Origin: Chloroflexota bacterium
Lineage (GTDB): Bacteria > Vulcanimicrobiota > JAMCWD01
Assembly (NCBI GenBank): GCA_023475345.1
Contig: JAMCWD010000038.1
Coordinates: forward strand, 1-64,000
Reading direction: 5' to 3'
Length of the DNA: 64,000 bases
Below the pieces are notes generated by a model that did not search any database, was not told where the DNA came from, and saw only the letters and a list, made by a program, of their open reading frames with translations. The position numbers were made by a program, and so were the translations under genes. Below, piece by piece: positions 1 through 64,000 of this stretch (position 1 is the stretch's first letter; each line of letters starts with the position of its first letter).

Positions 1-333
1 AGAGAGAAAAAAGGCGTTTTTCAATTTCTTATTAACGGTATGATTATTACTGATAATGAGAAACCCAAGGATAAAAGAGATGTTAAAGAATATGATGTGA
101 TCGAATTAATTATTAATGATAATAATGAAGCTGAATGTTGGATTTATGCATGTTCTATAGCAAATGATTATAGATCTAAAGACAAGGAAGCAATTGAAGA
201 CTTAGCTAAAAATATTCACGAGTTATATCCAGATTTAAAAATACGAACAAGATACATTATTCAAAAAGATAAGGCCAATAATCTTTGGGAGCCAAAAGAA
301 GAAGAGACAGGTGTAGGAAGTTGGAATTCGTAA
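1..333 (+). CDS. Partial hypothetical protein (C-terminal part, 5' end outside window)
   Basis: The reading frame is open from base 1, where it already encodes residues REKKGVFQFLING before the first internal ATG at 40. The gene therefore starts upstream of the window and at least 110 residues of its C-terminus are seen. The product is acidic, highly charged and rich in Asn, Asp and Lys, with no membrane segment and no motif I recognise. It is clearly more AT-rich than the genes that follow, which suggests a transferred or poorly adapted gene. A short hairpin (GGCCAA/TTGGCC, 353-367) follows the stop but lacks a strong T-run. Function unknown. Confidence 0.6.
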   Translation, partial: REKKGVFQFLINGMIITDNEKPKDKRDVKEYDVIELIINDNNEAECWIYACSIANDYRSKDKEAIEDLAKNIHELYPDLKIRTRYIIQKDKANNLWEPKEEETGVGSWNS

Positions 334-396
334 ATTAAATCGATAACATACTGGCCAACGCTTGGCCCTTTCCAGTAATAATATTTTACTGTTCAA

Positions 397-1104
397 CTAC
401 CCCGCGGCTTTATAAGCTTCTTTGCGCGTGATGAACCTGCCCTTGCCGGACGGAAGGTTGGCGGGGAGCGGGAGTTTGCCTGTCCTGATGCGGGTCAGCG
501 AAACTATCATAAGCCCGGCGGCCCGGCACATCATCCTTATCTGCCTCTTGTGCCCCGTCGTCAGTATGAACGATAAGGCCGCATTAGCGCCTGTTTTCTT
601 CCCGAGACTGACTTTCGCCTTCGCGGTATAGCCGTCTTCAATTGTAACGGGCGAATTCAGCTTTTCCACCGCTTCGCCTATCCGGGGGAACCATTTGACC
701 TCCACGATATATTCTTTTTCGTGCCCGTGAGACGGGTGGGTGAGGAGCTGGGTCAGTTCCCCGTCGTTTGTAAATATCAAAAGCCCGCTGGAATCGAGGT
801 CAAGCCGTCCCGCCGAATCGAGCCCCGCCGCTTCTTCAGGCAGCAGGTCATAAATCGTCGGCTTCCCGCCCTGGGACATGCGGCTGCAGAGATACCCCGC
901 AGGCTTGTTCAAGATGTAATATTTCGTATCGGGAAAATAGAGAGCTTTGCCGGAATATGCGACTTTGTCTTTTCCGGGTACAACAGGGGTTCCCGGGTCT
1001 TTCGTAATCACGCCGTTAAGGACGACGCCGTTTTCTAAAATAAGCGAATCGGCTTTCCGCCTGGAAATGCCCAGGCATGCGCCGACGAATTTATTAAGCC
1101 TCAT
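397..1104 (-). CDS. Pseudouridine synthase, RsuA/RluB/RluE/RluF family
   Basis: Predicted to isomerise a specific uridine in rRNA to pseudouridine in the cytoplasm. The 235-residue length is normal for the family. Residues 1-45 form an S4-type RNA-binding domain (MRLNKFVGACLGISRRKADS). The catalytic motif GRLDLDSSGLLIFTNDG lies at 99-115, with Asp102 as the expected nucleophile. A C-terminal GHKRQIRMMCRAAG segment matches the usual G-N-RQVRRM block. The sequence does not show whether 16S or 23S rRNA is the target. The gene is convergent with the left-edge gene. It is separated from the upstream flavoprotein gene on the same strand by a palindromic repeat at 1124-1280, so the two may not share one message. 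Confidence 0.88.
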   Translation of the reverse strand: MRLNKFVGACLGISRRKADSLILENGVVLNGVITKDPGTPVVPGKDKVAYSGKALYFPDTKYYILNKPAGYLCSRMSQGGKPTIYDLLPEEAAGLDSAGRLDLDSSGLLIFTNDGELTQLLTHPSHGHEKEYIVEVKWFPRIGEAVEKLNSPVTIEDGYTAKAKVSLGKKTGANAALSFILTTGHKRQIRMMCRAAGLMIVSLTRIRTGKLPLPANLPSGKGRFITRKEAYKAAG

Positions 1105-1123
1105 GGATTCCTGCTTTCCAAAA

Positions 1124-1280
1124 TGTCTAAAAAGTCTCTACAAAAATTCGGTATATAACAATTCCCTTCTCGGGAGGGGATTAAGGGGTGGGTCTTGTAA
1201 AGTAAAATTATATTTATACCCACCCCGGCCTTCGGCCACCCCGAGGAGGGGAATGCCTTCTTTCTGGACTTTTTAGACAG
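1124..1280. repeat. Palindromic interspersed repeat, copy 1 (MITE-like)
   Basis: An element of about 157 bp bounded by inverted termini: TGTCTAAAAAGTC at 1124-1136 and GACTTTTTAGACAG at 1267-1280. The interior is also self-complementary: a left CCCTTCTCGGGAGGGG block and GGGGTGGG pair with CCCACCCC and CCGAGGAGGGG on the right, so the whole unit can fold into one long hairpin. A related copy lies at 17871-18025 with matching termini and a matching CCCACCCCG-to-GGAGGGGAATG block. It carries no transposase. A 62-codon reading frame through it is not convincing as a gene. Confidence 0.7.
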
Positions 1281-1285
1281 CCTGT

Positions 1286-2566
1286 TCATAGTGGCTCCAG
1301 CGCCTTTCCCGCGGCGGATAACCCGGCAAGATGCCCGGTGCTGAACGCGGCGGTGAGGTTGTATCCGCCTGTAGGGCCGTCGAGATCCAGGACTTCCCCG
1401 CAGAAATAAAGGCCGGGCACAAGTTTCGATTCCAGTGTGCCGGGGGTTACCTCGTCAAGTGAAACGCCGCCGCCGGTAACTATTGCCTCGGACATGGGGC
1501 GGAGTCCCGACACGGCTATCCTGAAATCGCGCAGAATCTGGACAAGGGCTTTTCTTTGTTTCGCTGTCAACTGGCCTGCCTTCAACTCCGGGCTTATCCC
1601 GGCACGCTCCAGCACTACCGGCACGAGCCTCCTGGGGAGGAGAGTTGCGGCGAGGTTGATCATATTTTTCACAGGGGAATGTGCGGCTTCCCGCCTGACC
1701 CTTTCTTCAAGCTTTTCGGCATCGAGCGCCGGCTTGAAATTTATCGACACGGCAAGCTCCCTGCCTTCCCCGATGAGCTTTGCCGCGCCCCGGCTGGCGT
1801 CTATGACAAGCGGCCCCGAAAGGCCGAAGTGTGTAAAGAGCATCTCGCCCGTTTCGGAATATTCTTTTCTCCAATCCTCATCGTTCCGGCGCGAAAACAA
1901 CGTAAGCCCTATGTTTCTCAGAGAGACTCCCGAAAGTGTCGTAATGGTTTTGTCGCCGGATTCAAACGGCACAAGGGCCGGATAAAGCGGAACGATCTCA
2001 TGCCCCGCCATTTTTGCAAGTTGTGCGCCGCTCCCGTCGGAGCCTGTCGAGGGATAGGATGCGCCGCCCGCCGCAAGAATGATACAACGGGCATGGATCT
2101 CCGGCCTGTCTTTGGATTCGATGATGAAGCCGCCTTCAGATGTTTTTATCCGTTCAACTTTCCAGCCGCATCTGAGGACAACGCCGGACTCTTTCAAAAA
2201 TTTCTCAAGCGTGAAAAGGACGGATCGGGCGTCGTCGCTTTGAGGGAATATGCGGCCGCCGCGTTCGATTTTAGTAGGGAGTCCCAGGGAGTTGAAAAAA
2301 ACAACTATATCTTCGTTTGAAAATTTCGAAAGGCTGCTGTAAAGGAATTTTCCGCCGTGCCCGAAATCCGGGATGAACCGGTCGAAAGGCACGGTGTTGG
2401 TGATATTACAACGGCCTTTCCCGGTGATGAGCAATTTTTTGCCGGGGTGGGCGTTCCGCTCCAGCAGGATTACGTTTGCCCCTAGCAGGGCGGCTTGTCC
2501 TGCGGCCGTCATGCCCGCCGGGCCGCCGCCTATAACCGCGATATCGAATTTGTGATGAACGTTCAT
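1286..2566 (-). CDS. NAD(P)/FAD-dependent oxidoreductase, BaiN/HI0933 (YhiN) family
   Basis: A soluble flavoprotein of 426 residues, close to the usual family length. The N-terminal FAD-binding Rossmann motif is IGGGPAGMTA at residues 12-21, with the acidic end of strand 2 at LLERN. The family signature ITGKGRCNITN follows at about 47-57. The C-terminus carries the second FAD contact region (VPGLYFCGEVLDLDGPTGGYNL), typical of HI0933-like proteins. The substrate is not known for most of the family; the link to bile-acid dehydroxylation in BaiN should not be transferred here. The ATG at 2566 is chosen because it directly precedes the Rossmann strand and follows an AAGG-type ribosome site. Confidence 0.88.
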   Translation of the reverse strand: MNVHHKFDIAVIGGGPAGMTAAGQAALLGANVILLERNAHPGKKLLITGKGRCNITNTVPFDRFIPDFGHGGKFLYSSLSKFSNEDIVVFFNSLGLPTKIERGGRIFPQSDDARSVLFTLEKFLKESGVVLRCGWKVERIKTSEGGFIIESKDRPEIHARCIILAAGGASYPSTGSDGSGAQLAKMAGHEIVPLYPALVPFESGDKTITTLSGVSLRNIGLTLFSRRNDEDWRKEYSETGEMLFTHFGLSGPLVIDASRGAAKLIGEGRELAVSINFKPALDAEKLEERVRREAAHSPVKNMINLAATLLPRRLVPVVLERAGISPELKAGQLTAKQRKALVQILRDFRIAVSGLRPMSEAIVTGGGVSLDEVTPGTLESKLVPGLYFCGEVLDLDGPTGGYNLTAAFSTGHLAGLSAAGKALEPL

Positions 2567-2695
2567 TATCGCCTTCAGGATTCTCCGAAGCTTCCTTTGC
2601 TCCTTTGTATTTCGAATAAAGTTTCAATTCCAGAAGGTTTTTGGACTTTGCCGGAAGAATTTCTATGGGTCTGTCAATTAACAGGAGGTGGGATA

Positions 2696-3550
2696 ATGGG
2701 TCTCTTCAACAGGATATTTAAAAGAGAAAAAGCCGAGGGCAAGGCGAAGGCTGCAAAGCCCGTAAAGAAGGAAGAGTTCAAGGGCCTTTCCAGGCTTGAG
2801 GCGGCGTTGAAGCTGGTCTCCGATACGCCGAACGCAAAAAACAGGCGGGAATTTTCATCTGCTTTGATTGAAGCCTTGTTTTATATCCCTCTTTCGGAAA
2901 AAGGCGAGCCGGATGTTATCGAAGTCGAAACGCCCAGGAAGATAAAAGTGCATTTAAAAACGGTGAAGGATGAGGAAGGCAAGATCCTCCTCCCTGTTTA
3001 TACGAGCAAGAAGCTATTTGAAAAACAGAATCCCGGCATGGATTCGCTCTCGATATCGAGCAAGGACCTGATGCTGATGCTTGAAAACAGCGGGGCATCC
3101 GTCCTTTTGATAAATCCCGATTACGAGATTTCAGGCGAAGTGAAAGTATCCGATCTTGCCGCGCTTGCGGCAGCCGCAGGCTTCAAAACCAAAGAATCGA
3201 ACGTGGCGCTTATAATGGTGAAGGACGGCTCGACGATACATGTTTCCAAAATTTTCCGGGAACTTACGCAGGAGCAGTACGATTACCTGAAGGAGGCGTT
3301 TTCGAAATACCCGGAGGTGGTAAAGGCTTATACTTTTACGGGGATATTCGAGGAAGGCGTCCCTCAGGATGTTGTCGGCGTTTGTTTCACCGGCACCAGG
3401 ATGAAGGCTTTGAGCATCCTCCAGTCCATAAGCCCCGGCCTTTCAAAGGCGCTTCTCGGGGATCAGAAAATCAACTTCCTCGGCTTCCTGGAAGGGCCTC
3501 TGGTAACGCAGGTGGAATCCATAGTCCCGGCTTTTTACAAGAAGGGATGA
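2696..3550 (+). CDS. SseB family protein
   Basis: A 284-residue soluble protein with the two-part layout of the SseB (enhanced serine sensitivity) family. After a Lys-rich N-terminal tail (about 1-35), residues 36-160 resemble the SseB N-terminal domain, including ILLPVYTSKKLFEKQNP. The C-terminal half (about 170-284) resembles the SseB C-terminal domain. Its biochemical role is poorly known; in Escherichia coli the family is tied to serine tolerance. The frame is open upstream to 2495, but the ATG at 2696 has an AGGAGGTGGG site 5 bases before it, and the upstream residues overlap the start of the divergent flavoprotein gene. A rho-independent terminator follows at 3569. Confidence 0.75.
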   Translation: MGLFNRIFKREKAEGKAKAAKPVKKEEFKGLSRLEAALKLVSDTPNAKNRREFSSALIEALFYIPLSEKGEPDVIEVETPRKIKVHLKTVKDEEGKILLPVYTSKKLFEKQNPGMDSLSISSKDLMLMLENSGASVLLINPDYEISGEVKVSDLAALAAAAGFKTKESNVALIMVKDGSTIHVSKIFRELTQEQYDYLKEAFSKYPEVVKAYTFTGIFEEGVPQDVVGVCFTGTRMKALSILQSISPGLSKALLGDQKINFLGFLEGPLVTQVESIVPAFYKKG

Positions 3551-3568
3551 TTGAAAGATTATATTTTC

Positions 3569-3600
3569 AAAGCCCCGCCGCCCGTGCGGGGCTTTTATTC
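3569..3600 (+). terminator. Rho-independent terminator after the SseB-like gene
   Basis: A perfect 10-bp stem (AAAGCCCCGC and GCGGGGCTTT) with a 7-base loop, ending in a short T-rich run (TTTTATT). It lies 18 bases after the stop of the SseB-like gene and before the start of the DUF2723-TPR gene, so it separates the two transcripts. Confidence 0.85.
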
Positions 3601-3616
3601 TTGAAAGCCTGATTTT

Positions 3617-5974
3617 ATGCGGGAAACTCACAAGACTTTGAAAAAGAAAGACGCCGGGATACCGCCGGTTTCATGGCAGGTTCTTGTTATTGCCGGGGTG
3701 CTTGCGCTTTTCGGGCTGTTCCTTTACCTGTCAACAGTTTCCAGCTATGTGGATTTCGGTGATTCGGGAGAATCCGTAGCCTGTGCCGTGATATCGGGGG
3801 TCGCACACCCGCCGGGGTACCCGCTATATACCGTTATAAGCAAGATCTTTACTTATTTGCCGCTCGGGACGGTTGTTTTCCGCGTCAACATGGTTTCGGT
3901 TATCGCATCTATCCTCGTGCTTTTTTTATTGACGCTTACGGCGTTCAGGGTAATCCCAACATTGTTCGGCGCGGCTCTTTCGGCCCTGATGATCCTGGTG
4001 TCTCCGGCTTTCTGGGATTATGCGACTTATGCAAAATGCTACGCCCTGGGGCTTTTGATAATAATTTTGATGATCTATATATCCCTGGGGTTCCCGCGCG
4101 ATAAGAACCCGGCAAGGGTAACCGCCGTGGCTTTTTTGCTGGGTCTGGGCCTTGCAAATCATTACCAGACGGTGATGCTGTTCTTCCCCGCCGTGCTTTA
4201 CTTCCTGGCATCGGCGACATTGAAAAATACGAAAAAGCTTTTCTCGATGTTCATGGGCAGCTTCGTTTTGTTCGCCCTCTTTACTTTGAGCCAGGGGAAT
4301 AAGCCGCTCCAGGTTCTTTTCGCCGTGATGCTCGGCGCCTTCTATCTTTATTACCTGGTCATTGCGCTCAAAGAGACCCCTGTGAAATATGTGCCTCTCC
4401 ATATTTTATTTTTCCTTGTCGGCCTCCTGCCTTATTTGTATATACCGTGGGCCGCAGGCCGCGACCCGCTTATAAGCTGGGACAGTGCCGATACTTTTTC
4501 AGGCTTCCTTGATCTTATTTCAATCAGGGACTACAGGACTGCTTTCAATCCTTCCATAGCTGCGGCGGCAGGCCAGTTCAAGCTTTACTTTATCCTGCTC
4601 TTCAAGCAGTTTGGCCCTCTCGGGCTTGCGCTCGCCGCGATAGGCGCCGCCCGGTTGTTCAGGCAGAAAAGAACAATTGCCGAATTCTTTACTGTTTTCT
4701 GGGTTTTCCAGGTGGGAGGTTTTGCTCTCCAGCTTAAAACGCCCATGGACGAGCTGACGCCTCTTGTCATGACGGGCTTTTATCTCCCAAGCCATCTCGC
4801 GGTCGCGGTTATGATCGCATCGGGGGCGGGACTGTTGTACGACATAATAAGGAATACGGGCGGGACAAAAGCCGTAAAAATTGCAGCCTGTGTTCTCCCG
4901 TTCCTGCTGTTCGCGGTACCGGTTTACGGGGCCGTTCAGGATTTCAGGGTCCATGACAAGAGCAGGTTTTATTTCGTGGATGATTATGCGGAAAATGTTT
5001 TTATGACTCTTCCCGAAAATGCCGTCCTGTTCAGCCAGGCTGACGATGGGACTTTCCCCCTGTGGTACAAGCAGAGTGTCGAAAAAGCCCGTCCCGATGC
5101 GGCGGTTATTTTTTCCGACCTTTTGTCCAGGCCGTGGTACCGCGCCCAGGTTGAAAAAAGATACGGGTTGAAAGACCCGATCCCCGGCAGGACCGAACCG
5201 GACACAGGAAGAGCGATGCTTGAAATTATCGCCGCCGGCAGGGACAGGGTTTTTTATATCGACCATTTCAACAGGATCAGCTACGGGAAAAATATCCCGG
5301 TGATCCAGGAAGGCATTCTTTACAGGGTTGCCACGCCCGGTGAAAAACCCGGGTTCAATGTTGAAAAAACCTCTGTTTTATTGCCGGAATATAAGCTGCG
5401 GGGCGTTTTCGATCCTTCGGCGTACAAGGATTTTTATGTAAAGAACATGATGCTTGTATATACCAAGGCGTTCAACGACCTGGGTAAGTATCTCGTCGAA
5501 AGCGGGAAAAAACAGGAAGGCATGGAGTACATGGAAAAAGCGCTCCGGACGGATCCCGGCAACAAGTTTATAGAACACAACCTGGATGTCATCCGGAGCG
5601 GCAAGTACGGCGGTGAAAATTCCATAAGCGCAGGTATTGCGTACAGAAAGGGGATGGAAGCTCTCGATGCCGGGGATATAAACGGCGCGCTCAAGGCATG
5701 GGATGAAGCCATACGGCTCGATCCCCAAAACCCGGGGTTTCATAACGATCTTGCAAACCTGCTTTCCCGGATCGGCCGCACGGAAGAAGCTGAAAAACAC
5801 TATAAAACCGCCATTTCGTCGAATCCCGGCATGCCTTATGTCCATTACAACCTGGGCCGCTTATACGAGAAGACCGGCCGCGCCGATGAAGCCGCTGCAG
5901 AATATAACGAAGAGTTGAAGGTCAATCCCGGCTCCGTCCAGGCAGGAGACGCTTTGAAAAGGCTGAAACCCTGA
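3617..5974 (+). CDS. DUF2723 membrane protein (GT-C-like glycosyltransferase) with C-terminal TPR repeats
   Basis: A 785-residue multi-pass inner-membrane protein. The N-terminal half carries the DUF2723 hallmarks: an acidic loop after the first membrane segment (FGDSGES, about 48-54) and the HPPGYPLY block at 64-71. These resemble the GT-C fold enzymes that move sugars from polyprenyl phosphate donors. About ten hydrophobic segments run to residue 440. The rest is a soluble region ending in TPR repeats (about 610-785), for example GDINGALKAWDEAIRLDPQN and EEAEKHYKTAISSNPG. The gene precedes gspI by 40 bases and may be cotranscribed with the T2SS genes. The substrate is unknown. The acceptor could be a secreted protein or a surface polymer, but that is inference. 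Confidence 0.75.
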   Translation: MRETHKTLKKKDAGIPPVSWQVLVIAGVLALFGLFLYLSTVSSYVDFGDSGESVACAVISGVAHPPGYPLYTVISKIFTYLPLGTVVFRVNMVSVIASILVLFLLTLTAFRVIPTLFGAALSALMILVSPAFWDYATYAKCYALGLLIIILMIYISLGFPRDKNPARVTAVAFLLGLGLANHYQTVMLFFPAVLYFLASATLKNTKKLFSMFMGSFVLFALFTLSQGNKPLQVLFAVMLGAFYLYYLVIALKETPVKYVPLHILFFLVGLLPYLYIPWAAGRDPLISWDSADTFSGFLDLISIRDYRTAFNPSIAAAAGQFKLYFILLFKQFGPLGLALAAIGAARLFRQKRTIAEFFTVFWVFQVGGFALQLKTPMDELTPLVMTGFYLPSHLAVAVMIASGAGLLYDIIRNTGGTKAVKIAACVLPFLLFAVPVYGAVQDFRVHDKSRFYFVDDYAENVFMTLPENAVLFSQADDGTFPLWYKQSVEKARPDAAVIFSDLLSRPWYRAQVEKRYGLKDPIPGRTEPDTGRAMLEIIAAGRDRVFYIDHFNRISYGKNIPVIQEGILYRVATPGEKPGFNVEKTSVLLPEYKLRGVFDPSAYKDFYVKNMMLVYTKAFNDLGKYLVESGKKQEGMEYMEKALRTDPGNKFIEHNLDVIRSGKYGGENSISAGIAYRKGMEALDAGDINGALKAWDEAIRLDPQNPGFHNDLANLLSRIGRTEEAEKHYKTAISSNPGMPYVHYNLGRLYEKTGRADEAAAEYNEELKVNPGSVQAGDALKRLKP

Positions 5975-6014
5975 GCCGGTATCTTTCAGAACCGCTTGAA
6001 ATAAAGGATTTCAG

Positions 6015-6377
6015 ATGCCGAAAAAAGAAAAAACCTTATTGAATATGCGTAGCAGAGGATTTTCTCTTCTTGAGGTTTTAATCGCGCTGGCCATCATTGC
6101 GCTGGTTATGGTCGCTCTTTTAAGGCTCCAGACGTTAACCACTTCGCAAACTTACAACTCAAATGAAAATTTCAGGGCGCTGGTCGTTGCGATAAACGAG
6201 GCGGAGGATTTGACGAAAAAGAAGTTTACAGGCGAGACCCAGAAGGAAGCAGGCGGCTTCAGGATAGAAGCCAGGACGGGGACGGTATCAGGCGAGCTTC
6301 CTGCCGAGCGGCTTAAAATAACGGTTTCATCGAAAGAAGGTCCCGTAATGGATCTTAACCTTTATCACATGAAGTGA
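6015..6377 (+). CDS. gspI: Type II secretion minor pseudopilin GspI
   Basis: A 120-residue type IV pilin-like protein. It has a short basic leader, a prepilin peptidase site SRG|FSLLEV with cleavage after Gly15 and the conserved Glu at +5 (residue 20), and one hydrophobic helix (about 16-38). GspI normally forms the pseudopilus tip with GspJ and GspK, and those two genes follow directly, which decides the call over PilV. An AAAGGA ribosome site precedes the ATG. This is the first T2SS gene of the operon. No GspG or GspH gene precedes it. Confidence 0.8.
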   Translation: MPKKEKTLLNMRSRGFSLLEVLIALAIIALVMVALLRLQTLTTSQTYNSNENFRALVVAINEAEDLTKKKFTGETQKEAGGFRIEARTGTVSGELPAERLKITVSSKEGPVMDLNLYHMK

Positions 6378-6384
6378 TGAATTT

Positions 6385-6993
6385 ATGAGACGATATCGTG
6401 CAGGGAAAGGATTCACGCTTATCGAGGTGCTGGTAACGGCGGCGCTGGTTGCGCTTGTCCTTGCGCTCACCGGCGGGGCGTTGCTTTTCACCACCAGGGC
6501 CGCCGCAAAGACGAGGACCATGATTTACCGCCAGAGAGATATTGCGCGGGTGTTTGCGCAGATGCGCCAGCAGCTTTTGAATTTATATAACTCCAATCAC
6601 AGGAAAGACTATGTCCTGGGGAACCCCGGCGAGATGGAAAACAGGGACGAGATTTTCTTCCTGACATCGACTCCGCTTTATTCTCAGTCAACCGCCGAGG
6701 TCGGTTATAAAATCATGAGCGATGAAAATGGGCCTCCGTACCTTGCTTACAGGGAGTTCCCGTTTGTTGAGAAAGAAGGCTTTGCCGAAAGCAAGTGGAA
6801 ACCGCTTTCGCGGCAGGTGGAGGGCATGAAGGTATTTTATTACCAGGGGGATGCAAAGTCCGACCGGTGGAATAATGACGGCTATCCCGACAAGTTTGAG
6901 ATAACTTTGTTTTACCGGGATAAAGATGACCCTGAAAAGCTCCTGGACATAACGTTCGAAGTTGTTCCCGCGCTGGGCGGCGGGTACTGGTAG
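6385..6993 (+). CDS. gspJ: Type II secretion minor pseudopilin GspJ
   Basis: A 202-residue pseudopilin with leader MRRYRAGKG, cleavage before Phe10 (GKG|FTLIEV), Glu14 at mature +5, and a hydrophobic helix at about 12-33. The length and the long C-terminal globular domain (about 60-202) fit GspJ. It starts 7 bases after gspI and is followed by gspK with a gap of 10 bases. It should assemble in the inner membrane and periplasm into the tip complex that pushes substrates through the secretin. Confidence 0.82.
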   Translation: MRRYRAGKGFTLIEVLVTAALVALVLALTGGALLFTTRAAAKTRTMIYRQRDIARVFAQMRQQLLNLYNSNHRKDYVLGNPGEMENRDEIFFLTSTPLYSQSTAEVGYKIMSDENGPPYLAYREFPFVEKEGFAESKWKPLSRQVEGMKVFYYQGDAKSDRWNNDGYPDKFEITLFYRDKDDPEKLLDITFEVVPALGGGYW

Positions 6994-7003
6994 GAGGAAC
7001 AGG

Positions 7004-7915
7004 TTGATAGTCGTTATTGTCATGATAATGATGTCCCTGATGATGGGCAATATAGTCCAGCTTTCGGGCGAGAGCCTGAACAATACGCAGTATGTCGCCC
7101 TTCTGAAGGAGCGGGAGCAGGGTTATTACATTGCAAGGTCGGCGCTGGGGGCGATGCCCCGCCTTTTGAACGATGACGACAAGAAGGTGGACTCACTGAC
7201 GGATACATGGGCGCATACGATTGGCCCTATCGAGCTTGAAGAAGGGGTGGTAACCATAAATATCGAGGACGAGGAGCGTTTTTTCAATCCTCAATATTTA
7301 TTGGAAGCCGACGGCAAGGTCGAGCAAAAGCATCTGGACCAACTCCGAAGGCTCCTTACCCATCTTGAAATAGATCCCGACTGGTCCAATGTCCTTGTTG
7401 ACTGGATGGACGAGGATTCGGACAGGCGTTATCCCGGCGGCGCCGAAGGGACGGATTATGAAAAAGTCCCGTGCAAGAATGCCGGGATGGATTCCATCCA
7501 GGAGCTTTATTTTTTGCCGGGCATAGAAAAGGAAAAGATTGAAGGGAGCGAATCTGCAGATAGGAGAATACCCGGTCTTGTTGAACTTTTTACATTGTAC
7601 AGCAACGGGAAGGTCAATATAAATACCGCCCCGTATGATGTACTTTTAAGCCTGGATGAAGAACTGACGGAGAATCTTGCGACGGAGATAATCAGAAGGC
7701 GTGGGGACCAGCCTTTTGAGAACCTGTCCGATCTGCAGGATCTTCCCGGCGTTACAGGCGATCTTGTTTATCGCCTCCAGAGCGTAGCAGGGGTGACAAG
7801 CGAGAATTTTAAAGTTAAGATACAGGTGAAAATCGGCGAAAGCACGACTTATCTTACGGCTGTGCTGGAAAGAGGCAGCACGTCAAGTAAGGTAAGGTTT
7901 ATAAAGGTGGAATAA
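7004..7915 (+). CDS. gspK: Type II secretion minor pseudopilin GspK
   Basis: A 303-residue protein with an N-terminal hydrophobic helix and a large periplasmic domain. The C-terminal half contains NINTAPYDVLLSL and a helix-hairpin-helix-like stretch (FENLSDLQDLPGVTGDLVYR), as in the SAM-like domain of GspK. The start is taken as TTG 7004, which has AGGAGG at 6992-6997, six bases upstream. The frame is open further upstream, but that part overlaps the end of gspJ. With either start no normal prepilin cleavage site (Gly followed by a hydrophobic residue) is visible, which is unusual because GspK is normally processed. Confidence 0.78.
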   Translation: MIVVIVMIMMSLMMGNIVQLSGESLNNTQYVALLKEREQGYYIARSALGAMPRLLNDDDKKVDSLTDTWAHTIGPIELEEGVVTINIEDEERFFNPQYLLEADGKVEQKHLDQLRRLLTHLEIDPDWSNVLVDWMDEDSDRRYPGGAEGTDYEKVPCKNAGMDSIQELYFLPGIEKEKIEGSESADRRIPGLVELFTLYSNGKVNINTAPYDVLLSLDEELTENLATEIIRRRGDQPFENLSDLQDLPGVTGDLVYRLQSVAGVTSENFKVKIQVKIGESTTYLTAVLERGSTSSKVRFIKVE

Positions 7916-7922
7916 AGAGCGG

Positions 7923-9233
7923 ATGAAAAATACCCTGGGAGTAGATATCGGGAACGGCGGCGTCCATTCGGTTGTGATGCCGTCCGCCGTCCAGTTCGTG
8001 CCCGAAAGAGAGATCCCGCGCGACTATAACGTGGTAGTGGCCGTTCCTGCAAGGCTGTTGACTTTCAGGCAGCTCACTCTTCCTTTTTCAGATTCCAGGC
8101 GTCTCACCGGCATAATCAAGGAGGAGATTTCTGACAGCCTCTTGTTTCCTGTTGAAGATGCCGTTTGGGATTATATATCGTCCAGGGACGGCAGGATACT
8201 GGCGGTTATCGCCAACAGGGCGGACATGGAAGATTTCAAAAGCAGGGTTCCGGTCGAATACCGCCACATGGACGCAGAGCCTCTTGCTCTGGGAAGGGTC
8301 GCCGCCGCATCAGGCATTAAAGACGCCCTCCTGATAGATATGGGCGCTCAAAATACGCTTTTCGTAGGGATGAAGGACGGTATGCCGGAATTTTTCCGCC
8401 TTATCCCCAGGGGCGGCAATAACCTGACTTCTGAAATAGAAGCCGCCGATTCTCTCTCCCCGGTTTTAGCCGAAGCCAGAAAGAAAGAGGCTGGGACGGA
8501 ACACCCCGTTGTCCGCAGGTTTATAAACGACCTTTTCGTAAGCGCGCTTATCTCGACACCGTTTCCGCATGAGAAAATCGTTCTTTCCGGCGGGGGCGCA
8601 GCGCTGCCGGGATTATGCGATTTCATAAGTGAAAAGCTGGGCGTCGAAACTGTTATGATGCCGATGCCCGAGGGGCTATCCCCATGCAGGGACGCCGTGG
8701 CGTACGGAGCTGCGTTATACGGGAAACACAGGGAAGATTCCGTCGAGCTCGGAGGGGTAGTTAAAAAAGAAGATCAGCCCTGGAAGGTATGGCTGGCGTT
8801 GATCCTGCTTCCCGTGATCCTTCTTTCTGTAAGCCTCCAGATGAAAATCGTGACACTGGAGGGCCGCAACAAGCAGTTTTCCCAGAAAATTGAGGTGCAG
8901 GTGAAGCAGGTCATGCCGGAAGCGCTGACAGGAAGCGCAGGTATGGCCCAGATGAAAAAAGAAGTGGAAGAGGCCGTTAACGATTATAACGATCCGGGGC
9001 GCAGAGTCCTGCCCCTGCTTTCGGACATCGGCAACGCATCGTCTCCGGGGATTACCGTAAACGAGATGGATTTTACAGGCGAATCATTTACATTAAAGGG
9101 GGAAGCCGAATCTTTCGAGCAGGTCGATGAATTCAGGAAAAAACTCGGCGCTTCTTTCAAAAAGGCCGACCTGGAAGAGGGTAAGACAACCCCAGAGAAA
9201 AAAATCAGTTTCTCCTTGAGGCTGGAACCGTGA
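7923..9233 (+). CDS. gspL: Type II secretion inner-membrane protein GspL (PilM-like cytoplasmic domain)
   Basis: A 436-residue protein. The cytoplasmic part (1-280) has an actin-like ATPase fold as in PilM and GspL: phosphate-1 motif LGVDIGNGGVHS near the N-terminus, LLIDMGAQNTLFVG near 140 and VLSGGGAALPGL near 222. One membrane helix follows (about 288-308), then a periplasmic domain (310-436) with a short coiled stretch and a ferredoxin-like tail. GspL recruits the GspE ATPase to the inner-membrane platform and pairs with GspM. The gspM gene starts inside its stop codon (GTGA overlap), suggesting translational coupling. Confidence 0.78.
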   Translation: MKNTLGVDIGNGGVHSVVMPSAVQFVPEREIPRDYNVVVAVPARLLTFRQLTLPFSDSRRLTGIIKEEISDSLLFPVEDAVWDYISSRDGRILAVIANRADMEDFKSRVPVEYRHMDAEPLALGRVAAASGIKDALLIDMGAQNTLFVGMKDGMPEFFRLIPRGGNNLTSEIEAADSLSPVLAEARKKEAGTEHPVVRRFINDLFVSALISTPFPHEKIVLSGGGAALPGLCDFISEKLGVETVMMPMPEGLSPCRDAVAYGAALYGKHREDSVELGGVVKKEDQPWKVWLALILLPVILLSVSLQMKIVTLEGRNKQFSQKIEVQVKQVMPEALTGSAGMAQMKKEVEEAVNDYNDPGRRVLPLLSDIGNASSPGITVNEMDFTGESFTLKGEAESFEQVDEFRKKLGASFKKADLEEGKTTPEKKISFSLRLEP

Positions 9234-9706
9234 AACAGATCCAACAGTATTTATTGACATTGACCGAGCGGGACCGCAGGATAATGATCATAGGGTCGAT
9301 ATCCGCGGTGATACTGTTATACCTGGGACTGTTCCTTCTGCCCGCAGTTTCGAAAATAGAGAAGCTTGAGAAGAGCATCGTAAGGAAACAGACCGACTAC
9401 AACATGGTGGCTGATCTCGTATCACGTTACCAGGCACTGCCCAAGACTTCGGGCAATGCCGGGAAGGCCATTCTTCCGTTCGTCGAGAACCTGGGAAAGC
9501 GCGAAGGGATCGCGGATAACATAGATTACCTCCGTCCTTTCGGGGACAAAGGCGGCGCCGAACTGAAGCTGGTACAGATTTCAAGCGATAAACTCGTGAA
9601 GATCCTGTATGAGTTCCAGGGAGCGGGGATAAAAGTCCGCCAGATGAATATGCGAGATTACGGCAATTCCGGTCAATGGACCGCTAAGATTTTTCTGGAG
9701 GAGTAA
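9230..9706 (+). CDS. gspM: Type II secretion inner-membrane protein GspM
   Basis: A 158-residue bitopic protein: a short charged cytoplasmic tail, one membrane helix at about 19-37, a coiled stretch (KIEKLEKSIVRKQTDYNMV) and a small periplasmic domain. Sequence identity in this family is always low, so the call rests on size, topology and position between gspL and gspN. The start is GTG 9230, overlapping the gspL stop by four bases. The product should form the assembly platform with GspL and GspF. Confidence 0.7.
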   Translation: MKQIQQYLLTLTERDRRIMIIGSISAVILLYLGLFLLPAVSKIEKLEKSIVRKQTDYNMVADLVSRYQALPKTSGNAGKAILPFVENLGKREGIADNIDYLRPFGDKGGAELKLVQISSDKLVKILYEFQGAGIKVRQMNMRDYGNSGQWTAKIFLEE

Positions 9707-9712
9707 CAGGGA

Positions 9713-10489
9713 TTGAAAAACTGGCAGAGGATATTGATGGTATGCGCGGTGTTCCTTGTTTCGCTGTTCCTGTTTTTCCCCAGGACGGAGTTCATATCGG
9801 GGGTTGTACAGAAGGAGCTTGGAAAGCATGCGATTGTGTTTATGTGGGAATCCGGCCGTCCGATGCTTTTCGGGGCCGAGTTCACGGGCGTCGAGATCAT
9901 GGGGCCGCAGGGTGCGCTGCTTTCGAAGTCAAATGTGAAGATAACACAGGGGTTGTTCTCTCGTAAGCTCCTGCTGGAAACGGGCAGCGGCTCGGCCAGC
10001 TTGAATATATCGGGCGACAGGATTAAAATGAAGACCGATAAATATCCTGTTCCTCCCCTGGTCTCTTCGGTGATGGGGGAGGGCGACCTTGATCTTTCGG
10101 GCACTTATAATGTCAGGGATCAGGACGGCGCCATGAAGTTCAATTACGAGACGAAAGGCTTCCCGCTTGCCGCCGCGCAGACACCGCTGACGCTCAGCGG
10201 CAATTTGAATCTGAGCCGGGGCAGCGGTGCTCTGACTTTCAACATGAACGGGCAGGATGCAAAAGGGAAAGGGAACCTGAATTTTTCATTAAAAGGGATA
10301 AAAAGCCTGGCGGGTGTGCCCGTCAACGGGACACTGGAAGTAAGCCTTGGCGAAGCGACGTTATATTATGATCTCAAGGGGACTCTCGAAAAGATCCAGA
10401 TGTCCCCGTCCAACCCGGGGGGGACGAAAACTCTCAGGTTGAGCAATAATAAACCTGTTTCCGTTATAGATGCGAAAGGGGCCGATTGA
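9713..10489 (+). CDS. gspN: Type II secretion protein GspN
   Basis: A 258-residue protein with an N-terminal signal anchor (about 5-22) and a beta-rich periplasmic part with alternating hydrophobic residues, as in the GspN form found in deltaproteobacteria-like T2SS clusters. The start is TTG 9713, with GGAGGAG ending 10 bases upstream and only six bases after the gspM stop. It sits between gspM and gspD, one base before the gspD start. GspN is dispensable in some systems and its exact role is not settled. Confidence 0.65.
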   Translation: MKNWQRILMVCAVFLVSLFLFFPRTEFISGVVQKELGKHAIVFMWESGRPMLFGAEFTGVEIMGPQGALLSKSNVKITQGLFSRKLLLETGSGSASLNISGDRIKMKTDKYPVPPLVSSVMGEGDLDLSGTYNVRDQDGAMKFNYETKGFPLAAAQTPLTLSGNLNLSRGSGALTFNMNGQDAKGKGNLNFSLKGIKSLAGVPVNGTLEVSLGEATLYYDLKGTLEKIQMSPSNPGGTKTLRLSNNKPVSVIDAKGAD

Positions 10490-10490
10490 T

Positions 10491-12632
10491 ATGAGGCGTA
10501 ATTTATTCGGGATTTTAATTTTAATGATTTTATTGGGTATCATGCTGTCCTCCACGTGGAGCCAGCCTGCATCCGATAAGCCTTCGCCTTCGCCGAGGCT
10601 GATTGAAGAAAATGCCGCCCGGAGCCTTCGTAACGGCAAGATAATGCTGAACTTCGAGGATATAGATATCCGTGTCCTTTCCAAGATTATAGCGGAAATT
10701 ACAGGCAAGAACATCCTCCTGGATCAGAAAGTCCAGGGAAAGATTTCGATTATCTCATCGAGGGAGGTAACCCCATCGGAAGCATGGCAGATCTTTTTAA
10801 ACGCGCTGGGAAGCTATGGCTATACGGCGGTTGATAAGCGCGGCTATGTAAATATTATCCCGATAGCCGAAGGCAGGCCCGCCATTACACAGGTCGTTAC
10901 CGGCGAGCAGGCAAGGCTGAAGGCCAATTATGCCGTAGCCCTCGTGATTCTGAAAAACGCCGATGCGAATACGCTCCAGACAACATTGAAGCCCATGGTG
11001 ACCCCCGGCGGGGCGCTTACCGCTTTCCCGCCTGCAAATTGTATCCTGATATCGGATAACGCCGAGAACGTGGAGCTTTTGACCAATATAATAACCGAGC
11101 TCGATGACAAATATAAGAAAAACGTTTTAAGAATTTATCACCCTCAAAATGTCGATGTCAAACTGGCGTTTAATGCGCTGACCACTATTTTCAAGGATAA
11201 AACCGGCGTTATAACTATGGCTCCGTTTGAACCGACAAATTCGCTCCTTGTCATGGCCCCGCCCGGAGAATTTGCACAACTGGAATATGCGCTTAAGACG
11301 CTGGAGCAGGAACAGAGCATGGCACAGAGGATGAAGAGGACGTTCCGCGTGTTGTACCTTGAAAACGCCAGTGCTGATGAGACAGCGAAGGTATTATCCG
11401 AAATCCTTACGGAGCGTAAAAGGATACAGGACGAGATATTGAAGGCTTCGGGCGCAGTCCCCGGGGCTGAGACACAGGGCAATACATCGACGATTGCCTT
11501 GAGTAAAATCACTTCCGACCCCTCCACCAACTCACTTGTGCTTTTCGTAAACGATGATGAATACGATGAATTGAGGAGCCTTATATCCATGCTGGATACC
11601 ACGCGCAGGCAGGTGCTCGTTTCTGCGGTCATAGCCGAGGTTTCGTTGAAGCGCCTCCAGGAGCTCGGGGCGCGGTGGCAGTATAATTCCAAGCAGGGAG
11701 CCGCAGGTTTCCAGGGCGGCCTTTCTATCGACGCCATCTACGGTCTCATGGCGTCGGGTAACTTCGTAGTGGGTGGAATTTCAGATGCTAGCAATGAAGT
11801 TACTGTCGGCGGCCAAACATTGACATATCCGGATATATTCGGCGTGCTTGCAATGCTGAACACAGACAGCGAATTCAACGTATTATCGGCGCCCAGGCTC
11901 CTTACCGAAGACCATAAGCCCGCCAATATCAGTGTGGGCAGCGTCGTTCCTTTTGCGACGGGTGTTAAGTTCGATGCGGTAGGCCAGCCTGTCGTAACTT
12001 ATGATTATAAAGACGTCGGGTTGTCTCTGAAACTGACGCCCCATGTCAGCCAGTCGAAATTCGTACGCCTGGAAGTGGATCAGAGCATAAAAGATGTAAC
12101 GGATTATCTGAAGCCTAACCTTGGCAGCATCGGGTACGTAGTTCCCATTCTTTCCCAGAGGGAAATTGTTACGACAGTTACGATCGGAGACGCCCAGACG
12201 GTGATTATAGGCGGCCTTATTTCCAAGAAGCTGGTCGATACTTTGAAGTCCGTACCGTTTCTTTCAAAAATCCCGCTTATAGGGGAAATCTTCAAGGACT
12301 CCTCTAAAACAAATGAAAAGACAACTCTTTTCGTGTTCCTTACTCCCCATATCATAGACAGTCCCCAGAAGCTCCTTGACCTTACAAACAAGTACCGGGA
12401 GATCATTCAGCAGAAGCTTAACGCCGAGTACCAGATTCAGGAAGCCATAGGGCCTTCTTCAACGGTAGGCACGGGGACGGTTCAGGAGCCTGCTCCCGAA
12501 GCTACTCCGACTATCGTTCCTGCGCCGACACCTACACCGGGGGTCATAAAGATCCCCAAACCTGACCCTGACGCCGTTCCTGAAAAGATAGTCATTCCGA
12601 AAGCTGATAATAAAACGGGAGATGGAAAGTGA
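10491..12632 (+). CDS. gspD: Type II secretion outer-membrane secretin GspD
   Basis: A 713-residue secretin. A Sec signal peptide occupies about 1-27. It is followed by the N0 domain (FEDIDIRVLSKIIAEITGKN, about 45-65), repeated N1-N3 domains to about 380, and the secretin domain (about 400-640) with PILSQREIVTTVTIGDAQ and the closing IIGGLISKK block. The C-terminal tail (about 650-713) is rich in Pro and Thr. Twelve to fifteen subunits normally form the outer-membrane channel. No lipobox is seen and no pilotin gene is nearby. The ATG at 10491 is preferred over an in-frame ATG seven codons upstream because it leaves a clean signal peptide and begins just after the gspN stop. Confidence 0.92.
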   Translation: MRRNLFGILILMILLGIMLSSTWSQPASDKPSPSPRLIEENAARSLRNGKIMLNFEDIDIRVLSKIIAEITGKNILLDQKVQGKISIISSREVTPSEAWQIFLNALGSYGYTAVDKRGYVNIIPIAEGRPAITQVVTGEQARLKANYAVALVILKNADANTLQTTLKPMVTPGGALTAFPPANCILISDNAENVELLTNIITELDDKYKKNVLRIYHPQNVDVKLAFNALTTIFKDKTGVITMAPFEPTNSLLVMAPPGEFAQLEYALKTLEQEQSMAQRMKRTFRVLYLENASADETAKVLSEILTERKRIQDEILKASGAVPGAETQGNTSTIALSKITSDPSTNSLVLFVNDDEYDELRSLISMLDTTRRQVLVSAVIAEVSLKRLQELGARWQYNSKQGAAGFQGGLSIDAIYGLMASGNFVVGGISDASNEVTVGGQTLTYPDIFGVLAMLNTDSEFNVLSAPRLLTEDHKPANISVGSVVPFATGVKFDAVGQPVVTYDYKDVGLSLKLTPHVSQSKFVRLEVDQSIKDVTDYLKPNLGSIGYVVPILSQREIVTTVTIGDAQTVIIGGLISKKLVDTLKSVPFLSKIPLIGEIFKDSSKTNEKTTLFVFLTPHIIDSPQKLLDLTNKYREIIQQKLNAEYQIQEAIGPSSTVGTGTVQEPAPEATPTIVPAPTPTPGVIKIPKPDPDAVPEKIVIPKADNKTGDGK

Positions 12633-14086
12633 GCAAAAAACCCGTACTGCCGCTGGATTTTCTCCAGCGCAATCTGCTGCTCCCGATTGAAGAGAACGGG
12701 ACTCTGAGGCTTGCGGTCTGCCCTGATACGCCGGCCCCGGCCCTTGAAGACGCAAGGCTTTTCCTGAAATGTGATTTCGAAGTGATGATGGTTCCCAGGG
12801 ACGAGATAGAACATGGCTTGAGAAACCTCATGGCGGAAGACATGTCCGCGGCTTCCGAAGAAGAAGGGATGGAACAGCTTGTCCTTTCCGAAGACGAGAC
12901 CCAGGATCTCTTCACCCTTTCAAAGGATGCGCCGATAATAAGGCTTGTCAACTCCGTGTTTCTCAGGGCCGTAAACAATCGGGCATCCGATATTCACATA
13001 GAGCCTTACGAAAAAGAAAGCCTGATAAGGTTCCGCGTTGACGGCGTCCTGCACGAAGTGTTGAGCATGGCGCGGTCCCAGTATTCATCGGTGGTTGCCA
13101 GGATCAAGGTCATGAGCAAGCTCAACCTTGCCGAGCACCGCCTCCCCCAGGACGGCCGGATGAGGGTAAAGGCAGGCGACAGGATCCTCGATGTCCGCGT
13201 CAGCGTCCTGCCGACACTGTTCGGAGAAAGGGTCGTGCTCCGCCTCCTGGACAGGGAACAGCAGATGCTGACTCTTAAGGGGCTGGGTCTCCTTGAAGAC
13301 GATTACGAAATAGTAAGAGATCTCATTTCTCATCCTTACGGCTCGATACTTTCAACAGGCCCCACCGGGAGCGGCAAATCGACGACGCTTTACGCCGTAT
13401 TGCTCGAAGTGATGTCGCCCAACAGGAACATCATAACCATCGAAGACCCCGTTGAATACCAGGTCCCGGGCATAGGCCAGATCCCGGTCAACCCGAAGAT
13501 CGGCATCACGTTCGCCAACGGCCTCCGGTCCATATTGCGCCAGGATCCCGATGTTATAATGGTGGGCGAGATAAGGGACCCCGAAACCGCCGACATAGCA
13601 ACTCACGCGGCGCTTACAGGCCACCTCGTATTATCGACCCTCCATACCAACGACGCCCCGACAGCCATAGCGCGCATGGTGGACATGGAGGTGGAGGCAT
13701 ATCTTTTGTCCTCGTCGCTCCTCGGCATTATCGCACAACGGCTCGTCAGGAAGCTGTGCCCTCATTGTAAAGAGCAGTACAACATCACCGACGGCGAGAT
13801 CCGGCAGTTGGACCTGCCGCCGGAGCTTGTGCGCGAGGGAACTTTTTTCCGCCCCGGAGGTTGTGATAAATGCCTGGGCACGGGATTCCACGGCCGGATG
13901 GGGATATTCGAGCTCCTGACAATCGACGAAGATATGAGGGGCCAGATTATCAGATCGCCCGAATCCAACCAGATCCGGAAGCTGGCCATCCAGAATGGCA
14001 TGAGGACGCTTCTGGCCGACGGTGCGGTAAAGGTCGCACGCGGATACACAAGCGTCGAAGAAGTATTAAGGGCTACAAGGTTGTAA
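12629..14086 (+). CDS. gspE: Type II secretion ATPase GspE
   Basis: A 485-residue cytoplasmic hexameric ATPase that powers pseudopilus assembly. Walker A is GPTGSGKST at about 244-252. The Asp box is IITIEDPVEY, Walker B lies in DVIMVGEIRDPETAD near 312, and the His box is LSTLHTNDA. A tetracysteine zinc site is present (CPHC near 377 and CDKC near 411), as usual in GspE and PilB. The N-terminal domain is short. The start is GTG 12629, overlapping the gspD stop by four bases. gspF follows after one base. Confidence 0.93.
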   Translation: MSKKPVLPLDFLQRNLLLPIEENGTLRLAVCPDTPAPALEDARLFLKCDFEVMMVPRDEIEHGLRNLMAEDMSAASEEEGMEQLVLSEDETQDLFTLSKDAPIIRLVNSVFLRAVNNRASDIHIEPYEKESLIRFRVDGVLHEVLSMARSQYSSVVARIKVMSKLNLAEHRLPQDGRMRVKAGDRILDVRVSVLPTLFGERVVLRLLDREQQMLTLKGLGLLEDDYEIVRDLISHPYGSILSTGPTGSGKSTTLYAVLLEVMSPNRNIITIEDPVEYQVPGIGQIPVNPKIGITFANGLRSILRQDPDVIMVGEIRDPETADIATHAALTGHLVLSTLHTNDAPTAIARMVDMEVEAYLLSSSLLGIIAQRLVRKLCPHCKEQYNITDGEIRQLDLPPELVREGTFFRPGGCDKCLGTGFHGRMGIFELLTIDEDMRGQIIRSPESNQIRKLAIQNGMRTLLADGAVKVARGYTSVEEVLRATRL

Positions 14087-14087
14087 T

Positions 14088-15266
14088 ATGCCTTTATACG
14101 AGTATAAAGGATATAACAGCGCGGGGAAGGGGGTATCGGGGGTGCTTGATGCTCCGTCCCGGTCCGAAGCCTTTACAAGGCTGAAAGCCCGCAGCATCCA
14201 TCCTTCCCACCTTGCGGAAGATTCGGGCGCGGCGATTAAAAAATTCAGGATCAAAAAAGACGAGCTTGCATTCACCCTGGAGCAGCTTTCTACACTGCTT
14301 CATGCCGGGCTTCCCCTCACGCAGGCGCTTGAAAGCCTTTCTTTCCAGGTTGAATCCGAAGGCATGAAAAGAGCCCTTGCCAGGACACGGTCCTCGCTAC
14401 AGGAAGGCCTTTCGTTCCCGAAGGCGCTTGAGGAAAGCCGGGCTTTCCCCGATCTTATGATCCACCTTATCGAATCGGCTGAAGCCGTAGGTGCGCTGGA
14501 GCCCGTGCTGACAAGATATGCAGGCTTTTTGAGGACTGAAGCCGACTTCACCAGGAAGCTGCTTGCTTCCCTGACATACCCGCTGATAATTATGCTGGCA
14601 TGCCTCGGTCTGCTTATCTTCATGCTGACTTACATTTCGCCGACACTCCTTGAAATATTCGGGACTCTCAAGAAAACGCTCCCGCTTACAACAAGGATCC
14701 TTATGGGCACGGGGATTTTTCTGAGGGTTTCGCTGCCATACATTGTAGTGTTGATAGTTATTGCAGTTTTTGTATTTGTCAGAATGGTTCCCAGGAAGAC
14801 CATGGACAGGCTGAAGCTGAGGGTCCCGGTGCTTGGAAATATCTACCTTCAGGTTATGCTTACGCGGTGGTCGCAGACCCTGGCGCTGCTTCATGCGGGG
14901 GGAGTTTCGATGGTAAAAGCGCTTGCGGCATCCAGGGAAGTGCTTGATAATGTTTATCTCCAGGAATATATGCTGAAAGTAGAAGAGGAAGTGGAGCGCG
15001 GAAAATCACTGTCCGTGGCGCTTTCCGCGGTCCCGGGCATGCCCGACCTTTTGCTCCAGATGACGGAAACAGGCGAGCGCTCCGGGGAGCTCGACAAGCT
15101 TTTGAATTCCGCCGCAGAATTTTACCAGAAAGATATCGAGAGAAGGCTCGCCGTTTTTCTTGCCGTCCTTGAACCGGCATTGATTATAGGGATGGGCGTC
15201 GTCGTGGGGTTTGTCGTCATCTCCATATTGCTGCCGATATTCGACCTGAATAAGCTGATTAAGTAA
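14088..15266 (+). CDS. gspF: Type II secretion inner-membrane platform protein GspF
   Basis: A 392-residue polytopic protein with the full GspF layout: an N-terminal cytoplasmic segment (MPLYEYKGYNSAGKGVSGVL), two T2SF helical domains (about 60-180 and 265-385), two central membrane helices near 165-225, and a C-terminal helix near 365-385 (IGMGVVVGFVVISILLPIF). It is the last gene of the operon and converges on the oxidoreductase at 15282 with only 15 bases between them. No clear terminator is seen in that gap. A second, shorter T2SF protein is encoded at 60384-61376. Confidence 0.92.
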   Translation: MPLYEYKGYNSAGKGVSGVLDAPSRSEAFTRLKARSIHPSHLAEDSGAAIKKFRIKKDELAFTLEQLSTLLHAGLPLTQALESLSFQVESEGMKRALARTRSSLQEGLSFPKALEESRAFPDLMIHLIESAEAVGALEPVLTRYAGFLRTEADFTRKLLASLTYPLIIMLACLGLLIFMLTYISPTLLEIFGTLKKTLPLTTRILMGTGIFLRVSLPYIVVLIVIAVFVFVRMVPRKTMDRLKLRVPVLGNIYLQVMLTRWSQTLALLHAGGVSMVKALAASREVLDNVYLQEYMLKVEEEVERGKSLSVALSAVPGMPDLLLQMTETGERSGELDKLLNSAAEFYQKDIERRLAVFLAVLEPALIIGMGVVVGFVVISILLPIFDLNKLIK

Positions 15267-15281
15267 TTTTTATAAATAAGA

Positions 15282-17771
15282 TCAATCTTCTTTCAGGGCC
15301 TTTGCCTCATCTTCGGTTCTTTCCCTCATGTAAAGCGCGCCGCTGAAGCACTTCTGGAAACAGATGCTGCAGCCGATACACTTTGCTGGGTCGGTAACGG
15401 GATGCTTTTCTTCGTTTAAAGTTATGGCCTGGTATGGGCAGCGGGTACAATTCCCGCACATCATACAGATCTCTTCGATACAGGCGGATATCTTCTTTTT
15501 CGGCGACAATGCCATGAAATCGGTAACCGGGTGGGGGAGCGCTATTCCGATAAGTTCCTTTACCGATTTTATGCCTCTTTCTTCCATCAGGTGGCTCAAG
15601 CCGGAATGGAGTTCGTCTATGATCCCGTACCCGTATTTCATAACGATGGTGCAGAACTGGACAGTTTTTGTGCCGAGAGCCAGGAAATCCGCGGCCGCCT
15701 TATAGTTCATCGGGCCGCCGTTCCCCGAAACGGTAACGCCGAGAGACGACACGTTGGCAAGTGTCAGGTTGCTGATGGGCGTTACGCCTTCGCCACTCAT
15801 GCCGACTACTATGCCTTCTTCCCAGCAGCTTTTCCCGCCCGGCTTGAAATACAACGTGGGGAATGTGTTCGCAAGAGTAACCCCTGCCTTCGCATCGGGA
15901 TATTTTTCCAGGACTTCCTTGATGGCGTTCATGATGACGACTATAGATGTTACTGCGGCGGTGAGCTTGAAAAGCTTGGGGACTTCCGGGTCGCCGCCTT
16001 CAAGGATCCAGCCGATGATTTTTGCGGTGAGCTTCGGGTTCTGTGATACTATGTCGCCTTCTGTCCCATCCCCGCCCTGGGGGCAGGAAAGGCTGTATTC
16101 GATGCCCATAACGCCCGCCTGTTCAAGTTTGCGTGTATTCGATTGCCATGCTTTTTTGTCTTGTTCGTCATTGCCTGATACAGGGCCGCCGGTCGATGCC
16201 ATCGTCAGCCTGTCCGGGTATTCCCTGACCAGCGCCGCTATCTCTTTACAAACCCTGTCCAGGGGATGCCCCGAAACGTTGTCGCAGTTGCCGTAAGTAA
16301 GCTCGCTGAAAGCATGCATGTATTCGCCGGGGATGTGTATGGGCACGTTGTCGAACGCCGTCTTCATCACGCCGCCGGGCCATCCGGCTTCATACGCGGC
16401 TTTCATCTGGTCATAGCCGTCCGACGGGGGCGCAGCGGACAGAAGGAACGGGGATAAAATTTTGCACCCGAAAAATTCCGTATCGAGCGGGACGGGCAGC
16501 CTGTCATAGCCGCGGATGATTTCGAAGCTCTTTGTAGGCTTTTCAATTACAGGCGCTGCTGATTTTGAAAGGTATGCATCGATCTTCAAAGCGGCGTTTT
16601 TGCCGGAGGCCGCCGCTTCGACGACGGTCGTCGGGCCGTTCGCACAATCCCCTGTGTAGAAAATTGCCGGGTTGTCAATTTTCTCAACCCCACAACGGGA
16701 GCCGATTGCTATGATCACGTGATCGATGTCGTTTCTTACGGCTTCCGTGCCGTGGACGTCCATGATATCTCTCAGGTTGAATTTGACGCCGGGCGGAAGG
16801 GTTACCTTTATCGTTTTCAATTCCTTGATTTTCGGGCCTTCAGCTTCTATGGAGAGGATCTTTATGCGGCCGGAAACTTCGATGTCGTATTCGACAAGCT
16901 CGTCTCTTTCTTTCGGAGTGAGAGGCATTTCGCTGAGTTTTTCCAGTGCGAACATCTCGACGCTTACTGCGCCTGCCTTTCCGGCGGTTACGGCGCAATC
17001 GACGGCGGTAGCCCCGCCCCCGATGACGGCCACCTTGCCTTTCATCGGGAAGTTTTCAGGGTTCCACAGGTAGTCGATGCCGGTTACGGCAAGGTCTTCC
17101 CCGGGGATCCTCATTTTTATAGGTTCCTGGAGACCTGCGGCTACGGCGACCGCATTGTAGCCGTCTTTCAGGAGGGATCCGGGGTCATCGATTTTAGCGT
17201 TTAACTTGAGGCTGATATTGTGGCTTTCAAGCAGGAAATCGATATCGGAGGCAAGCGTTTCGCGTGGGAGCCTGTATTCGGGGATCATGTTGCAGGCGCC
17301 GCCTGCGGCGCTGTGCTCGTCATAAACATCTACGTGGTAGCCTTTCTGGGAAAGAGCAATCGCGGCGGCAAGTCCGGAAGGTCCTGCCCCTATGACGGCG
17401 ATTTTTTCTTCCCTGCTTTCGGGCGTCTTAAGGACCGGCATTACTCCGAGCTTTTTTGCGCGGGCAATAATTGCAGCCTGTACCGACGGTATTTCCACGT
17501 ACCTGTCGAAATTCTTGTGGACGCATGCCGCCTGGCAATGCCTGTCGGGGCAGACCACACCGCAGATCCCGCCGAGGGGGTTCCGTGTCATTATCAGCGC
17601 GGCGGCTCTTTTATAATCGGAAGGCCGTCCCTCTGCAGCCGCCATTATGAAGTCGGCCGGGGAACAATCCGCAGGACACGCGTCCTTACAGGGCTTTTCC
17701 TCACAATATTCGCATTTCTCGATCTCCGATTTGAGCTGTGCGTCTGTCAGGTACAGGTTCTCAATATTCAA
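15282..17771 (-). CDS. Fused flavin/iron-sulfur oxidoreductase, dihydropyrimidine dehydrogenase-like (PreT-PreA fusion)
   Basis: An 829-residue one-chain enzyme with the domain order of eukaryotic dihydropyrimidine dehydrogenase. In order: a Cys-rich [4Fe-4S] region (about 20-85), a GltD-like FAD domain (GAGPSG, 128-133) with an NADPH Rossmann motif (GGGATA, 251-256), a DHOD-like FMN barrel (about 425-740; SLSCPQGG at 560-567, FKLTAAVTSIVVI near 601), and a C-terminal 2[4Fe-4S] ferredoxin (CMMCGNCTRC, CIGCSICFQKC). By eye the position of the pyrimidine enzyme's catalytic Cys holds Val575 (GDIVSQNP), so the substrate may differ. The start is TTG 17771, six bases after AAGGAGG. An upstream in-frame ATG at 17813 lacks such a site. 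It stands alone on this strand. Confidence 0.82.
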   Translation of the reverse strand: MNIENLYLTDAQLKSEIEKCEYCEEKPCKDACPADCSPADFIMAAAEGRPSDYKRAAALIMTRNPLGGICGVVCPDRHCQAACVHKNFDRYVEIPSVQAAIIARAKKLGVMPVLKTPESREEKIAVIGAGPSGLAAAIALSQKGYHVDVYDEHSAAGGACNMIPEYRLPRETLASDIDFLLESHNISLKLNAKIDDPGSLLKDGYNAVAVAAGLQEPIKMRIPGEDLAVTGIDYLWNPENFPMKGKVAVIGGGATAVDCAVTAGKAGAVSVEMFALEKLSEMPLTPKERDELVEYDIEVSGRIKILSIEAEGPKIKELKTIKVTLPPGVKFNLRDIMDVHGTEAVRNDIDHVIIAIGSRCGVEKIDNPAIFYTGDCANGPTTVVEAAASGKNAALKIDAYLSKSAAPVIEKPTKSFEIIRGYDRLPVPLDTEFFGCKILSPFLLSAAPPSDGYDQMKAAYEAGWPGGVMKTAFDNVPIHIPGEYMHAFSELTYGNCDNVSGHPLDRVCKEIAALVREYPDRLTMASTGGPVSGNDEQDKKAWQSNTRKLEQAGVMGIEYSLSCPQGGDGTEGDIVSQNPKLTAKIIGWILEGGDPEVPKLFKLTAAVTSIVVIMNAIKEVLEKYPDAKAGVTLANTFPTLYFKPGGKSCWEEGIVVGMSGEGVTPISNLTLANVSSLGVTVSGNGGPMNYKAAADFLALGTKTVQFCTIVMKYGYGIIDELHSGLSHLMEERGIKSVKELIGIALPHPVTDFMALSPKKKISACIEEICMMCGNCTRCPYQAITLNEEKHPVTDPAKCIGCSICFQKCFSGALYMRERTEDEAKALKED

Positions 17772-17870
17772 TTTCTTCCTCCTTAGAATGCCCCGGCGCC
17801 ATACCGCCGTCACTTTTTTTAAGATATATTTTATCCTAATTAATATAACAATATCAAATTCCTTCTTTCG

Positions 17871-18025
17871 AGGCTGTCTAAAAAGTCAGATTTTTTGTAG
17901 GGGTCGGGTTTCCCGGCCCGTTAAGTTGTACAAATATATGATCTATATAATAGTTGACCCACCCCGCCTGCGGCACTCCTCCCGGGAGGGGAATGATATT
18001 TTGGAGAAACTTTTCAGACAGCCTC
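17871..18025. repeat. Palindromic interspersed repeat, copy 2 (MITE-like)
   Basis: This fills most of the 339-base gap between the oxidoreductase and the next gene. The left end AGGCTGTCTAAAAAGTC (17871-17887) is the inverted partner of the right end ACTTTTCAGACAGCCT near 18009-18024, with one mismatch. The interior shares CCCACCCCG...GGGAGGGGAATG with copy 1 at 1124-1280, but its left part is different: TTGTAGGGG, then a GGTCGGGTTTCCCGGCCC hairpin. That sub-block recurs near 40220-40246. The rest of the gap (18026-18110) is AT-rich with a GAGGGGAAGG ribosome site at 18091-18100. Confidence 0.7.
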
Positions 18026-18110
18026 TTCAGGAAGGAAATAATTCAAGAATATCTAAATAATAAATTAGGAGATAGAATTCGTAGTTATTCGAGGGGAAGG
18101 ATCTGAGCAT

Positions 18111-19838
18111 TTGAGCCGGCTTCATTCAATCAATAAGCAAGTTATATTTTTTTCCGTTTTGATATTCCTCCTTAATCTATCCGTTTTTTATTATACAGTG
18201 AAGATAAGGGAGCCTTTCGCCACACCTCTTTGTGACGACAGGCACCAATCGCTGACTGCGGGGACGGTATTACTTGCAAGGCATTGGTACAGGGAAGGCG
18301 CGATGAATATGAGGTTCGCCATGGTCCGGAATCCCGGATCCATCGAATTCCCCGATTTGAACAGCAGGGGCATTTGCTCGACTTATCCGCCCGGCGCCGT
18401 TATGCCTGTATATTTGCTGAGCAGGATAAGCCATAATGAGCCTTCCCCGCGTATGGTTTACAGTTATAATTTGTTCAGTCATTTTTTGATTTCGCTTTTG
18501 CTTTCTCTGACGGTTTTTTTCTTTATTTCAAGGCTCACGTCGAAATATTCCGTTTCATTTTTGCTGTCTTTAATACCGATGCTTCTGGAGCTACTTTCCC
18601 CGATGCCTCTTTATTACCAGCAAAATGTATTTTTTGCTGACCAGGCCGTATTGCTTCCTTTTGCACTCGTGATTTTCCTGGAAACACTCCGCATGTATAA
18701 AACGCAAAACTACGTGATAGACGCATTGCTCTGGCTCGTGATGTTCTACGGGATACTCACCGACTGGCTTTTTGTTTTCATCGGCCTGATATTGTTTTTA
18801 AAAAGGCTTTTAAACGGGGAACTCGGACACGACCTCCGGCGGATCATGGCGAACAGCTTTTATTTCTGGTCGCCATTTATCGCCGGGCTGGGCCTGTTCC
18901 TGGTACAACTGTATTCCATCAATGCCGTGACGGACTTGAAAACCAGGGGGCTTTTAAGGCTGGGGCTGGCGGGGACAAGGCCGGACAATTTTTTCCAATC
19001 TTTCTGGCTTGAGTACGTTAAAGGCGGCTATCTTCTGGCAGGCGTGTTTATCCTCTGGGGGAGCCTGGCAGCGCTCTGTTGTGTGCTTGTATTCATATTA
19101 CTGAACAGGAAACGTGCAGGAACGGATTTTTATTTCAGGACGGCGGTCGAGGCCGCATCTCTTGCCGCTGTTGCGCTTCTCCCGTGCTTTTTGCAGGTAT
19201 ATACGCTGTTCGAACATTCTTATTATCACGAATACGCCGCTTTGAAATTCAGCATCCCGATGGCGATTGTGCCCTTTGTATTGATACCGGTTTCTCTTAT
19301 CGCAATTTTTTATTATTACTATGGAGGAAAAAAATTATCCGGGGGAAACATGCCGGCGCTTAAATTCGCGCCGTATTTACTCCTTGTGCTTGCCGGGTTT
19401 TATGTTTTTCTGATCCACGGCAGGTTCGTGTATTATTTTCCGGGAGCGGATAACAGCTATAAAACAGTAGGGGAATTTATCGACAAAAATACCGGCTATA
19501 AAGATATCGTGTTTTCATTTACGGATGAGATAGACGGCAACCCGGTCCCTCTTTCGTATTCCATGAAGAGAGTTTATAAAATAAAAAATATATCGGACAT
19601 CGCAACGTTCATGAACGACAGGAAAATTAAAGGCGATTATGTCATAGATATTTTTCAATCCGGCAAAAGATCGGATAATTTATCGCCCGCGATGACGAAG
19701 ATTTTATCGGGCTGGCCTGAGATAAAATCCGGCGACATGAAGCTTTACAGGATATCGAAGGAAGATTTTAACCTGTTCAAGCAGGGCTATTATTCGAATG
19801 AAAACGGCGGCGGGGAAACCAGGCGGGGCGCTTTATGA
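18111..19838 (+). CDS. Polytopic membrane protein, GT-C glycosyltransferase-like (paralogue A)
   Basis: A 575-residue inner-membrane protein with about ten hydrophobic segments and a C-terminal periplasmic-type domain (about 445-575). After the first helix comes an acidic pair in a loop (PLCDDRHQSLTAGT), followed by STYPPGAVMPVYL. Both resemble the catalytic Asp pair and the PPG/PPL block of GT-C sugar transferases such as ArnT and GT39, hence the inferred role. It is a clear paralogue of the protein at 21559-23298, sharing for example YYQQNVFFADQAV and AYSMKRVY-type segments. The start is TTG 18111, 10 bases after GAGGGGAAGG. The following radical SAM gene may be coupled. The substrate is unknown. 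Confidence 0.68.
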   Translation: MSRLHSINKQVIFFSVLIFLLNLSVFYYTVKIREPFATPLCDDRHQSLTAGTVLLARHWYREGAMNMRFAMVRNPGSIEFPDLNSRGICSTYPPGAVMPVYLLSRISHNEPSPRMVYSYNLFSHFLISLLLSLTVFFFISRLTSKYSVSFLLSLIPMLLELLSPMPLYYQQNVFFADQAVLLPFALVIFLETLRMYKTQNYVIDALLWLVMFYGILTDWLFVFIGLILFLKRLLNGELGHDLRRIMANSFYFWSPFIAGLGLFLVQLYSINAVTDLKTRGLLRLGLAGTRPDNFFQSFWLEYVKGGYLLAGVFILWGSLAALCCVLVFILLNRKRAGTDFYFRTAVEAASLAAVALLPCFLQVYTLFEHSYYHEYAALKFSIPMAIVPFVLIPVSLIAIFYYYYGGKKLSGGNMPALKFAPYLLLVLAGFYVFLIHGRFVYYFPGADNSYKTVGEFIDKNTGYKDIVFSFTDEIDGNPVPLSYSMKRVYKIKNISDIATFMNDRKIKGDYVIDIFQSGKRSDNLSPAMTKILSGWPEIKSGDMKLYRISKEDFNLFKQGYYSNENGGGETRRGAL

Positions 19839-19925
19839 TAAACTCCGGCTTTATCGGCAAAACCGGTGCCGGAAATTTCTGGTCTTGCAATTACTCCGGC
19901 CTGTCTGGTAATATTTAACTTGGTT

Positions 19926-21464
19926 ATGAATTCCTCAGACAAACCTTTTACGGCATTGATTTCTCTTTACGGCACGGAAAATGCCGGGTGCCGTTATTTA
20001 TATTCATCTCTTTCCAGGGCCGGGTACCCGGCCCATCTTGTTTTTTTCAAGGAATGGAGAAACAACGATATAGTCCCACCGTCGGAAAAAGAAATCCGCC
20101 TCCTGATATCACATCTGAAATCTATTTCCCCTGATCTTATCGGGATAGGCCTCGTATCCACCCTTTTTCCCATTGCCAGGGACCTGACGATAAGAATAAA
20201 GGACGAACTGGGGATACCCGTTTTATGGGGAGGGATTCATCCTACGGGCTTCCCGGTGGAGTGCCTGGAATACGCCGATTATATATGCCGCGGCGAAGGG
20301 GAAGAAACGCTGCCCGAATTGCTGCATTGTCTTGAAAAGGGGGAATCCCTGTCAGGCATCGCCGGACTTGGATACAAAGAGGGAGGCGATAAAAAAGTAA
20401 ACCCGGTACGCCCGCTCTTCCAGGATTTGGATTCGCTTCCGCTGCCTTACCTGGGAGACGACAACAAGGTTCTCATAGATAACGAGCGGCTGACGGAAGG
20501 CGAGCCTATCAAGCCGGGCGCCGAGTACAGGATCTATGTTTCCAGGGGATGCCCTTTTTCCTGCGCGTATTGTTATAACAGCATCCTGCGCAGGATGTAT
20601 AAAGGTCTGGGGAAATATTACCGTTTCCGCTCGGTGGAAAATGTTCTGAATGAGCTTGAGGAGGCTGTCAGGCTTTTCCCCAGGCTTCGTTTTATAAAAA
20701 TCGACGACGACACGTCTTTCTGCTATGGTGACGAGTGGCTCAGCGAGTTCTGCGAGAAATACCCGGCCAGAGTAGGTCTCCCTTTCGGCTGCCTGATTCA
20801 CCCGAAATTTTTAAGCAGGGACTTGCTTGAAAAATTGAAAGCCGTCGGGCTGGAGAGGATCCAGGTCGGCCTTGAGAGCGGCTCCCGCCGCGAGATAGAA
20901 GACGACTATCACAGGAAAGACACCCATGTCAAAATAAAAGAGTTTTCCGAATTCAACAGGGATTTGAAGATCGAAGTCGTTTACGATGTGATTATAGATA
21001 ACCCGACCGCTTCCGAAGAAGACAGGATAAACCAGGTGGAATACCTCATCGAGCTTGAAAGGCCGTTTAAAGTGTTTCTTTATTCGCTGAATTACCTTCC
21101 CGGCACCGAGCTTACCGAGAAGCTCCTTGCCGAAGGGGTAATAACGCCTGATGAGGTTGAGGGCAAATCGACGAAATCATGGCGCCAGTTCAGGGTGGAT
21201 TTTTCTTATCCCAGGAGCGCCGAAGACAGGTTTTACCTTGCGCTGCTCGTTCTTTCATCCCACCCGTGGATACCCAAGAGTCTTTTGAGGAAGTGGCTCA
21301 AATCCCGCTATTTAAGGAAACATCCCTGGCCGTTATGGATTTTGATGATATCGAGCAATACCGCAAGAATGGGTTTTGTCGCCCTCCAGATGCTTTTGCG
21401 CGGTGAGTTGACAATTTTCAAGCTCCGCCAGTACGCTCGCTTTTCCCGCATGATCTCACAGTAA
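19926..21464 (+). CDS. B12-binding-type radical SAM protein
   Basis: A 512-residue protein. The N-terminal part (about 1-150) resembles a cobalamin-binding Rossmann domain, with PDLIGIGLVST, VLWGGIHPTGFP and CRGEGEETLPELL. The radical SAM core begins with SRGCPFSCAYCYN near residue 210, a standard CX3CX2C site for the [4Fe-4S]-SAM cluster, and continues to about 400, where GLERIQVGLESGS is the typical late core motif. Related enzymes methylate or rearrange lipids, hopanoids or sugars, but the substrate cannot be read here. Its place between two paralogous GT-C-like genes suggests a shared envelope-glycan or lipid pathway. ATG 19926 is chosen; a GTG 20 codons upstream is possible. Confidence 0.8.
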   Translation: MNSSDKPFTALISLYGTENAGCRYLYSSLSRAGYPAHLVFFKEWRNNDIVPPSEKEIRLLISHLKSISPDLIGIGLVSTLFPIARDLTIRIKDELGIPVLWGGIHPTGFPVECLEYADYICRGEGEETLPELLHCLEKGESLSGIAGLGYKEGGDKKVNPVRPLFQDLDSLPLPYLGDDNKVLIDNERLTEGEPIKPGAEYRIYVSRGCPFSCAYCYNSILRRMYKGLGKYYRFRSVENVLNELEEAVRLFPRLRFIKIDDDTSFCYGDEWLSEFCEKYPARVGLPFGCLIHPKFLSRDLLEKLKAVGLERIQVGLESGSRREIEDDYHRKDTHVKIKEFSEFNRDLKIEVVYDVIIDNPTASEEDRINQVEYLIELERPFKVFLYSLNYLPGTELTEKLLAEGVITPDEVEGKSTKSWRQFRVDFSYPRSAEDRFYLALLVLSSHPWIPKSLLRKWLKSRYLRKHPWPLWILMISSNTARMGFVALQMLLRGELTIFKLRQYARFSRMISQ

Positions 21465-21558
21465 AGAAGGATATCAACTCTTCGTAATTTAATCAATTAT
21501 CATTAAGCATGCCGGTTGATGCTCATTTTGACCGGCGGTATTTAAGGAATGACCCGTA

Positions 21559-23298
21559 ATGAATTCACCTGAACGCCGGGCAATTAAAACGACAATTTTC
21601 GTTGTCCTGATTTTCATCGTCAGCCTTATTCTTTTCATATACAGCGTTCAGATAAGGAAGCCTTTTTTTACCGACCTTTCGGAAGAGCATCACCAGTCTC
21701 TGACCGGGGGGACAGTATTGTTCGCAAGGCACTGGTTCAGGGAAGGCATTTTTAAAACCGGCTTCATGATGATTGCCAATCCAAAGTCAGTTGAATTTAA
21801 CGGCCCAAGGGAAAGGTACGTATGTTGTACTTACCCGCCCGGCGCCCCTATCCCGGTATATTTGATAAGCAGGCTTATCGACAAAGAAGCTACGCCGGGA
21901 CTGGTTTTCAAGTATAATCTTGGGAACCATTTTTTTATAGCGTTTTTTCTTTCGCTGATAGTTTTCTTTTTTGTATTAAGAATTACGAATAAATATTTAA
22001 GCGCTTTTATCTTCGCCCTGATCCCTGTTTTATTCGAACTGATGTCGCCGCTGCCGCTTTATTATCACCAGAACGTGTTTTTTGCAGACCAGGCCGTGAT
22101 CCTTCCTTTCGTATTGATTATATTTCTGGAATCTTTGAGAACCGCCGATAAGAAATCCCGGCTGCTGGACGTCCTGGAATGGCTTGTCATTTTATGGGGG
22201 CTCCTTACGGAATGGCTTTTCATATTTGTTGTACCGGTATTATTCCTAATAAAATTGCTCGACGGGGATTTCGGCAAATCCGGAAGGGCGGTACGGAACA
22301 TCTTCATATTCTTTCTTCCGGCGGTTATCGTTGCCGTGGTTTATATCTGCCAGGTTCTGAGCCAGGATGCGGTGGGCTTACTGGTAAAAAAGTTTATGTT
22401 GAGGACAGGCTTGAGCGATAACGGGGGGGTAAGTTTTTTCAAGATGTTCTGGCTTAATTATTTTGCCGGAGGCTACAACGGGGCGGGCGTCTGGCTGATG
22501 TGGAGCAGCCTTGTTTTCCTTTTGCTCGCGGTGGTCTTTTTGATGATTAAGCGCAGAGTCTTAAAAAACAATTTTTACCTGGAAGCCGTTTATAAAGCGG
22601 TTTCAATTTCGGCCCTGGCCCTGCTGCCGTGTTTCCTGCATATCTATTTTTTATTCAACCATTCGTTTTCACATGATTTTTCGGCTTTAAAGTTTTCCGT
22701 CCCGATGGCACTGCTTCCGTTTGTATTTTTGCCGTTAATTGTGATCATGTCCTTTCAATATTACAACGGCCTGAAAAATTCAGGATCGGAAACATCCGGG
22801 GGCACAGGGCAGAATGCGGTCCGCCTGAAATATGCCCCGTTCATTCTCCTTGCCCTGGCGGCGGTTTATATATTTTCATTTCATGGCAGATATGTTTTTT
22901 ATTTCCCGAAGCCTGCAGACGGTTACCGGGCCGTCGGCGAGTTCCTGGACAGGAACACGGGTTACGAAGATATAGTTTTCTCGACTTCTTATGAAATAAT
23001 TCTCAACCCGATCCAACTGGCTTATTCCATGAAGCGTGTTTATCGCATAAACGGCCTTCAGGATATAATCGATTTCGTAAAAAATACAGATTTGCGCGGC
23101 GAATATGTAATCAACTTATTTGAAAAAGATAAAACGCATATCAGGGAAGCCCCGGGTCTTCGGGCGCTTATTGCCGGGGCGAAAAAAGCCGAATCGGAAA
23201 ACATGGTCCTTTATAAGATCGACAGGCGGACATTTGGAAAAATCATGTCTGAATACTGGAAAAAGTCGATTGAAGGCGGCAGAAAGCCTCCGGGATGA
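21559..23298 (+). CDS. Polytopic membrane protein, GT-C glycosyltransferase-like (paralogue B)
   Basis: A 579-residue multi-spanning protein paralogous along its whole length to the one at 18111-19838. Shared blocks include SEEHHQSLTGGTVLFARHW near 47, the TYPPGAPIPVYL block near 94, the LYYHQNVFFADQAV block, a SFSHDFSALKFSVPMAL loop and a C-terminal YSMKRVYRI segment. The acidic loop followed by a YPPG block suggests a GT-C type polyprenyl-phosphate-sugar transferase, but this is inference. An AAGGA site lies upstream of the ATG. A diverged 147-bp copy of its 3' end lies beyond pfkB, at 24533-24679. Confidence 0.68.
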   Translation: MNSPERRAIKTTIFVVLIFIVSLILFIYSVQIRKPFFTDLSEEHHQSLTGGTVLFARHWFREGIFKTGFMMIANPKSVEFNGPRERYVCCTYPPGAPIPVYLISRLIDKEATPGLVFKYNLGNHFFIAFFLSLIVFFFVLRITNKYLSAFIFALIPVLFELMSPLPLYYHQNVFFADQAVILPFVLIIFLESLRTADKKSRLLDVLEWLVILWGLLTEWLFIFVVPVLFLIKLLDGDFGKSGRAVRNIFIFFLPAVIVAVVYICQVLSQDAVGLLVKKFMLRTGLSDNGGVSFFKMFWLNYFAGGYNGAGVWLMWSSLVFLLLAVVFLMIKRRVLKNNFYLEAVYKAVSISALALLPCFLHIYFLFNHSFSHDFSALKFSVPMALLPFVFLPLIVIMSFQYYNGLKNSGSETSGGTGQNAVRLKYAPFILLALAAVYIFSFHGRYVFYFPKPADGYRAVGEFLDRNTGYEDIVFSTSYEIILNPIQLAYSMKRVYRINGLQDIIDFVKNTDLRGEYVINLFEKDKTHIREAPGLRALIAGAKKAESENMVLYKIDRRTFGKIMSEYWKKSIEGGRKPPG

Positions 23299-23379
23299 GG
23301 GAATTGAACATTTGTTCGATGGCGAAGCATATCAAACGGTCGGAATCGATATGTAATTTCAATTGACGGAGGTTAAGAA

Positions 23380-24312
23380 ATGATTGTAACTCTGACCATG
23401 AACCCGGCTATAGATACGAGTTCCGGCGTTGACCATGTCATAGCCGACCGGAAGCTGAGATGTTCCGCGCCGGGTTACGACCCCGGCGGCGGCGGCCTTA
23501 ATGTGTCGCGAGCGATAATGGAGCTGGGAGGAGATTCTCTTGCCATATACCCGTCAGGCGGGTGGCTGGGGAAAATGCTGGAAGGGCTTATCGATAAAGA
23601 AGGCTTGAATCACAGGTCTATCCCTATTGAAAAATCCACAAGAGAGAATTTGAATTTTTTTGAGAAAATAAGCGGCCGGCAATTCCGCTTCGGCATGCCC
23701 GGGCCTGAGTTAAAAGAAGAAGAATGGAAGCGCTGCCTTGATGCCTTGCGCGCCGTGGAGCCGAAGCCTGATTACATAGTGGCAAGCGGGAGCCTCCCGC
23801 CGGGGGTGCCCGTCAATTTTTATGCGCTCGCTGCAGATATTGCAAGGGAACTCGGCTCAAAATTAATTGTCGATACTTCGGGTGATGAATTGCGCATAGC
23901 CGCAAATGCCGGGGTTTATCTCTTAAAGCCGAATATTGCCGAGTTCCAGACCCTTGTAGGGGAGGAGATCAAAAACGAAAAAAGGCAGATGGAACTTGCC
24001 AGGAAAATAATCGCGTCGGGAAAGACCGAGGTTCTTGTGATTTCGATGGGCGTAGCGGGTGCTTTGCTCGTTACGAAGGACATTTATGAGCATATAAGAG
24101 CCCCTATCGTACCTATCGAGAGCAGGGTGGGCGCAGGGGACAGCATGGTCGCAGGCATCGTGTTCGGCCTGGAATCCGGAAAACCCCTCAGGGACGCCGT
24201 GCGTTTCGGTGTGGCTACAGGTGCGGCGGCCGTCATGTCGCCGGGGACAGGACTGTGTTGTAAAGGCGTTGCCGAAGAAATTTATGCCCGGATGGCATCC
24301 CAGAATTTTTAA
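23380..24312 (+). CDS. pfkB: 6-phosphofructokinase, PfkB type (ribokinase family)
   Basis: A 310-residue cytosolic sugar kinase that should phosphorylate fructose 6-phosphate in glycolysis. It matches E. coli PfkB (309 residues) in many blocks: KLRCSAPGYDPGGGGLNVSR near 25-44, RFGMPGPEL near 103, SGSLPPGV near 136, and the anion-hole and catalytic motif VGAGDSMVAG at 250-259 with Asp254 as the base. Related 1-phosphofructokinases and tagatose kinases are the main alternatives, but the KLRC and MPG blocks favour PfkB. A GGAGG site sits at 23369-23373. The gene is bracketed by a 147-bp direct repeat (23175-23321 and 24533-24679). Confidence 0.85.
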   Translation: MIVTLTMNPAIDTSSGVDHVIADRKLRCSAPGYDPGGGGLNVSRAIMELGGDSLAIYPSGGWLGKMLEGLIDKEGLNHRSIPIEKSTRENLNFFEKISGRQFRFGMPGPELKEEEWKRCLDALRAVEPKPDYIVASGSLPPGVPVNFYALAADIARELGSKLIVDTSGDELRIAANAGVYLLKPNIAEFQTLVGEEIKNEKRQMELARKIIASGKTEVLVISMGVAGALLVTKDIYEHIRAPIVPIESRVGAGDSMVAGIVFGLESGKPLRDAVRFGVATGAAAVMSPGTGLCCKGVAEEIYARMASQNF

Positions 24313-24429
24313 AACCCCGGCTGCTTGCTGATTATTCTTAGACCTCGCTCCCGAAGTGAGCGCATGAGGAAGACGGAAAGGTTCCCGACAGGCTCGAACA
24401 ATATTTTTACAGGACGGCGCTGACAGGGC

Positions 24430-24543
24430 ATGAATTTTGCATTGAACGAATCGATATTCACAGGCACATCGGGGTGGCACTACGAGCATTGGAAGAACGT
24501 TTTTTATCCACCGGGTCTTCCGGCCTTATGTTCGGGGCGATAA
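24430..24543 (+). pseudogene. Truncated 5' fragment of a DUF72 family gene
   Basis: From ATG 24430, 37 codons encode a peptide with SIFTGTSGWHYEHWKNVF followed by YPPGLP. This is the highly conserved N-terminus of DUF72 proteins (normally about 240-300 residues, TIM-barrel-like, function poorly known). The frame stops at TAA 24541-24543, just after it runs into a duplicated tail of the membrane protein gene (copy starts 24533). The remaining roughly 85% of DUF72 is absent. This is a dead fragment formed by a recombination or insertion event. Confidence 0.72.
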
Positions 24544-24679
24544 AAACCGAATCAAAAAACACGGGACTTCATAAGATCGACAGGCGGACATTTGAAAAAA
24601 TCATGTCTGAATACGGGAAAAAGTCGATTAAAGACGACAGCATGCCCCCGGGATGTAGGAATTGAACATTTGTTCGATG
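24533..24679 (+). repeat. Diverged direct duplication of the 3' end of the GT-C-like gene at 21559
   Basis: These 147 bases align without gaps to 23175-23321, the last 41 codons of paralogue B plus its immediate 3' flank. My hand count gives about 18 differences, near 88% identity. The copy still encodes HKIDRRTFEKIMSEYGKKS in frame but has no start of its own. It is fused to the DUF72 fragment. The rest of the 470-base gap (24313-24782) holds a CGCTC/GAGCG hairpin near 24345 and an AT-rich leader to the next gene. Confidence 0.75.
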
Positions 24680-24782
24680 AGGGTGCCGGTATTAATTCCC
24701 GGGAGATCTGAATTCTTAAATTTAAAGGAGCTTTAACCTTGCTGTGGTATTTTTTATACAAAATATAAAGGGAGGGTTCCGG

Positions 24783-27032
24783 ATGGGTATTTATAAAAGG
24801 GCACAGTTAGCACTACTTGTCGGTTTACTCTTAATCAGCACGGGGTGTTTCGGATTGCAATTCAGCGGTTCCGGCAGTTCTCCGGCTCCTGTCGGAAACA
24901 ATCCTGTTATAGGTGCAATAGCGCCCGACTCTGCGCCGGAACTGTGGACGGTAACAATAACAGGGCAGGATTTCGGAGCGGCCCAGGGTGATGTAACTTT
25001 CGCCGATATCGATTCGCCTGCAGTTTCTTCGTGGACGAATACGGTTATAGTATGCGATATCCCGGCAGATATCAGCAGGAGCAGGGCTCTTGTAGATGTG
25101 GTAGTTACTGCAGATGCAAAGGCAAGCACGCCTTACGGATACACCGTTATAAAAACTTATTATGTCGATGCCAATAATGGTGATGATGAAAATACCGGCA
25201 CACTGGACGAGCCGTTTCAGACGATAACCCATGCTGTCGATACCGCCGGGGAAGGCGAGGCGATAAATATTTCTGAAGGCACTTATAATGAAGGCATCGG
25301 CGAGACATTCCCATTGGAGCCGAAAGACGGGATGATATTAAGAGGCGGCTTCCAGACAGGCTTCCAGAACAACGACCCTGCGACATACATGACATATATC
25401 GATCCTGAAAATAATTCAGGCGCAATATATATTTACAGATCGGCGCCGATGAACAAGGAAAAAAACGGAATTGATAACATAAGTCTGGTCGGACTTGATA
25501 TTATTAATGGAGCCAGTGATGAGGGCGGCGGAATAGATTGTTTGAATTTCGCCGGCACTCTTTTAGTTTTAGAGTGCGAGGTAAGCAATTGCACCAGTGT
25601 GAATTTTAGTGGTGGCGGGTTATATATCCATAATTCCAATTTTTATATGAGCGATTCCAATGTCAGCGGCAACAATTCAAACTTCGTTGGCGGAGGGCTT
25701 GTCATTAACGACAGCCAGGTAACAATTGAAAATTCAATAATAAATGGGAACAATTCCAGTGACGCAGGCGGCGGCATATATCTTAGCAACAATTCCACCT
25801 TAAACCTGACCGATAGTGTTATTCAGGAGAATGTCTCCAACAACAGCGACGGGGGGGGAATATACTCAGACGTGAACTCTGATTTAACCTTAACCGGATC
25901 GAACATTTACAACAACACCGCCGACGGTTACGGAGGCGGGATTGCTTATTATAATTCGACCGGCAGCCTTACAATCACTAACAGTCAGATTGCCGGGAAT
26001 GATGGAGGCTATGGCGGCGGCATATATTTATATGGGGCCGATGCTCAGGTAAACAACAGCGCTATCGGAGGAAATAATTCGGGTTATCACGGTGGCGGTT
26101 TCTGGATATCGGACAATTCCACGGTTACAATTGGCACATGTGCAATAACAGATAATTATGCTGCAAGAGATGGCGCCGGCATATATGCCGAGAACAATAC
26201 GGTATTACAAGTAACGTACACCACAATTTCCGATAATTTTGGCAGCGGCAATTATTGGGGCGGCGGGCTTGCAGGATATGACATCTCGCTTACAATGACT
26301 GGATGTTCGGTAACCGGCAATCATACCGTTTCTTCCGGCGGCGGGTTGTGCCTGAATGATAGCCAGGGCACCGTGTCGGATACGGAGATCGCTGATAACA
26401 GTGCAGGCGGGGGGCACGGCGGCGGCGTAGCCGTACGCAATAACACGGTTAATTATATGAATTTTGAGAACTGCGAAATCATGAATAATGACACTACGAA
26501 CCGCGGTGGAGGCGTCTATTTATCAAATTGCCGCTCGTGGTTTACCAACTGCCTGGTAACTGGAAATTCTTCTCAGGTAACAGGTGGTGGTTTCTCTGTA
26601 ATGGGAACCCTGGACTTTGACCTTCTTAACAGCACGGTTGACAGCAATGCCGCGGTTGACAATACCTTCGGTGGAGGAATATTTTTTGATGCCACCGCTC
26701 AAGGGGTGGATATAGAAAACTGTATTTTCTCCAATAACACCGCGGCGACGGGATCGGGGATTTATGCTTCTGCCGGTCCAAACATTGAGATACACTACTG
26801 CAATGTCTGGAACAATGTTGTCGAGAATATCACGCAGGTTAATTGTATTGCTGTCAATCCTTTATATACCGGCGCTCTTTCACAGGAATATACCGTAGAT
26901 GATACATCGCAGGTTATAGATGCGGGTGACCCGGCTTATGCAGGGGTCCTGATAAACGGCAACTGGGAAACACAGTTAAACACGCCGGATGTAACGCCTG
27001 TTGATATCGGCTTCCATTACCCGTTCCCGTGA
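24783..27032 (+). CDS. Surface lipoprotein with IPT/TIG-like domain and right-handed beta-helix
   Basis: A 749-residue exported protein. The signal peptide ends in a lipobox (LLISTGC, Cys about 23), so the product should be lipid-anchored. Residues about 35-125 resemble an IPT/TIG immunoglobulin-like fold (NPVIGAIAPDSA, VTITGQDFG). A DUF1565-like segment follows (YYVDANNGDDENTGTLDEP). From about 200 to 700 it is built of imperfect repeats of some 30-35 residues, each with a GGG(I/L)Y-type turn and rows of Asn and Ser, typical of a parallel beta-helix. It may act as an adhesin or polysaccharide-active surface protein, but no catalytic residues can be assigned. ATG 24783 follows GGGAGG; an in-frame GTG upstream at 24744 is rejected. 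A terminator follows. Confidence 0.78.
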   Translation: MGIYKRAQLALLVGLLLISTGCFGLQFSGSGSSPAPVGNNPVIGAIAPDSAPELWTVTITGQDFGAAQGDVTFADIDSPAVSSWTNTVIVCDIPADISRSRALVDVVVTADAKASTPYGYTVIKTYYVDANNGDDENTGTLDEPFQTITHAVDTAGEGEAINISEGTYNEGIGETFPLEPKDGMILRGGFQTGFQNNDPATYMTYIDPENNSGAIYIYRSAPMNKEKNGIDNISLVGLDIINGASDEGGGIDCLNFAGTLLVLECEVSNCTSVNFSGGGLYIHNSNFYMSDSNVSGNNSNFVGGGLVINDSQVTIENSIINGNNSSDAGGGIYLSNNSTLNLTDSVIQENVSNNSDGGGIYSDVNSDLTLTGSNIYNNTADGYGGGIAYYNSTGSLTITNSQIAGNDGGYGGGIYLYGADAQVNNSAIGGNNSGYHGGGFWISDNSTVTIGTCAITDNYAARDGAGIYAENNTVLQVTYTTISDNFGSGNYWGGGLAGYDISLTMTGCSVTGNHTVSSGGGLCLNDSQGTVSDTEIADNSAGGGHGGGVAVRNNTVNYMNFENCEIMNNDTTNRGGGVYLSNCRSWFTNCLVTGNSSQVTGGGFSVMGTLDFDLLNSTVDSNAAVDNTFGGGIFFDATAQGVDIENCIFSNNTAATGSGIYASAGPNIEIHYCNVWNNVVENITQVNCIAVNPLYTGALSQEYTVDDTSQVIDAGDPAYAGVLINGNWETQLNTPDVTPVDIGFHYPFP

Positions 27033-27062
27033 TATTGAGATAAGCCTGTATCGGAATTGAAT

Positions 27063-27097
27063 AAAAAGGGCGGGCATTAATGGCCGTCCTTTTTTTA
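27063..27097 (+). terminator. Rho-independent terminator after the beta-helix lipoprotein
   Basis: An imperfect hairpin (AAAAAGGGCGGGC pairing with GGCCGTCCTTTTT across an ATTAAT loop) followed by seven Ts, 31 bases after the stop codon. Confidence 0.7.
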
Positions 27098-27236
27098 ATC
27101 CTGTTAATTCTGATATTTTTGGCGTAATATCAAAAATCAGGTGCTAAAAATAGCCGGGGACCGGTTCGTAAAAGGGATAAATAATCACGGATAGAATAGG
27201 TATTGGTCTTTTTAATTATAATGTCAGGAGGGCAAG

Positions 27237-29252
27237 ATGGCCTCAGAAAAACCTGCCGGGGAACATACCTCAGTTGTTTGTGCCGAAGACGAATTTATAC
27301 CATATATTCCGACCGGGACGGTAATACCGGAATTTACCGCCCAGGCTATAATTCTGGGCGTGATACTTGCCGCATTATTCGGCACCGTCATGGTTTATCT
27401 CGGCCTTAAAGTAGGCATGACGGTCAGCGCTTCCATACCCGCCGCCGTTATTTCGATGGCCATCCTGCGCGGGGTACTCAAGCGGGGCACCATACTTGAA
27501 AACAATATCGTCCAGACAATTGCTTCGGCAGGTGAGGCCGCCGCCGCGGGAGTTATCTTCACCATCCCCGCGATGTTTATCTGGGCATTCGACCCCGCTT
27601 TCAAAAATCAGATCGGGCGGGTCAGCTTGTCGGAAATCTTCATGATAACGCTGATAGGCGGGATCATCGGGGTCTTCATGATGATCCCTTTGCGGAGATA
27701 CCTTATCGTAACGGAACATAAGACGCTGCCTTACCCGGAAGGCACTGCATGCGCCGAGGTCCTCAAGGCGGGCGAAACGATGGGAGCCAATGCGAAGCTT
27801 GTAGTATCGGGTTTCTGCGTCGCTGCGGTTTACCGTTTCCTCCTGGGTCCCTGCAAGCTGTGGAACGCCCTGCCCGGCTGGATATACAAGAAGATGAATC
27901 TCAGCCTTACTTTCGATGCCTCTCCGGCTTTGCTGGGCGTGGGCTTTATCATAGGCGCAGAAGTTTCCGCCTACATGCTTGCAGGCGGTCTCCTTTCATG
28001 GTTCGTGCTCATCCCTGCGATTACGTATTTCGGCAGCAGCCTCCAGCAGGCCCTCCAGCCCGCATCGACCCTTATAAGCCAGATGAGCCCCGACCAGATC
28101 TGGACCAACTATATCAGGTACATCGGGGCCGGAGCGGTCGCTATGGGCGGGATTATCAGCCTTGCAAAATCTTCCCCCGTCATAGTGAAATCGGTCCAAC
28201 TCGGCTTTGCCGAAGTTTTCCAGGTGATTAAAGGCGAAAAATTTGAAAAAAAGCGGATAGAAGACGACATCCCGATGCCGTTTGTTTTCTTCGGCTGTTT
28301 CGTGCTGGTGCTTTTGATAGCGTTCCTGCCCCAGATCCCCCTGGGCAAATTGAGCCTTTTCCGTGTAGTGGCGGCCCTTGCCGCGGTGGTATTCGGGTTC
28401 TTCTTTACAACGGTTTCCTCGCGGGTCGTCGGCATAGTCGGCTCTTCTTCGAACCCCGTTTCAGGCATGACCATCGGGACTCTTCTTGCAACTTCGCTGA
28501 TTTTCAGGTTTGCAGGCTGGACGGGCGTGCAGGGGATGGTGGCGTCTCTTGTCGTGGGCGCGCTTGTCTGTATCGCTATCGCCATCGCAGGGGATACTTC
28601 CCAGGACCTGAAAACAGGCTTCTTAGTCGGCGCGACGCCGAAGTACCAGGAGTACGGCCTGTTCATAGGCGTCCTTTCTTCGGCATTCTTCATAGCGCTG
28701 ACGGTCCTTTTCCTCTGCAGCACTTACAGGCTCGGAGACCCTACAGTCGTTAAACAGGAGCTTATCGCGCCACAGGCAAACCTGATGGCTATTATTATCC
28801 CGGGCATCCTGGAAGGACATCTCCCCTGGTCTCTTATATTCATCGGCGGTTTTGCAGCAATTGTAGCCGAGCTTATGGGTGTCCCGGCACTGCCTTTTGC
28901 AGTGGGGATGTACCTCCCGCTGGAGCTTTCTACAACCGTCATGATGGGCGGCCTGGTAAGCTGGATCATCACGAAGTCGCATAAGAACTGCAATAAGCTA
29001 AAGTCCGCGCTTGACAGGGGGCTGCTCATCGCATCCGGCTTGATTGCGGGGGATGCCATCCTGGGCATCTGTAAGGCGGTACTGGATTCGAGGTCGGTTT
29101 TTTTGAACGAGATTTTCCATATCCCGTATATCCCGTATAACTGGTTCGGCCTCGGTATGATAATTGCCGTTTGTATTTACCTTGGATATTTCTCCGTGAG
29201 AGAGCCGAAGAATGTAGAAACGAAAATAGATGAGATTGAGGATGAGGAATGA
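27237..29252 (+). CDS. OPT family oligopeptide transporter
   Basis: A 671-residue polytopic inner-membrane protein of the OPT family, which imports short peptides or metal-chelate compounds with protons. About fourteen to sixteen hydrophobic segments are seen. Family blocks include YLGLKVGMTVSASIPAAVIS near 60 and NNIVQTIASAGEAAAAGVIF near 97, an EHKTLPYPEGTACAEVL block near 160, and SSSNPVSGMTIGTLL near 402. The ATG at 27237 follows CAGGAGGG. The gene is followed closely by thiT and thiN, so it may serve in salvage with them. The true substrate cannot be told from the sequence. Confidence 0.9.
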   Translation: MASEKPAGEHTSVVCAEDEFIPYIPTGTVIPEFTAQAIILGVILAALFGTVMVYLGLKVGMTVSASIPAAVISMAILRGVLKRGTILENNIVQTIASAGEAAAAGVIFTIPAMFIWAFDPAFKNQIGRVSLSEIFMITLIGGIIGVFMMIPLRRYLIVTEHKTLPYPEGTACAEVLKAGETMGANAKLVVSGFCVAAVYRFLLGPCKLWNALPGWIYKKMNLSLTFDASPALLGVGFIIGAEVSAYMLAGGLLSWFVLIPAITYFGSSLQQALQPASTLISQMSPDQIWTNYIRYIGAGAVAMGGIISLAKSSPVIVKSVQLGFAEVFQVIKGEKFEKKRIEDDIPMPFVFFGCFVLVLLIAFLPQIPLGKLSLFRVVAALAAVVFGFFFTTVSSRVVGIVGSSSNPVSGMTIGTLLATSLIFRFAGWTGVQGMVASLVVGALVCIAIAIAGDTSQDLKTGFLVGATPKYQEYGLFIGVLSSAFFIALTVLFLCSTYRLGDPTVVKQELIAPQANLMAIIIPGILEGHLPWSLIFIGGFAAIVAELMGVPALPFAVGMYLPLELSTTVMMGGLVSWIITKSHKNCNKLKSALDRGLLIASGLIAGDAILGICKAVLDSRSVFLNEIFHIPYIPYNWFGLGMIIAVCIYLGYFSVREPKNVETKIDEIEDEE

Positions 29253-29281
29253 ACGCCTGACCCTTGAGGAGACGTGAAGTC

Positions 29282-29818
29282 TTGAAGCGTTCGATAGTTG
29301 AGATAGGGTTGACGGTGGCGCTTGCGCTGGTACTCGCCGCTGTAAAGATTTTCCACATGCCCATGGGGGGAGAAATCTCTCTCGGGATACTCCCGATACT
29401 GATACTGTCATTATGGCGGGGAGCAGCGCCGGGTATGACGGCTGGGCTTTTGTACGGCCTTGCTCATTATGTACAGGACCCTTTCATAATCCACCCGGTC
29501 CAGTTCCTGCTGGATTACCCCGTTGCTCATGCTCTGCTGGGGCTTTCCGGGATATTCTCCCGCCTTACGCCGCCCTGGAAGGCCGTGATACCGGGCATGA
29601 TTTTCGGCGTGGGTCTGGATTTCCTGTGTCATCTCATATCGGGGGTGGTCTTTTTCAAAACTTACATGCCTGAGATCAACTGGCTGGGAATGAGCTTTCC
29701 ATATAATCCCTGGTTGTATTCTTTTTTATATAATATTTCATATATACTGCCGGAGTTGATAGCTTCGATCATACTGGGGATACCTCTTTTAAGCGCGCTG
29801 AGGAGGGCTTTCCGGTGA
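29282..29818 (+). CDS. thiT: Energy-coupled thiamine transporter substrate-binding protein ThiT
   Basis: A small membrane protein (178 residues from TTG 29282) with about six hydrophobic segments. It carries ThiT-family blocks: PMGGEISLGILPILILSLWR, a GLLYGLAHYVQDP segment, and FLLDYPVAHALLGLSGIF. ThiT is the S component of an ECF transporter and binds thiamine with nanomolar affinity. It needs an EcfT/EcfA module, which is not in this window. TTG 29282 has GAGGAG ten bases upstream; TTG 29264, six codons earlier, is an equally in-frame alternative. Its stop overlaps the thiN start by four bases, linking uptake to pyrophosphorylation. Confidence 0.8.
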   Translation: MKRSIVEIGLTVALALVLAAVKIFHMPMGGEISLGILPILILSLWRGAAPGMTAGLLYGLAHYVQDPFIIHPVQFLLDYPVAHALLGLSGIFSRLTPPWKAVIPGMIFGVGLDFLCHLISGVVFFKTYMPEINWLGMSFPYNPWLYSFLYNISYILPELIASIILGIPLLSALRRAFR

Positions 29819-30456
29819 TTGAAAGAGTTGTTATCGTGGCCGGGGGCGTTCCCCCGTCCGGGGATCTCCTTCGCAAATGGAAGATCGATGGCAGTTTCCT
29901 GATCGCCGCCGACAGCGGCGCGACGTCATGCCTGAACGCGGGGCTTGTCCCCGATATCGTAATCGGCGATATGGACTCGTTGGAATCTCATGAATTCGAT
30001 GAGGTATTGAATCTGGGCGCGGAAATAATCGAGTATCCTCCGGATAAAGATAAGACCGACCTTGAGCTTGCTTTCGATGAAGCGGCCGGGATGAAGCCGG
30101 GAGAGATCGTTATACTGGGCGCGCTTGGCAACAGGGCCGATCACATCCTTGGAAATATAATGCTCCTGTTTAACAGCGCCCTGAAGGGCATAAAGGCGCG
30201 GATAGTCGATGAGCAGACGGAAATTTTTCCGGCAGGGAAGCGGAATATGCTGGAGGGAAAGCCCGGCGATATAGTTTCCTTAATCCCTGTTTCAGATGAG
30301 GTATCGGGCATAAAGCTTACCGGCTTGAAATACGATCTCCCCGGAGGCGTTCTGAAACGAGGCGGCACAAAGGGCCAGAGCAACGAATTTATTTCCCCTA
30401 CAGCTTTGATAGAAACCGGGGCGGGGGAGCTTCTTATAGTTGTAATCAGGAAATAA
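29815..30456 (+). CDS. thiN: Thiamine pyrophosphokinase
   Basis: A 213-residue cytosolic enzyme that transfers pyrophosphate from ATP to thiamine to give thiamine diphosphate. Hallmarks are AADSGATSCLNAGLVPDIVI at 31-50, GDMDSL at 51-56, YPPDKDKTDLELAF near 79, and GALGNRADHILGN near 101 (substrate pocket and metal site). The length is typical. The GTG start overlaps thiT (GTGA). Together with ThiT this forms a thiamine salvage unit. No TPP riboswitch was found upstream of this operon. Confidence 0.9.
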   Translation: MIERVVIVAGGVPPSGDLLRKWKIDGSFLIAADSGATSCLNAGLVPDIVIGDMDSLESHEFDEVLNLGAEIIEYPPDKDKTDLELAFDEAAGMKPGEIVILGALGNRADHILGNIMLLFNSALKGIKARIVDEQTEIFPAGKRNMLEGKPGDIVSLIPVSDEVSGIKLTGLKYDLPGGVLKRGGTKGQSNEFISPTALIETGAGELLIVVIRK

Positions 30457-30500
30457 AGATTTTATGTGAATTGATTACCTTACACCTCGCACGAAAGAGG

Positions 30501-30528
30501 TGGTCAAAAACCTCTCTTCAAGTATAAT
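30501..30528 (+). promoter_or_regulatory. Predicted sigma-70-type promoter for the gene at 30566
   Basis: A consensus TATAAT at 30523-30528 with a weak -35 (TGGTCA, 30501-30506) at 16-base spacing. A CACCTC/GAGGTG hairpin (30483-30502) just upstream may end the thiN transcript, but it has no T-run. Confidence 0.45.
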
Positions 30529-30565
30529 GGTTTTATCAACAAATTTACCGAAAGGAGACAAGTGA

Positions 30566-31327
30566 ATGATCAAACATGCGTTACTGGTGTTTATGATAAT
30601 GGTTATACTGGCTTCACAAGCATTCGGAGATGGAGGGGTTAAAGTGGAAAAGAAAAGCATATTAGTATTGCTGGTGGCTCCCATTATTGAAAGAAATGTG
30701 AATAAGGTAACGTTGTCAAGAGGAGCCAGGTATGGGTTCATAGAGGGCATTCATTGTGATATTTACAGCGCCGACCCTGAATATTTGAAAACGGTGTCTG
30801 ACATCAACACATTCAGGGAATCTGAATCGGCAGATATAATTTCGGTGACAGAGGATCGGGCTTATTTAGTTATAAGGGATTATCCTTTGCCTTTTGAAAG
30901 GCCGAAAGAACCTATAGAAATGTCGGTGCCTGAGCATGAAGTCGGGGATGTCGCCGGGGCATGGTATTCTTTGGGACCTGAAGAAGAGATAAAGGGTGAG
31001 GAGAGAATGAGAGTTGTAATAAAGTGTGTTTGGGACCCCATCGAAGGTGTCAAGCAAAACATTGAAGTAGGCTCTTTTTCATTAATCGACGACAAGATTC
31101 TCTTTGAAACATATGATGAATATGTTTTTGAGAGGGTTAGCGCTAAACTATTTTATCCTCAAATCATTGAAAAAGATGGGAAATATGAAGTTGTGCGACC
31201 TTTTACACCTGAACTTATCGAAAGAATTGTTGAGCAGGGATTAACAGATCTGGAGGCTTTCTTTTATGAAATGGAAATAGTTAAAGATATCCGCAAAGAC
31301 AAGCCGGAAGAATCAAAAAGCCGATAA
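30566..31327 (+). CDS. Secreted hypothetical protein
   Basis: A 253-residue protein with a clear Sec signal peptide (MIKHALLVFMIMVILASQAFG, cleavage near 21-22). The mature part is charged and beta-rich, with no domain I recognise. It contains an early segment around ARYGFIEGIHCDIYSADPEY and a helical, acidic C-terminus. An AAAGGAG site lies 8 bases before the ATG. Base composition is more AT-rich than the thiamine operon. It has its own predicted promoter and is followed by a 170-base gap holding a short repeat, so it is probably monocistronic. Function unknown; periplasmic location is inferred. Confidence 0.6.
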   Translation: MIKHALLVFMIMVILASQAFGDGGVKVEKKSILVLLVAPIIERNVNKVTLSRGARYGFIEGIHCDIYSADPEYLKTVSDINTFRESESADIISVTEDRAYLVIRDYPLPFERPKEPIEMSVPEHEVGDVAGAWYSLGPEEEIKGEERMRVVIKCVWDPIEGVKQNIEVGSFSLIDDKILFETYDEYVFERVSAKLFYPQIIEKDGKYEVVRPFTPELIERIVEQGLTDLEAFFYEMEIVKDIRKDKPEESKSR

Positions 31328-31404
31328 ATTATGGTAAATTGGGACGGAGGCATTGTTGTGACAGCATGGACATAATATGAATAGCCGTCATTTTTTTCCT
31401 CAAC

Positions 31405-31432
31405 TCAGCAGCGGAATAAATTCCGCCGTTCC
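31405..31432. repeat. Short near-palindromic interspersed repeat
   Basis: The near-palindrome GCGGAATAAATTCCGC lies inside a 28-bp block that recurs in inverted orientation at 40290-40317, with 26 of 28 bases identical by hand (19 of them in an unbroken run). Confidence 0.55.
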
Positions 31433-31498
31433 AGTGTTCTTATTTAAGGCCGACCCGGTATCAATCCGGCGGCTCTCCTGTTTTTCATGGTTCGGATA

Positions 31499-33169
31499 TT
31501 ACCCGTGGTAACCGCCTTCAGGCTGTTGTTTTTTCATCTCGTCAAGGCCCGCCGCCAGCTTTTCGGAGTTGAAGATTTTGGCGGAGCCGGCCCATACCTG
31601 GCGGATGCCGTTAACAAGGTTTTCTTTATTCAGGTCGGAGGAAAATTCCCGCATGGTTTCCAGGCCGCCGATAAATTCCTCAAGCCCTGCTATCATTGTC
31701 GATTTGGTTTCTTCCATTAAAGTTTTGAGCTTTTCGGAAACCTGGACTTCTTCGTCCGGCATATCGTCAAGGTTCAATGTCGGAAGCCTGTGTGTCCTTT
31801 CAAGCTGCTGGTGTGCCATGTCTTCCAGCCAGTTCACCACATCCAGGAATTCGTCCATGGAGATTTGATCTTCGGCGACCTGGTTCGCCGCATCGAACAG
31901 CTTCTTAAGGTTGTCGGTCATGACCATCTCCCCGGGCGACATTACGGCGGCAGCCGGGCTGCCTTCTTCTCCTATATTGAACGTGGAAAACGTCGAAGGC
32001 TCGCTGGTGGTCTGGGGCAGAGGTGTGCCGCAGTTCTCACACTTGGTCCGTCCTATGGGATTATAGTGATGGCATTTTATACAGGGGATCTTGCCTTCTT
32101 TTTCGGCTATCTCCTGGAAATTAGCATATGATTTTGCAAGCAGGCCGCCTGCTTCTTCCAGGCGCCCTACCGACCTTTCGAGAAGGAAGAGGTTCCTTCC
32201 CAGTATGAAATTGTTTATATCCTGCATTGCCAGGTCGAGCAGGGCGAAAGCATGTTTTGCCTCTTGTATTTCTTTTGCGATTTCCGCCGAATCGACCGGC
32301 ACTGTCGCATACACCTCGAACTCGCGCTTCATGCGGGCCATTGCAAGCTGGAAGTTCTTGACGGTATCGAGGAAAACTTCCTCAGGCAGTTGTAAGTTTA
32401 CGAACTCTTTTATGATGTTAATGAGAAGGTTTATGTGTGGAGAATCTGTGGGGAGGGCGGTAAGCCTTTTCAAATTCAGCCTCTGGAAAGCGTCTCTCAA
32501 ATCGACGGCGGCCGATGTCAGCACTTCCAGCCCTTCGGTAATAACCGCTTCGTCCATCGATTTTACGCCTTCGTCGAGTATCTGGTAAGCTTCCAGGTGA
32601 AGCTGGTATGCTTCCACGGCCGCATCTATTTCGGGGCCTTTTTCCTGGCGGGTCAGATCCCTGATGGCTTTTTCGGCTTCCGCCCCGGCATGGCGGAGCA
32701 AACCGGTGAAAAGGGAGGCTTTTATCTTGTCTTCGAGAAGGGCGCCCGCCGCCCTTATCAGGAAATTTACATAGGGGATGTCGGTCGGACCTTTTGACAG
32801 TTCTATGTACTGGTAAATATTTAACCTCCGGATCATTGTAAAGGTAATATACCTCAGGTATGCTTTGCCTGCTTCCAGGTGCTTTAAATTTTGGTCTTCC
32901 AGGAAAAGGGAGATTTCCTTAAGGGAGGCTTCATATTCTTGAAAAGCTATATTAAGGTCTTCGATTTCATTCCTATAAGTTTGATAATGCTCCGGCCCCG
33001 ATTCCATTATTTTCTGCTGAAATTCGTTCCATGACTTGTGGAGGTCTTTTATTGTTTTATTCATCAGGATCCCGAGATCTTCAGAGGGGGGCGAACCTGA
33101 AAGAATCTCCTCGCATAACTTTATGATCTTATTACTTAGCGGGGACGGGGTAGGCCCTTGAGGTGTCAT
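31499..33169 (-). CDS. Hypothetical helical protein with internal zinc ribbon
   Basis: A 556-residue, mostly alpha-helical protein without signal peptide or membrane segment. Long amphipathic helices fill about 15-350. A four-cysteine zinc ribbon, CIKCHHYNPIGRTKCENCG, lies near 363-381, then an acidic linker and a second helical domain (about 415-545). I do not recognise the family. The ribbon could bind zinc structurally or contact a protein or nucleic acid. The second of two close ATGs (33169) is chosen, because it lies nine bases after AGGAGG while the first lies only three bases after it. It is encoded 119 bases downstream of the glycine-zipper protein on the same strand, so the two may be cotranscribed. 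Confidence 0.62.
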   Translation of the reverse strand: MTPQGPTPSPLSNKIIKLCEEILSGSPPSEDLGILMNKTIKDLHKSWNEFQQKIMESGPEHYQTYRNEIEDLNIAFQEYEASLKEISLFLEDQNLKHLEAGKAYLRYITFTMIRRLNIYQYIELSKGPTDIPYVNFLIRAAGALLEDKIKASLFTGLLRHAGAEAEKAIRDLTRQEKGPEIDAAVEAYQLHLEAYQILDEGVKSMDEAVITEGLEVLTSAAVDLRDAFQRLNLKRLTALPTDSPHINLLINIIKEFVNLQLPEEVFLDTVKNFQLAMARMKREFEVYATVPVDSAEIAKEIQEAKHAFALLDLAMQDINNFILGRNLFLLERSVGRLEEAGGLLAKSYANFQEIAEKEGKIPCIKCHHYNPIGRTKCENCGTPLPQTTSEPSTFSTFNIGEEGSPAAAVMSPGEMVMTDNLKKLFDAANQVAEDQISMDEFLDVVNWLEDMAHQQLERTHRLPTLNLDDMPDEEVQVSEKLKTLMEETKSTMIAGLEEFIGGLETMREFSSDLNKENLVNGIRQVWAGSAKIFNSEKLAAGLDEMKKQQPEGGYHG

Positions 33170-33288
33170 GACCATTTCCCTCCTGTGAGAAATATTGTAT
33201 AACTCTTCTTCTTTATTCGGGAAAAACCTCCTGAATAAAGAAAGGGAGAGAAGCCGTCCCCTCCCTTATTTAAAGCCGATTTTATTTA

Positions 33289-34377
33289 CTACAGAACAAC
33301 TTTCAGGAGCGCCGCGACCCCTAAAGCGGACATAATGGCGGTAATCGTGGTGTACGAGGAGAAGTTCGGGCCGCTCTTTCCGGTGTCCGATTTTGCAGGA
33401 TCGGCTACTACGGTTTGCTTATAAGCGCCGCCCTGGTTGTATAATTCTTTCATTTCGCCCTTGTCGCCATGTTCTGCGTCAAGTTCGCCGGCATCCTCAT
33501 TATACTGGGAATAGTGGGTTGTAAAACTCATCCTATCATTGTCGATTTTGACCTGGCTGTTTCCGTCATATATGTTTGTTTCCTTTACATGGCCATTGGG
33601 GGCATCAACCTGTAACGTTACCTTGGTCCCGTCGCCGAGCAGGAATACGATGGAGCCGCTCCCGCCGGCTTCCGTAACATGTGTATCTCCCCATATCTTG
33701 GCGGACTGGCCGTTCGTGTCGGTAGTATAGAGGTTTTTACCGTTGACATTGATCCTGTAGCCCCCGCTGGAAAGGTATTCGACGCTGCCGTTTTCCAGCT
33801 TGGATGTGATGCCGCTGTATTCCCGGGCTCTTTGTTTGGGCTGTTGTTGCATCTGATACTGGTTAACGCCCAGGTAGCCGTAGCAGACTGAAGCGTTATA
33901 TGCGTTCTGGCTGTATGAGCCGTATGCCTGGCCGCTGCCCTGTCCATACATTGAATTTATGCCGTAGCCGTAAGCAGCGGCGGAGTCGCCCATCGCTTCG
34001 GGATAGCCCATGCCCATGCCTGCGCCATAAGAACCGTAATAGTTTGCTCCGCTATACATCTGCATCATGGCTTTTTGCTGGTGCTGCTGCATGTCGCTCA
34101 TCTGGATCATGGTGCCTATCGAGCCGCCTACGGTTCCTCCGAGCATTCCGCCTGCAAGCGCCCCTATCGGGCCGCCGAGAGCAAAACCGGCGATTCCGCC
34201 TATAGCGCCGCCGGCGATAGTTCCTCCTACGGGATTACCGAGTACTTGTTTGGCGCCGGAACCTATTTCAGGGGCGAAGTAACCCAGGCTGGAGCCGGCT
34301 GCTGCCCCTATCGGGCCGCCGAGCAGCATTCCGCCTACTCCCCCTCCGATCGCTCCAAGTATTCTTCCAACGTCCAT
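33289..34377 (-). CDS. Glycine-zipper protein with DUF1521-like (metal-inducible autocleavage-type) domain
   Basis: A 362-residue protein in three parts. Residues 1-90 are a long Gly/Ala-rich glycine-zipper region (AGGAIGGIAGFALGGPIGAL) able to insert in or pack on membranes. Residues 95-185 are rich in Gln, Gly, Tyr and Met. Residues about 195-335 resemble DUF1521: GGYRINVNGKNLYTTDTNG, then KIWGDTHV at 227-234, then LLGDGTKVTLQVDAPNG. In the rhizobial effector NopE1 this family cuts itself within a GD-PH motif when calcium is present. Here the motif reads GDTH, so autocleavage is uncertain. The C-terminus ends in a hydrophobic stretch (TTITAIMSALGVAALLKVVL). The similarity call is from memory of the family pattern. 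Confidence 0.55.
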   Translation of the reverse strand: MDVGRILGAIGGGVGGMLLGGPIGAAAGSSLGYFAPEIGSGAKQVLGNPVGGTIAGGAIGGIAGFALGGPIGALAGGMLGGTVGGSIGTMIQMSDMQQHQQKAMMQMYSGANYYGSYGAGMGMGYPEAMGDSAAAYGYGINSMYGQGSGQAYGSYSQNAYNASVCYGYLGVNQYQMQQQPKQRAREYSGITSKLENGSVEYLSSGGYRINVNGKNLYTTDTNGQSAKIWGDTHVTEAGGSGSIVFLLGDGTKVTLQVDAPNGHVKETNIYDGNSQVKIDNDRMSFTTHYSQYNEDAGELDAEHGDKGEMKELYNQGGAYKQTVVADPAKSDTGKSGPNFSSYTTITAIMSALGVAALLKVVL

Positions 34378-34644
34378 TGCCTGCCCCCTCTGAGATTTTA
34401 TAAAAATAGCAAAGCTCGCGTACTTTCATCTTAATTATCACGCATTGAAATTAAAAAGTAAAGCATACTATCGAATTATTAAGCAAGTCCCGATTAGTTC
34501 TTGTTAATTCTATGAAAAATTATGTGAAATTTTATTTTATTTGACAAAGTTGTAGTCACGAAGCCGTTTTTTAATAAATTTTTAAAATGTTGTATAAATT
34601 CGATGTCATCTCTCCTGCTTAAAAATTGTGTGGAGGCCGGACGG

Positions 34645-34692
34645 CTGTTAATGGACAGGGATTTTGTGGGGCCTTTTCCTGTCCATTAACAG
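34645..34692. repeat. Perfect 15-bp inverted repeat upstream of the coiled-coil gene
   Basis: CTGTTAATGGACAGG (34645-34659) and its exact complement at 34678-34692 flank an 18-base spacer. It lies in the 425-base AT-rich gap (34378-34802), 15 bases before a predicted promoter. It could be an operator, a cruciform or a transcript hairpin. It lacks the T-run of a terminator. The remainder of the gap left of it (34400-34640) is AT-rich without recognisable features. Confidence 0.6.
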
Positions 34693-34707
34693 GACGACAA
34701 TGTCTGA

Positions 34708-34736
34708 TTGATAAATAAGTCGCCCCATGTTAAAAT
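34708..34736 (+). promoter_or_regulatory. Predicted sigma-70-type promoter for the coiled-coil protein gene
   Basis: TTGATA (34708-34713) and TAAAAT (34731-34736) with an ideal 17-base spacer, giving a leader of about 60 bases to the ATG at 34803. The 15-bp inverted repeat directly upstream is well placed for a regulator. Confidence 0.55.
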
Positions 34737-34802
34737 AAGATTTATAAGAAAGAGGGACATTTCTACTCATTACTTCTCAGAGCACCTGAAAGAAGGGAGA
34801 TA

Positions 34803-35768
34803 ATGATGAAGAAGTTGTTTTTTCTGGCCATTTTAATGCTCGTTCTTATAGGAACCGGCCTGAAGCCTGCTTTATCAGAAACCAAAGCAGATATCAAGGA
34901 GCAGATAAATGCGTTAGATTCTTTAAAAACGGATATTGCTAAGGAACAAAAGATACAGAGAGATCTGGCGACTAATAAAGATTTGCTCATCAAACTCGAT
35001 GCCACAATTAAGGAAGAAGAATCTAATCTTGCTAACAGTTTATCTGAGTTGAATGCAGAATGCGACGAGTTTGCGTCAGAGGCCGAAGTTTTCAATAATG
35101 CTGTCACCAAGCATAAGGCGGAAGATGCAGACCTTGTGAATAAGGTTCTTTCTGCAAAACCCGTATTTGAACAGCATCAAGCCGATGAAGAACAATTGAA
35201 AGCCAGTATAGAAAGACACAATTCTTATAAACCGGACCCAAGCAATTCCGGTGAGGTTTCTGCGTATAATGCTGAAGCACAGAGTCTGAATGATGAGAAA
35301 GGGCGTCTCGAAACGGAAAGAGTTAAATTGAATTCTGAACGTCAGAGCCTGCTCGAATGGGGAAGACGAATCGATTCGGAAAAAGAAGAATTGCAAAATC
35401 GGGAAAAAACACTGGAACTGAGAAGACAGGATCTGTCAAATCGCCAGGAAGCGCTTACCAAGAAGCAAGATGATTTGAAATGGTCCCGGGAGCAGTGCAC
35501 AAAAAAGACATTGGAATGGGCGGCCATGCAAAAAGAGAGCAACGCAAAGATGAATGAATTGGTCGCAAGGCTCAATTCCTTACTTGCTCGTATTAAACAT
35601 TTCAGCGAATGCCCTGAAAGTTTCCCGACCGAGGTTGATCTTACAAATTTGAATGGTGCTGCAGAGCAAGCCAGCCGCTGTCTTCAAAGGGCTTGGGACG
35701 GAGCTGGAGCCGGGGACACAACTCCGGTCAAACCGAAACCTCCATTTCAAGTAACTCCCAACCAGTAA
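34803..35768 (+). CDS. Secreted coiled-coil protein
   Basis: A 321-residue protein with a signal peptide (about 1-25, ending near KPALSE) and then an almost unbroken charged coiled coil (about 28-270) rich in Glu, Lys, Gln and Leu heptads, for example EKEELQNREKTLELRRQDL. Two cysteines in the last part (ECPESF and ASRCLQRAW) could form a disulfide in the periplasm. The tail is Pro-rich. No family is recognised; the layout is like periplasmic scaffold or EnvC-like N-terminal coils, but no peptidase or LysM domain is present. GAAGGGAG precedes the start codon; the ATG three bases later is equally possible. The gene is AT-rich relative to its right-hand neighbours. Confidence 0.65.
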   Translation: MMKKLFFLAILMLVLIGTGLKPALSETKADIKEQINALDSLKTDIAKEQKIQRDLATNKDLLIKLDATIKEEESNLANSLSELNAECDEFASEAEVFNNAVTKHKAEDADLVNKVLSAKPVFEQHQADEEQLKASIERHNSYKPDPSNSGEVSAYNAEAQSLNDEKGRLETERVKLNSERQSLLEWGRRIDSEKEELQNREKTLELRRQDLSNRQEALTKKQDDLKWSREQCTKKTLEWAAMQKESNAKMNELVARLNSLLARIKHFSECPESFPTEVDLTNLNGAAEQASRCLQRAWDGAGAGDTTPVKPKPPFQVTPNQ

Positions 35769-35843
35769 CATAATTAGGTTGCTAACACAAACTAACACAT
35801 ACGGCCTTGCTGTGGCGGTATTATTATAGTAAAATGAAGCATT

Positions 35844-36473
35844 ATGAAGTCAGGCGATTTTTCTCATTCCTGCGCGCGGCATTTCCTTGTCTGCCTTTTA
35901 ATAATTTTGGCCGCCGTTATATGCCAGTGTTCGAGAAATAAAGCTCCCGAACCGCATGCTTCGCCGTCCATCGTACCGGCGGATTTCGGGGTCCCGGAAG
36001 GCACGCCCGGCAGCGCGACTTTCGAATCGACCTGGCTTGCTTCGAAGCACGGGAGCCATAAATACTGGGAGATAAACGCCGGGCAAATCGAAATTAACGA
36101 GGAAACAAAGACGGGACGGGTGCTCGATATCAAATGCAATTTTTACGGGAAATCGGACGAGCCGATCCTTAAAGTGGAGGCTCCCCTTGCGGAGTTGGAT
36201 ATGGCGACAGAAAGCGTGGTTTTCAAAGGGAAGGTGAAAGTGCTGAGCACACAGGGCGAGGGCACCCTGGACGTGGGCGCCCTGAGATGGGACGGGAAGA
36301 AAAAAATCATCGTCGGGAGCAGCGGCGTAAGGATCGACCGGAACGGTACGCTTGTTACGGCGGACGAGATATATACGAACCCGGAGCTTACGGATTTTAA
36401 ATTAAAGGGGAATGTCAGGATGAGGGCAAAAGATATGGAAAATCCCCTCGGAGCGAAGAAAAACAAAAGATGA
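35844..36473 (+). CDS. lptC: LPS export periplasmic protein LptC
   Basis: A 209-residue protein with an N-terminal membrane anchor (about 13-30) and a beta-jellyroll-type domain (about 55-200) with the family pattern of alternating strands: TGRVLDIKCNFYGK, VVFKGKVKVLS, LVTADEIYTNPE and FKLKGNVRM. LptC receives LPS from LptB2FG and passes it to LptA. The anchor is followed by a Cys (ICQCS), so a lipoprotein form is possible. The gene overlaps lptB by ATGA. A putative promoter (TTGCTG at 35807, TAAAAT at 35830, 17-base spacer) would leave almost no leader, so either the promoter or the start may be misplaced. Confidence 0.78.
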   Translation: MKSGDFSHSCARHFLVCLLIILAAVICQCSRNKAPEPHASPSIVPADFGVPEGTPGSATFESTWLASKHGSHKYWEINAGQIEINEETKTGRVLDIKCNFYGKSDEPILKVEAPLAELDMATESVVFKGKVKVLSTQGEGTLDVGALRWDGKKKIIVGSSGVRIDRNGTLVTADEIYTNPELTDFKLKGNVRMRAKDMENPLGAKKNKR

Positions 36474-37210
36474 AGATCCTTCTTTCCGGCCTGGTAAAAA
36501 TATATAACAGGCACCCTGTAGTTGACGGGGTTTCGATTGAATTGAAAAAGGGCGAGGTCGTCGGGCTTCTCGGGCCTAACGGAGCAGGGAAGACGACCAC
36601 GTTTTACATGACGGTGGGGCTTATCCAGCCCAATGCCGGCAAGGTTTTTCTCGATTCCACGGAGATTACCCGCTGGTCGATGTACCGTCGGGCACAGGCC
36701 GGTATCGGCTACCTGGCCCAGGAAAATTCGGTTTTCAGGAAACTTTCCGTCAGGGATAACCTCTGCCTGTTGTGGGAGATGAAGGGGTATTCGAAAAAAG
36801 ATCAGGAGAAGATGCTGGAAAAATCCCTCTCCGAATTCAACCTCACGCATCTCATCGACCGGATGGCGTACCAGCTTTCTGGAGGAGAAAGGCGCCGGGT
36901 GGAAATAGCCCGCAGCCTTGCTCTTTCCCCCGATTTCCTCCTGCTTGACGAGCCGTTTACAGGCGTCGATCCAATATCGGTGGCGGAGATCCAGGAACTC
37001 GTGCTGGAGCTTACAAAGAAAGACATCGGGATCCTCATCACCGACCACAACGTCCGCGAAACGCTTGCCATAACCGACAGGGCTTATATAATCCGGGAAG
37101 GCAAGATCCTTGCAAGCGGGACGCCCCAGGAAATCACCGAAAACGAGCTTGCCAGGAAATTTTATCTCGGCGAAAAACTGTCGATAGAACTGGAGAACTC
37201 AATCAAGTGA
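36470..37210 (+). CDS. lptB: LPS export ABC transporter ATPase LptB
   Basis: A 246-residue cytoplasmic ATPase. Walker A is GPNGAGKTT at 35-43, the Q-loop segment is YLAQENSVFRKLSVRDNL, the ABC signature is LSGGERRRVE at 136-145, Walker B is FLLLDEPF near 155-163, and the H-loop is ITDHNVRETL, with the ALTDRAYI-like run typical of LptB (here AITDRAYII). It drives LPS extraction from the inner membrane together with an LptF/LptG pair. It overlaps lptC by four bases at its start and the permease by four bases at its end. Confidence 0.94.
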   Translation: MKILLSGLVKIYNRHPVVDGVSIELKKGEVVGLLGPNGAGKTTTFYMTVGLIQPNAGKVFLDSTEITRWSMYRRAQAGIGYLAQENSVFRKLSVRDNLCLLWEMKGYSKKDQEKMLEKSLSEFNLTHLIDRMAYQLSGGERRRVEIARSLALSPDFLLLDEPFTGVDPISVAEIQELVLELTKKDIGILITDHNVRETLAITDRAYIIREGKILASGTPQEITENELARKFYLGEKLSIELENSIK

Positions 37211-38316
37211 AGATTCTCGACCGCTATGTCATGAAGGAGATGCTCTGGCCGTTCCTTTTCGGAGTGGCTACTTTCACTATCCTCTTCATTGCAGGCGGCC
37301 TCCTGCGTCCCGTAGTCCAGATGCTGGGCGAAAAACAGGCCCCCCTCGTCATGGCGTTTAGTTATGTAGTTAATTCGATCCCTTATATCCTTGTATTCAC
37401 TTTCCCCATGGCGACGCTCCTTGCGGCGCTTCTTGCCTTCGGCCGGTTCTCAGGGGACAGCGAGCTTGTAGCCATGCGGGCAGGCGGCATCAGCTTCTTC
37501 CGCATCGCGGTCCCGGGGATTATACTCGCCCTGTTAATCACCGTTGTCGGATACCTGCTGAACGATTCCATCGCGCCGGATGCAACTTACCGGGCAAACA
37601 ACATCCTGTACGAATACATGTCGAAAAACACACAGCAGATACGGCACAACATGCTGCTCCAGGACACTGCGCCTGACGGCTCCGAAAGGCTTTATGCAAT
37701 CAGGATGATGGACGGGGAACAGGGCGTCATGAAAGACATTACAGTGATTTATTACAAGAACGGCAAAAGGGAAAGGCAGGTATTCGCCGACCGGGCGAGG
37801 TGGGACGGCAATTCCTGGCTGCTCGAGCAGCCCCGTACCATAGATTTCAATGATAAAGGGACGGTACAATACGAATCGGCGTCGAAATTAGCCGTAATGC
37901 CGCTTTTACAAACGCCCCAGGAGCTTTCGAAAAGGGAGCGGAGCCCCAGGGACGAGATGAATTCGAAAATGATGAAAGAAAAGCTCAAGGTAATGGCAAA
38001 GGGACTGATAAATAACGACCTGAAAAGAGATTATAACGAGCTTCTTGTTACTTATTACCAGAAACTTGCAACCCCTTTTACATGCCTTGTATTCGGGCTT
38101 TTCGGCATCCCGCTCGGGGTTAGGCCCCAGCGTACCAGCACTTCCATAGGGCTGGGGCTTTCGCTTGTTTTTATCTTTATTTATTACGTGCTGATGATGA
38201 TGGGCATGGCTCTTGGAAAAAATGGCAGCCTGACGCCGTTTATGGGAGCATGGCTGCCGAACGTAGTATTCGGCGGAATCGGAATTTACCTGCTTTTAAG
38301 GATGAGTAAAGTGTGA
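37207..38316 (+). CDS. lptF: LptF/LptG family LPS export permease
   Basis: A 369-residue YjgP/YjgQ-type permease. An N-terminal block (MKILDRYVMKEMLWPFLFG) leads into three membrane helices up to about residue 120, with SELVAMRAGGISFFRI near 80, the coupling-helix region that contacts LptB. A periplasmic beta-jellyroll (about 130-265) follows, then three C-terminal helices (about 280-365). The start is GTG 37207. Whether it acts as LptF or LptG cannot be told. Only one permease gene is present, so the partner must be elsewhere or the protein acts as a pair with itself. No LptA gene is adjacent. Confidence 0.88.
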   Translation: MKILDRYVMKEMLWPFLFGVATFTILFIAGGLLRPVVQMLGEKQAPLVMAFSYVVNSIPYILVFTFPMATLLAALLAFGRFSGDSELVAMRAGGISFFRIAVPGIILALLITVVGYLLNDSIAPDATYRANNILYEYMSKNTQQIRHNMLLQDTAPDGSERLYAIRMMDGEQGVMKDITVIYYKNGKRERQVFADRARWDGNSWLLEQPRTIDFNDKGTVQYESASKLAVMPLLQTPQELSKRERSPRDEMNSKMMKEKLKVMAKGLINNDLKRDYNELLVTYYQKLATPFTCLVFGLFGIPLGVRPQRTSTSIGLGLSLVFIFIYYVLMMMGMALGKNGSLTPFMGAWLPNVVFGGIGIYLLLRMSKV

Positions 38317-38368
38317 GCAGGAGACTGGAAACCAGAAATTCGTCATTCCCGCGCAGGCGGACAATGAT

Positions 38369-38437
38369 GTCATTCCGAACTTGTTTCGGAATCTCAAAAA
38401 GCTGCAACGATAGATCCTGAAACAAGTTCAGGATGAC
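38369..38437. repeat. Interspersed inverted-repeat element (GTCATTCCGAAC type)
   Basis: The left arm GTCATTCCGAACTTGTTTCG and the right arm ending GAAACAAGTTCAGGATGAC are imperfect inverted complements around a short AAAAAGCTGCAACGATA spacer. Elements of this look are widespread intergenic palindromes in bacterial genomes. It lies in the 352-base gap after lptF. Confidence 0.65.
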
Positions 38438-38454
38438 AAGTCCCACTTATGAAG

Positions 38455-38480
38455 GCCTGTCCTGAGCATTGCCGAAGGGG
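38455..38480. repeat. Short interspersed repeat of the CCTGTCCTGAGC...GCCGAAGGGG type
   Basis: A fragment resembling the very common intergenic CCTGAGCTTGCCGAAGGG motif, immediately after the inverted-repeat element. No gene is seen here. Confidence 0.5.
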
Positions 38481-38551
38481 GTTTGGGGGATGTCGTGCCA
38501 CCGTAAATCGGGATTATTTTTTCTCTATTCAACTCTGTGCCGTTATGTGTT

Positions 38552-38596
38552 TTAACCGCAGAGGACGCGGAGATTTACCCAGAGGCCGCAGAGATC
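38552..38596. repeat. Interspersed repeat of the TTAACCGCAGAGGACGC type
   Basis: Two tandem half-units (ACCGCAGAGGACGCGGAGAT and CCAGAGGCCGCAGAGAT). A relative lies at 49531-49572. The rest of the gap up to 38668 shows only a short TGTAGGGGAGCCGCTCGCC tract. Confidence 0.5.
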
Positions 38597-38668
38597 CGGG
38601 GGCTTTCCAATGCCATTGTAGGGGAGCCGCTCGCCTATAATATGTAGCCTAAACTCTAAATTTCATAT

Positions 38669-39946
38669 TTATTCATAGCACGAAAGATAAGAAGTAAATT
38701 GATAAACTTTACCTTTCTGATTTATAGATGATAAAACAAACAGGCGGCTATCGGCAATAATTATGTGTGTGTCATAATTTGCTTTTCCATTCGGAAGAGT
38801 TATCGTCTGAAGGCAGTGTCCGCCGCCTCCATCCAGAATCTCGATATTTCCATTATTAGAAAAAGCTACTACATTTTCAGCCGCAGCAAGCCCGGTATTA
38901 TCATCGGATAGGAGCTTCCACAGTACTTTCCTCTCAAGAATGTCATAGCATACTGCCTTACTGTTCCAGTAAGTAGGCCCATAATCTCCAAATCCGTATT
39001 TTTCTATTAAAAGCGGCTTCCCATTATATTCCAGGATACAATGAGGTAAATCTTTCTGGTTACAACTCAAGCTCAACAGGTTAATATCTTCACCTTTAAC
39101 GATAAATTCCCTGGCTGTTTGGTTCCACCCTTTAGTATAAAGATGATCATTCCATGACATGGGATCTATGTTGCCGCCATCATAAAAATAAAAACCTTTA
39201 TAGAGATCATCATAATCGCGAAACTCCAATCTATGGCCTGTTCCAATAATTATCCATTTATCCAGCACACATGGAGGCCCTGCTCCCCATAACCAACGTG
39301 ATTCATCCTTGTCAGTGTATTGAAGAGTTTTAAGATTCCGATCAAGTGCAAATAAATGAAAAAGAGTCTTACCAAAATATTTATTTTTATACGGAAGTAT
39401 CGAACAGCTTCTTATTTCTTTTTCTCCTAAGCCTAAATCCTTAAGTTGATTTCTGGCAAACTCTTTACCGTTAACTCGAGACAGGGAGGTAAGATAACAT
39501 GACTCCCCCTCCAACTTAAAACAAATCGCCCTGTCCGGCAAAAGTACTTGGGGAGCATAATAACCGGGAAATTCCCGAACAACTTTCCCGCTTGAACCGT
39601 CAATAACCATAAGAGACGGTTTTTGATCTTTTGCGGACTTGTACTCTACACGTGTAATAAAAAGCTGCCCCTGTGCGTAAAGGATAGGCAAATTAAAAAG
39701 CGCGCGTACCTCACTGTTATCTGAATTATCTGTACAAGTTTTTCTCCAGCGAAGCTTGAGCGGCAAATGAAGCTTTGTCGGACTGCAGCTTGTATTGTGT
39801 ATATCGTGCAGGACAAGGGGCCAGTCACCGGGGGAAAGCTGCTCATGAAGAGGCTTCTCTCCCGCCCTCAATGGTGTAGATAATATAAACATCCCGATAA
39901 TCATCGCAATAAAAAATAAAATACAAGTAAATGTTTTCTTTTTCAT
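38669..39946 (-). CDS. Secreted beta-propeller-like protein
   Basis: A 425-residue exported protein. The signal peptide spans about 1-28 (FFIAMIIGMFILSTPLRAGE). The mature chain shows repeated beta-sheet blades reminiscent of PQQ-like propellers: GDWPLVLHDIHNTSCSP near 40, SLMVIDGSSGKVVREFPG, AVCYDILERKVLWKLLSDDN and GNIEILDGGGGHCLQTITLP. The N-terminal WPL-HD-HNT-S block is typical of quinoprotein-like propellers (W-x-x-x-x-H-x-x-x-N), but no cofactor or catalytic site can be named. An AT-rich composition, with repeats on both sides, suggests acquisition. GAGGGGG lies six bases before the ATG. Confidence 0.62.
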   Translation of the reverse strand: MKKKTFTCILFFIAMIIGMFILSTPLRAGEKPLHEQLSPGDWPLVLHDIHNTSCSPTKLHLPLKLRWRKTCTDNSDNSEVRALFNLPILYAQGQLFITRVEYKSAKDQKPSLMVIDGSSGKVVREFPGYYAPQVLLPDRAICFKLEGESCYLTSLSRVNGKEFARNQLKDLGLGEKEIRSCSILPYKNKYFGKTLFHLFALDRNLKTLQYTDKDESRWLWGAGPPCVLDKWIIIGTGHRLEFRDYDDLYKGFYFYDGGNIDPMSWNDHLYTKGWNQTAREFIVKGEDINLLSLSCNQKDLPHCILEYNGKPLLIEKYGFGDYGPTYWNSKAVCYDILERKVLWKLLSDDNTGLAAAENVVAFSNNGNIEILDGGGGHCLQTITLPNGKANYDTHIIIADSRLFVLSSINQKGKVYQFTSYLSCYE

Positions 39947-40059
39947 AAAAGCCCCCTCATTATTGGATTATTATATCTTCCGATATTTCTTCCTGCCGGA
40001 GAAGTCCATTTAATACGGCAACCCTGCCCAATCAGTTTCCATGCAATTTAACGCGGGAG

Positions 40060-40325
40060 TTTTCCTTGCGCGATATCCCCCGCGCCCCGACTCGGCCGAG
40101 CTCGTCGCGGGCCTTCAAAGGGGGAATTCGTTTTGCTCTTTCGGTTACGGCTAAAGTTCAATAGCTTCGCCAGTACAATGGATTCCTGCCTTCGCAGGAA
40201 TGACGGCGAGTTCGTTTTATTTGTAGGGGCGGGGTTTTCCCGCCCGTCTAGTCTCAAGTCCCAGTCACTGGCCGAAAAAAGGGGAAACAGGAACTGCAGA
40301 ATTTATTCCGCTGCTGATAGTCTCT
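40060..40325. repeat. Cluster of short palindromic repeats before anmK
   Basis: The 382-base gap 39947-40328 holds, in order, a GC-rich CCCCGCGCCCCGACTCGG tract near 40079, an ATTCCTGCCTTCGCAGGAAT hairpin near 40182, a GTAGGGGCGGGGTTTTCCCG hairpin near 40223 (related to the left part of the repeat at 17871-18025), and the inverted copy of the 31405 repeat at 40290-40317. No gene is supported here. Confidence 0.6.
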
Positions 40326-40328
40326 AGT

Positions 40329-41576
40329 TTACAACGCCCGTTCGCCGCAGATTTTGCCCAGTATCACGGGTCTTGATGCGCCGGTGGCCGAGGGCAGGTT
40401 GCCCGGCTTACCCATTATGGTCTCGTTGCCGAGCACCGCGAAAGCCGCCGCTTCTTTCAAATCGGGATGGATCCCGAAATGCGTTGTATCCACTATCTTC
40501 ACGCCCGGAAGGCGCTCCCGGATGAACCTCATCAATGTTTTGTTATGTATGCCGCCGCCCGATGCGATCAACAGATCGGGGATGAAATATTGCTTTATGG
40601 AACTGGAGAGGGTTTCGACAGTCAGCGCGGTTACCGTGGCTATCATGTCTTTGAGCGAAATATCCCTGTAAGAGCGGACTCTGCCGTACCCGCCGTGATC
40701 ATATTTTCCGCCCGGAGCGGCTGACATTTCCGGGACTTTGAAACCCGAACCCTCTAATATTTTGAAAAATCTTTCGCCGAACTCTTCGCGGCCTGTGGAT
40801 TTGGGAGGCTTTTTCTCAAAATAAGGATGGGTTAAAAATCTCGCCAGTAGCTCTTCATTGACGTTCCCCGATGATGCGAACTTGCCGTCGGGATCGTAGT
40901 CGAACTCTCCGTTTGAAATGACCTTTGCGAAATAATCTATCAGCATGTTTCCTGGGCCTGTATCGAACGCCGTAACGCTTTCCTTGCCCGCGCCCGCAGG
41001 CAGCACGGTGATGTTTGCTATGCCACCGATATTGACTGCGACACGGTTTTCAGAGTCATCTGCGAACAGGAGATAATCCACATAAGGGACAAGCGGCGCG
41101 CCCTGGCCGCCTGCGGCTACATCGGCCGTCCTGAAATCCGATACGGTCATGATGCCTGTTCTCTCGGCTATGATCGCGCTTTCGCCTGTCTGCCATGTCG
41201 AGGGATAAGTGCCGAACATCTTTTCAGGCGAGTGCCACAAGGTGTGGCCATGACTTGCGATGAGATCCACATCTTTTAAATTGACGCCGGATTCCTCGAT
41301 GACCTTGAGTGCGGAAGCTCCGAATATCTCGCCCAGGAGAAAATTTAAAGACGACATGGCCGAAAGCGAGCATGAATCGCCCGATACAAGGGACAGCATA
41401 TAATTCCTGATGTCGGCGGGATACGGGAATGTGCTGCCGTGTATTACTTCAAGTTCCGTGTCCCTGCCGCTGCCTGAGATCCTGACGACGGCGGCATCGA
41501 CCCCATCACAGGATGTGCCCGACATCAGGCCGACTACTATCCTTTCTTTTTTGTCCCTGTAGCTGAGGATGCCCAT
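40329..41576 (-). CDS. anmK: Anhydro-N-acetylmuramic acid kinase
   Basis: A 415-residue sugar kinase of murein recycling. It cleaves and phosphorylates 1,6-anhydro-MurNAc to MurNAc-6-phosphate. The phosphate loop GLMSGTSCDGVD lies at 16-27. Further family blocks are IASHGHTLWH near 108, SDFRTADVAAGGQGAPLVP near 145-163, VAVNIGGIANIT near 179 and AFDTGPGN near 203; the C-terminal segment LLIASGGGIHN completes the pocket. The length is slightly above the E. coli enzyme (369). It lies 10 bases downstream of the deacetylase gene and probably shares its transcript. No MurQ etherase is in the window. Confidence 0.93.
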   Translation of the reverse strand: MGILSYRDKKERIVVGLMSGTSCDGVDAAVVRISGSGRDTELEVIHGSTFPYPADIRNYMLSLVSGDSCSLSAMSSLNFLLGEIFGASALKVIEESGVNLKDVDLIASHGHTLWHSPEKMFGTYPSTWQTGESAIIAERTGIMTVSDFRTADVAAGGQGAPLVPYVDYLLFADDSENRVAVNIGGIANITVLPAGAGKESVTAFDTGPGNMLIDYFAKVISNGEFDYDPDGKFASSGNVNEELLARFLTHPYFEKKPPKSTGREEFGERFFKILEGSGFKVPEMSAAPGGKYDHGGYGRVRSYRDISLKDMIATVTALTVETLSSSIKQYFIPDLLIASGGGIHNKTLMRFIRERLPGVKIVDTTHFGIHPDLKEAAAFAVLGNETIMGKPGNLPSATGASRPVILGKICGERAL

Positions 41577-41586
41577 TTTTACGCGC

Positions 41587-42339
41587 TCACAGGTCCCTGT
41601 AAGTAATCAACTCGAAACCTGAGCCTTTAAGTTTTTCCTCGAGGCCGGGCGATGTAAGTATCTCAAGCTCTTTTGCCCTCTGCACGACGTAAGAGCTGCT
41701 GTCGATAAGTTCCTGATCGATTTCCGCGGGATGGCACATAAGCTCGACGGATTCGCCTTCCGGCGTTTTCGATAAAAGTTCCAGCAGGTTGTCCAGGGAC
41801 GCCCCTTCATCGTAAAACTCCCCGATAAAATTCTTCGTAGTTTTGATCCCGGCGTTCATGAGCCTTTCGGCAAGCCCTCCGCCGGTGCTTCTGAGAGGGA
41901 GACCCTGTTCTTTTGCGACCCGGAAGAACACATCACTGAAATCGGGGAAGGTATGAATATGGTGATGAGAGTCGATATGGGACAGTGTCAGTCCCAGCGC
42001 GCGGGCTTTTTCGACCTGGGCGTCCAACTCGGTTTTCAGCTCGGCCATATCCACGGTTGACATCCTGAACTTGTTATGAGGCTTGAAATTATTTTCCTTT
42101 CCGACGAGAGTCGGGATCTTTTCAGGAGGCGAAACAGGCGCTCCCTTCGTTATGTTCAGGTGGATGCCCGTCGCAAGGCCCGGCACGGTTTTCAGCAATT
42201 CAACAGCTTCTTCGGCTCCCGGCATGTTGACCATTACCGTTGTACTGCGCACGATGCCGTCCCGGTATGCGCGGATTATGCCCCTGCATACGCCGGGAGT
42301 GAAATTATAATCGTCGGCATTTACAATAAGCCTTCTCAA
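41587..42339 (-). CDS. Carbohydrate deacetylase, YdjC/ChbG/HpnK family
   Basis: A 250-residue metal-dependent deacetylase. Metal and catalytic motifs are NADDYN at 7-12, GIHLN near 58-62 (His60) and SHIDSHHHIHT at 120-130, plus a late CHPAE. Family members remove acetyl groups from chitooligosaccharides (ChbG) or hopanoid amino sugars (HpnK); the exact substrate is open. The start is TTG 42339, with GGAGGTGAG just upstream. It overlaps the end of the upstream methyltransferase gene by four bases. Its pairing with AnmK suggests amino-sugar turnover. Confidence 0.85.
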   Translation of the reverse strand: MRRLIVNADDYNFTPGVCRGIIRAYRDGIVRSTTVMVNMPGAEEAVELLKTVPGLATGIHLNITKGAPVSPPEKIPTLVGKENNFKPHNKFRMSTVDMAELKTELDAQVEKARALGLTLSHIDSHHHIHTFPDFSDVFFRVAKEQGLPLRSTGGGLAERLMNAGIKTTKNFIGEFYDEGASLDNLLELLSKTPEGESVELMCHPAEIDQELIDSSSYVVQRAKELEILTSPGLEEKLKGSGFELITYRDL

Positions 42340-43022
42340 TTCTCACCTCCGCCGGGCTTTACGGCCCACACTATGTTAGGGGACTGGTAAAACATGGCCT
42401 TACAACGGGCGCTGATGAAGCCTGTATCTTCCATCATTTTCATGACGTCCTGAGTGGATTTGAAGTTAAGGATGGACATGCCGAGGTATTTATAATCGGA
42501 CATCATCCCTGTAATCATCCAGCCGACAAAAGGGACTCCGTATTTTATATACAACCGGGCCATCAAACATTCCGGCGGGAACATATCGAGGAAAACGGCC
42601 CTGCCGCCGGGCTTCAGCACTCTGAAAGTTTCCTTCATGAAATTTTCAAGGTCGGGCAGGTTGCGCAGGAAAAAGCCCCCGCCTGCCGCATCGAAATAAT
42701 TATCCTGGAACGGGATGGAATAGACATCGCCTTCGATAAAAGTGAGGCCCGGATAACGTTCTTGCGGGAACTTCTTTTTTGCAAGCTCCAGTATTTCCGG
42801 GCAGAAATCGATGCCTGTCACTTCCGCAAAACCTGCCTGCCTGTAAATTTCCATTGCAAGATCCCCCGTGCCGGTGCAGAGATCCAGGGCCTTACCGCCT
42901 TCTCCGATTCCCATAAGGGCCGCAGTTTGTTTTCTCCAGGTAGTATCCAGGCCGCCGCTCAAGATCCTGTTTGCAAGGTCGTACCGCGGGCTTATACGCT
43001 TGAACATCTCTTTGATTTTCAT
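42336..43022 (-). CDS. menG: Quinone biosynthesis C-methyltransferase, UbiE/MenG family
   Basis: A 228-residue SAM-dependent methyltransferase that adds the ring C-methyl group of menaquinone or ubiquinone. UbiE-type motifs are FKRISPRYDLANRILSGGLD at 7-26 and LDLCTGTGDLA at 46-56 (SAM motif I), followed by FDAAGGGFFLRNLPD (normally FDA..IAFGLRNV.D) and VLKPGGRAVFLDMFPPE. The C-terminus, MFYQSPNIVWAVKPG, departs a little from the usual GGVAAIHRG ending. No other quinone gene is adjacent, so menaquinone versus ubiquinone is undecided; menG is used as the more likely in an anaerobe. Confidence 0.75.
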   Translation of the reverse strand: MKIKEMFKRISPRYDLANRILSGGLDTTWRKQTAALMGIGEGGKALDLCTGTGDLAMEIYRQAGFAEVTGIDFCPEILELAKKKFPQERYPGLTFIEGDVYSIPFQDNYFDAAGGGFFLRNLPDLENFMKETFRVLKPGGRAVFLDMFPPECLMARLYIKYGVPFVGWMITGMMSDYKYLGMSILNFKSTQDVMKMMEDTGFISARCKAMFYQSPNIVWAVKPGGGEN

Positions 43023-43045
43023 ATTTTAAGATCGCGCCGGGTTTC

Positions 43046-44560
43046 TCAGGTATTCAGAAGCCTTTCGCCTGAAGGCTCCTGGTTATCATTGCTTTTTTTC
43101 ATAAGGGGGATAAGAGGTGAGAGGTCGGGCTCGCTGGACCATGTCTGGCAATATTTTTCTTCCAGCAGGCATGCCCTTTTAAGGTGCTGGACGGCGGTTT
43201 CTTTCATTTCTTTCCTTGCATAGTAACGGGCAAGGAGGTATTCCGCCTCGGCAAGGTCAGGGTCTTTGTCGAGAAGCTCTTTTAATATGCCGGCGGCCTC
43301 CGAGCCTCTCTGGTTTTCCAGCAGGAGCCTTGCGTACAGAAGGCGCGCTTCCTGAGTTTTGTACCCGTATTCGACCGCCTTTTCCGTCTCGGCAAGGGCT
43401 TCCGGCATCTTCTTCATTTTCAGGTATAAAAGTCCAAGCCTGTAATGGGCTTCGCCCCAGTTTGAGGCGAGCTCCAGCCCTCTCGAATAGGCTTGGAACG
43501 CAAGGTTAAGGTTTTCATCTTTCTCTGCAACCGCCGCTACGCCGAATATTACAATGGGATCATTCGATTCCAATCCGCCGGCCTGTTCAAATTCTTTGTC
43601 GGCAAGCCGGGTATTGCCGTAAGAAAGATATATCCAGCCGAGGTTCCGGTGGCCTGCTTTTAAATCGGGGTTATAAAATACGAGTTTTTTGGCATATAGC
43701 AGGGCTTTCGGAAGATCTCCCTCCATGAAATATATTCCTGTCAGGCCGCCCAGGGCCGACGGGTTCCCCGGATGATTTTCCAGGATCCTCTGCCATATTG
43801 AAACAGCTTTCACGGGGTTGCCCATGTTGTAATAGGCGGATGCCAGGTTTACCTGGGCATAAACAAAATCGGGACTTATAACAAGCGCTTTTTTCCATCG
43901 TTGTATTGCCTTGCCCGGAAGCCTGCTCAGGTATTCCAGGAACCCGTAATTCACTTCGACTGTCGGGTTTTTGGGTGACAACTCGGCGGCGGATTTAATA
44001 GCCTCCATAGCCTCGGCGATCCGGTTCTGCCCGGCAAGGGAAATGGCAAGATCGTTGTAGTTGGCAGCCTCATCGGGATATTTCTCACACAACTGCCTGA
44101 ATATGGTTTCCGCCGCCACATATTCACCGCCGCCCAGGTATGCAAGGCCGAGGTTAACTGAAGCCCTGGCATATTCGGGGTCAAGTCTTAACGCTTCGTA
44201 AAATTCTTTTTTAGCAAGGTCGAACTGGTTGCTATGAAGGTAAACCCAGCCCAGGTTATTATGGACAGGAGCGAACGAAGGGTCGATGGCCAGCGCTTCC
44301 TTGTAAGCTTTTACCGCTTCTGGGTAGCGCTCCATCTTAACATAAGTATTGCCCTGGGAAATATAGGCCGTGCGACTCTCGGGATAAAGACGGGCGGCCC
44401 TCCTATATTCTCTCAGCGCGCTCTCGTAATCACCTGAAAGAAAATACCTGTCCCCGTCGTTAAGTATCGTTTTCTCCGACGGGATATCCGCCGCCATGGC
44501 CGGAAGGAGGCTCATAAAAATCAATATGAATATGATAATGAACCGGAACCTTTTCAGCAT
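43046..44560 (-). CDS. Exported TPR-repeat protein
   Basis: A 504-residue protein with a signal peptide (about 1-24, cleaved near AMA|ADI). About twelve tetratricopeptide repeats run from 34 to 470, such as GDYESALREYRRAARLYPES and YPEAVKAYKEALAIDPSFAP. TPR solenoids hold protein complexes together, and the location should be periplasmic. No extra domain is visible, so the role is open. It is the first gene of a four-gene minus-strand run with menG, the deacetylase and anmK. It is transcribed divergently from the XRE regulator, with a 13-bp palindrome between them. Confidence 0.78.
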   Translation of the reverse strand: MLKRFRFIIIFILIFMSLLPAMAADIPSEKTILNDGDRYFLSGDYESALREYRRAARLYPESRTAYISQGNTYVKMERYPEAVKAYKEALAIDPSFAPVHNNLGWVYLHSNQFDLAKKEFYEALRLDPEYARASVNLGLAYLGGGEYVAAETIFRQLCEKYPDEAANYNDLAISLAGQNRIAEAMEAIKSAAELSPKNPTVEVNYGFLEYLSRLPGKAIQRWKKALVISPDFVYAQVNLASAYYNMGNPVKAVSIWQRILENHPGNPSALGGLTGIYFMEGDLPKALLYAKKLVFYNPDLKAGHRNLGWIYLSYGNTRLADKEFEQAGGLESNDPIVIFGVAAVAEKDENLNLAFQAYSRGLELASNWGEAHYRLGLLYLKMKKMPEALAETEKAVEYGYKTQEARLLYARLLLENQRGSEAAGILKELLDKDPDLAEAEYLLARYYARKEMKETAVQHLKRACLLEEKYCQTWSSEPDLSPLIPLMKKSNDNQEPSGERLLNT

Positions 44561-44637
44561 AATTTATAATTCAACATCTATGGCATTTCTCCCTTTTCTA
44601 TAAAAATTTTTTTTAAATTTTGCCGCCGATTTTGAAA

Positions 44638-44679
44638 CTAGTACATATTTGCTAATACAAAATAGTAAATATGTACTAG
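44638..44679. promoter_or_regulatory. Perfect 13-bp inverted repeat, probable operator between divergent genes
   Basis: CTAGTACATATTT (44638-44650) and AAATATGTACTAG (44667-44679) are exact inverted complements with a 16-base spacer. They sit 84 bases before the XRE start and 78 bases from the TPR gene start. A TTGACG follows at 44694-44699 and a TATAAT at 44701-44706, but no well-spaced -35/-10 pair is evident. The dyad is the likely binding site of the adjacent XRE protein. No T-run follows to make it a simple terminator. Confidence 0.6.
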
Positions 44680-44762
44680 GAATTTTTTTAAAATTGACGT
44701 TATAATAATTAATAGTTTTCATTTATTATTATTTGGCAAACTGATATTATCAGGGGGCAGCT

Positions 44763-45146
44763 ATGAAAAACAAACAATGGGCGAAATTCGTGAAGAGGAA
44801 CCGGGAAAAAGTTGGTCTGTCAAGGAGAAAGCTTGCGCAGAAAGCCAGCATCGACCCCAGTTATATAACCTTGATTGAGAACGACGGTTATATTCCGAGC
44901 CGCAACAAGGTCGTCAACCTTGCGGAGGCGCTCGAGATCAATAATGACCGGGCATTGCTCGAAGCGGGATATTTGCCGGACAAAATCGATGCGGGCGACA
45001 TGTGGGAAATCATTAATATTTATCACAGGGTTAAAGAAATTAATAATGACGTACATAAAGATACCACGATCTTTTCCCAGTTGGAGCCTTCCGGGCAGGA
45101 CAAATACGTCAGGGAATTTTATGAAGAGGCTCTTGCCGGCAGATAA
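44763..45146 (+). CDS. XRE-family transcriptional regulator
   Basis: A 127-residue DNA-binding protein. A helix-turn-helix of the Cro/C1 type occupies about 8-65: WAKFVKRNREKVGLSRRKLA, then SIDPSYITLIENDGYIPS (recognition helix) and KVVNLAEALEINNDRALLEAG. The C-terminal half (70-127) is an acidic helical tail with no ligand domain recognised, perhaps for dimerisation. CAGGGGG precedes the ATG. The palindrome at 44638-44679 and the divergent TPR-menG-deacetylase-anmK run suggest it regulates itself and that operon. Confidence 0.85.
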   Translation: MKNKQWAKFVKRNREKVGLSRRKLAQKASIDPSYITLIENDGYIPSRNKVVNLAEALEINNDRALLEAGYLPDKIDAGDMWEIINIYHRVKEINNDVHKDTTIFSQLEPSGQDKYVREFYEEALAGR

Positions 45147-45271
45147 CAGCCGGGATCAGGGATTACTGACCGGGGGATTTCTTTTAAGGAATTTTCTCTC
45201 AATGAATTAAGCAAGCCTGTGGCGTATCCTGTGTTTTTCTTTTGACAGCTTGAAGAAGGGAAAAATCCCTG

Positions 45272-46057
45272 CTAGTATCTTATGTCCTTGATGACTTCGC
45301 CCGTGCCGTCATACCATCTTTCGGTAAGTATATTGCCCACGCCGTCATGTGTGAATACCTGCCAGGCTTCCAGCATGCCGTCGGGGCCGGTAAGCTCTAT
45401 CTTCACGACATTATCGTTTTCGTCACATGTATATCTGAATGTGCTCATCACCCGGCCTTCGGCATTATGCCAGACTTTATCCCGCAGGTTGCCCCTGCCG
45501 TCGTACGTGAATGTAAAAAACCCTTCCATCCTGTCGGCCGAATTATATGTCTCCTCAAGCGACAACTCCCCGTCAGGATAATTTTCGTACCGGTAACGCT
45601 TGATCAATGCTCCCCTGGGGTTGTGCCAGCTTTCCCCGATAAGCTCCCCTCTTAAATATACAGATTTGATAGAATAAAAAAGCTGGCCTTCTTTGTCGTA
45701 TTCGTAACGCTCGAGCATAAGCCCGTTTTCCGAATCGTACCTGTACCGGTGGATATTCATAAGCCTGTTGTACCTGTTGAACCATATCGATTCAATCAAC
45801 TTGTCTTCGCCCGGGTTGTAAAAGTATATGCGTGTCAGGGGCTTTGTAAATTCCGGCTCGAAAATTTCAAGCTTGATCACATTGCCGTTATTATCGTAAT
45901 AGTGCGTCTGGTGCTGGTGAGGAACGCGCCCGGGAGGGTATTCCTTGATGCCTACAACATGGCCGTAGATATCTACTTTCCCGCTCTTGAAATCCTTGCT
46001 CGATTCTATCCGGGAATTTATTTTCTCCATGAACTGTTCAAATTTTTCTTCGCTCAT
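45272..46057 (-). CDS. YD/RHS-like repeat protein
   Basis: A 261-residue protein built of about ten short beta-hairpin repeats of the YD type, such as YRYDSENGLMLERYEYDKEG, HNPRGALIKRYRYENYPDG, YDGRGNLRDKVWHNAEG and HDGVGNILTERWYDGTGE. There is no signal peptide, which is unusual since YD and RHS repeats mostly occur in exported or toxin proteins. The N-terminal 30 residues are helical and charged. It starts 12 bases after the radical SAM gene with GAGGGGG upstream, so it is the last gene of a three-gene operon. Function unknown; a shell-like or ligand-wrapping scaffold is possible. Confidence 0.68.
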   Translation of the reverse strand: MSEEKFEQFMEKINSRIESSKDFKSGKVDIYGHVVGIKEYPPGRVPHQHQTHYYDNNGNVIKLEIFEPEFTKPLTRIYFYNPGEDKLIESIWFNRYNRLMNIHRYRYDSENGLMLERYEYDKEGQLFYSIKSVYLRGELIGESWHNPRGALIKRYRYENYPDGELSLEETYNSADRMEGFFTFTYDGRGNLRDKVWHNAEGRVMSTFRYTCDENDNVVKIELTGPDGMLEAWQVFTHDGVGNILTERWYDGTGEVIKDIRY

Positions 46058-46069
46058 TTTCTTGCCCCC

Positions 46070-47956
46070 TCACCATACGTTGGCCCTTGCTTCCAGGGCC
46101 TGGCGCATCTTGAATTTATCAATATATTCCAGCCCGTGGCGGACAAGATACAGGTGGATGTTTTCCCTGTACCTCAGGTAATACCACAGGCCGTAATCGT
46201 ATTTTTCGGCGCAAATCCGGGTACAATGGCGCATCATCTCATCGACTTCCCTGTCGGACATCCCCCTGGTACAACTGTAATGAAGGTTAGACGACAACTC
46301 CTCGATATCCTCCGTTATATCGACGATTCCATATTTTTCGGCTTCCACGTGCAGGAGGCTGTGTTTGCCGAGAGTGAATACCGAGCGGCCGTAGGAATGG
46401 ATGATATCCCTGTTGTCACAGATGGCGTTTATCGTTGCCATTGCTTCATCGCCGGTTTCAGTGGGAAACCCGAAGAAGATGTATGCGAAGTTCCAGATCC
46501 CGGCTTCTTTCGAATCCCGGAGGATCCTGTAACGATCTGTCATATCTATGCCCTTGTTTATGAGCTTCATGATCCTGTCGCTGCCGGATTCAAATCCCCA
46601 GAGTATCAGGGTCAGCCCGGCCCTGTGCGCAAGCTCCAGGAGTTCCCTTGTAAAGCCTTCTTCAGTACGGCCGTTTATGAACCAGTGTACTTTCAGGTCT
46701 TCTTTCAGGAGCTTTTCGGATAATTCCCTCAAGTATTCCGGTGCAACCGATTCGTCGGTGAACTCGAAGTTGCTTATGCCGTAACTTTCTTTAAGGTATC
46801 GAAGCTCTCCGATAAGACGGTCGATGGATTTGACGTCCCGGTTGATGCCGAAATCAGTATCGCAGAAGGTACACTTGCCCCAGTAGCATCCTTTGCTTGC
46901 CTGGATACAACATACTATGTCGGGAGTGAAGTAACGATCCAGCGGGAGCCCTTTCGGGTCCTGGCACCCGGTCTTATCGAGCTTTTCGGGTTTTTTACCG
47001 CGGGTCTTGAGTACTTTTCCTTTCGCCTCGTCAAGGTAGAGGATGTCGGGGACGCCTGACAGATCTTTATGCTCTTCGAGAGTTTTGATGAAAGTATGGA
47101 TTTGCTTTTCGCCTTCGCCCATGCTGAGGCTGTGTGCGAACGTCCTGAAGAATTCAGGCCTTTTCAGGAGCGCCTCCTGGACCCTGCCGAAGAAATTCCC
47201 GCCGATATTGATGTGGCAGCTTTCCGGCGCGGCTTCCTTCAGCATGCGGGCTATTGTCAGGCCCGCAAGCACTTGTGATGTGGAATTTATGGAGATCCCG
47301 ATGAAATCGGGGCTGTCTTTGAGCAGATCCTGCACGTGATCCTTCATGAAATCGTAGAACATATTTTCACGGGGATCGGCGGTTGCTTTTATGAGGTCAT
47401 AGGTGGTCAGAAGCCCGTGGGGATGTGAATATCCGTTGAAGGAAATGCATGCCGGGTGATAGGGGAGCGAGACAAGCTTAAGGGCGTCGTCTATTACCTT
47501 GAACGCCTCCACGAGGAAAACCGGGTTATAGAAGCGCCTGGGGTCGCGGAGGGTTTCCTTTGCGTCAAGTATAAGGGAAGGGAGCTCTTTAACAATATCC
47601 AGCTTCTCCTTGAAAAAATCCTCTATTGCCAGGAAGCGGGATGCTTCGATCTGGGAATCGAGCGACCGGTCGTCTATAAGGGAGTGGAGATATGTCCTGG
47701 TCTTAAGGTAATCGTAGGCCAACTTGAGGCGGCTGACGGAGAGTTTCAGATATTCCGGGGTGAGTACATGATCATAGAATTCAAGGTTGAGATCGCACAG
47801 GCGTACCTCGTATCCCTTGCTCCTCAAGTGTCCCGCCAGAGAACACATCGCATAATGAGGGTTCTGAGGGGTCCATTGGGGGGGGAAAATCAAAAGCGCT
47901 GCGGCCCGGGCGACAGGCTTCCTTCCCTTTTGCGGAGTCCTCTTTTTCCCCTTCAC
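46070..47956 (-). CDS. Radical SAM protein with N-terminal B12-binding-like domain and CX4CX2C cluster motif
   Basis: A 628-residue enzyme. The N-terminal region (about 10-300) holds a B12-binding-like Rossmann domain (LLIFPPQWTPQNPHYAMCSL, HLRSKGYEVRLCDLN, PDFIGISINSTSQVLAGL) and a long helical insert. The cluster site ASKGCYWGKCTFCDTDFG near 355 has CX4CX2C spacing rather than CX3CX2C, as seen in some RiPP-maturation and related B12 radical SAM groups. WGFESGSDRIMKLINKG near 470 is a core motif. The start is taken as GTG 47956, forming a GTGA overlap with the small upstream gene. An in-frame ATG at 48001 is the alternative. The substrate is unknown. Confidence 0.78.
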   Translation of the reverse strand: MKGKKRTPQKGRKPVARAAALLIFPPQWTPQNPHYAMCSLAGHLRSKGYEVRLCDLNLEFYDHVLTPEYLKLSVSRLKLAYDYLKTRTYLHSLIDDRSLDSQIEASRFLAIEDFFKEKLDIVKELPSLILDAKETLRDPRRFYNPVFLVEAFKVIDDALKLVSLPYHPACISFNGYSHPHGLLTTYDLIKATADPRENMFYDFMKDHVQDLLKDSPDFIGISINSTSQVLAGLTIARMLKEAAPESCHINIGGNFFGRVQEALLKRPEFFRTFAHSLSMGEGEKQIHTFIKTLEEHKDLSGVPDILYLDEAKGKVLKTRGKKPEKLDKTGCQDPKGLPLDRYFTPDIVCCIQASKGCYWGKCTFCDTDFGINRDVKSIDRLIGELRYLKESYGISNFEFTDESVAPEYLRELSEKLLKEDLKVHWFINGRTEEGFTRELLELAHRAGLTLILWGFESGSDRIMKLINKGIDMTDRYRILRDSKEAGIWNFAYIFFGFPTETGDEAMATINAICDNRDIIHSYGRSVFTLGKHSLLHVEAEKYGIVDITEDIEELSSNLHYSCTRGMSDREVDEMMRHCTRICAEKYDYGLWYYLRYRENIHLYLVRHGLEYIDKFKMRQALEARANVW

Positions 47957-48225
47957 CGGGCCCGTCTTTTCAATTTTCCTTCTCTTTCCAGTTTTTCGCA
48001 TTCGGCGATAAAAGCCATCAATTCTTCGAGTATGGGCATCATGTTCTCGTACCGGTTTTTCTCGATCTCCTCCAGTATCTCATCGTGCCGGGCCGTATTT
48101 TTGGCGGATTTATCCCTGCTGCCGTATAACTGGAGAGTCATGATCTCATCGCGCAGCTCCTGCTCCCGCCTCATGAACTCCGAGAACCGCCTTACTCTCT
48201 GTTCGATTTCGTCTTTGTTTAACAT
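47953..48225 (-). CDS. Small coiled-coil protein upstream of the radical SAM gene
   Basis: A 90-residue, highly charged helical protein with long Glu/Arg heptads (EIEQRVRRFSEFMRREQELR, RHDEILEEIEKNRYENMMP) and a basic C-terminus KLKRRAR. GAGGGG lies six bases before the ATG. Its stop overlaps the preferred start of the radical SAM gene by four bases, so the two products are probably made together. It has no leader and core features that would mark a RiPP precursor, and it is more likely a partner or adaptor. Its last codons recur as an inverted 22-bp repeat at 48439-48460. Confidence 0.65.
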   Translation of the reverse strand: MLNKDEIEQRVRRFSEFMRREQELRDEIMTLQLYGSRDKSAKNTARHDEILEEIEKNRYENMMPILEELMAFIAECEKLEREGKLKRRAR

Positions 48226-48438
48226 AGAATTCCCCTCAAAATGATCTTTCTATCGAAGAAGCAGTTCCCCTGCAAACAGTCGGATTATGCAAAAAAAATT
48301 TTTTACAGGGGCAAAAATTGGAAACGGGGTTTGATTTATCACATTTTAAAGAAAACTTCAATAACTAATTGCTTTTTGTAGTAAATTTATATAGAAAAAT
48401 TTCATAATTCCTGTTAACTTTACAAAAAAATGTGGGAT

Positions 48439-48460
48439 AATTGAAAAGACGGGCCCGGTG
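48439..48460. repeat. Inverted copy of the 3' end of the small coiled-coil gene
   Basis: Bases 48439-48460 are the exact reverse complement of 47954-47975 (22 of 22). The match covers the codons for the KRRAR tail of the small protein. It lies directly before the ribosome site of the gene at 48471, where a TTG-initiated reading frame would add KRRAR in frame to that protein. The 245-base gap is otherwise AT-rich. Confidence 0.65.
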
Positions 48461-48470
48461 GGGAGTGGTT

Positions 48471-49415
48471 ATGGATCAAATAATAAATGCATTTAAATCG
48501 GCCGGGGTAGCGATAACGCCGGCGCAGTTGCTTGCCTACGGTACACAGGCGGAGGACCAGGAACAGGAAACTACCGGCGGTTCAACCGTATCGGTAGGCC
48601 AGCTCAATGCAAGCGATGCTTTGAACTACACCTGGAGCGGCCTGACGGGAGGCATAGCAGGGCTTTCCAGCATCAACGGCACGTCCTCAGGCAGTGTTTC
48701 GTTCTCCATCCAGAATTATAATTACATCGGGACTAACGCCATGAGCGCCGTGGGCGAAGCGGAAGCCGCCAATACCCAGGAGATTGACAACACCATCGAG
48801 GTTGCCGGCACCGGTATGGGATCCGACAAAAAATATAAGATGTATGCCGGTGAACTTCTGGCCGTTTATTCCGTTGTCAAGGACGGTGCGAACAGAACGC
48901 CGGAAGACATGCAGACCGCTCTAAAGGATCGCTATGGAATAGAGACGGAGATCAAGGAGATTGACGGCCGCAAAGCCCTGGTCAACACCAAGACCGGTAA
49001 TGTCATGATCGCTGACGGAAACGGCAACAATTTGCTTGACAAGGATGATTTGCAGTTCCAGGCGGCCCTTGATGTAGTTAAGGAGCGTTACAATATCGAT
49101 GTAGAGCAGTTCGAGCAGGATTACGATATAACAAAAGGCGGCATCGGGTCACAGAGCGGCGCCAACGTTTTCATGAGCCAGCATTCGTTCTATGATGATG
49201 ACTGGCTTGAAAACCTCGACGTCGGAGACACCAAATGGCGCAAGCACAAGAAATACGACCCGGACGAGCAGGAAGCCCTTGATGCAGCAGGCGAAGTCGC
49301 CACGGGCCAGAACGTTGATACAATGGGCTGGAAATATTACGGCGACCCCATCTGGCAGAATTCCGTCCGCGAGATATTCAGCAAAGTCGCCTATTATAAC
49401 AACATCCTCAACTAA
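48471..49415 (+). CDS. Hypothetical protein with EF-hand-like calcium loop
   Basis: A 314-residue protein without signal peptide or membrane segment. Residues 25-110 are Gly, Ser, Thr and Asn rich (ISSINGTSSGSVSFSIQNYN-like composition). The central part is helical. A 12-residue loop DGNGNNLLDKDD at about 182-193 has Asp/Asn at positions 1, 3, 5 and 9 and Asp at 12, the pattern of an EF-hand or dockerin calcium loop. The C-terminal 60 residues are acidic and aromatic. No family is recognised. ATG 48471 follows GGGGAG; the longer TTG 48441 reading is rejected because it consists of a repeated sequence. A strong terminator follows at 49439. Confidence 0.62.
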   Translation: MDQIINAFKSAGVAITPAQLLAYGTQAEDQEQETTGGSTVSVGQLNASDALNYTWSGLTGGIAGLSSINGTSSGSVSFSIQNYNYIGTNAMSAVGEAEAANTQEIDNTIEVAGTGMGSDKKYKMYAGELLAVYSVVKDGANRTPEDMQTALKDRYGIETEIKEIDGRKALVNTKTGNVMIADGNGNNLLDKDDLQFQAALDVVKERYNIDVEQFEQDYDITKGGIGSQSGANVFMSQHSFYDDDWLENLDVGDTKWRKHKKYDPDEQEALDAAGEVATGQNVDTMGWKYYGDPIWQNSVREIFSKVAYYNNILN

Positions 49416-49438
49416 AGCTTAAAGCTGGAGCAATCCCG

Positions 49439-49467
49439 AAAAGCCCCGGTTTACCGGGGCTTTTTTC
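49439..49467 (+). terminator. Rho-independent terminator after the EF-hand-loop protein
   Basis: A perfect 12-bp stem (AAAAGCCCCGGT and ACCGGGGCTTTT) with a two-base loop, followed by a T-run. It starts 24 bases after the stop codon. Confidence 0.9.
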
Positions 49468-49530
49468 TTTGCCGGTATTTATATTTATGTTGTAGCTTAA
49501 GCCCTGCAGATCCCCGCATGGCAAAAGGAA

Positions 49531-49572
49531 TTAACCGCAAAGCGCGTCGAGACAAGCAGGGAGCGCAGAGGA
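49531..49572. repeat. Interspersed repeat of the TTAACCGCAAAG...GGGAGCGCAGAGG type
   Basis: A diverged relative of the element at 38552-38596, in the 189-base gap between the terminator and the methyltransferase gene. Confidence 0.45.
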
Positions 49573-49604
49573 AATTGAGACACGCTCATTTGTCAGCCAT
49601 GTTT

Positions 49605-50225
49605 TTATTTTTCTTTTTTGAATAAAGCATAAACATATGGTCTTGGGTCACCATTAGGATTTATGTATGTATAGTCAAAATTTGAAATAAGTTTGAACGA
49701 CGATCCCAATTTTTCTGATAATTCTTCGATAGAATACCTATGAAGAGTTAAGCCTGCACATTTTGGAGCACCTGTCTTTGAAAATTCGGCAAATATTACA
49801 TGGCCACCTGTTTTCAATGTTGATTTTACACTTTCAAAATATCCGTTAATATCATCTTCATCAGTTAGAAAATGTAAAACGGCTCTATCAATCCATATAT
49901 CGATCTCCGGCAGTGTACTTTGAATCGGTTGTGCGATATCCTGGCAAAGCCAAACAATTTTTTCACCCTTGTCATTTAGTCTGTCTTTGACCCGGTTTAG
50001 AGCCTCGATGCTGATATCATTAAGAACCAATCTTACACTTTTAGACAAAAGTTCTTCTATTAAAACTGAAGTACCGACTCCAGGGAGGAATATCGTAGAT
50101 TTCTCCCATTCCGGGATTTGATTCAATAATTTCAATGTTTGGGATACGGTTTTTTCGTACCATCCTAATTTTGAATCTTCTGTATTAGAAAATATTGTAT
50201 CCCAATGCTTACTACTCGATTTCAT
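49605..50225 (-). CDS. Class I SAM-dependent methyltransferase
   Basis: A 206-residue soluble protein. The N-terminus KHWDTIFSNTEDSKLGWYEK is typical of small-molecule methyltransferases of the methyltransf_12/25 type. Motif I is degenerate (TIFLPGVGTSVLIEELL, normally VLDLGCGxG), the acidic strand 2 end is LVLNDIS, motif IV is IDIWIDRAVLHFL, and GGHVIFAEFSKTGAPKCAG follows. The composition is strongly AT-rich, unlike its neighbours, which suggests transfer. The substrate cannot be named. It is downstream of, but separated by a terminator from, the minor-pilin operon on the same strand. Confidence 0.75.
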   Translation of the reverse strand: MKSSSKHWDTIFSNTEDSKLGWYEKTVSQTLKLLNQIPEWEKSTIFLPGVGTSVLIEELLSKSVRLVLNDISIEALNRVKDRLNDKGEKIVWLCQDIAQPIQSTLPEIDIWIDRAVLHFLTDEDDINGYFESVKSTLKTGGHVIFAEFSKTGAPKCAGLTLHRYSIEELSEKLGSSFKLISNFDYTYINPNGDPRPYVYALFKKEK

Positions 50226-50474
50226 GATTTCTCGTTTCTCTTTTTAAGGGCTGACATTTCTTTTTGTCTTTGTTCTACAATTGTAGTTATTATATCGAAT
50301 ATTGCCTTGTAAGTCTATAAAAGGTGACTTGGGGCCGGCTTGGGGAGCAATTCTTCGACTGCTTGAATTGCCGAGTCCTCTCTTCTTGATTATACTGCCC
50401 CTGTTTCGTTTCTTAACTTTGAAGATTTTATCAAGAGACGGCCTTGACACATATCGCCGACGCATCACAGACAT

Positions 50475-50512
50475 AAAAAAAAGGAGCCTGTTTTACAAGA
50501 CTCCTTTTTTTT
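50475..50512 (-). terminator. Terminator of the minor-pilin operon
   Basis: A 12-bp stem (AAAAAAAAGGAG and CTCCTTTTTTTT) around a 14-base loop, with an A/T run on both sides, so it can work in either direction. It lies 30 bases after the stop of the secreted protein gene at 50542. The rest of the gap 50226-50474 is low-complexity, AT-rich sequence without a convincing gene. Confidence 0.85.
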
Positions 50513-50541
50513 CAATACCTGAAATTTTGAATCGGTGGAAC

Positions 50542-51618
50542 TTAGGGATTAGGGATTTCTTTCCATTCTATAACCCTGTAGGAACGGGTGTACGGTGGAA
50601 ACACCTGGCTCAGGTATTCGGGGTCGGTTGTCAGCATTGCCCCGTCTTCAAGGTTGATGTTTCTGCCGATAGCGGATGAGGGGTCGAGAGCCACTACACC
50701 GCCTATGACACGCAGGGGGCCCGCGGCGGTAAAATTGCCGTGGGAGTAAACCAGACCCTGGAAGTACGCGTAATTGGGGATGTAAAGGTTCAGTCTCCCG
50801 TTGGTGGAGTTATAGAAAAAGAGATCGAAATATTCGTCGCTTAAGGTCGGCGCTTTTTCAACCGCGGCGTATGTCGTGTCCAGTGTCTCGAATTTGTATA
50901 CCGGGAGCTGGCTGGTATCCAGGGGGGTACTTGCGGTTGAGGCCGTATCGGGGTTGTATTCCGTGGCGAGGCTGCCGTCTTTATAGTCGTTATAAACCGT
51001 TTCCGCCTTATATGAAGGTATAAGATTGCCCTTGGAATCATAGATTGTAGTTCCGGTATTGTACTGGAGGAAAGTAATGGGATTGCCGTTTAAGTCATAG
51101 CCGATAATGGGGGAATCATCGTAAGGGGCGGCAACGGGAGGCTGGCCGGGTTGAGTATCGGTATCGGTTGGAGTTGTAGTGGTTGTAACAATGTTATCCT
51201 GGCCGCCGGTCGTGCCGGTGCCGAAATCGTGATCCGAATTGGTTTGATTTCCCTGGCTGTTGGTATTACCGTCCTTGTCTTTGCTGCCCTTATGCTTTTC
51301 TTCGTATTTCAACTGGCCTTCGGAAGTAACCTGTGAAGAACTTGATTTGTCGGCTTTCGTTATGCTGACATTAATTGAAATGCCACTGCCGCTGATTGTC
51401 CATGCTGTGCCTATCTTATTGCCGCTGCTATCCTTAACGTTTGTTTTGCTGAGACCATAGCTTTCACTGCTCTTTGAAAAGTTGATATCGATGTTTAATC
51501 CAAAAACATTTTTGAAAAAACTCGATAACAAACCCGCGTGAGCCGGAGCGGCATTCGATAGCATAAATGTAAATATCAGCAGGACACCTATTGCGATTAC
51601 CAGCGTTTTTCTATTCAT
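50542..51618 (-). CDS. Secreted pilus-associated hypothetical protein
   Basis: A 358-residue exported protein. The signal peptide is about 1-28 (VLLIFTFMLSNAAPAHA|G). A Ser/Asn/Gly-rich region, then a low-complexity Thr-rich linker (about 120-160), and a C-terminal beta-rich part (about 260-358) with GRLNLYIPNYAYFQGLVYSH and VIGGVVALDPSSAIGRNINL. That ending resembles the polymer-like C-terminal part of PilX-type pilus proteins, which fits its place as last gene of the operon. ATG 51618 is chosen (eight bases after AAAGGGG) over a GTG three codons upstream. The role could be a surface partner or substrate of the pilus. Confidence 0.62.
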   Translation of the reverse strand: MNRKTLVIAIGVLLIFTFMLSNAAPAHAGLLSSFFKNVFGLNIDINFSKSSESYGLSKTNVKDSSGNKIGTAWTISGSGISINVSITKADKSSSSQVTSEGQLKYEEKHKGSKDKDGNTNSQGNQTNSDHDFGTGTTGGQDNIVTTTTTPTDTDTQPGQPPVAAPYDDSPIIGYDLNGNPITFLQYNTGTTIYDSKGNLIPSYKAETVYNDYKDGSLATEYNPDTASTASTPLDTSQLPVYKFETLDTTYAAVEKAPTLSDEYFDLFFYNSTNGRLNLYIPNYAYFQGLVYSHGNFTAAGPLRVIGGVVALDPSSAIGRNINLEDGAMLTTDPEYLSQVFPPYTRSYRVIEWKEIPNP

Positions 51619-51652
51619 ATCAAGCACCCCTTTCAGCCTTGTTTAAGCCGAT

Positions 51653-52915
51653 TTATTCGCTTTTATAATATTCCACACTGTTCTTTACCCTGTTTCTTGC
51701 ATCCCAGGTCTGTACCTTGGTTGACATAGGACTGCCGCTGTCCAGCCATGCCTTGACGTCGGGTGAAAGCCCTTCCTGGCCCAGCAGCGGGTTGCCGTCG
51801 CGCCATATAATAAACGATGAACTGGGATTACTTGCAGCCGACTGTTCGTAATACCATTGAAAAAAGCTGGAATCCCGGGGAGCGTCGGGCGGGAGGTTGG
51901 AATTTATGCTCTGAGGTGCATTCGCAGGCATGTCGGCAAAGAATTTAGCTACATCGACATCTTCCACCCTGGTGTATCCCTTGCCTTCTTCGGTATATAA
52001 AGGATGGGCGACGCTGACATCGCCTTCGCCGTAAATGACCACGCCGGTTTTATTGTCAAGATCAAGCTCGGTTATTCCTTCCAGTTTTGTCGTTCCTTCA
52101 ACGACGACCGCTCCCTGCCCGGTCAGCGCGCCTTTAACATTAAGGTCTCCCACTACATAAAGGACGGTATTGTTATTTAGGCGCAGGTTGCCGTTTATCT
52201 GGAGGTTGCCTTCTATCCGGGTATTTTGAGTGATCTGCCCGTCGGCAGGGATAGACGACTGGGTAAAAGTAACATTCAACAGCGCGCTTTTGTCCAGGTC
52301 TTTCATGGCGATCTTGGATGCGTTGCTCTGGCGGTGGCCGTCCGGTATGACGTTTTGCACACCCCCGACTGCCGTAGCTTTCCCTGTGATAGTTACCTTG
52401 GTAACCGAAGGGTCGCCGGCTATTGCGTCAAGAGCGCTGGAATTGGTATGAATATTTCCCAGTTCGATTTTAGGGTATTTAACGGACTTGATCCCGTTGA
52501 TGTAAACGGAATCGCCGGAAAGCGTGATTTTGCCGTCGCAGACAAGCGCGCTGTATGCATTGGCATCGGTTTCGACTACTGCCCGGACCGTTCTGCTGAA
52601 TGCGCCTATCGTGCCGGTGGATATGATAGTTGCAGTAAGACCGCCGTTTGTAACGTCCGCCGAAAAACTGCCCAGACCCTGGGACATCGTCTCGGAAATA
52701 TTTCCTGCAAAATAAGGATCTGTCGAAAGCTGATACATGGCCTTGTGTATCCCCGCTTCGGCGGCATATAACGCCGATGTCCTGTCCCTGAAATTGCTCA
52801 TGAAAAGAGCATTGTTCGATGTGATTCCGAATACCGACAAGATCATTATCAGCATGATAACAGAAATCAGCATTACCGTTATAAGCGCAATTCCCCGTTT
52901 ATTTTTTATATTCAT
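51653..52915 (-). CDS. PilX-like minor pilus assembly protein
   Basis: A 420-residue protein with a pilin-like N-terminus: a basic leader, NKRG|IALITVMLISVIMLIMI, and a hydrophobic helix at about 9-30, followed by the SALYAAEAGIHKAMYQL segment typical of PilX N-terminal domains. As usual for PilX and GspK there is no Glu at +5. The C-terminal half (about 230-300) has beta-solenoid-like repeats (RIEGNLQINGNLRLNNNTVL, GDLNVKGALTGQGAVVVEG) like those of bactofilin or DUF7305-type proteins. Its place after PilV- and PilW-like genes supports the call. It could build or cap a type IV pilus-like fibre. Confidence 0.7.
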   Translation of the reverse strand: MNIKNKRGIALITVMLISVIMLIMILSVFGITSNNALFMSNFRDRTSALYAAEAGIHKAMYQLSTDPYFAGNISETMSQGLGSFSADVTNGGLTATIISTGTIGAFSRTVRAVVETDANAYSALVCDGKITLSGDSVYINGIKSVKYPKIELGNIHTNSSALDAIAGDPSVTKVTITGKATAVGGVQNVIPDGHRQSNASKIAMKDLDKSALLNVTFTQSSIPADGQITQNTRIEGNLQINGNLRLNNNTVLYVVGDLNVKGALTGQGAVVVEGTTKLEGITELDLDNKTGVVIYGEGDVSVAHPLYTEEGKGYTRVEDVDVAKFFADMPANAPQSINSNLPPDAPRDSSFFQWYYEQSAASNPSSSFIIWRDGNPLLGQEGLSPDVKAWLDSGSPMSTKVQTWDARNRVKNSVEYYKSE

Positions 52916-52923
52916 AAGACCTC

Positions 52924-53565
52924 CTAATTTCTCGGATAAACGACGAAATTGGTTGTAGTTGTCCGTTCGTCTCTCAGGTCTTTATTGCTTGTCGTAACGC
53001 TTACATCAAGAAGAGGGTAGTGGCCCTGCGAAAAAGCAAGGAATAGAACATGGTGGCTCAGCCGCCGGGGAGTATAGGCATCGTCCGCTACTATTTTGCC
53101 GTAAGAAGAGGTTATAAGCCTTTTTATCTGGCCGGATTGGGGATAGGCCGCTTCTTTCATGATAAGCTCGCCGGTATCGCTGTTATTATAAATAATAACG
53201 ACTTTTTTCCATATCAACGGGTTCGATTTCTGCTCGGTATCCAGCAAGTCATCGTCTGTAAGCATCGGCGCCGAAGGATCTTCCGGTGCGTCGAAGCTCA
53301 GGAAACTGATCCCGACGTAAGGAGTGCCGTAAATGGCTATGGATGCCGGGGTAGTGGCTGAAATTTTCCTGAGAAACCGGTCCATCGAAATGACGGCGTT
53401 TTGCTGGCTCTGGCTGTCGGCATCTACGCGGAGCCATGCGTGTATTGCGGGCATAAACAGCCTGTAAACCAGTACCAGCAGCATAATGAGCATGAAGCTG
53501 GCTATAAGCAACTCCATTATTGTCATTCCGCGCCGCTTTTTCAAGCTTTTTACGCCACCTTTCAT
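52924..53565 (-). CDS. PilW/GspJ-like minor pilin
   Basis: A 213-residue prepilin. The leader MKGGVKSLKKRRG is followed by MTIMELLIASFMLIMLLVLV, with cleavage expected between Gly13 and Met14, and Glu18 at mature +5. The large C-terminal domain (about 50-213) is beta-rich. The ATG at 53565 overlaps the stop of the upstream PilV-like gene (ATGA). A longer reading frame starting at 53625 overlaps that gene and is rejected. Minor pilins of this type prime fibre assembly. Confidence 0.72.
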   Translation of the reverse strand: MKGGVKSLKKRRGMTIMELLIASFMLIMLLVLVYRLFMPAIHAWLRVDADSQSQQNAVISMDRFLRKISATTPASIAIYGTPYVGISFLSFDAPEDPSAPMLTDDDLLDTEQKSNPLIWKKVVIIYNNSDTGELIMKEAAYPQSGQIKRLITSSYGKIVADDAYTPRRLSHHVLFLAFSQGHYPLLDVSVTTSNKDLRDERTTTTNFVVYPRN

Positions 53566-53972
53566 TTCGGCAGATTTATGTATGTTTCCATGACAACTTT
53601 GCCTGTTTTTCTCTCCTCTACCCATTCGACTTTTACCACGAGGTCTTCCAGGCTGCTCCCTGTTATTACCGGATTCATATCCAGCGTTACCGTGTAGGTT
53701 CTCGGCTCCCCGGTTATCGGGTCGATTATTTTTTCATCTTCCGTATAAGGTGATGTGAGATCCGCAAGAGTTAAGGCAAAATCTTTATCCCCTTTTACTT
53801 TTTCTATGAATTTCGAAGCCAGGGCGGTGCCCTGGGCCGAAAGCTTGCCGTGCTTTATTCCCTGAAAAACGAACCCCAGAAACGTAAACATGGTAACCAC
53901 CACCGCTCCGGCAATACCCATTGCGAGAATGATTTCCAATAAACTGAATGCTTTGTTTTGCTGTCTTCTCAT
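53562..53972 (-). CDS. PilV/GspI-like minor pilin
   Basis: A 136-residue prepilin with leader MRRQQNKA, then FSLLEIILAMGIAGAVVV. The predicted cleavage is between Ala8 and Phe9, with Glu13 at +5. The residue before the cut is Ala instead of the usual Gly, which prepilin peptidases tolerate less well. A hydrophobic helix (about 10-32) and a small C-terminal domain follow. It is the first gene of a four-gene minus-strand operon, with a good promoter directly upstream, and is divergent from the HD-GYP gene. Confidence 0.72.
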   Translation of the reverse strand: MRRQQNKAFSLLEIILAMGIAGAVVVTMFTFLGFVFQGIKHGKLSAQGTALASKFIEKVKGDKDFALTLADLTSPYTEDEKIIDPITGEPRTYTVTLDMNPVITGSSLEDLVVKVEWVEERKTGKVVMETYINLPK

Positions 53973-53989
53973 AACTTAACCTCTCTTTT

Positions 53990-54019
53990 ATTATAATGCC
54001 TGTCAACTTCTAAAGTAAA
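53990..54019 (-). promoter_or_regulatory. Predicted sigma-70-type promoter of the minor-pilin operon
   Basis: On the minus strand, TTTACT (54019-54014) and a consensus TATAAT (53995-53990) are 18 bases apart. Initiation near 53983 would give a very short leader containing GAGAGG before the ATG at 53972. A TTGACA lies inside the spacer. Confidence 0.5.
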
Positions 54020-54229
54020 GGATTCTTTTGTACTAATGTAATAGAGGTATATCTTATGTTTTATCGAAAAAAGGCGTAATATATTACCGGTTGATCCGGC
54101 TCTTTAATGAGAAATTATCACCAGGAGGTATCGGCTAGTAAATTAAGAAAAATAAGTATTACAGGATATGGTATTTTCGAGTCTTTTCCAATAAAATGAA
54201 TATGCTGACCTGATGTTGTAGGAGAGAAG

Positions 54230-55378
54230 ATGAAAGAAGATATAGCAACATATACAACCAAAATAAAAAAACTCCATTCAATCATGGACATGATTGAAAA
54301 TGTCATACAGGTTAACGAACTGGACGATATCATAACCGAGATTTTAAAGGCCGGCAGAGAGGTAATGAGGGCCGATTCAAGTTCTTTATGGCTCATTGAT
54401 AAGGATAAAAAAGAATTATATTTGAAAGTGTTTCTGGGAAAAGACAATCAAATTAAAAAACGCATCTCGGTAAAATTAGGCGGAATAGTCGGAATGGTAG
54501 CCGAAACGGGCGAGCCGGTCATAATAAATGATCCGAAATCTCATCCCTGTTATGATCCTGAAATCAATGGAAACGGCGGCAAGGAGTCGTTCTGCGTCGC
54601 ATGTGTCCCTCTGAAAGCCGTATGCGAAAAGGAATTTTTCGACCAGCCGGGCAAAAGCAATCAGCAAAAGATAATCGGGGTCATGATGGCCCATGACCGG
54701 CATGACAGGCCTTTCAACAATGATGACCTTGAAAATCTGAATGCTTTTGCCAGGCTGACGGCGGTGAATATTCAAAAAAGGATAATGTACGACAAGCTGC
54801 GCAGCATGTTCTTCGATACGATAATGACTCTTTCCGAAGCAATCGATTCCAAACACAACTTTACGAGGGGGCATTCCCGAAAAGTCGCGGAAATTTCCAG
54901 CCTTATCCAGGAATTGATACACCCGGATAAAAGGATGAAAGAATTAATTCTAGTAGCCGCCCTGCTCCATGACGTCGGCAAATTGTATTCTGACGACAAT
55001 ATTGTTAAAAAGCCCGGCAAGCTGAACAAAGACGAATACGAGCATATAAAGAAACACCCGGTCGATTCATTTAAAATACTCGAGTCCATAACACACCTCA
55101 AGCAAATGCTGCCGGGCATATTGTATCATCATGAGAGATGGGATGGGAAAGGTTACCCCCGGGGCTTGAAAGGACAGGAAATCCCGGCCATGGCAAGAAT
55201 AATATCCGTAGCGGACGCTTTTGACGCCATGACGAGCGAACGCCCTCACAGGTCCAAGATGTCGATAGATAATGCGATTGATGAATTGAAAGAACATTCA
55301 GGGACTCAGTTTGATCCCGACATAATCGAGGTGTTGATTTTAGCCAACGAATCGGGGCTTTTAAACGGAGGCAAATAA
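54230..55378 (+). CDS. GAF-HD-GYP cyclic di-GMP phosphodiesterase
   Basis: A 382-residue cytosolic signalling protein. A GAF sensor domain covers about 15-185 (DSSSLWLIDKDKKELYLKVF, VGMVAETGEPVIINDPKSHP, LENLNAFARLTAVNIQKR). The HD-GYP domain covers about 190-375, with GHSRKVAEIS, LLHDVGKL (His-Asp near 247-248), LPGILYHHERWDGKGYPRGL (GYP near 306-308) and VADAFDAMTSERPHR. All expected metal ligands appear present, so it should hydrolyse cyclic di-GMP. It is divergent from a pilus operon, which fits control of surface behaviour. DUF3307 follows with one base between. Confidence 0.9.
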   Translation: MKEDIATYTTKIKKLHSIMDMIENVIQVNELDDIITEILKAGREVMRADSSSLWLIDKDKKELYLKVFLGKDNQIKKRISVKLGGIVGMVAETGEPVIINDPKSHPCYDPEINGNGGKESFCVACVPLKAVCEKEFFDQPGKSNQQKIIGVMMAHDRHDRPFNNDDLENLNAFARLTAVNIQKRIMYDKLRSMFFDTIMTLSEAIDSKHNFTRGHSRKVAEISSLIQELIHPDKRMKELILVAALLHDVGKLYSDDNIVKKPGKLNKDEYEHIKKHPVDSFKILESITHLKQMLPGILYHHERWDGKGYPRGLKGQEIPAMARIISVADAFDAMTSERPHRSKMSIDNAIDELKEHSGTQFDPDIIEVLILANESGLLNGGK

Positions 55379-55379
55379 T

Positions 55380-56114
55380 TTGTTCCTGATCCGGCGTCTT
55401 ATCCTTGCTCACCTCCTTGCCGATTTTGCTTTTCAAACCGATTATATCTACAGGATAAAAACCAGGGGCTGGGCGGGGCTTATAATACACGGTTTGGTAT
55501 TTGCTTTATCCTCGTTTGTTTTATGCGCGCCCGTAATAGCTGATGTATTCTGGCCCGTATTGTTGATAACCGTATTTCATGTAGTTGTCGATTGGAGCAA
55601 AATTCATTTGATATCGAAATTAAAGATAGGCTATACGCTGAGCTTTTTGCTCGACCAGGCAATGCATATAGGCGTAATTTTGCTCCTTATACCGCTGGGG
55701 ATTGCGGATAAAGTGCAATATTACTGGGAAAGGTGGCTTTCGGGAGGCTGGGAGTGGTTTAATATCTTGAAATACGATCAGCCCCTCGTGATAATATCGG
55801 GGTTTATAATAACAATGTTTGCAGGGGTCATTTTGATAAATTGTATTGAAAGCGACCTCCACCCGGGACGGAAGAAGATCCTCGAGGCCCCCTTTCGCAG
55901 ATACTACGGCATGTTTGAAAGAGGGGCGCTGCTGGCGGCGGCCCTGTGGTCGTCTATGTGGGTCGTTCCGCTGGTTTTTTTGCCCCGGATAATATGGTGG
56001 GCGGGCATCGGGCGCAGAAATGGAAAAGATATGGGTATCATTCAAATCGAGGATATTGTCGTAAATCTCATTTTGACTGTATTTTCATTTTATATCATCA
56101 GGTTGCTCAACTGA
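55380..56114 (+). CDS. DUF3307 family membrane protein
   Basis: A 244-residue polytopic protein with about six hydrophobic segments. The N-terminus has the DUF3307 signature HLLADFAFQTDYI (His11, Asp15, Gln19), followed by HGLVFALSS and VVVDWSKIHLISK, the second conserved acidic and His pair. The function of the family is unknown. The start is TTG 55380, eight bases after GGAGG, so it is probably coupled to the HD-GYP gene. Confidence 0.78.
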   Translation: MFLIRRLILAHLLADFAFQTDYIYRIKTRGWAGLIIHGLVFALSSFVLCAPVIADVFWPVLLITVFHVVVDWSKIHLISKLKIGYTLSFLLDQAMHIGVILLLIPLGIADKVQYYWERWLSGGWEWFNILKYDQPLVIISGFIITMFAGVILINCIESDLHPGRKKILEAPFRRYYGMFERGALLAAALWSSMWVVPLVFLPRIIWWAGIGRRNGKDMGIIQIEDIVVNLILTVFSFYIIRLLN

Positions 56115-56133
56115 GCGACAGGAGGAGTTTCAA

Positions 56134-56871
56134 GTGAAAAGCCCCGTTGTTTCCATCGAGGATTTTACTTTGCCCCGGCTTATTATCGGCTCTTCTCCTT
56201 TTTTAGGAGCAGGCCAGTTCGGAGCCAGGGCGCAGATATACTATGAAAAATTTTTCCTTCATCCCGAAAACATTTCCGAATTGCTGGTATATTTTGCCCG
56301 GACAGGCGAGCCGGGCGCTCATTTATGTCTTTACGAGCCACTGGTTGAAGCGGCCCGGATGGCGTTTGACGAGCTGGGCGGCAGGTTCCCGTTAATTGCG
56401 ACACTGATGCCCGGAGATGACATGGCAAGGCAATGGGATTGGGTTAAGGAACTGAATGTCGGGATACTTTTCCTTCATGCCACGATAACGGACAGGATTT
56501 ATCGCAGGGAGTTGGAGGAGTTTTGTAATTCATGCAGGGAAATAGGGGTAATACCGGGATTTTCAACACACCGGCCGGGGTGGTCGATACCGAAGCTGGA
56601 TTCCCTTGGAATCGATGCAGGAGCTTATCTTGCCGCTTTTAATCTTACAGGCAAACACGTCCATCCCGATCTTGATTCGACGCTGGAGGCCGTTGAAAAT
56701 ACGCACGCATTTGTAATCGGCATGAAGGTGCTTGCGGCAGGAGAACTCAAGCCCGGCGAAGCTTTCCCGTTCGCCCTCGACCATGTTCCGGCAATCACCG
56801 TCGGCATTACGACAAAAGAAGAAGTTGACGCATCGAGGGAATCTTTCAATAACTGGCTGAGCAGGGCATAA
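56134..56871 (+). CDS. Predicted TIM-barrel protein, aldo/keto reductase-like
   Basis: A 245-residue soluble protein. RLIIGSSPFLGAGQFG at the N-terminus and VIGMKVLAAGELKPGEAF plus AITVGITTKEEVDAS near the C-terminus match the first and last strands of an aldo/keto-reductase-like barrel (K-x-L-G-x-G ... G-x-x-S/T-x-x-E). The catalytic Asp-Tyr-Lys-His set of true reductases is not evident, so it may be a non-NADPH relative. The start is GTG 56134 after GGAGGAG. It overlaps the next gene by one base. Confidence 0.5.
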   Translation: MKSPVVSIEDFTLPRLIIGSSPFLGAGQFGARAQIYYEKFFLHPENISELLVYFARTGEPGAHLCLYEPLVEAARMAFDELGGRFPLIATLMPGDDMARQWDWVKELNVGILFLHATITDRIYRRELEEFCNSCREIGVIPGFSTHRPGWSIPKLDSLGIDAGAYLAAFNLTGKHVHPDLDSTLEAVENTHAFVIGMKVLAAGELKPGEAFPFALDHVPAITVGITTKEEVDASRESFNNWLSRA

Positions 56872-59228
56872 TGCCGCGGCTGACACCCTTCAGGCTGTTT
56901 TTTATCTCGCTTGCCCTTATTTTTCTTGAAGTCAGTCTCACCAGGACTTTTTCGGTATTGTTTTTCTTTTACGCCTCCTTTTTTGCCATAACGCTTGCCC
57001 TGCTGGGATGCGTTTCGGGAAGTCTCTACCTGTATCTTTTTCCCTGGCGGGTTCCTGTCTATGATACCGATAACCAGATAAAAAAAGCTTCCGTTATGTT
57101 TGCGATATGCGTGGTTTTGCTGGTAATTTTCATCCCGTTTTCGGGCACAACTCTTGGGGAACAGGCTCACGGAATAAGTCCGTTGTATCTCGTATCGTTT
57201 TTCCTTGCCTGTATTTTCGGTGCGCTCCCTTTTTTCTGGGCGGGGCTGGGAACAGCGGTCGGGCTGACCCGGTTCCCTGAAAAATTTCCGATCCTTTTAG
57301 GGTATGTACTTGGAGGCTCGGCGATAGGGGGAGCCCTGGCGCTTCCCTGCCTGACGGTTCTCGGCGGGGTTCAATGCCTTATGCTGGCCGGATTTTTCGG
57401 CCTTATAGGGGCCGTGCCTGAAAAAACATCAGCTAAGAAATCCGCCCTGTATGTTTTCGGGCTTATATTAATCCTGGTTTTTTCTATATGGAACCCCTGG
57501 GGACTCCTGCATTTGCCCGGGACAAAGTCCGTCAATTCCAGACCCATATTTTCCGCGTGGACTACTTTCTCATACGTTACGGCTTATGACGATGTAAAGT
57601 GGACCAGAGAAATCAACAGCGGCATGAAAGATAAACTGCCGCCGATGCCTCCGCAGATTACGGTAGTAATGGATCTCTTCGCATTTACACCGATAATCCG
57701 CTGGGAGCGCGGCACGGAATTCCCGGAGATATTGGATTACGAGATAACGTCGCTCCCTTATTATGTTTATAAAAATCCCTCAGTCTTTATAATGGGCGCA
57801 GGTGGAGGGAAGGATATCCTGCGCGCCGTCAGATTCGGTTCGAAAAGGATTGACGGGGCCGAAATAAACCCGGTCATCACCGGCCCTCTTATGAGCTATA
57901 AATTCTCGGAGTATTCCGGCAGCATATATAACTATCCCGGCGTCAACATCGCTACCGGCGATGCAAGGCGGACTCTCCGGCTTTCAAAAGAAAAATACGA
58001 TATTATCGTTTCCAACTCTCTTCTGTCAGGCACTTCTATGGCTTCCGGGGCCATGAACCTTACTGAAAATCACATATACACCGTCGAGTCAATCATCGAG
58101 GAGATAGCCCATCTCAAGAAAGACGGGATGCTGGCTTTCAGTTTCTGGGACCCGCTTGACTTAACCCACTCAGTCAGGATGACCAACCTTGTCCGCCGGG
58201 CGGCGGAGGCCTCCGGCATTAAAGATTTTCCCGGTCATGTAGTTATTATCCAGAACGCGGATGAAAGCACCCTGGACAGGTTCATGCTGTTTTTATTTAA
58301 GAAATCAGCTTTTACTACGGGCCAGCTTGACCTGCTTTATGAAAAATCCAAAAAAGCCGGTTTCAAAATACTCTGGATGCCGGGCCGGGATTGGGGGCCA
58401 CGTGTTGTTTCGGACGTCATGATGCTTAAAGATTCGGATGAATCTCGCAATATCAATGCTCTGCATGATCTTTCGCCGACTTGCGACGACAGGCCGTTTT
58501 TCTTCATGACTTTGAAGCCGTGGACAATTTTTCTCAATCCTTCGGAGATTGATTGGGCCGTAAATATGAGCCTGATTACAGTGATTTTACTTTTCTTCAT
58601 GGCGGCGGCCTTTTTGATTTTAATGCTGCGGCTCTCCCGGTCTAAGGGGAGGCCGGCTCCGGGCGCCGGGTGGATTTTATACTTTTTCCTGACAGGCGGC
58701 GCGTTCCTGTTGATGGAAGTGATTTTTTTGCAGCAGTTTTTTCCCTATATAACCAGGCCCGCCGCGGTATTCGTTATAGTGTTGTGCGGGCTTCTTTTAT
58801 CCGCTGGGGCGGGGAGCCTTGTCCTGGGCATGATAGTTCCGGAGGGATCGGAACCCGGCAGGATAAACGGCGTTTACAGGTGGCTCCTGGCTGTCCTGAT
58901 ACTGGATTTGTTGTTCGGCGGCGTTTCGATGGCTGTGACACGGGACGCGGGCCTCGTGGCGAGGATATTCACCGGCTTGCTGATTGTCCTTCCAGCCGGT
59001 TTTGTTATGGGTATGGCTACGCCGCTGGGAGTCAGGTTTCTCGGCTATAACGAGCGAAAGACGCTTGCTTACCTGTGGGCGGTTAACGGGGGAGCGTCGG
59101 TCTTGTTCTCGGTGCTGGGGCTTCTGATGATGATATATCTCGGCTTAAAATCGACTATGATCCTGGCTGTCCTGTTATATGCGTTTGCATGGCTTGTCTT
59201 ATGGTTATTGAGCAGAAGGGGCAATTAA
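56871..59228 (+). CDS. Polytopic membrane protein with spermidine synthase-like domain
   Basis: A 785-residue protein in three parts. Residues 1-215 hold about six membrane helices. Residues about 255-540 form a soluble Rossmann domain like spermidine synthases, with the SAM site motif FIMGAGGGKDILRAVRFG near 306-323, GAEINPVI and DARRTL, then YDIIVSNSLLSG. Residues 560-785 hold about seven more helices. Similar fused proteins are common in environmental bacteria and are not proven to make polyamines; the Asp pair that binds the amine acceptor is not obvious. It is the last gene of the HD-GYP to DUF3307 run. Confidence 0.75.
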   Translation: MPRLTPFRLFFISLALIFLEVSLTRTFSVLFFFYASFFAITLALLGCVSGSLYLYLFPWRVPVYDTDNQIKKASVMFAICVVLLVIFIPFSGTTLGEQAHGISPLYLVSFFLACIFGALPFFWAGLGTAVGLTRFPEKFPILLGYVLGGSAIGGALALPCLTVLGGVQCLMLAGFFGLIGAVPEKTSAKKSALYVFGLILILVFSIWNPWGLLHLPGTKSVNSRPIFSAWTTFSYVTAYDDVKWTREINSGMKDKLPPMPPQITVVMDLFAFTPIIRWERGTEFPEILDYEITSLPYYVYKNPSVFIMGAGGGKDILRAVRFGSKRIDGAEINPVITGPLMSYKFSEYSGSIYNYPGVNIATGDARRTLRLSKEKYDIIVSNSLLSGTSMASGAMNLTENHIYTVESIIEEIAHLKKDGMLAFSFWDPLDLTHSVRMTNLVRRAAEASGIKDFPGHVVIIQNADESTLDRFMLFLFKKSAFTTGQLDLLYEKSKKAGFKILWMPGRDWGPRVVSDVMMLKDSDESRNINALHDLSPTCDDRPFFFMTLKPWTIFLNPSEIDWAVNMSLITVILLFFMAAAFLILMLRLSRSKGRPAPGAGWILYFFLTGGAFLLMEVIFLQQFFPYITRPAAVFVIVLCGLLLSAGAGSLVLGMIVPEGSEPGRINGVYRWLLAVLILDLLFGGVSMAVTRDAGLVARIFTGLLIVLPAGFVMGMATPLGVRFLGYNERKTLAYLWAVNGGASVLFSVLGLLMMIYLGLKSTMILAVLLYAFAWLVLWLLSRRGN

Positions 59229-59382
59229 TTTATGCGGAGAGAAGAGGGTACGGGGTTGAAACCAAATAAACTAAAAAACTTTAAATTTAGACATACGTAA
59301 TTCCTATGGCGGAAGGTAGACTGCTAAAGTCGTTTAATTTATTGCCTGGAAAGGATCAAATATGTGATTGAATGGGAGGAAT

Positions 59383-60165
59383 ATGGATAATATGCGTACT
59401 TATATATTTAGCGGTAAAATATTTCCGGAAAGAGCAAATGTTAATATTCCAGCTTCTAAGAGTTATGGGCGCTTTCAGACCAGTAACGCCGTCTATGATT
59501 TTGAAGCATCTTTATCAATTCAAGTATCTCAAGTATCCGTAATAGTTAATTTAAGTGATGACACGATCGATTTAGAAACATTAAAGAATATTATAGAAAA
59601 TTTAGTAAGGGGGGAAGTTGATATATACGGATATCTTTCTGGGCTGGGGTATGATGTTGAGATTACAGCAGTTGTGGAACCTAATGGTAATCATAGAGTA
59701 TTTGGTGTGGGCATACAATCACTTCATGAAGCTAAGGATGAACGCCCCTTTTCCTACAAAGAAACTTGGGAAATAGTTGGCAAGTCACCGTTCTTACAAC
59801 ATGCCCTTGCGAATCTTAGAGAGTCCATCAAAGTGCCACACGATACCGGATTCTTTTGCTATCGCGCAGTGGAAAGTATTAGACAGAACTTTAGAAAAAA
59901 TACAAATGGTAATGACAAGAAATCTTCTTGGGAAAGAATGCGAAATGCTCTCAGGATAGATAAAAGTTGGATAGATAAACTCAAAGTATATGGCGACCCA
60001 CAACGTCATGGAGAACTTAAGCCTATATCAGGGGAAGACCGTATATTGTTAATGGAACATGCTTGGAAAGTTGTTGATCGCTTTCTGATTTATCTTAAAA
60101 GAGATTCACCACTTCCTGTAAATGAGTTTCCTTTGCTTAAAGAAAGTAATCAGGAATTGGGATAA
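59383..60165 (+). CDS. Hypothetical protein, possible HEPN-like C-terminal helical domain
   Basis: A 260-residue protein, AT-rich, without signal peptide. The N-terminal half (about 1-120) looks beta-rich. The C-terminal half is helical: FCYRAVESIRQNF, SSWERMRNALRIDKSW, GDPQRHGELKPISGEDRILL and HAWKVVDRFLIYL. The R-H pair after a helix hairpin is loosely like the R-x4-6-H core of HEPN nucleases, but the spacing is not clearly that motif. ATG 59383 follows GGGAGGA closely; the ATG three codons on (59392) may be the true start. The short gaps on both sides show no other genes. Function unknown. Confidence 0.55.
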   Translation: MDNMRTYIFSGKIFPERANVNIPASKSYGRFQTSNAVYDFEASLSIQVSQVSVIVNLSDDTIDLETLKNIIENLVRGEVDIYGYLSGLGYDVEITAVVEPNGNHRVFGVGIQSLHEAKDERPFSYKETWEIVGKSPFLQHALANLRESIKVPHDTGFFCYRAVESIRQNFRKNTNGNDKKSSWERMRNALRIDKSWIDKLKVYGDPQRHGELKPISGEDRILLMEHAWKVVDRFLIYLKRDSPLPVNEFPLLKESNQELG

Positions 60166-60383
60166 ATGGGCATCAAATAAAAAATATTTGCCGTCCAAAA
60201 AATATTCAGCCCAATTTAAATCCCCCAACTACAATTTAGAGGCGAAATTTTGATTGTTTATCTTCTGGGCAATATGTTTTCTTATCATTTAATTTCGCTC
60301 ATCTGGCCGGTTATGTGATCTTTTACAGTTTATTGGATTGGTGAAGACAGCATAATCATTCAAATCTAAATATCCGCAAAGCA

Positions 60384-61376
60384 TTAATTATGCGGTATCA
60401 ACTGGAAGATCCGGTTAAAATATCCCACGTAGAAGCTTATGATTATGTACCCGATATAAACCGCGACGATGAAGAAAATCAGACCTGTAAGCAGTACAAT
60501 ACCCGCCTTGATGCCGTTCCTGTAATCTTCTTCCAGCATGTCTGCGGCTCTCAAAAGCATATCTCCAAGGTCGCCCGATTCCTCGCCTGTATGGATCATC
60601 TGGATTATCACAGGGTTGATGAAACGGTATTGTGACAGGGCGTCGGACAGCTTGCCGCCTCCTCTTATGAAAGGCAGTTGGTCCATCAGTTTTTTTCTTA
60701 TTATCAGGTTGCCGCATGCGTTTGCCGCCGTTTCATAAGCTTCGGCGTTGGTCAGACCGGCATTCAGCAGGTATCCCATTACACGGACAAAGGAGACTAT
60801 AGCCCCCTGTACCATAAGCTTGCCGAGAATGGGGACGGCCATCAGGGTTTTCTGTATCGCCGAAACAGCCCTGTCATTTGAGGAACTGCTGTTATAAATG
60901 AAAACCGAAACGCCCACTACCAGGTAAACGATTAACAGGACGGGCAATACCGTGCCGAGGTATGCTCCTAAACCTCTTGTTATCAATAAGAAAAGCGGCG
61001 GGAGCAAGACCGCCATGTGGAAAAGCAGAACGGGATATATCAGGCCGCCTATTACGGCATTCGTTATTCTCCGGTTTTCTTCCATGATGCCGGCGAGGTC
61101 TTTGGTGAGCCGGGCAAGCTCCCCGCTTTCTTCGCCTGCCCTTATGATGCCTATTTCGAAAGGGGAGAAAAACTTTCTCTCCTGCTCCATGCACGAGCTT
61201 ATGCTTTCGCCGCCGGAGAGCCGGGCGGATATTCTCCGAAGCGCCTTACCGAAAGCCGATGAGCCTATCTGGCCGCTCAGCGATTCAAATGCGGACGATA
61301 CCGGGATCCCGGCATCCAGCATGCTCCCGAGCTGCCTGTAGAAAATATCTCTCCTTGAAAACATGTCTGAAAACAA
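60384..61376 (-). CDS. Orphan GspF/PilC-like platform protein (second T2SF protein)
   Basis: A 330-residue polytopic protein with two T2SF helical domains (about 8-125 and 205-310), for example FYRQLGSMLDAGIPVSSAFE, IGIIRAGEESGELARLTKDL and QMIHTGEESGDLGDMLLRAA, and membrane helices near 110-165 and 300-322. Unlike GspF at 14088 it lacks the N-terminal cytoplasmic segment of about 60 residues. No ATPase or pilin gene is adjacent. It lies eight bases after the M16 peptidase gene on the same strand. It may belong to the pilus encoded at 50542-53972 or to another fibre system. Confidence 0.82.
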   Translation of the reverse strand: MFSDMFSRRDIFYRQLGSMLDAGIPVSSAFESLSGQIGSSAFGKALRRISARLSGGESISSCMEQERKFFSPFEIGIIRAGEESGELARLTKDLAGIMEENRRITNAVIGGLIYPVLLFHMAVLLPPLFLLITRGLGAYLGTVLPVLLIVYLVVGVSVFIYNSSSSNDRAVSAIQKTLMAVPILGKLMVQGAIVSFVRVMGYLLNAGLTNAEAYETAANACGNLIIRKKLMDQLPFIRGGGKLSDALSQYRFINPVIIQMIHTGEESGDLGDMLLRAADMLEEDYRNGIKAGIVLLTGLIFFIVAVYIGYIIISFYVGYFNRIFQLIPHN

Positions 61377-61384
61377 CTCCCGGC

Positions 61385-64000
61385 TTACTCCTTTATTGTT
61401 TTCGGTTCCTCTTTACTTTGCAGATCTTTATCAGGCGCGGCTTTTTCGGGCTGATCTTCTTTTGTCTTCAGTTCCTCCATCGGCCCGGCGGTAACGGTTA
61501 CGAAAGAATCCGGTTGTAGGTATTTGCCTGCGACTTCTTTGATCTTGTCGGCCGTTATCGAGTTATAGGTTTCGGGATATTTCTCAAGATAATCGTCCGG
61601 CAGGTCGTAGTAATAAATGTTAAGTATCATATCGGCTATGCTGGCGTTATTTTCAAGCGATGCAGGGAGCCTGTTAATCAGCGCGGCCTTGGCGGCGGCA
61701 AGCTCTTCTTCGGTCGGGCCTTTTTCCTGGAATTCCTTCACTACTTTATTGGCCAGGGTTATCGCCTTCGAGACGCTCCTGGGGTTGACTCCCATTCCGA
61801 TGAACCATGACCCCTGGAGCCTGTAGGGGAGGAGATACGAATACACCCCGTACGCCAGGCCGTTTTTGTCCCTGATCTCAGTCCCCAGGCGGCCTGTGAG
61901 CGTGCTTCCGCCCAGGATAAAATTCATCAGGTTAAACGCGTAATAATCTTCCGAAAGCCTGGAGATGCCGACATGTCCCATTATGATCTCTTCCTGAATT
62001 TTCCCAGGCATTTTTATAATTTCTAATTTTGTCCCCGGCTTGATTGTCAGTTCTTCGGCGGAAAGAGACGGCGGAGGACCTTCGGCCTTCCAACTGCCGA
62101 ATACTTCTTCGAACTGCTCGGCAAGCTTCATCGAATCCACGTCTCCAACCACTACAATTACGACGTTATCCGGGCGGAAAAGGTTTTTATAAAATGCCGC
62201 AAGGTCGTTCCGGTTGATGCTTTTTACGGAGTCTGAATTCCCGTAAACGCTGTGGGCGAGCGGGTAATTTTCAGGATACACCAGTTTTTGAAATACGTCG
62301 AACGCCCGTTCGCCGGGGGAATCATCTCTTTTCTTTATCGTGCTTAAAATCTGCTGGCGGTTTTTTTCGATCTGATCCTTCGGGAAATCCGCGGCGGTCA
62401 TCGTATCATGCAGGACAGACAGGAACGAAGGGAGAGTATCTTTCAGGCACCATCCGCCGAAATTCAGTTTCTCGCGGTCGCAGCTATAGTTGAGGGTCGC
62501 CCCGATGTTGTCCAGTCTTGCCGAGAGCTGTTCCCAGGTCTGACCTGCGGCTCCCGATAAAAGCATGGACGATGTGAAATTAGACAGGCCGTCTTTCCCT
62601 TTCGGGTCATAGCCGGAGCCGCCTTTCAGGTAACCGGCCACGGTTACGCCGGGAGTGCCGTGGTTCTCCTGGACCATGAGAACCATCCCGTTCGATATAA
62701 GGTAACGGTTGTATTTGAGGTTGAAGCCTCCGATCACCGGGGGCGTTTCCCGGCTTGCTTTGAGAGCCGGCGCCCTTTCCGAATAAAAAGCCCGCGGAAC
62801 TGATGAAGGCTTGAACCTGCTGATGTTCCAGGCATAATCCCCGGAAGAGTATGAGCCTGCCGTAGATTTCTTTTCTTCTTCAGGTATAAGCCATGCGGCG
62901 TTCTGATATTGACGGTCGAAATATTTATTGGCGACCCTGGTGATATCGGCTGCAGTTACCGCGTCAACTTTCTCGACATACCTGTCAAGGAAGGTGTAGT
63001 CGCCTACAGCTTCGTAGTAGGCGATATTCTGGGCTATTTCCGACGCGCTTTCGCAGTTCCGGAAGAAATCGGACTTCAGCAGGGTTTTTGCTTTCTTGAG
63101 TTCTTCTTCCGCCGGGGGAGCGGCCTGGATATTTTTTATCTCGTTCCAGATCTCGTCTTCCACTTTCTGGTGGCTTACCCCGGGACGGAGGCGGGCGAAT
63201 ATCTCCCATGCCGAAGGGTCGTGGGCGGTAGGCATATACGAGCCGGCCGATACGCAGAGGTTCCCCTGGACGAGCCTCTTGTACATGCGGCTTGTGCGCC
63301 CCGTAGTGAGCATGGCGTCGAGTACCTGGAGGGCATGCATATCGGGGTCTTTTACATCAGGCACGTGGACCGCCACGGCAACCAGCGGCTGGCATCCATT
63401 CCTGCGAACTATGACGCGCCTCTCGGTTGTTTGAGGCTCTTCCTTTGCAATCACCGGCGGGGGGTCATTCCCTTTCGGGATTTTGCCGAATACGTTCCCG
63501 GCAAGCTCCTTTACCTTGTCGGTATCGATATCTCCGACTATGACAAGCGCCGCGTTGTTGGGAACGTAATATGTTTTATAATACTGTTTTATCTGGTCGT
63601 TCGTTATCTGCTCCACGTCTTTCGTATAACCTATTACCGGCCAGTGATAAGGGTGAGATTGGAAGGTTATGCCTCCGAGGGATTTGTAAACGGCGTCCAT
63701 CGGGTCGTTCTCGCCGCCTTCCAGCTCGGACAGGATTACGACCCGTTCATGCTTGAATTCCTCCGGGTCAATGACGGAGTTTACGAAACGGTCCGCTTCT
63801 ATATACATGGCGCTTTTTAAGAAGTCTTTGGGCAGCGTTTCGTAAAAAGCCGTGAGATCATTAGAGGTGTACGCGTTAAACTCTGCGCCCCTCTGGTTGA
63901 GTATCTTGCTGATTTCGCCGGGTGGAAATTTTTCCGTCCCTTTGAAAAGCATGTGCTCCAGGAAATGAGACATGCCGGTAACCCCCAGCCTCTCGTTCCT
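61385..64000 (-). CDS. Double-domain M16 zinc peptidase (5' end outside window)
   Basis: A processing-peptidase-like protein of which 871 residues are seen. The frame stays open to base 64000, reading RNERLGVTG before the first ATG, so the gene begins beyond the window. The inverted zinc motif HFLEH sits at the edge of the visible part, and its third ligand lies in the region ELEGGENDPMDAV downstream, as in active M16 N-terminal domains. The second half repeats the fold (SNFTSSMLLSGAAGQTWEQL) without HxxEH, the normal inactive partner. The C-terminal tail is charged (Lys, Glu). It probably acts in the periplasm or at the cell surface; the signal peptide is not in view. The GspF-like gene follows. 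Confidence 0.9.
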   Translation of the reverse strand, partial: RNERLGVTGMSHFLEHMLFKGTEKFPPGEISKILNQRGAEFNAYTSNDLTAFYETLPKDFLKSAMYIEADRFVNSVIDPEEFKHERVVILSELEGGENDPMDAVYKSLGGITFQSHPYHWPVIGYTKDVEQITNDQIKQYYKTYYVPNNAALVIVGDIDTDKVKELAGNVFGKIPKGNDPPPVIAKEEPQTTERRVIVRRNGCQPLVAVAVHVPDVKDPDMHALQVLDAMLTTGRTSRMYKRLVQGNLCVSAGSYMPTAHDPSAWEIFARLRPGVSHQKVEDEIWNEIKNIQAAPPAEEELKKAKTLLKSDFFRNCESASEIAQNIAYYEAVGDYTFLDRYVEKVDAVTAADITRVANKYFDRQYQNAAWLIPEEEKKSTAGSYSSGDYAWNISRFKPSSVPRAFYSERAPALKASRETPPVIGGFNLKYNRYLISNGMVLMVQENHGTPGVTVAGYLKGGSGYDPKGKDGLSNFTSSMLLSGAAGQTWEQLSARLDNIGATLNYSCDREKLNFGGWCLKDTLPSFLSVLHDTMTAADFPKDQIEKNRQQILSTIKKRDDSPGERAFDVFQKLVYPENYPLAHSVYGNSDSVKSINRNDLAAFYKNLFRPDNVVIVVVGDVDSMKLAEQFEEVFGSWKAEGPPPSLSAEELTIKPGTKLEIIKMPGKIQEEIIMGHVGISRLSEDYYAFNLMNFILGGSTLTGRLGTEIRDKNGLAYGVYSYLLPYRLQGSWFIGMGVNPRSVSKAITLANKVVKEFQEKGPTEEELAAAKAALINRLPASLENNASIADMILNIYYYDLPDDYLEKYPETYNSITADKIKEVAGKYLQPDSFVTVTAGPMEELKTKEDQPEKAAPDKDLQSKEEPKTIKE

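Follow-up and report, generated by a model that had tools for sequence, protein, structure and literature searches.

A probable rearrangement scar in which the start of a DUF72 gene meets a duplicated gene tail beside a pfkB-family kinase gene

Introduction

Positions 24430-24679 of the window (the whole 64,000-nucleotide stretch of DNA analysed) begin like a DUF72 gene and end like a neighbouring membrane protein gene, which raises the question of whether this segment is a gene at all and how its two halves came together. The source is a 3.25-Mb draft assembly of 71 contigs, estimated to be 86% complete; in the comparison set its class is represented by this genome alone, and its phylum by 57 others. 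We conclude that the segment is very likely a non-functional rearrangement scar, that is, a pseudogene. An earlier sequence-only reading had proposed an old rearrangement that fused a DUF72 head to a duplicated gene tail, and the direct repeats, a 10-mer shared by both genes, and the loss of the DUF72 body all support this. The features of the locus are collected in Table 1.

Table 1. Features at and around the joint, in window coordinates
Feature	Position	Strand	Basis
Membrane protein gene, 575 aa	18111-19838	+	
Radical-SAM gene	19866-21464	+	
Gene for a 579-aa integral membrane protein with a GT-C fold; origin of the copied tail	21559-23298	+	
Repeat copy 1: final 48 codons of the GT-C gene with its stop, plus 23 bp beyond	23152-23321	+	Local alignment; BLAST 86% over 170 bp
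Hexose kinase gene of the pfkB family, intact, flanked by the repeat copies	23380-24312	+	PF00294, TIGR03168
Interspersed intergenic repeat of ~96 bp, one copy	24329-24423	+	Own-genome BLAST; sequence model R1
DUF72 gene head, residues 1-31 (GTSGWHYEHWKNVFYPPGLP), remainder absent	24430-24522	+	tblastn, PDB 1vpq, alignment
Joint CCGGGTCTTC: PGL codons of DUF72 = PGL codons of the GT-C gene	24511-24520	+	
Repeat copy 2: GT-C tail in decayed form, with a one-base gap and without the original stop	24511-24679	+	
Beta-helix lipoprotein-like gene	Start 24744 or 24783	+	

Results and Discussion

A DUF72 head without its body

The reading frame that opens at the ATG at 24430 has 37 codons, the last of which lie in the copied tail, followed by a stop. 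All 37 had been assigned to DUF72; the start and the DUF72-like character hold, but only residues 1-31 belong to that family. A tblastn search against plasmids (E limit 10) matched 80 records, the best with 75% identity across residues 8-31 (E 3e-5); for each of the 20 listed of these 80, the match ended at residue 30-32. The structure of TM1631 (PDB 1vpq) aligns to residues 8-30 of the head with an E-value of 0.019, and in an alignment with nine full-length DUF72 proteins five invariant residues are kept and similarity stops at P31. The fragment therefore resembles the DUF72 family (PF01904; TM1631, PDB 1vpq) in bearing the N-terminal GTSGW-Y-W-FYP-LP signature, within the segment GTSGW...FYP.GLP, and differs from it in retaining only ~31 of ~250 residues, with the whole Pfam domain body (~217 positions) missing. 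Searching the fragment with hmmscan returned no families, and there was no match in NCBIfam. This silence of Pfam is to be expected, since the Pfam match to the one other DUF72 gene of the genome does not start until after the GTSGW-type segment. That gene (C53:13387-14118) is different and full-length, and is the only PF01904 match genome-wide; the assembly holds no second DUF72 gene resembling the fragment. A literature search on DUF72 together with pseudogenes returned nothing relevant. We also considered a pfkB-DUF72 neighbourhood within the phylum and set it aside: in a comparison by eye of the places listed, the two genes lie within ~4 kb of each other only in one genome (G017), in opposite orientation, and we do not count this as evidence.

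As none of the three forward frames past the joint continues DUF72, a single sequencing error or frameshift is excluded as the cause of the break. An artefact of assembly or sequencing is a broader concern in a draft genome with this number of contigs and this level of completeness, but it is very improbable here: the absence of any DUF72 continuation argues against it, and the two copies of the tail differ by 12-14%, which rules out a collapsed or duplicated contig end.

A joint at ten shared bases and a direct repeat around pfkB

The DUF72 and GT-C similarities meet in the 10-mer CCGGGTCTTC (23152-23161 at the GT-C gene), where each of the two genes has PGL codons, read in the same phase. 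It occurs twice in the window, both times at this repeat pair, and in the 40 bp upstream of it 11 of 40 bases are identical between the two sites. The joint had been placed at CGGGGCGA, which is not borne out, as that sequence sits inside the copied tail.

From this 10-mer onward the two copies align locally with 147 of 170 columns identical and one gap; the score is 223, compared with a maximum of 32 among 1000 shuffles, none of which reached it. The claim of a gap-free 147-bp copy of roughly 88% identity was accurate for the core of the repeat (129 of 147 positions, or 87.8%, between 23175-23321 and 24533-24679), unlike the extended repeat, which is not gap-free. This is the sole long two-copy direct repeat of the window, and BLAST with the fragment finds two places only, with no third copy in the 3.25-Mb assembly. 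The copies do bracket pfkB as had been described, and the enclosed hexose kinase gene is matched by both PF00294 (E 1.2e-46, 159.9 bits against a cut-off of 25.8) and the NCBIfam 1-PFK subfamily TIGR03168 (280 bits against a cut-off of 216.4). Judging from the sequence of the repeats, recombination between them could remove pfkB together with the fragment, but at this length and divergence such events would probably be rare. The copies share no exact run longer than 24 bp, so exchange of the RecA type would at best be infrequent; for E. coli, the rule of thumb for such exchange is ~25 bp.

The source of the tail

The tail derives from the second of two membrane protein genes (18111-19838 and 21559-23298) whose products are paralogues with 47% identity. 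Neither has a Pfam model above cut-off or an NCBIfam match, and for the second there was no Pfam match up to an E-value of 1 and no NCBIfam match up to 10. An AlphaFold model of the latter product, built from five input sequences, is of modest confidence (mean pLDDT 62, pTM 0.63). When it was compared with the PDB, the top 21 matches (E 4e-6 to 6e-3) were all GT-C enzymes, namely STT3/PglB/AglB, ArnT, and DPY19, two of them being oligosaccharyltransferases inside translocon entries, and the label “GT-C-like” given earlier to the parent gene is therefore supported. The protein was found in none of the 57 other genomes of the phylum, and a collection of genomes from 84,980 species yielded four distant relatives. 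Relatives at 26-37% come from Omnitrophota, Hydrogenedentes, and a MAG labelled Alphaproteobacteria. The copied segment corresponds to the last 48 residues of the protein, a poorly conserved stretch in which homologues from other phyla stop or diverge; this region is not shared by the three distant relatives that were aligned (of the four found), and none of the conserved portion of the protein falls within it.

Decay of the copied tail

Among the aligned codons of the two tails, 16 changes are nonsynonymous and three synonymous, giving an estimated dN/dS of 1.45 from only 19 changes. By codon position the changes number 5, 7, and 5, and from copy 1 to copy 2, G to A accounts for 8 of the 20 differences. 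In these comparisons the copied tail is without sign of purifying selection and its divergence is neutral-looking. We suggest that the frames 24430-24540 and 24474-24665 should not be annotated as genes.

A functional role for the tail copy, in which it would have been retained as a promoter, an operator, or a small protein for the downstream beta-helix gene, appears quite improbable. Several features would fit it: a frame of 63 codons is open, the final 22 bp of the two copies are identical, and both end in an identical palindrome, GAACATTTGTTC (23306-23317 and 24664-24675). The palindrome precedes pfkB by 62 bp and the beta-helix gene by 68 or 107 bp, depending on which of the two possible starts of that gene is used. 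It resembles a Gram-positive LexA box, and a LexA/SOS operator at the ends of both copies was considered. This was rejected, as no LexA-family protein was found and the motif CGAAC-N4-GTTC is not enriched in the genome (12 and 11 occurrences on the two strands, whereas the reversed control gave 38 and 46). Promoter-like matches are at the level expected from shuffles, and the dN/dS of the tail is not below 1, both of which also count against a functional tail copy.

An interspersed repeat upstream of the head

The spacer between pfkB and the DUF72 head is occupied by a copy of an interspersed repeat (24329-24423) that ends 6 bp before the DUF72 ATG. BLAST of this copy against its own genome found a further 17 places at E <= 1, though chance may account for the weakest, and a sequence-only model (R1) built from nine copies found 16 places at E <= 0.01, including those nine. 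Copies are distributed over contigs C55, C19, C29, C22, C42, C4, C70, C66, C36, C1, C16, C43, C41, and C20. None of the 57 other genomes of the phylum has the repeat at E <= 0.001, leaving the present genome alone among 58. Neighbouring genes were read for 7 of the 16 copies; each of the seven sits between large ORFs, and both orientations occur. Two copies have in common a 36-bp GC-rich internal insert. The copy at C1:35015-35154 has an internal partial duplication in which CTCGAACAATAT appears twice.

Three explanations for this repeat were examined and rejected. As an RNA, it has no Rfam match (the search returned one unrelated match, far below the gathering score), no unusual or conserved fold, and no covariation. 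As a mini-gene (MEKFPTGSNNIF), it has no coding signature, with 22, 17, and 16 changes by codon position and, in the 13 copies compared after one of 14 (C40) was dropped, 9 synonymous and 34 nonsynonymous codons. As an inverted-repeat element, it has no significant terminal inverted repeats or palindrome; among the 7 scorable of 13 copies, the inverted ends of six are within the range of shuffles, and those of the C55 copy were reached by 12 of 500 shuffles. The nearest described kinds are REP and RU elements (PMC3733652, PMC2759123). Like REP, RU/ERIC, and MITE-like small repeats, the ~96-bp element is short, multicopy, intergenic, and restricted to its genome, but, unlike them, it lacks a significant terminal inverted repeat, a consensus fold, and an Rfam match. 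It may be a mobile or structural DNA element not yet described and confined to this lineage, one that might promote local rearrangements such as the DUF72 break in the way that REP sequences do at amplification joints in E. coli, although we regard this as unlikely. Since the joint lies ~90 bp downstream of the element, a causal role is put forward only as a possibility. The repeat family may nonetheless merit a catalogue entry.

Order of events

How the joint arose can be modelled in more than one way. Our leading model, which we favour tentatively and at somewhat less than an even chance, is a tandem duplication. In the ancestor, the GT-C gene would have been followed by pfkB, then by the interspersed repeat, and finally by an intact DUF72 gene. 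CCGGGTCTTC at the conserved PGL codons of DUF72 would then have been joined to CCGGGTCTTC near the end of the GT-C gene through replication slippage, template switching, or unequal crossing-over, so that a 1.36-kb tandem duplication over 10 bp of microhomology created a new joint between the DUF72 head and the GT-C tail. A subsequent deletion, starting just past the copied tail, would have taken the second pfkB and the intact DUF72 gene, and the leftover fragment would have decayed without selection. A tandem duplication yields the observed order directly, with one later deletion then required. Against this model, neither a second pfkB nor the rest of DUF72 has left a trace after copy 2, and the extension of the repeat beyond 23321/24679 is at chance level: in a left-anchored test, the similarity past these ends was equalled in 69 of 2000 shuffles and by 136 of 2000 pieces of the window. 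That copy 2 reaches the ribosome-binding site of pfkB, which would favour tandem duplication, is rejected by this test. A global alignment of the same extension was equalled by 3 of 1000 shuffles, but its ends had been preselected by the earlier local alignment.

A close rival, possible but on the unlikely side, is a deletion in which a third, recently duplicated GT-C paralogue once lay downstream of an intact DUF72 gene, and the sequence between them was lost over the same 10-bp microhomology. In its favour, the locus already has two GT-C paralogues. The DUF72 head also appears less decayed than the adjoining tail, its invariant residues being kept while the tail has diverged by ~13%. This would fit a truncation that took place after the tail had been copied, and it counts against the order of events under tandem duplication. 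On the other hand, this scenario needs not only the deletion but also a dispersed duplication of the GT-C gene past pfkB and DUF72, and the assembly has no intact third GT-C paralogue, although because it is 86% complete such a gene, or an intact DUF72 of this type, may sit in the missing sequence. Tandem duplication remains the model that we favour, with the order and mechanism of its steps inferred.

Comparison with known rearrangements

By itself the scar is of little significance, but it provides an example of gene loss in which two unrelated genes became fused through a 10-bp match within a conserved motif, after which the fusion product decayed. Amplification junctions in E. coli offer the closest comparison: microhomology was present at all 40 sequenced junctions, 16 of the 40 were in REP sequences, and embedded inverted duplications shared 3 to 30 bp (PMC3161906). 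Compared with those junctions, the event described here is old and decayed and is seen in one draft genome only, with a mechanism that is inferred. In both cases direct repeats meet at a few shared bases, of which there are 10 here.
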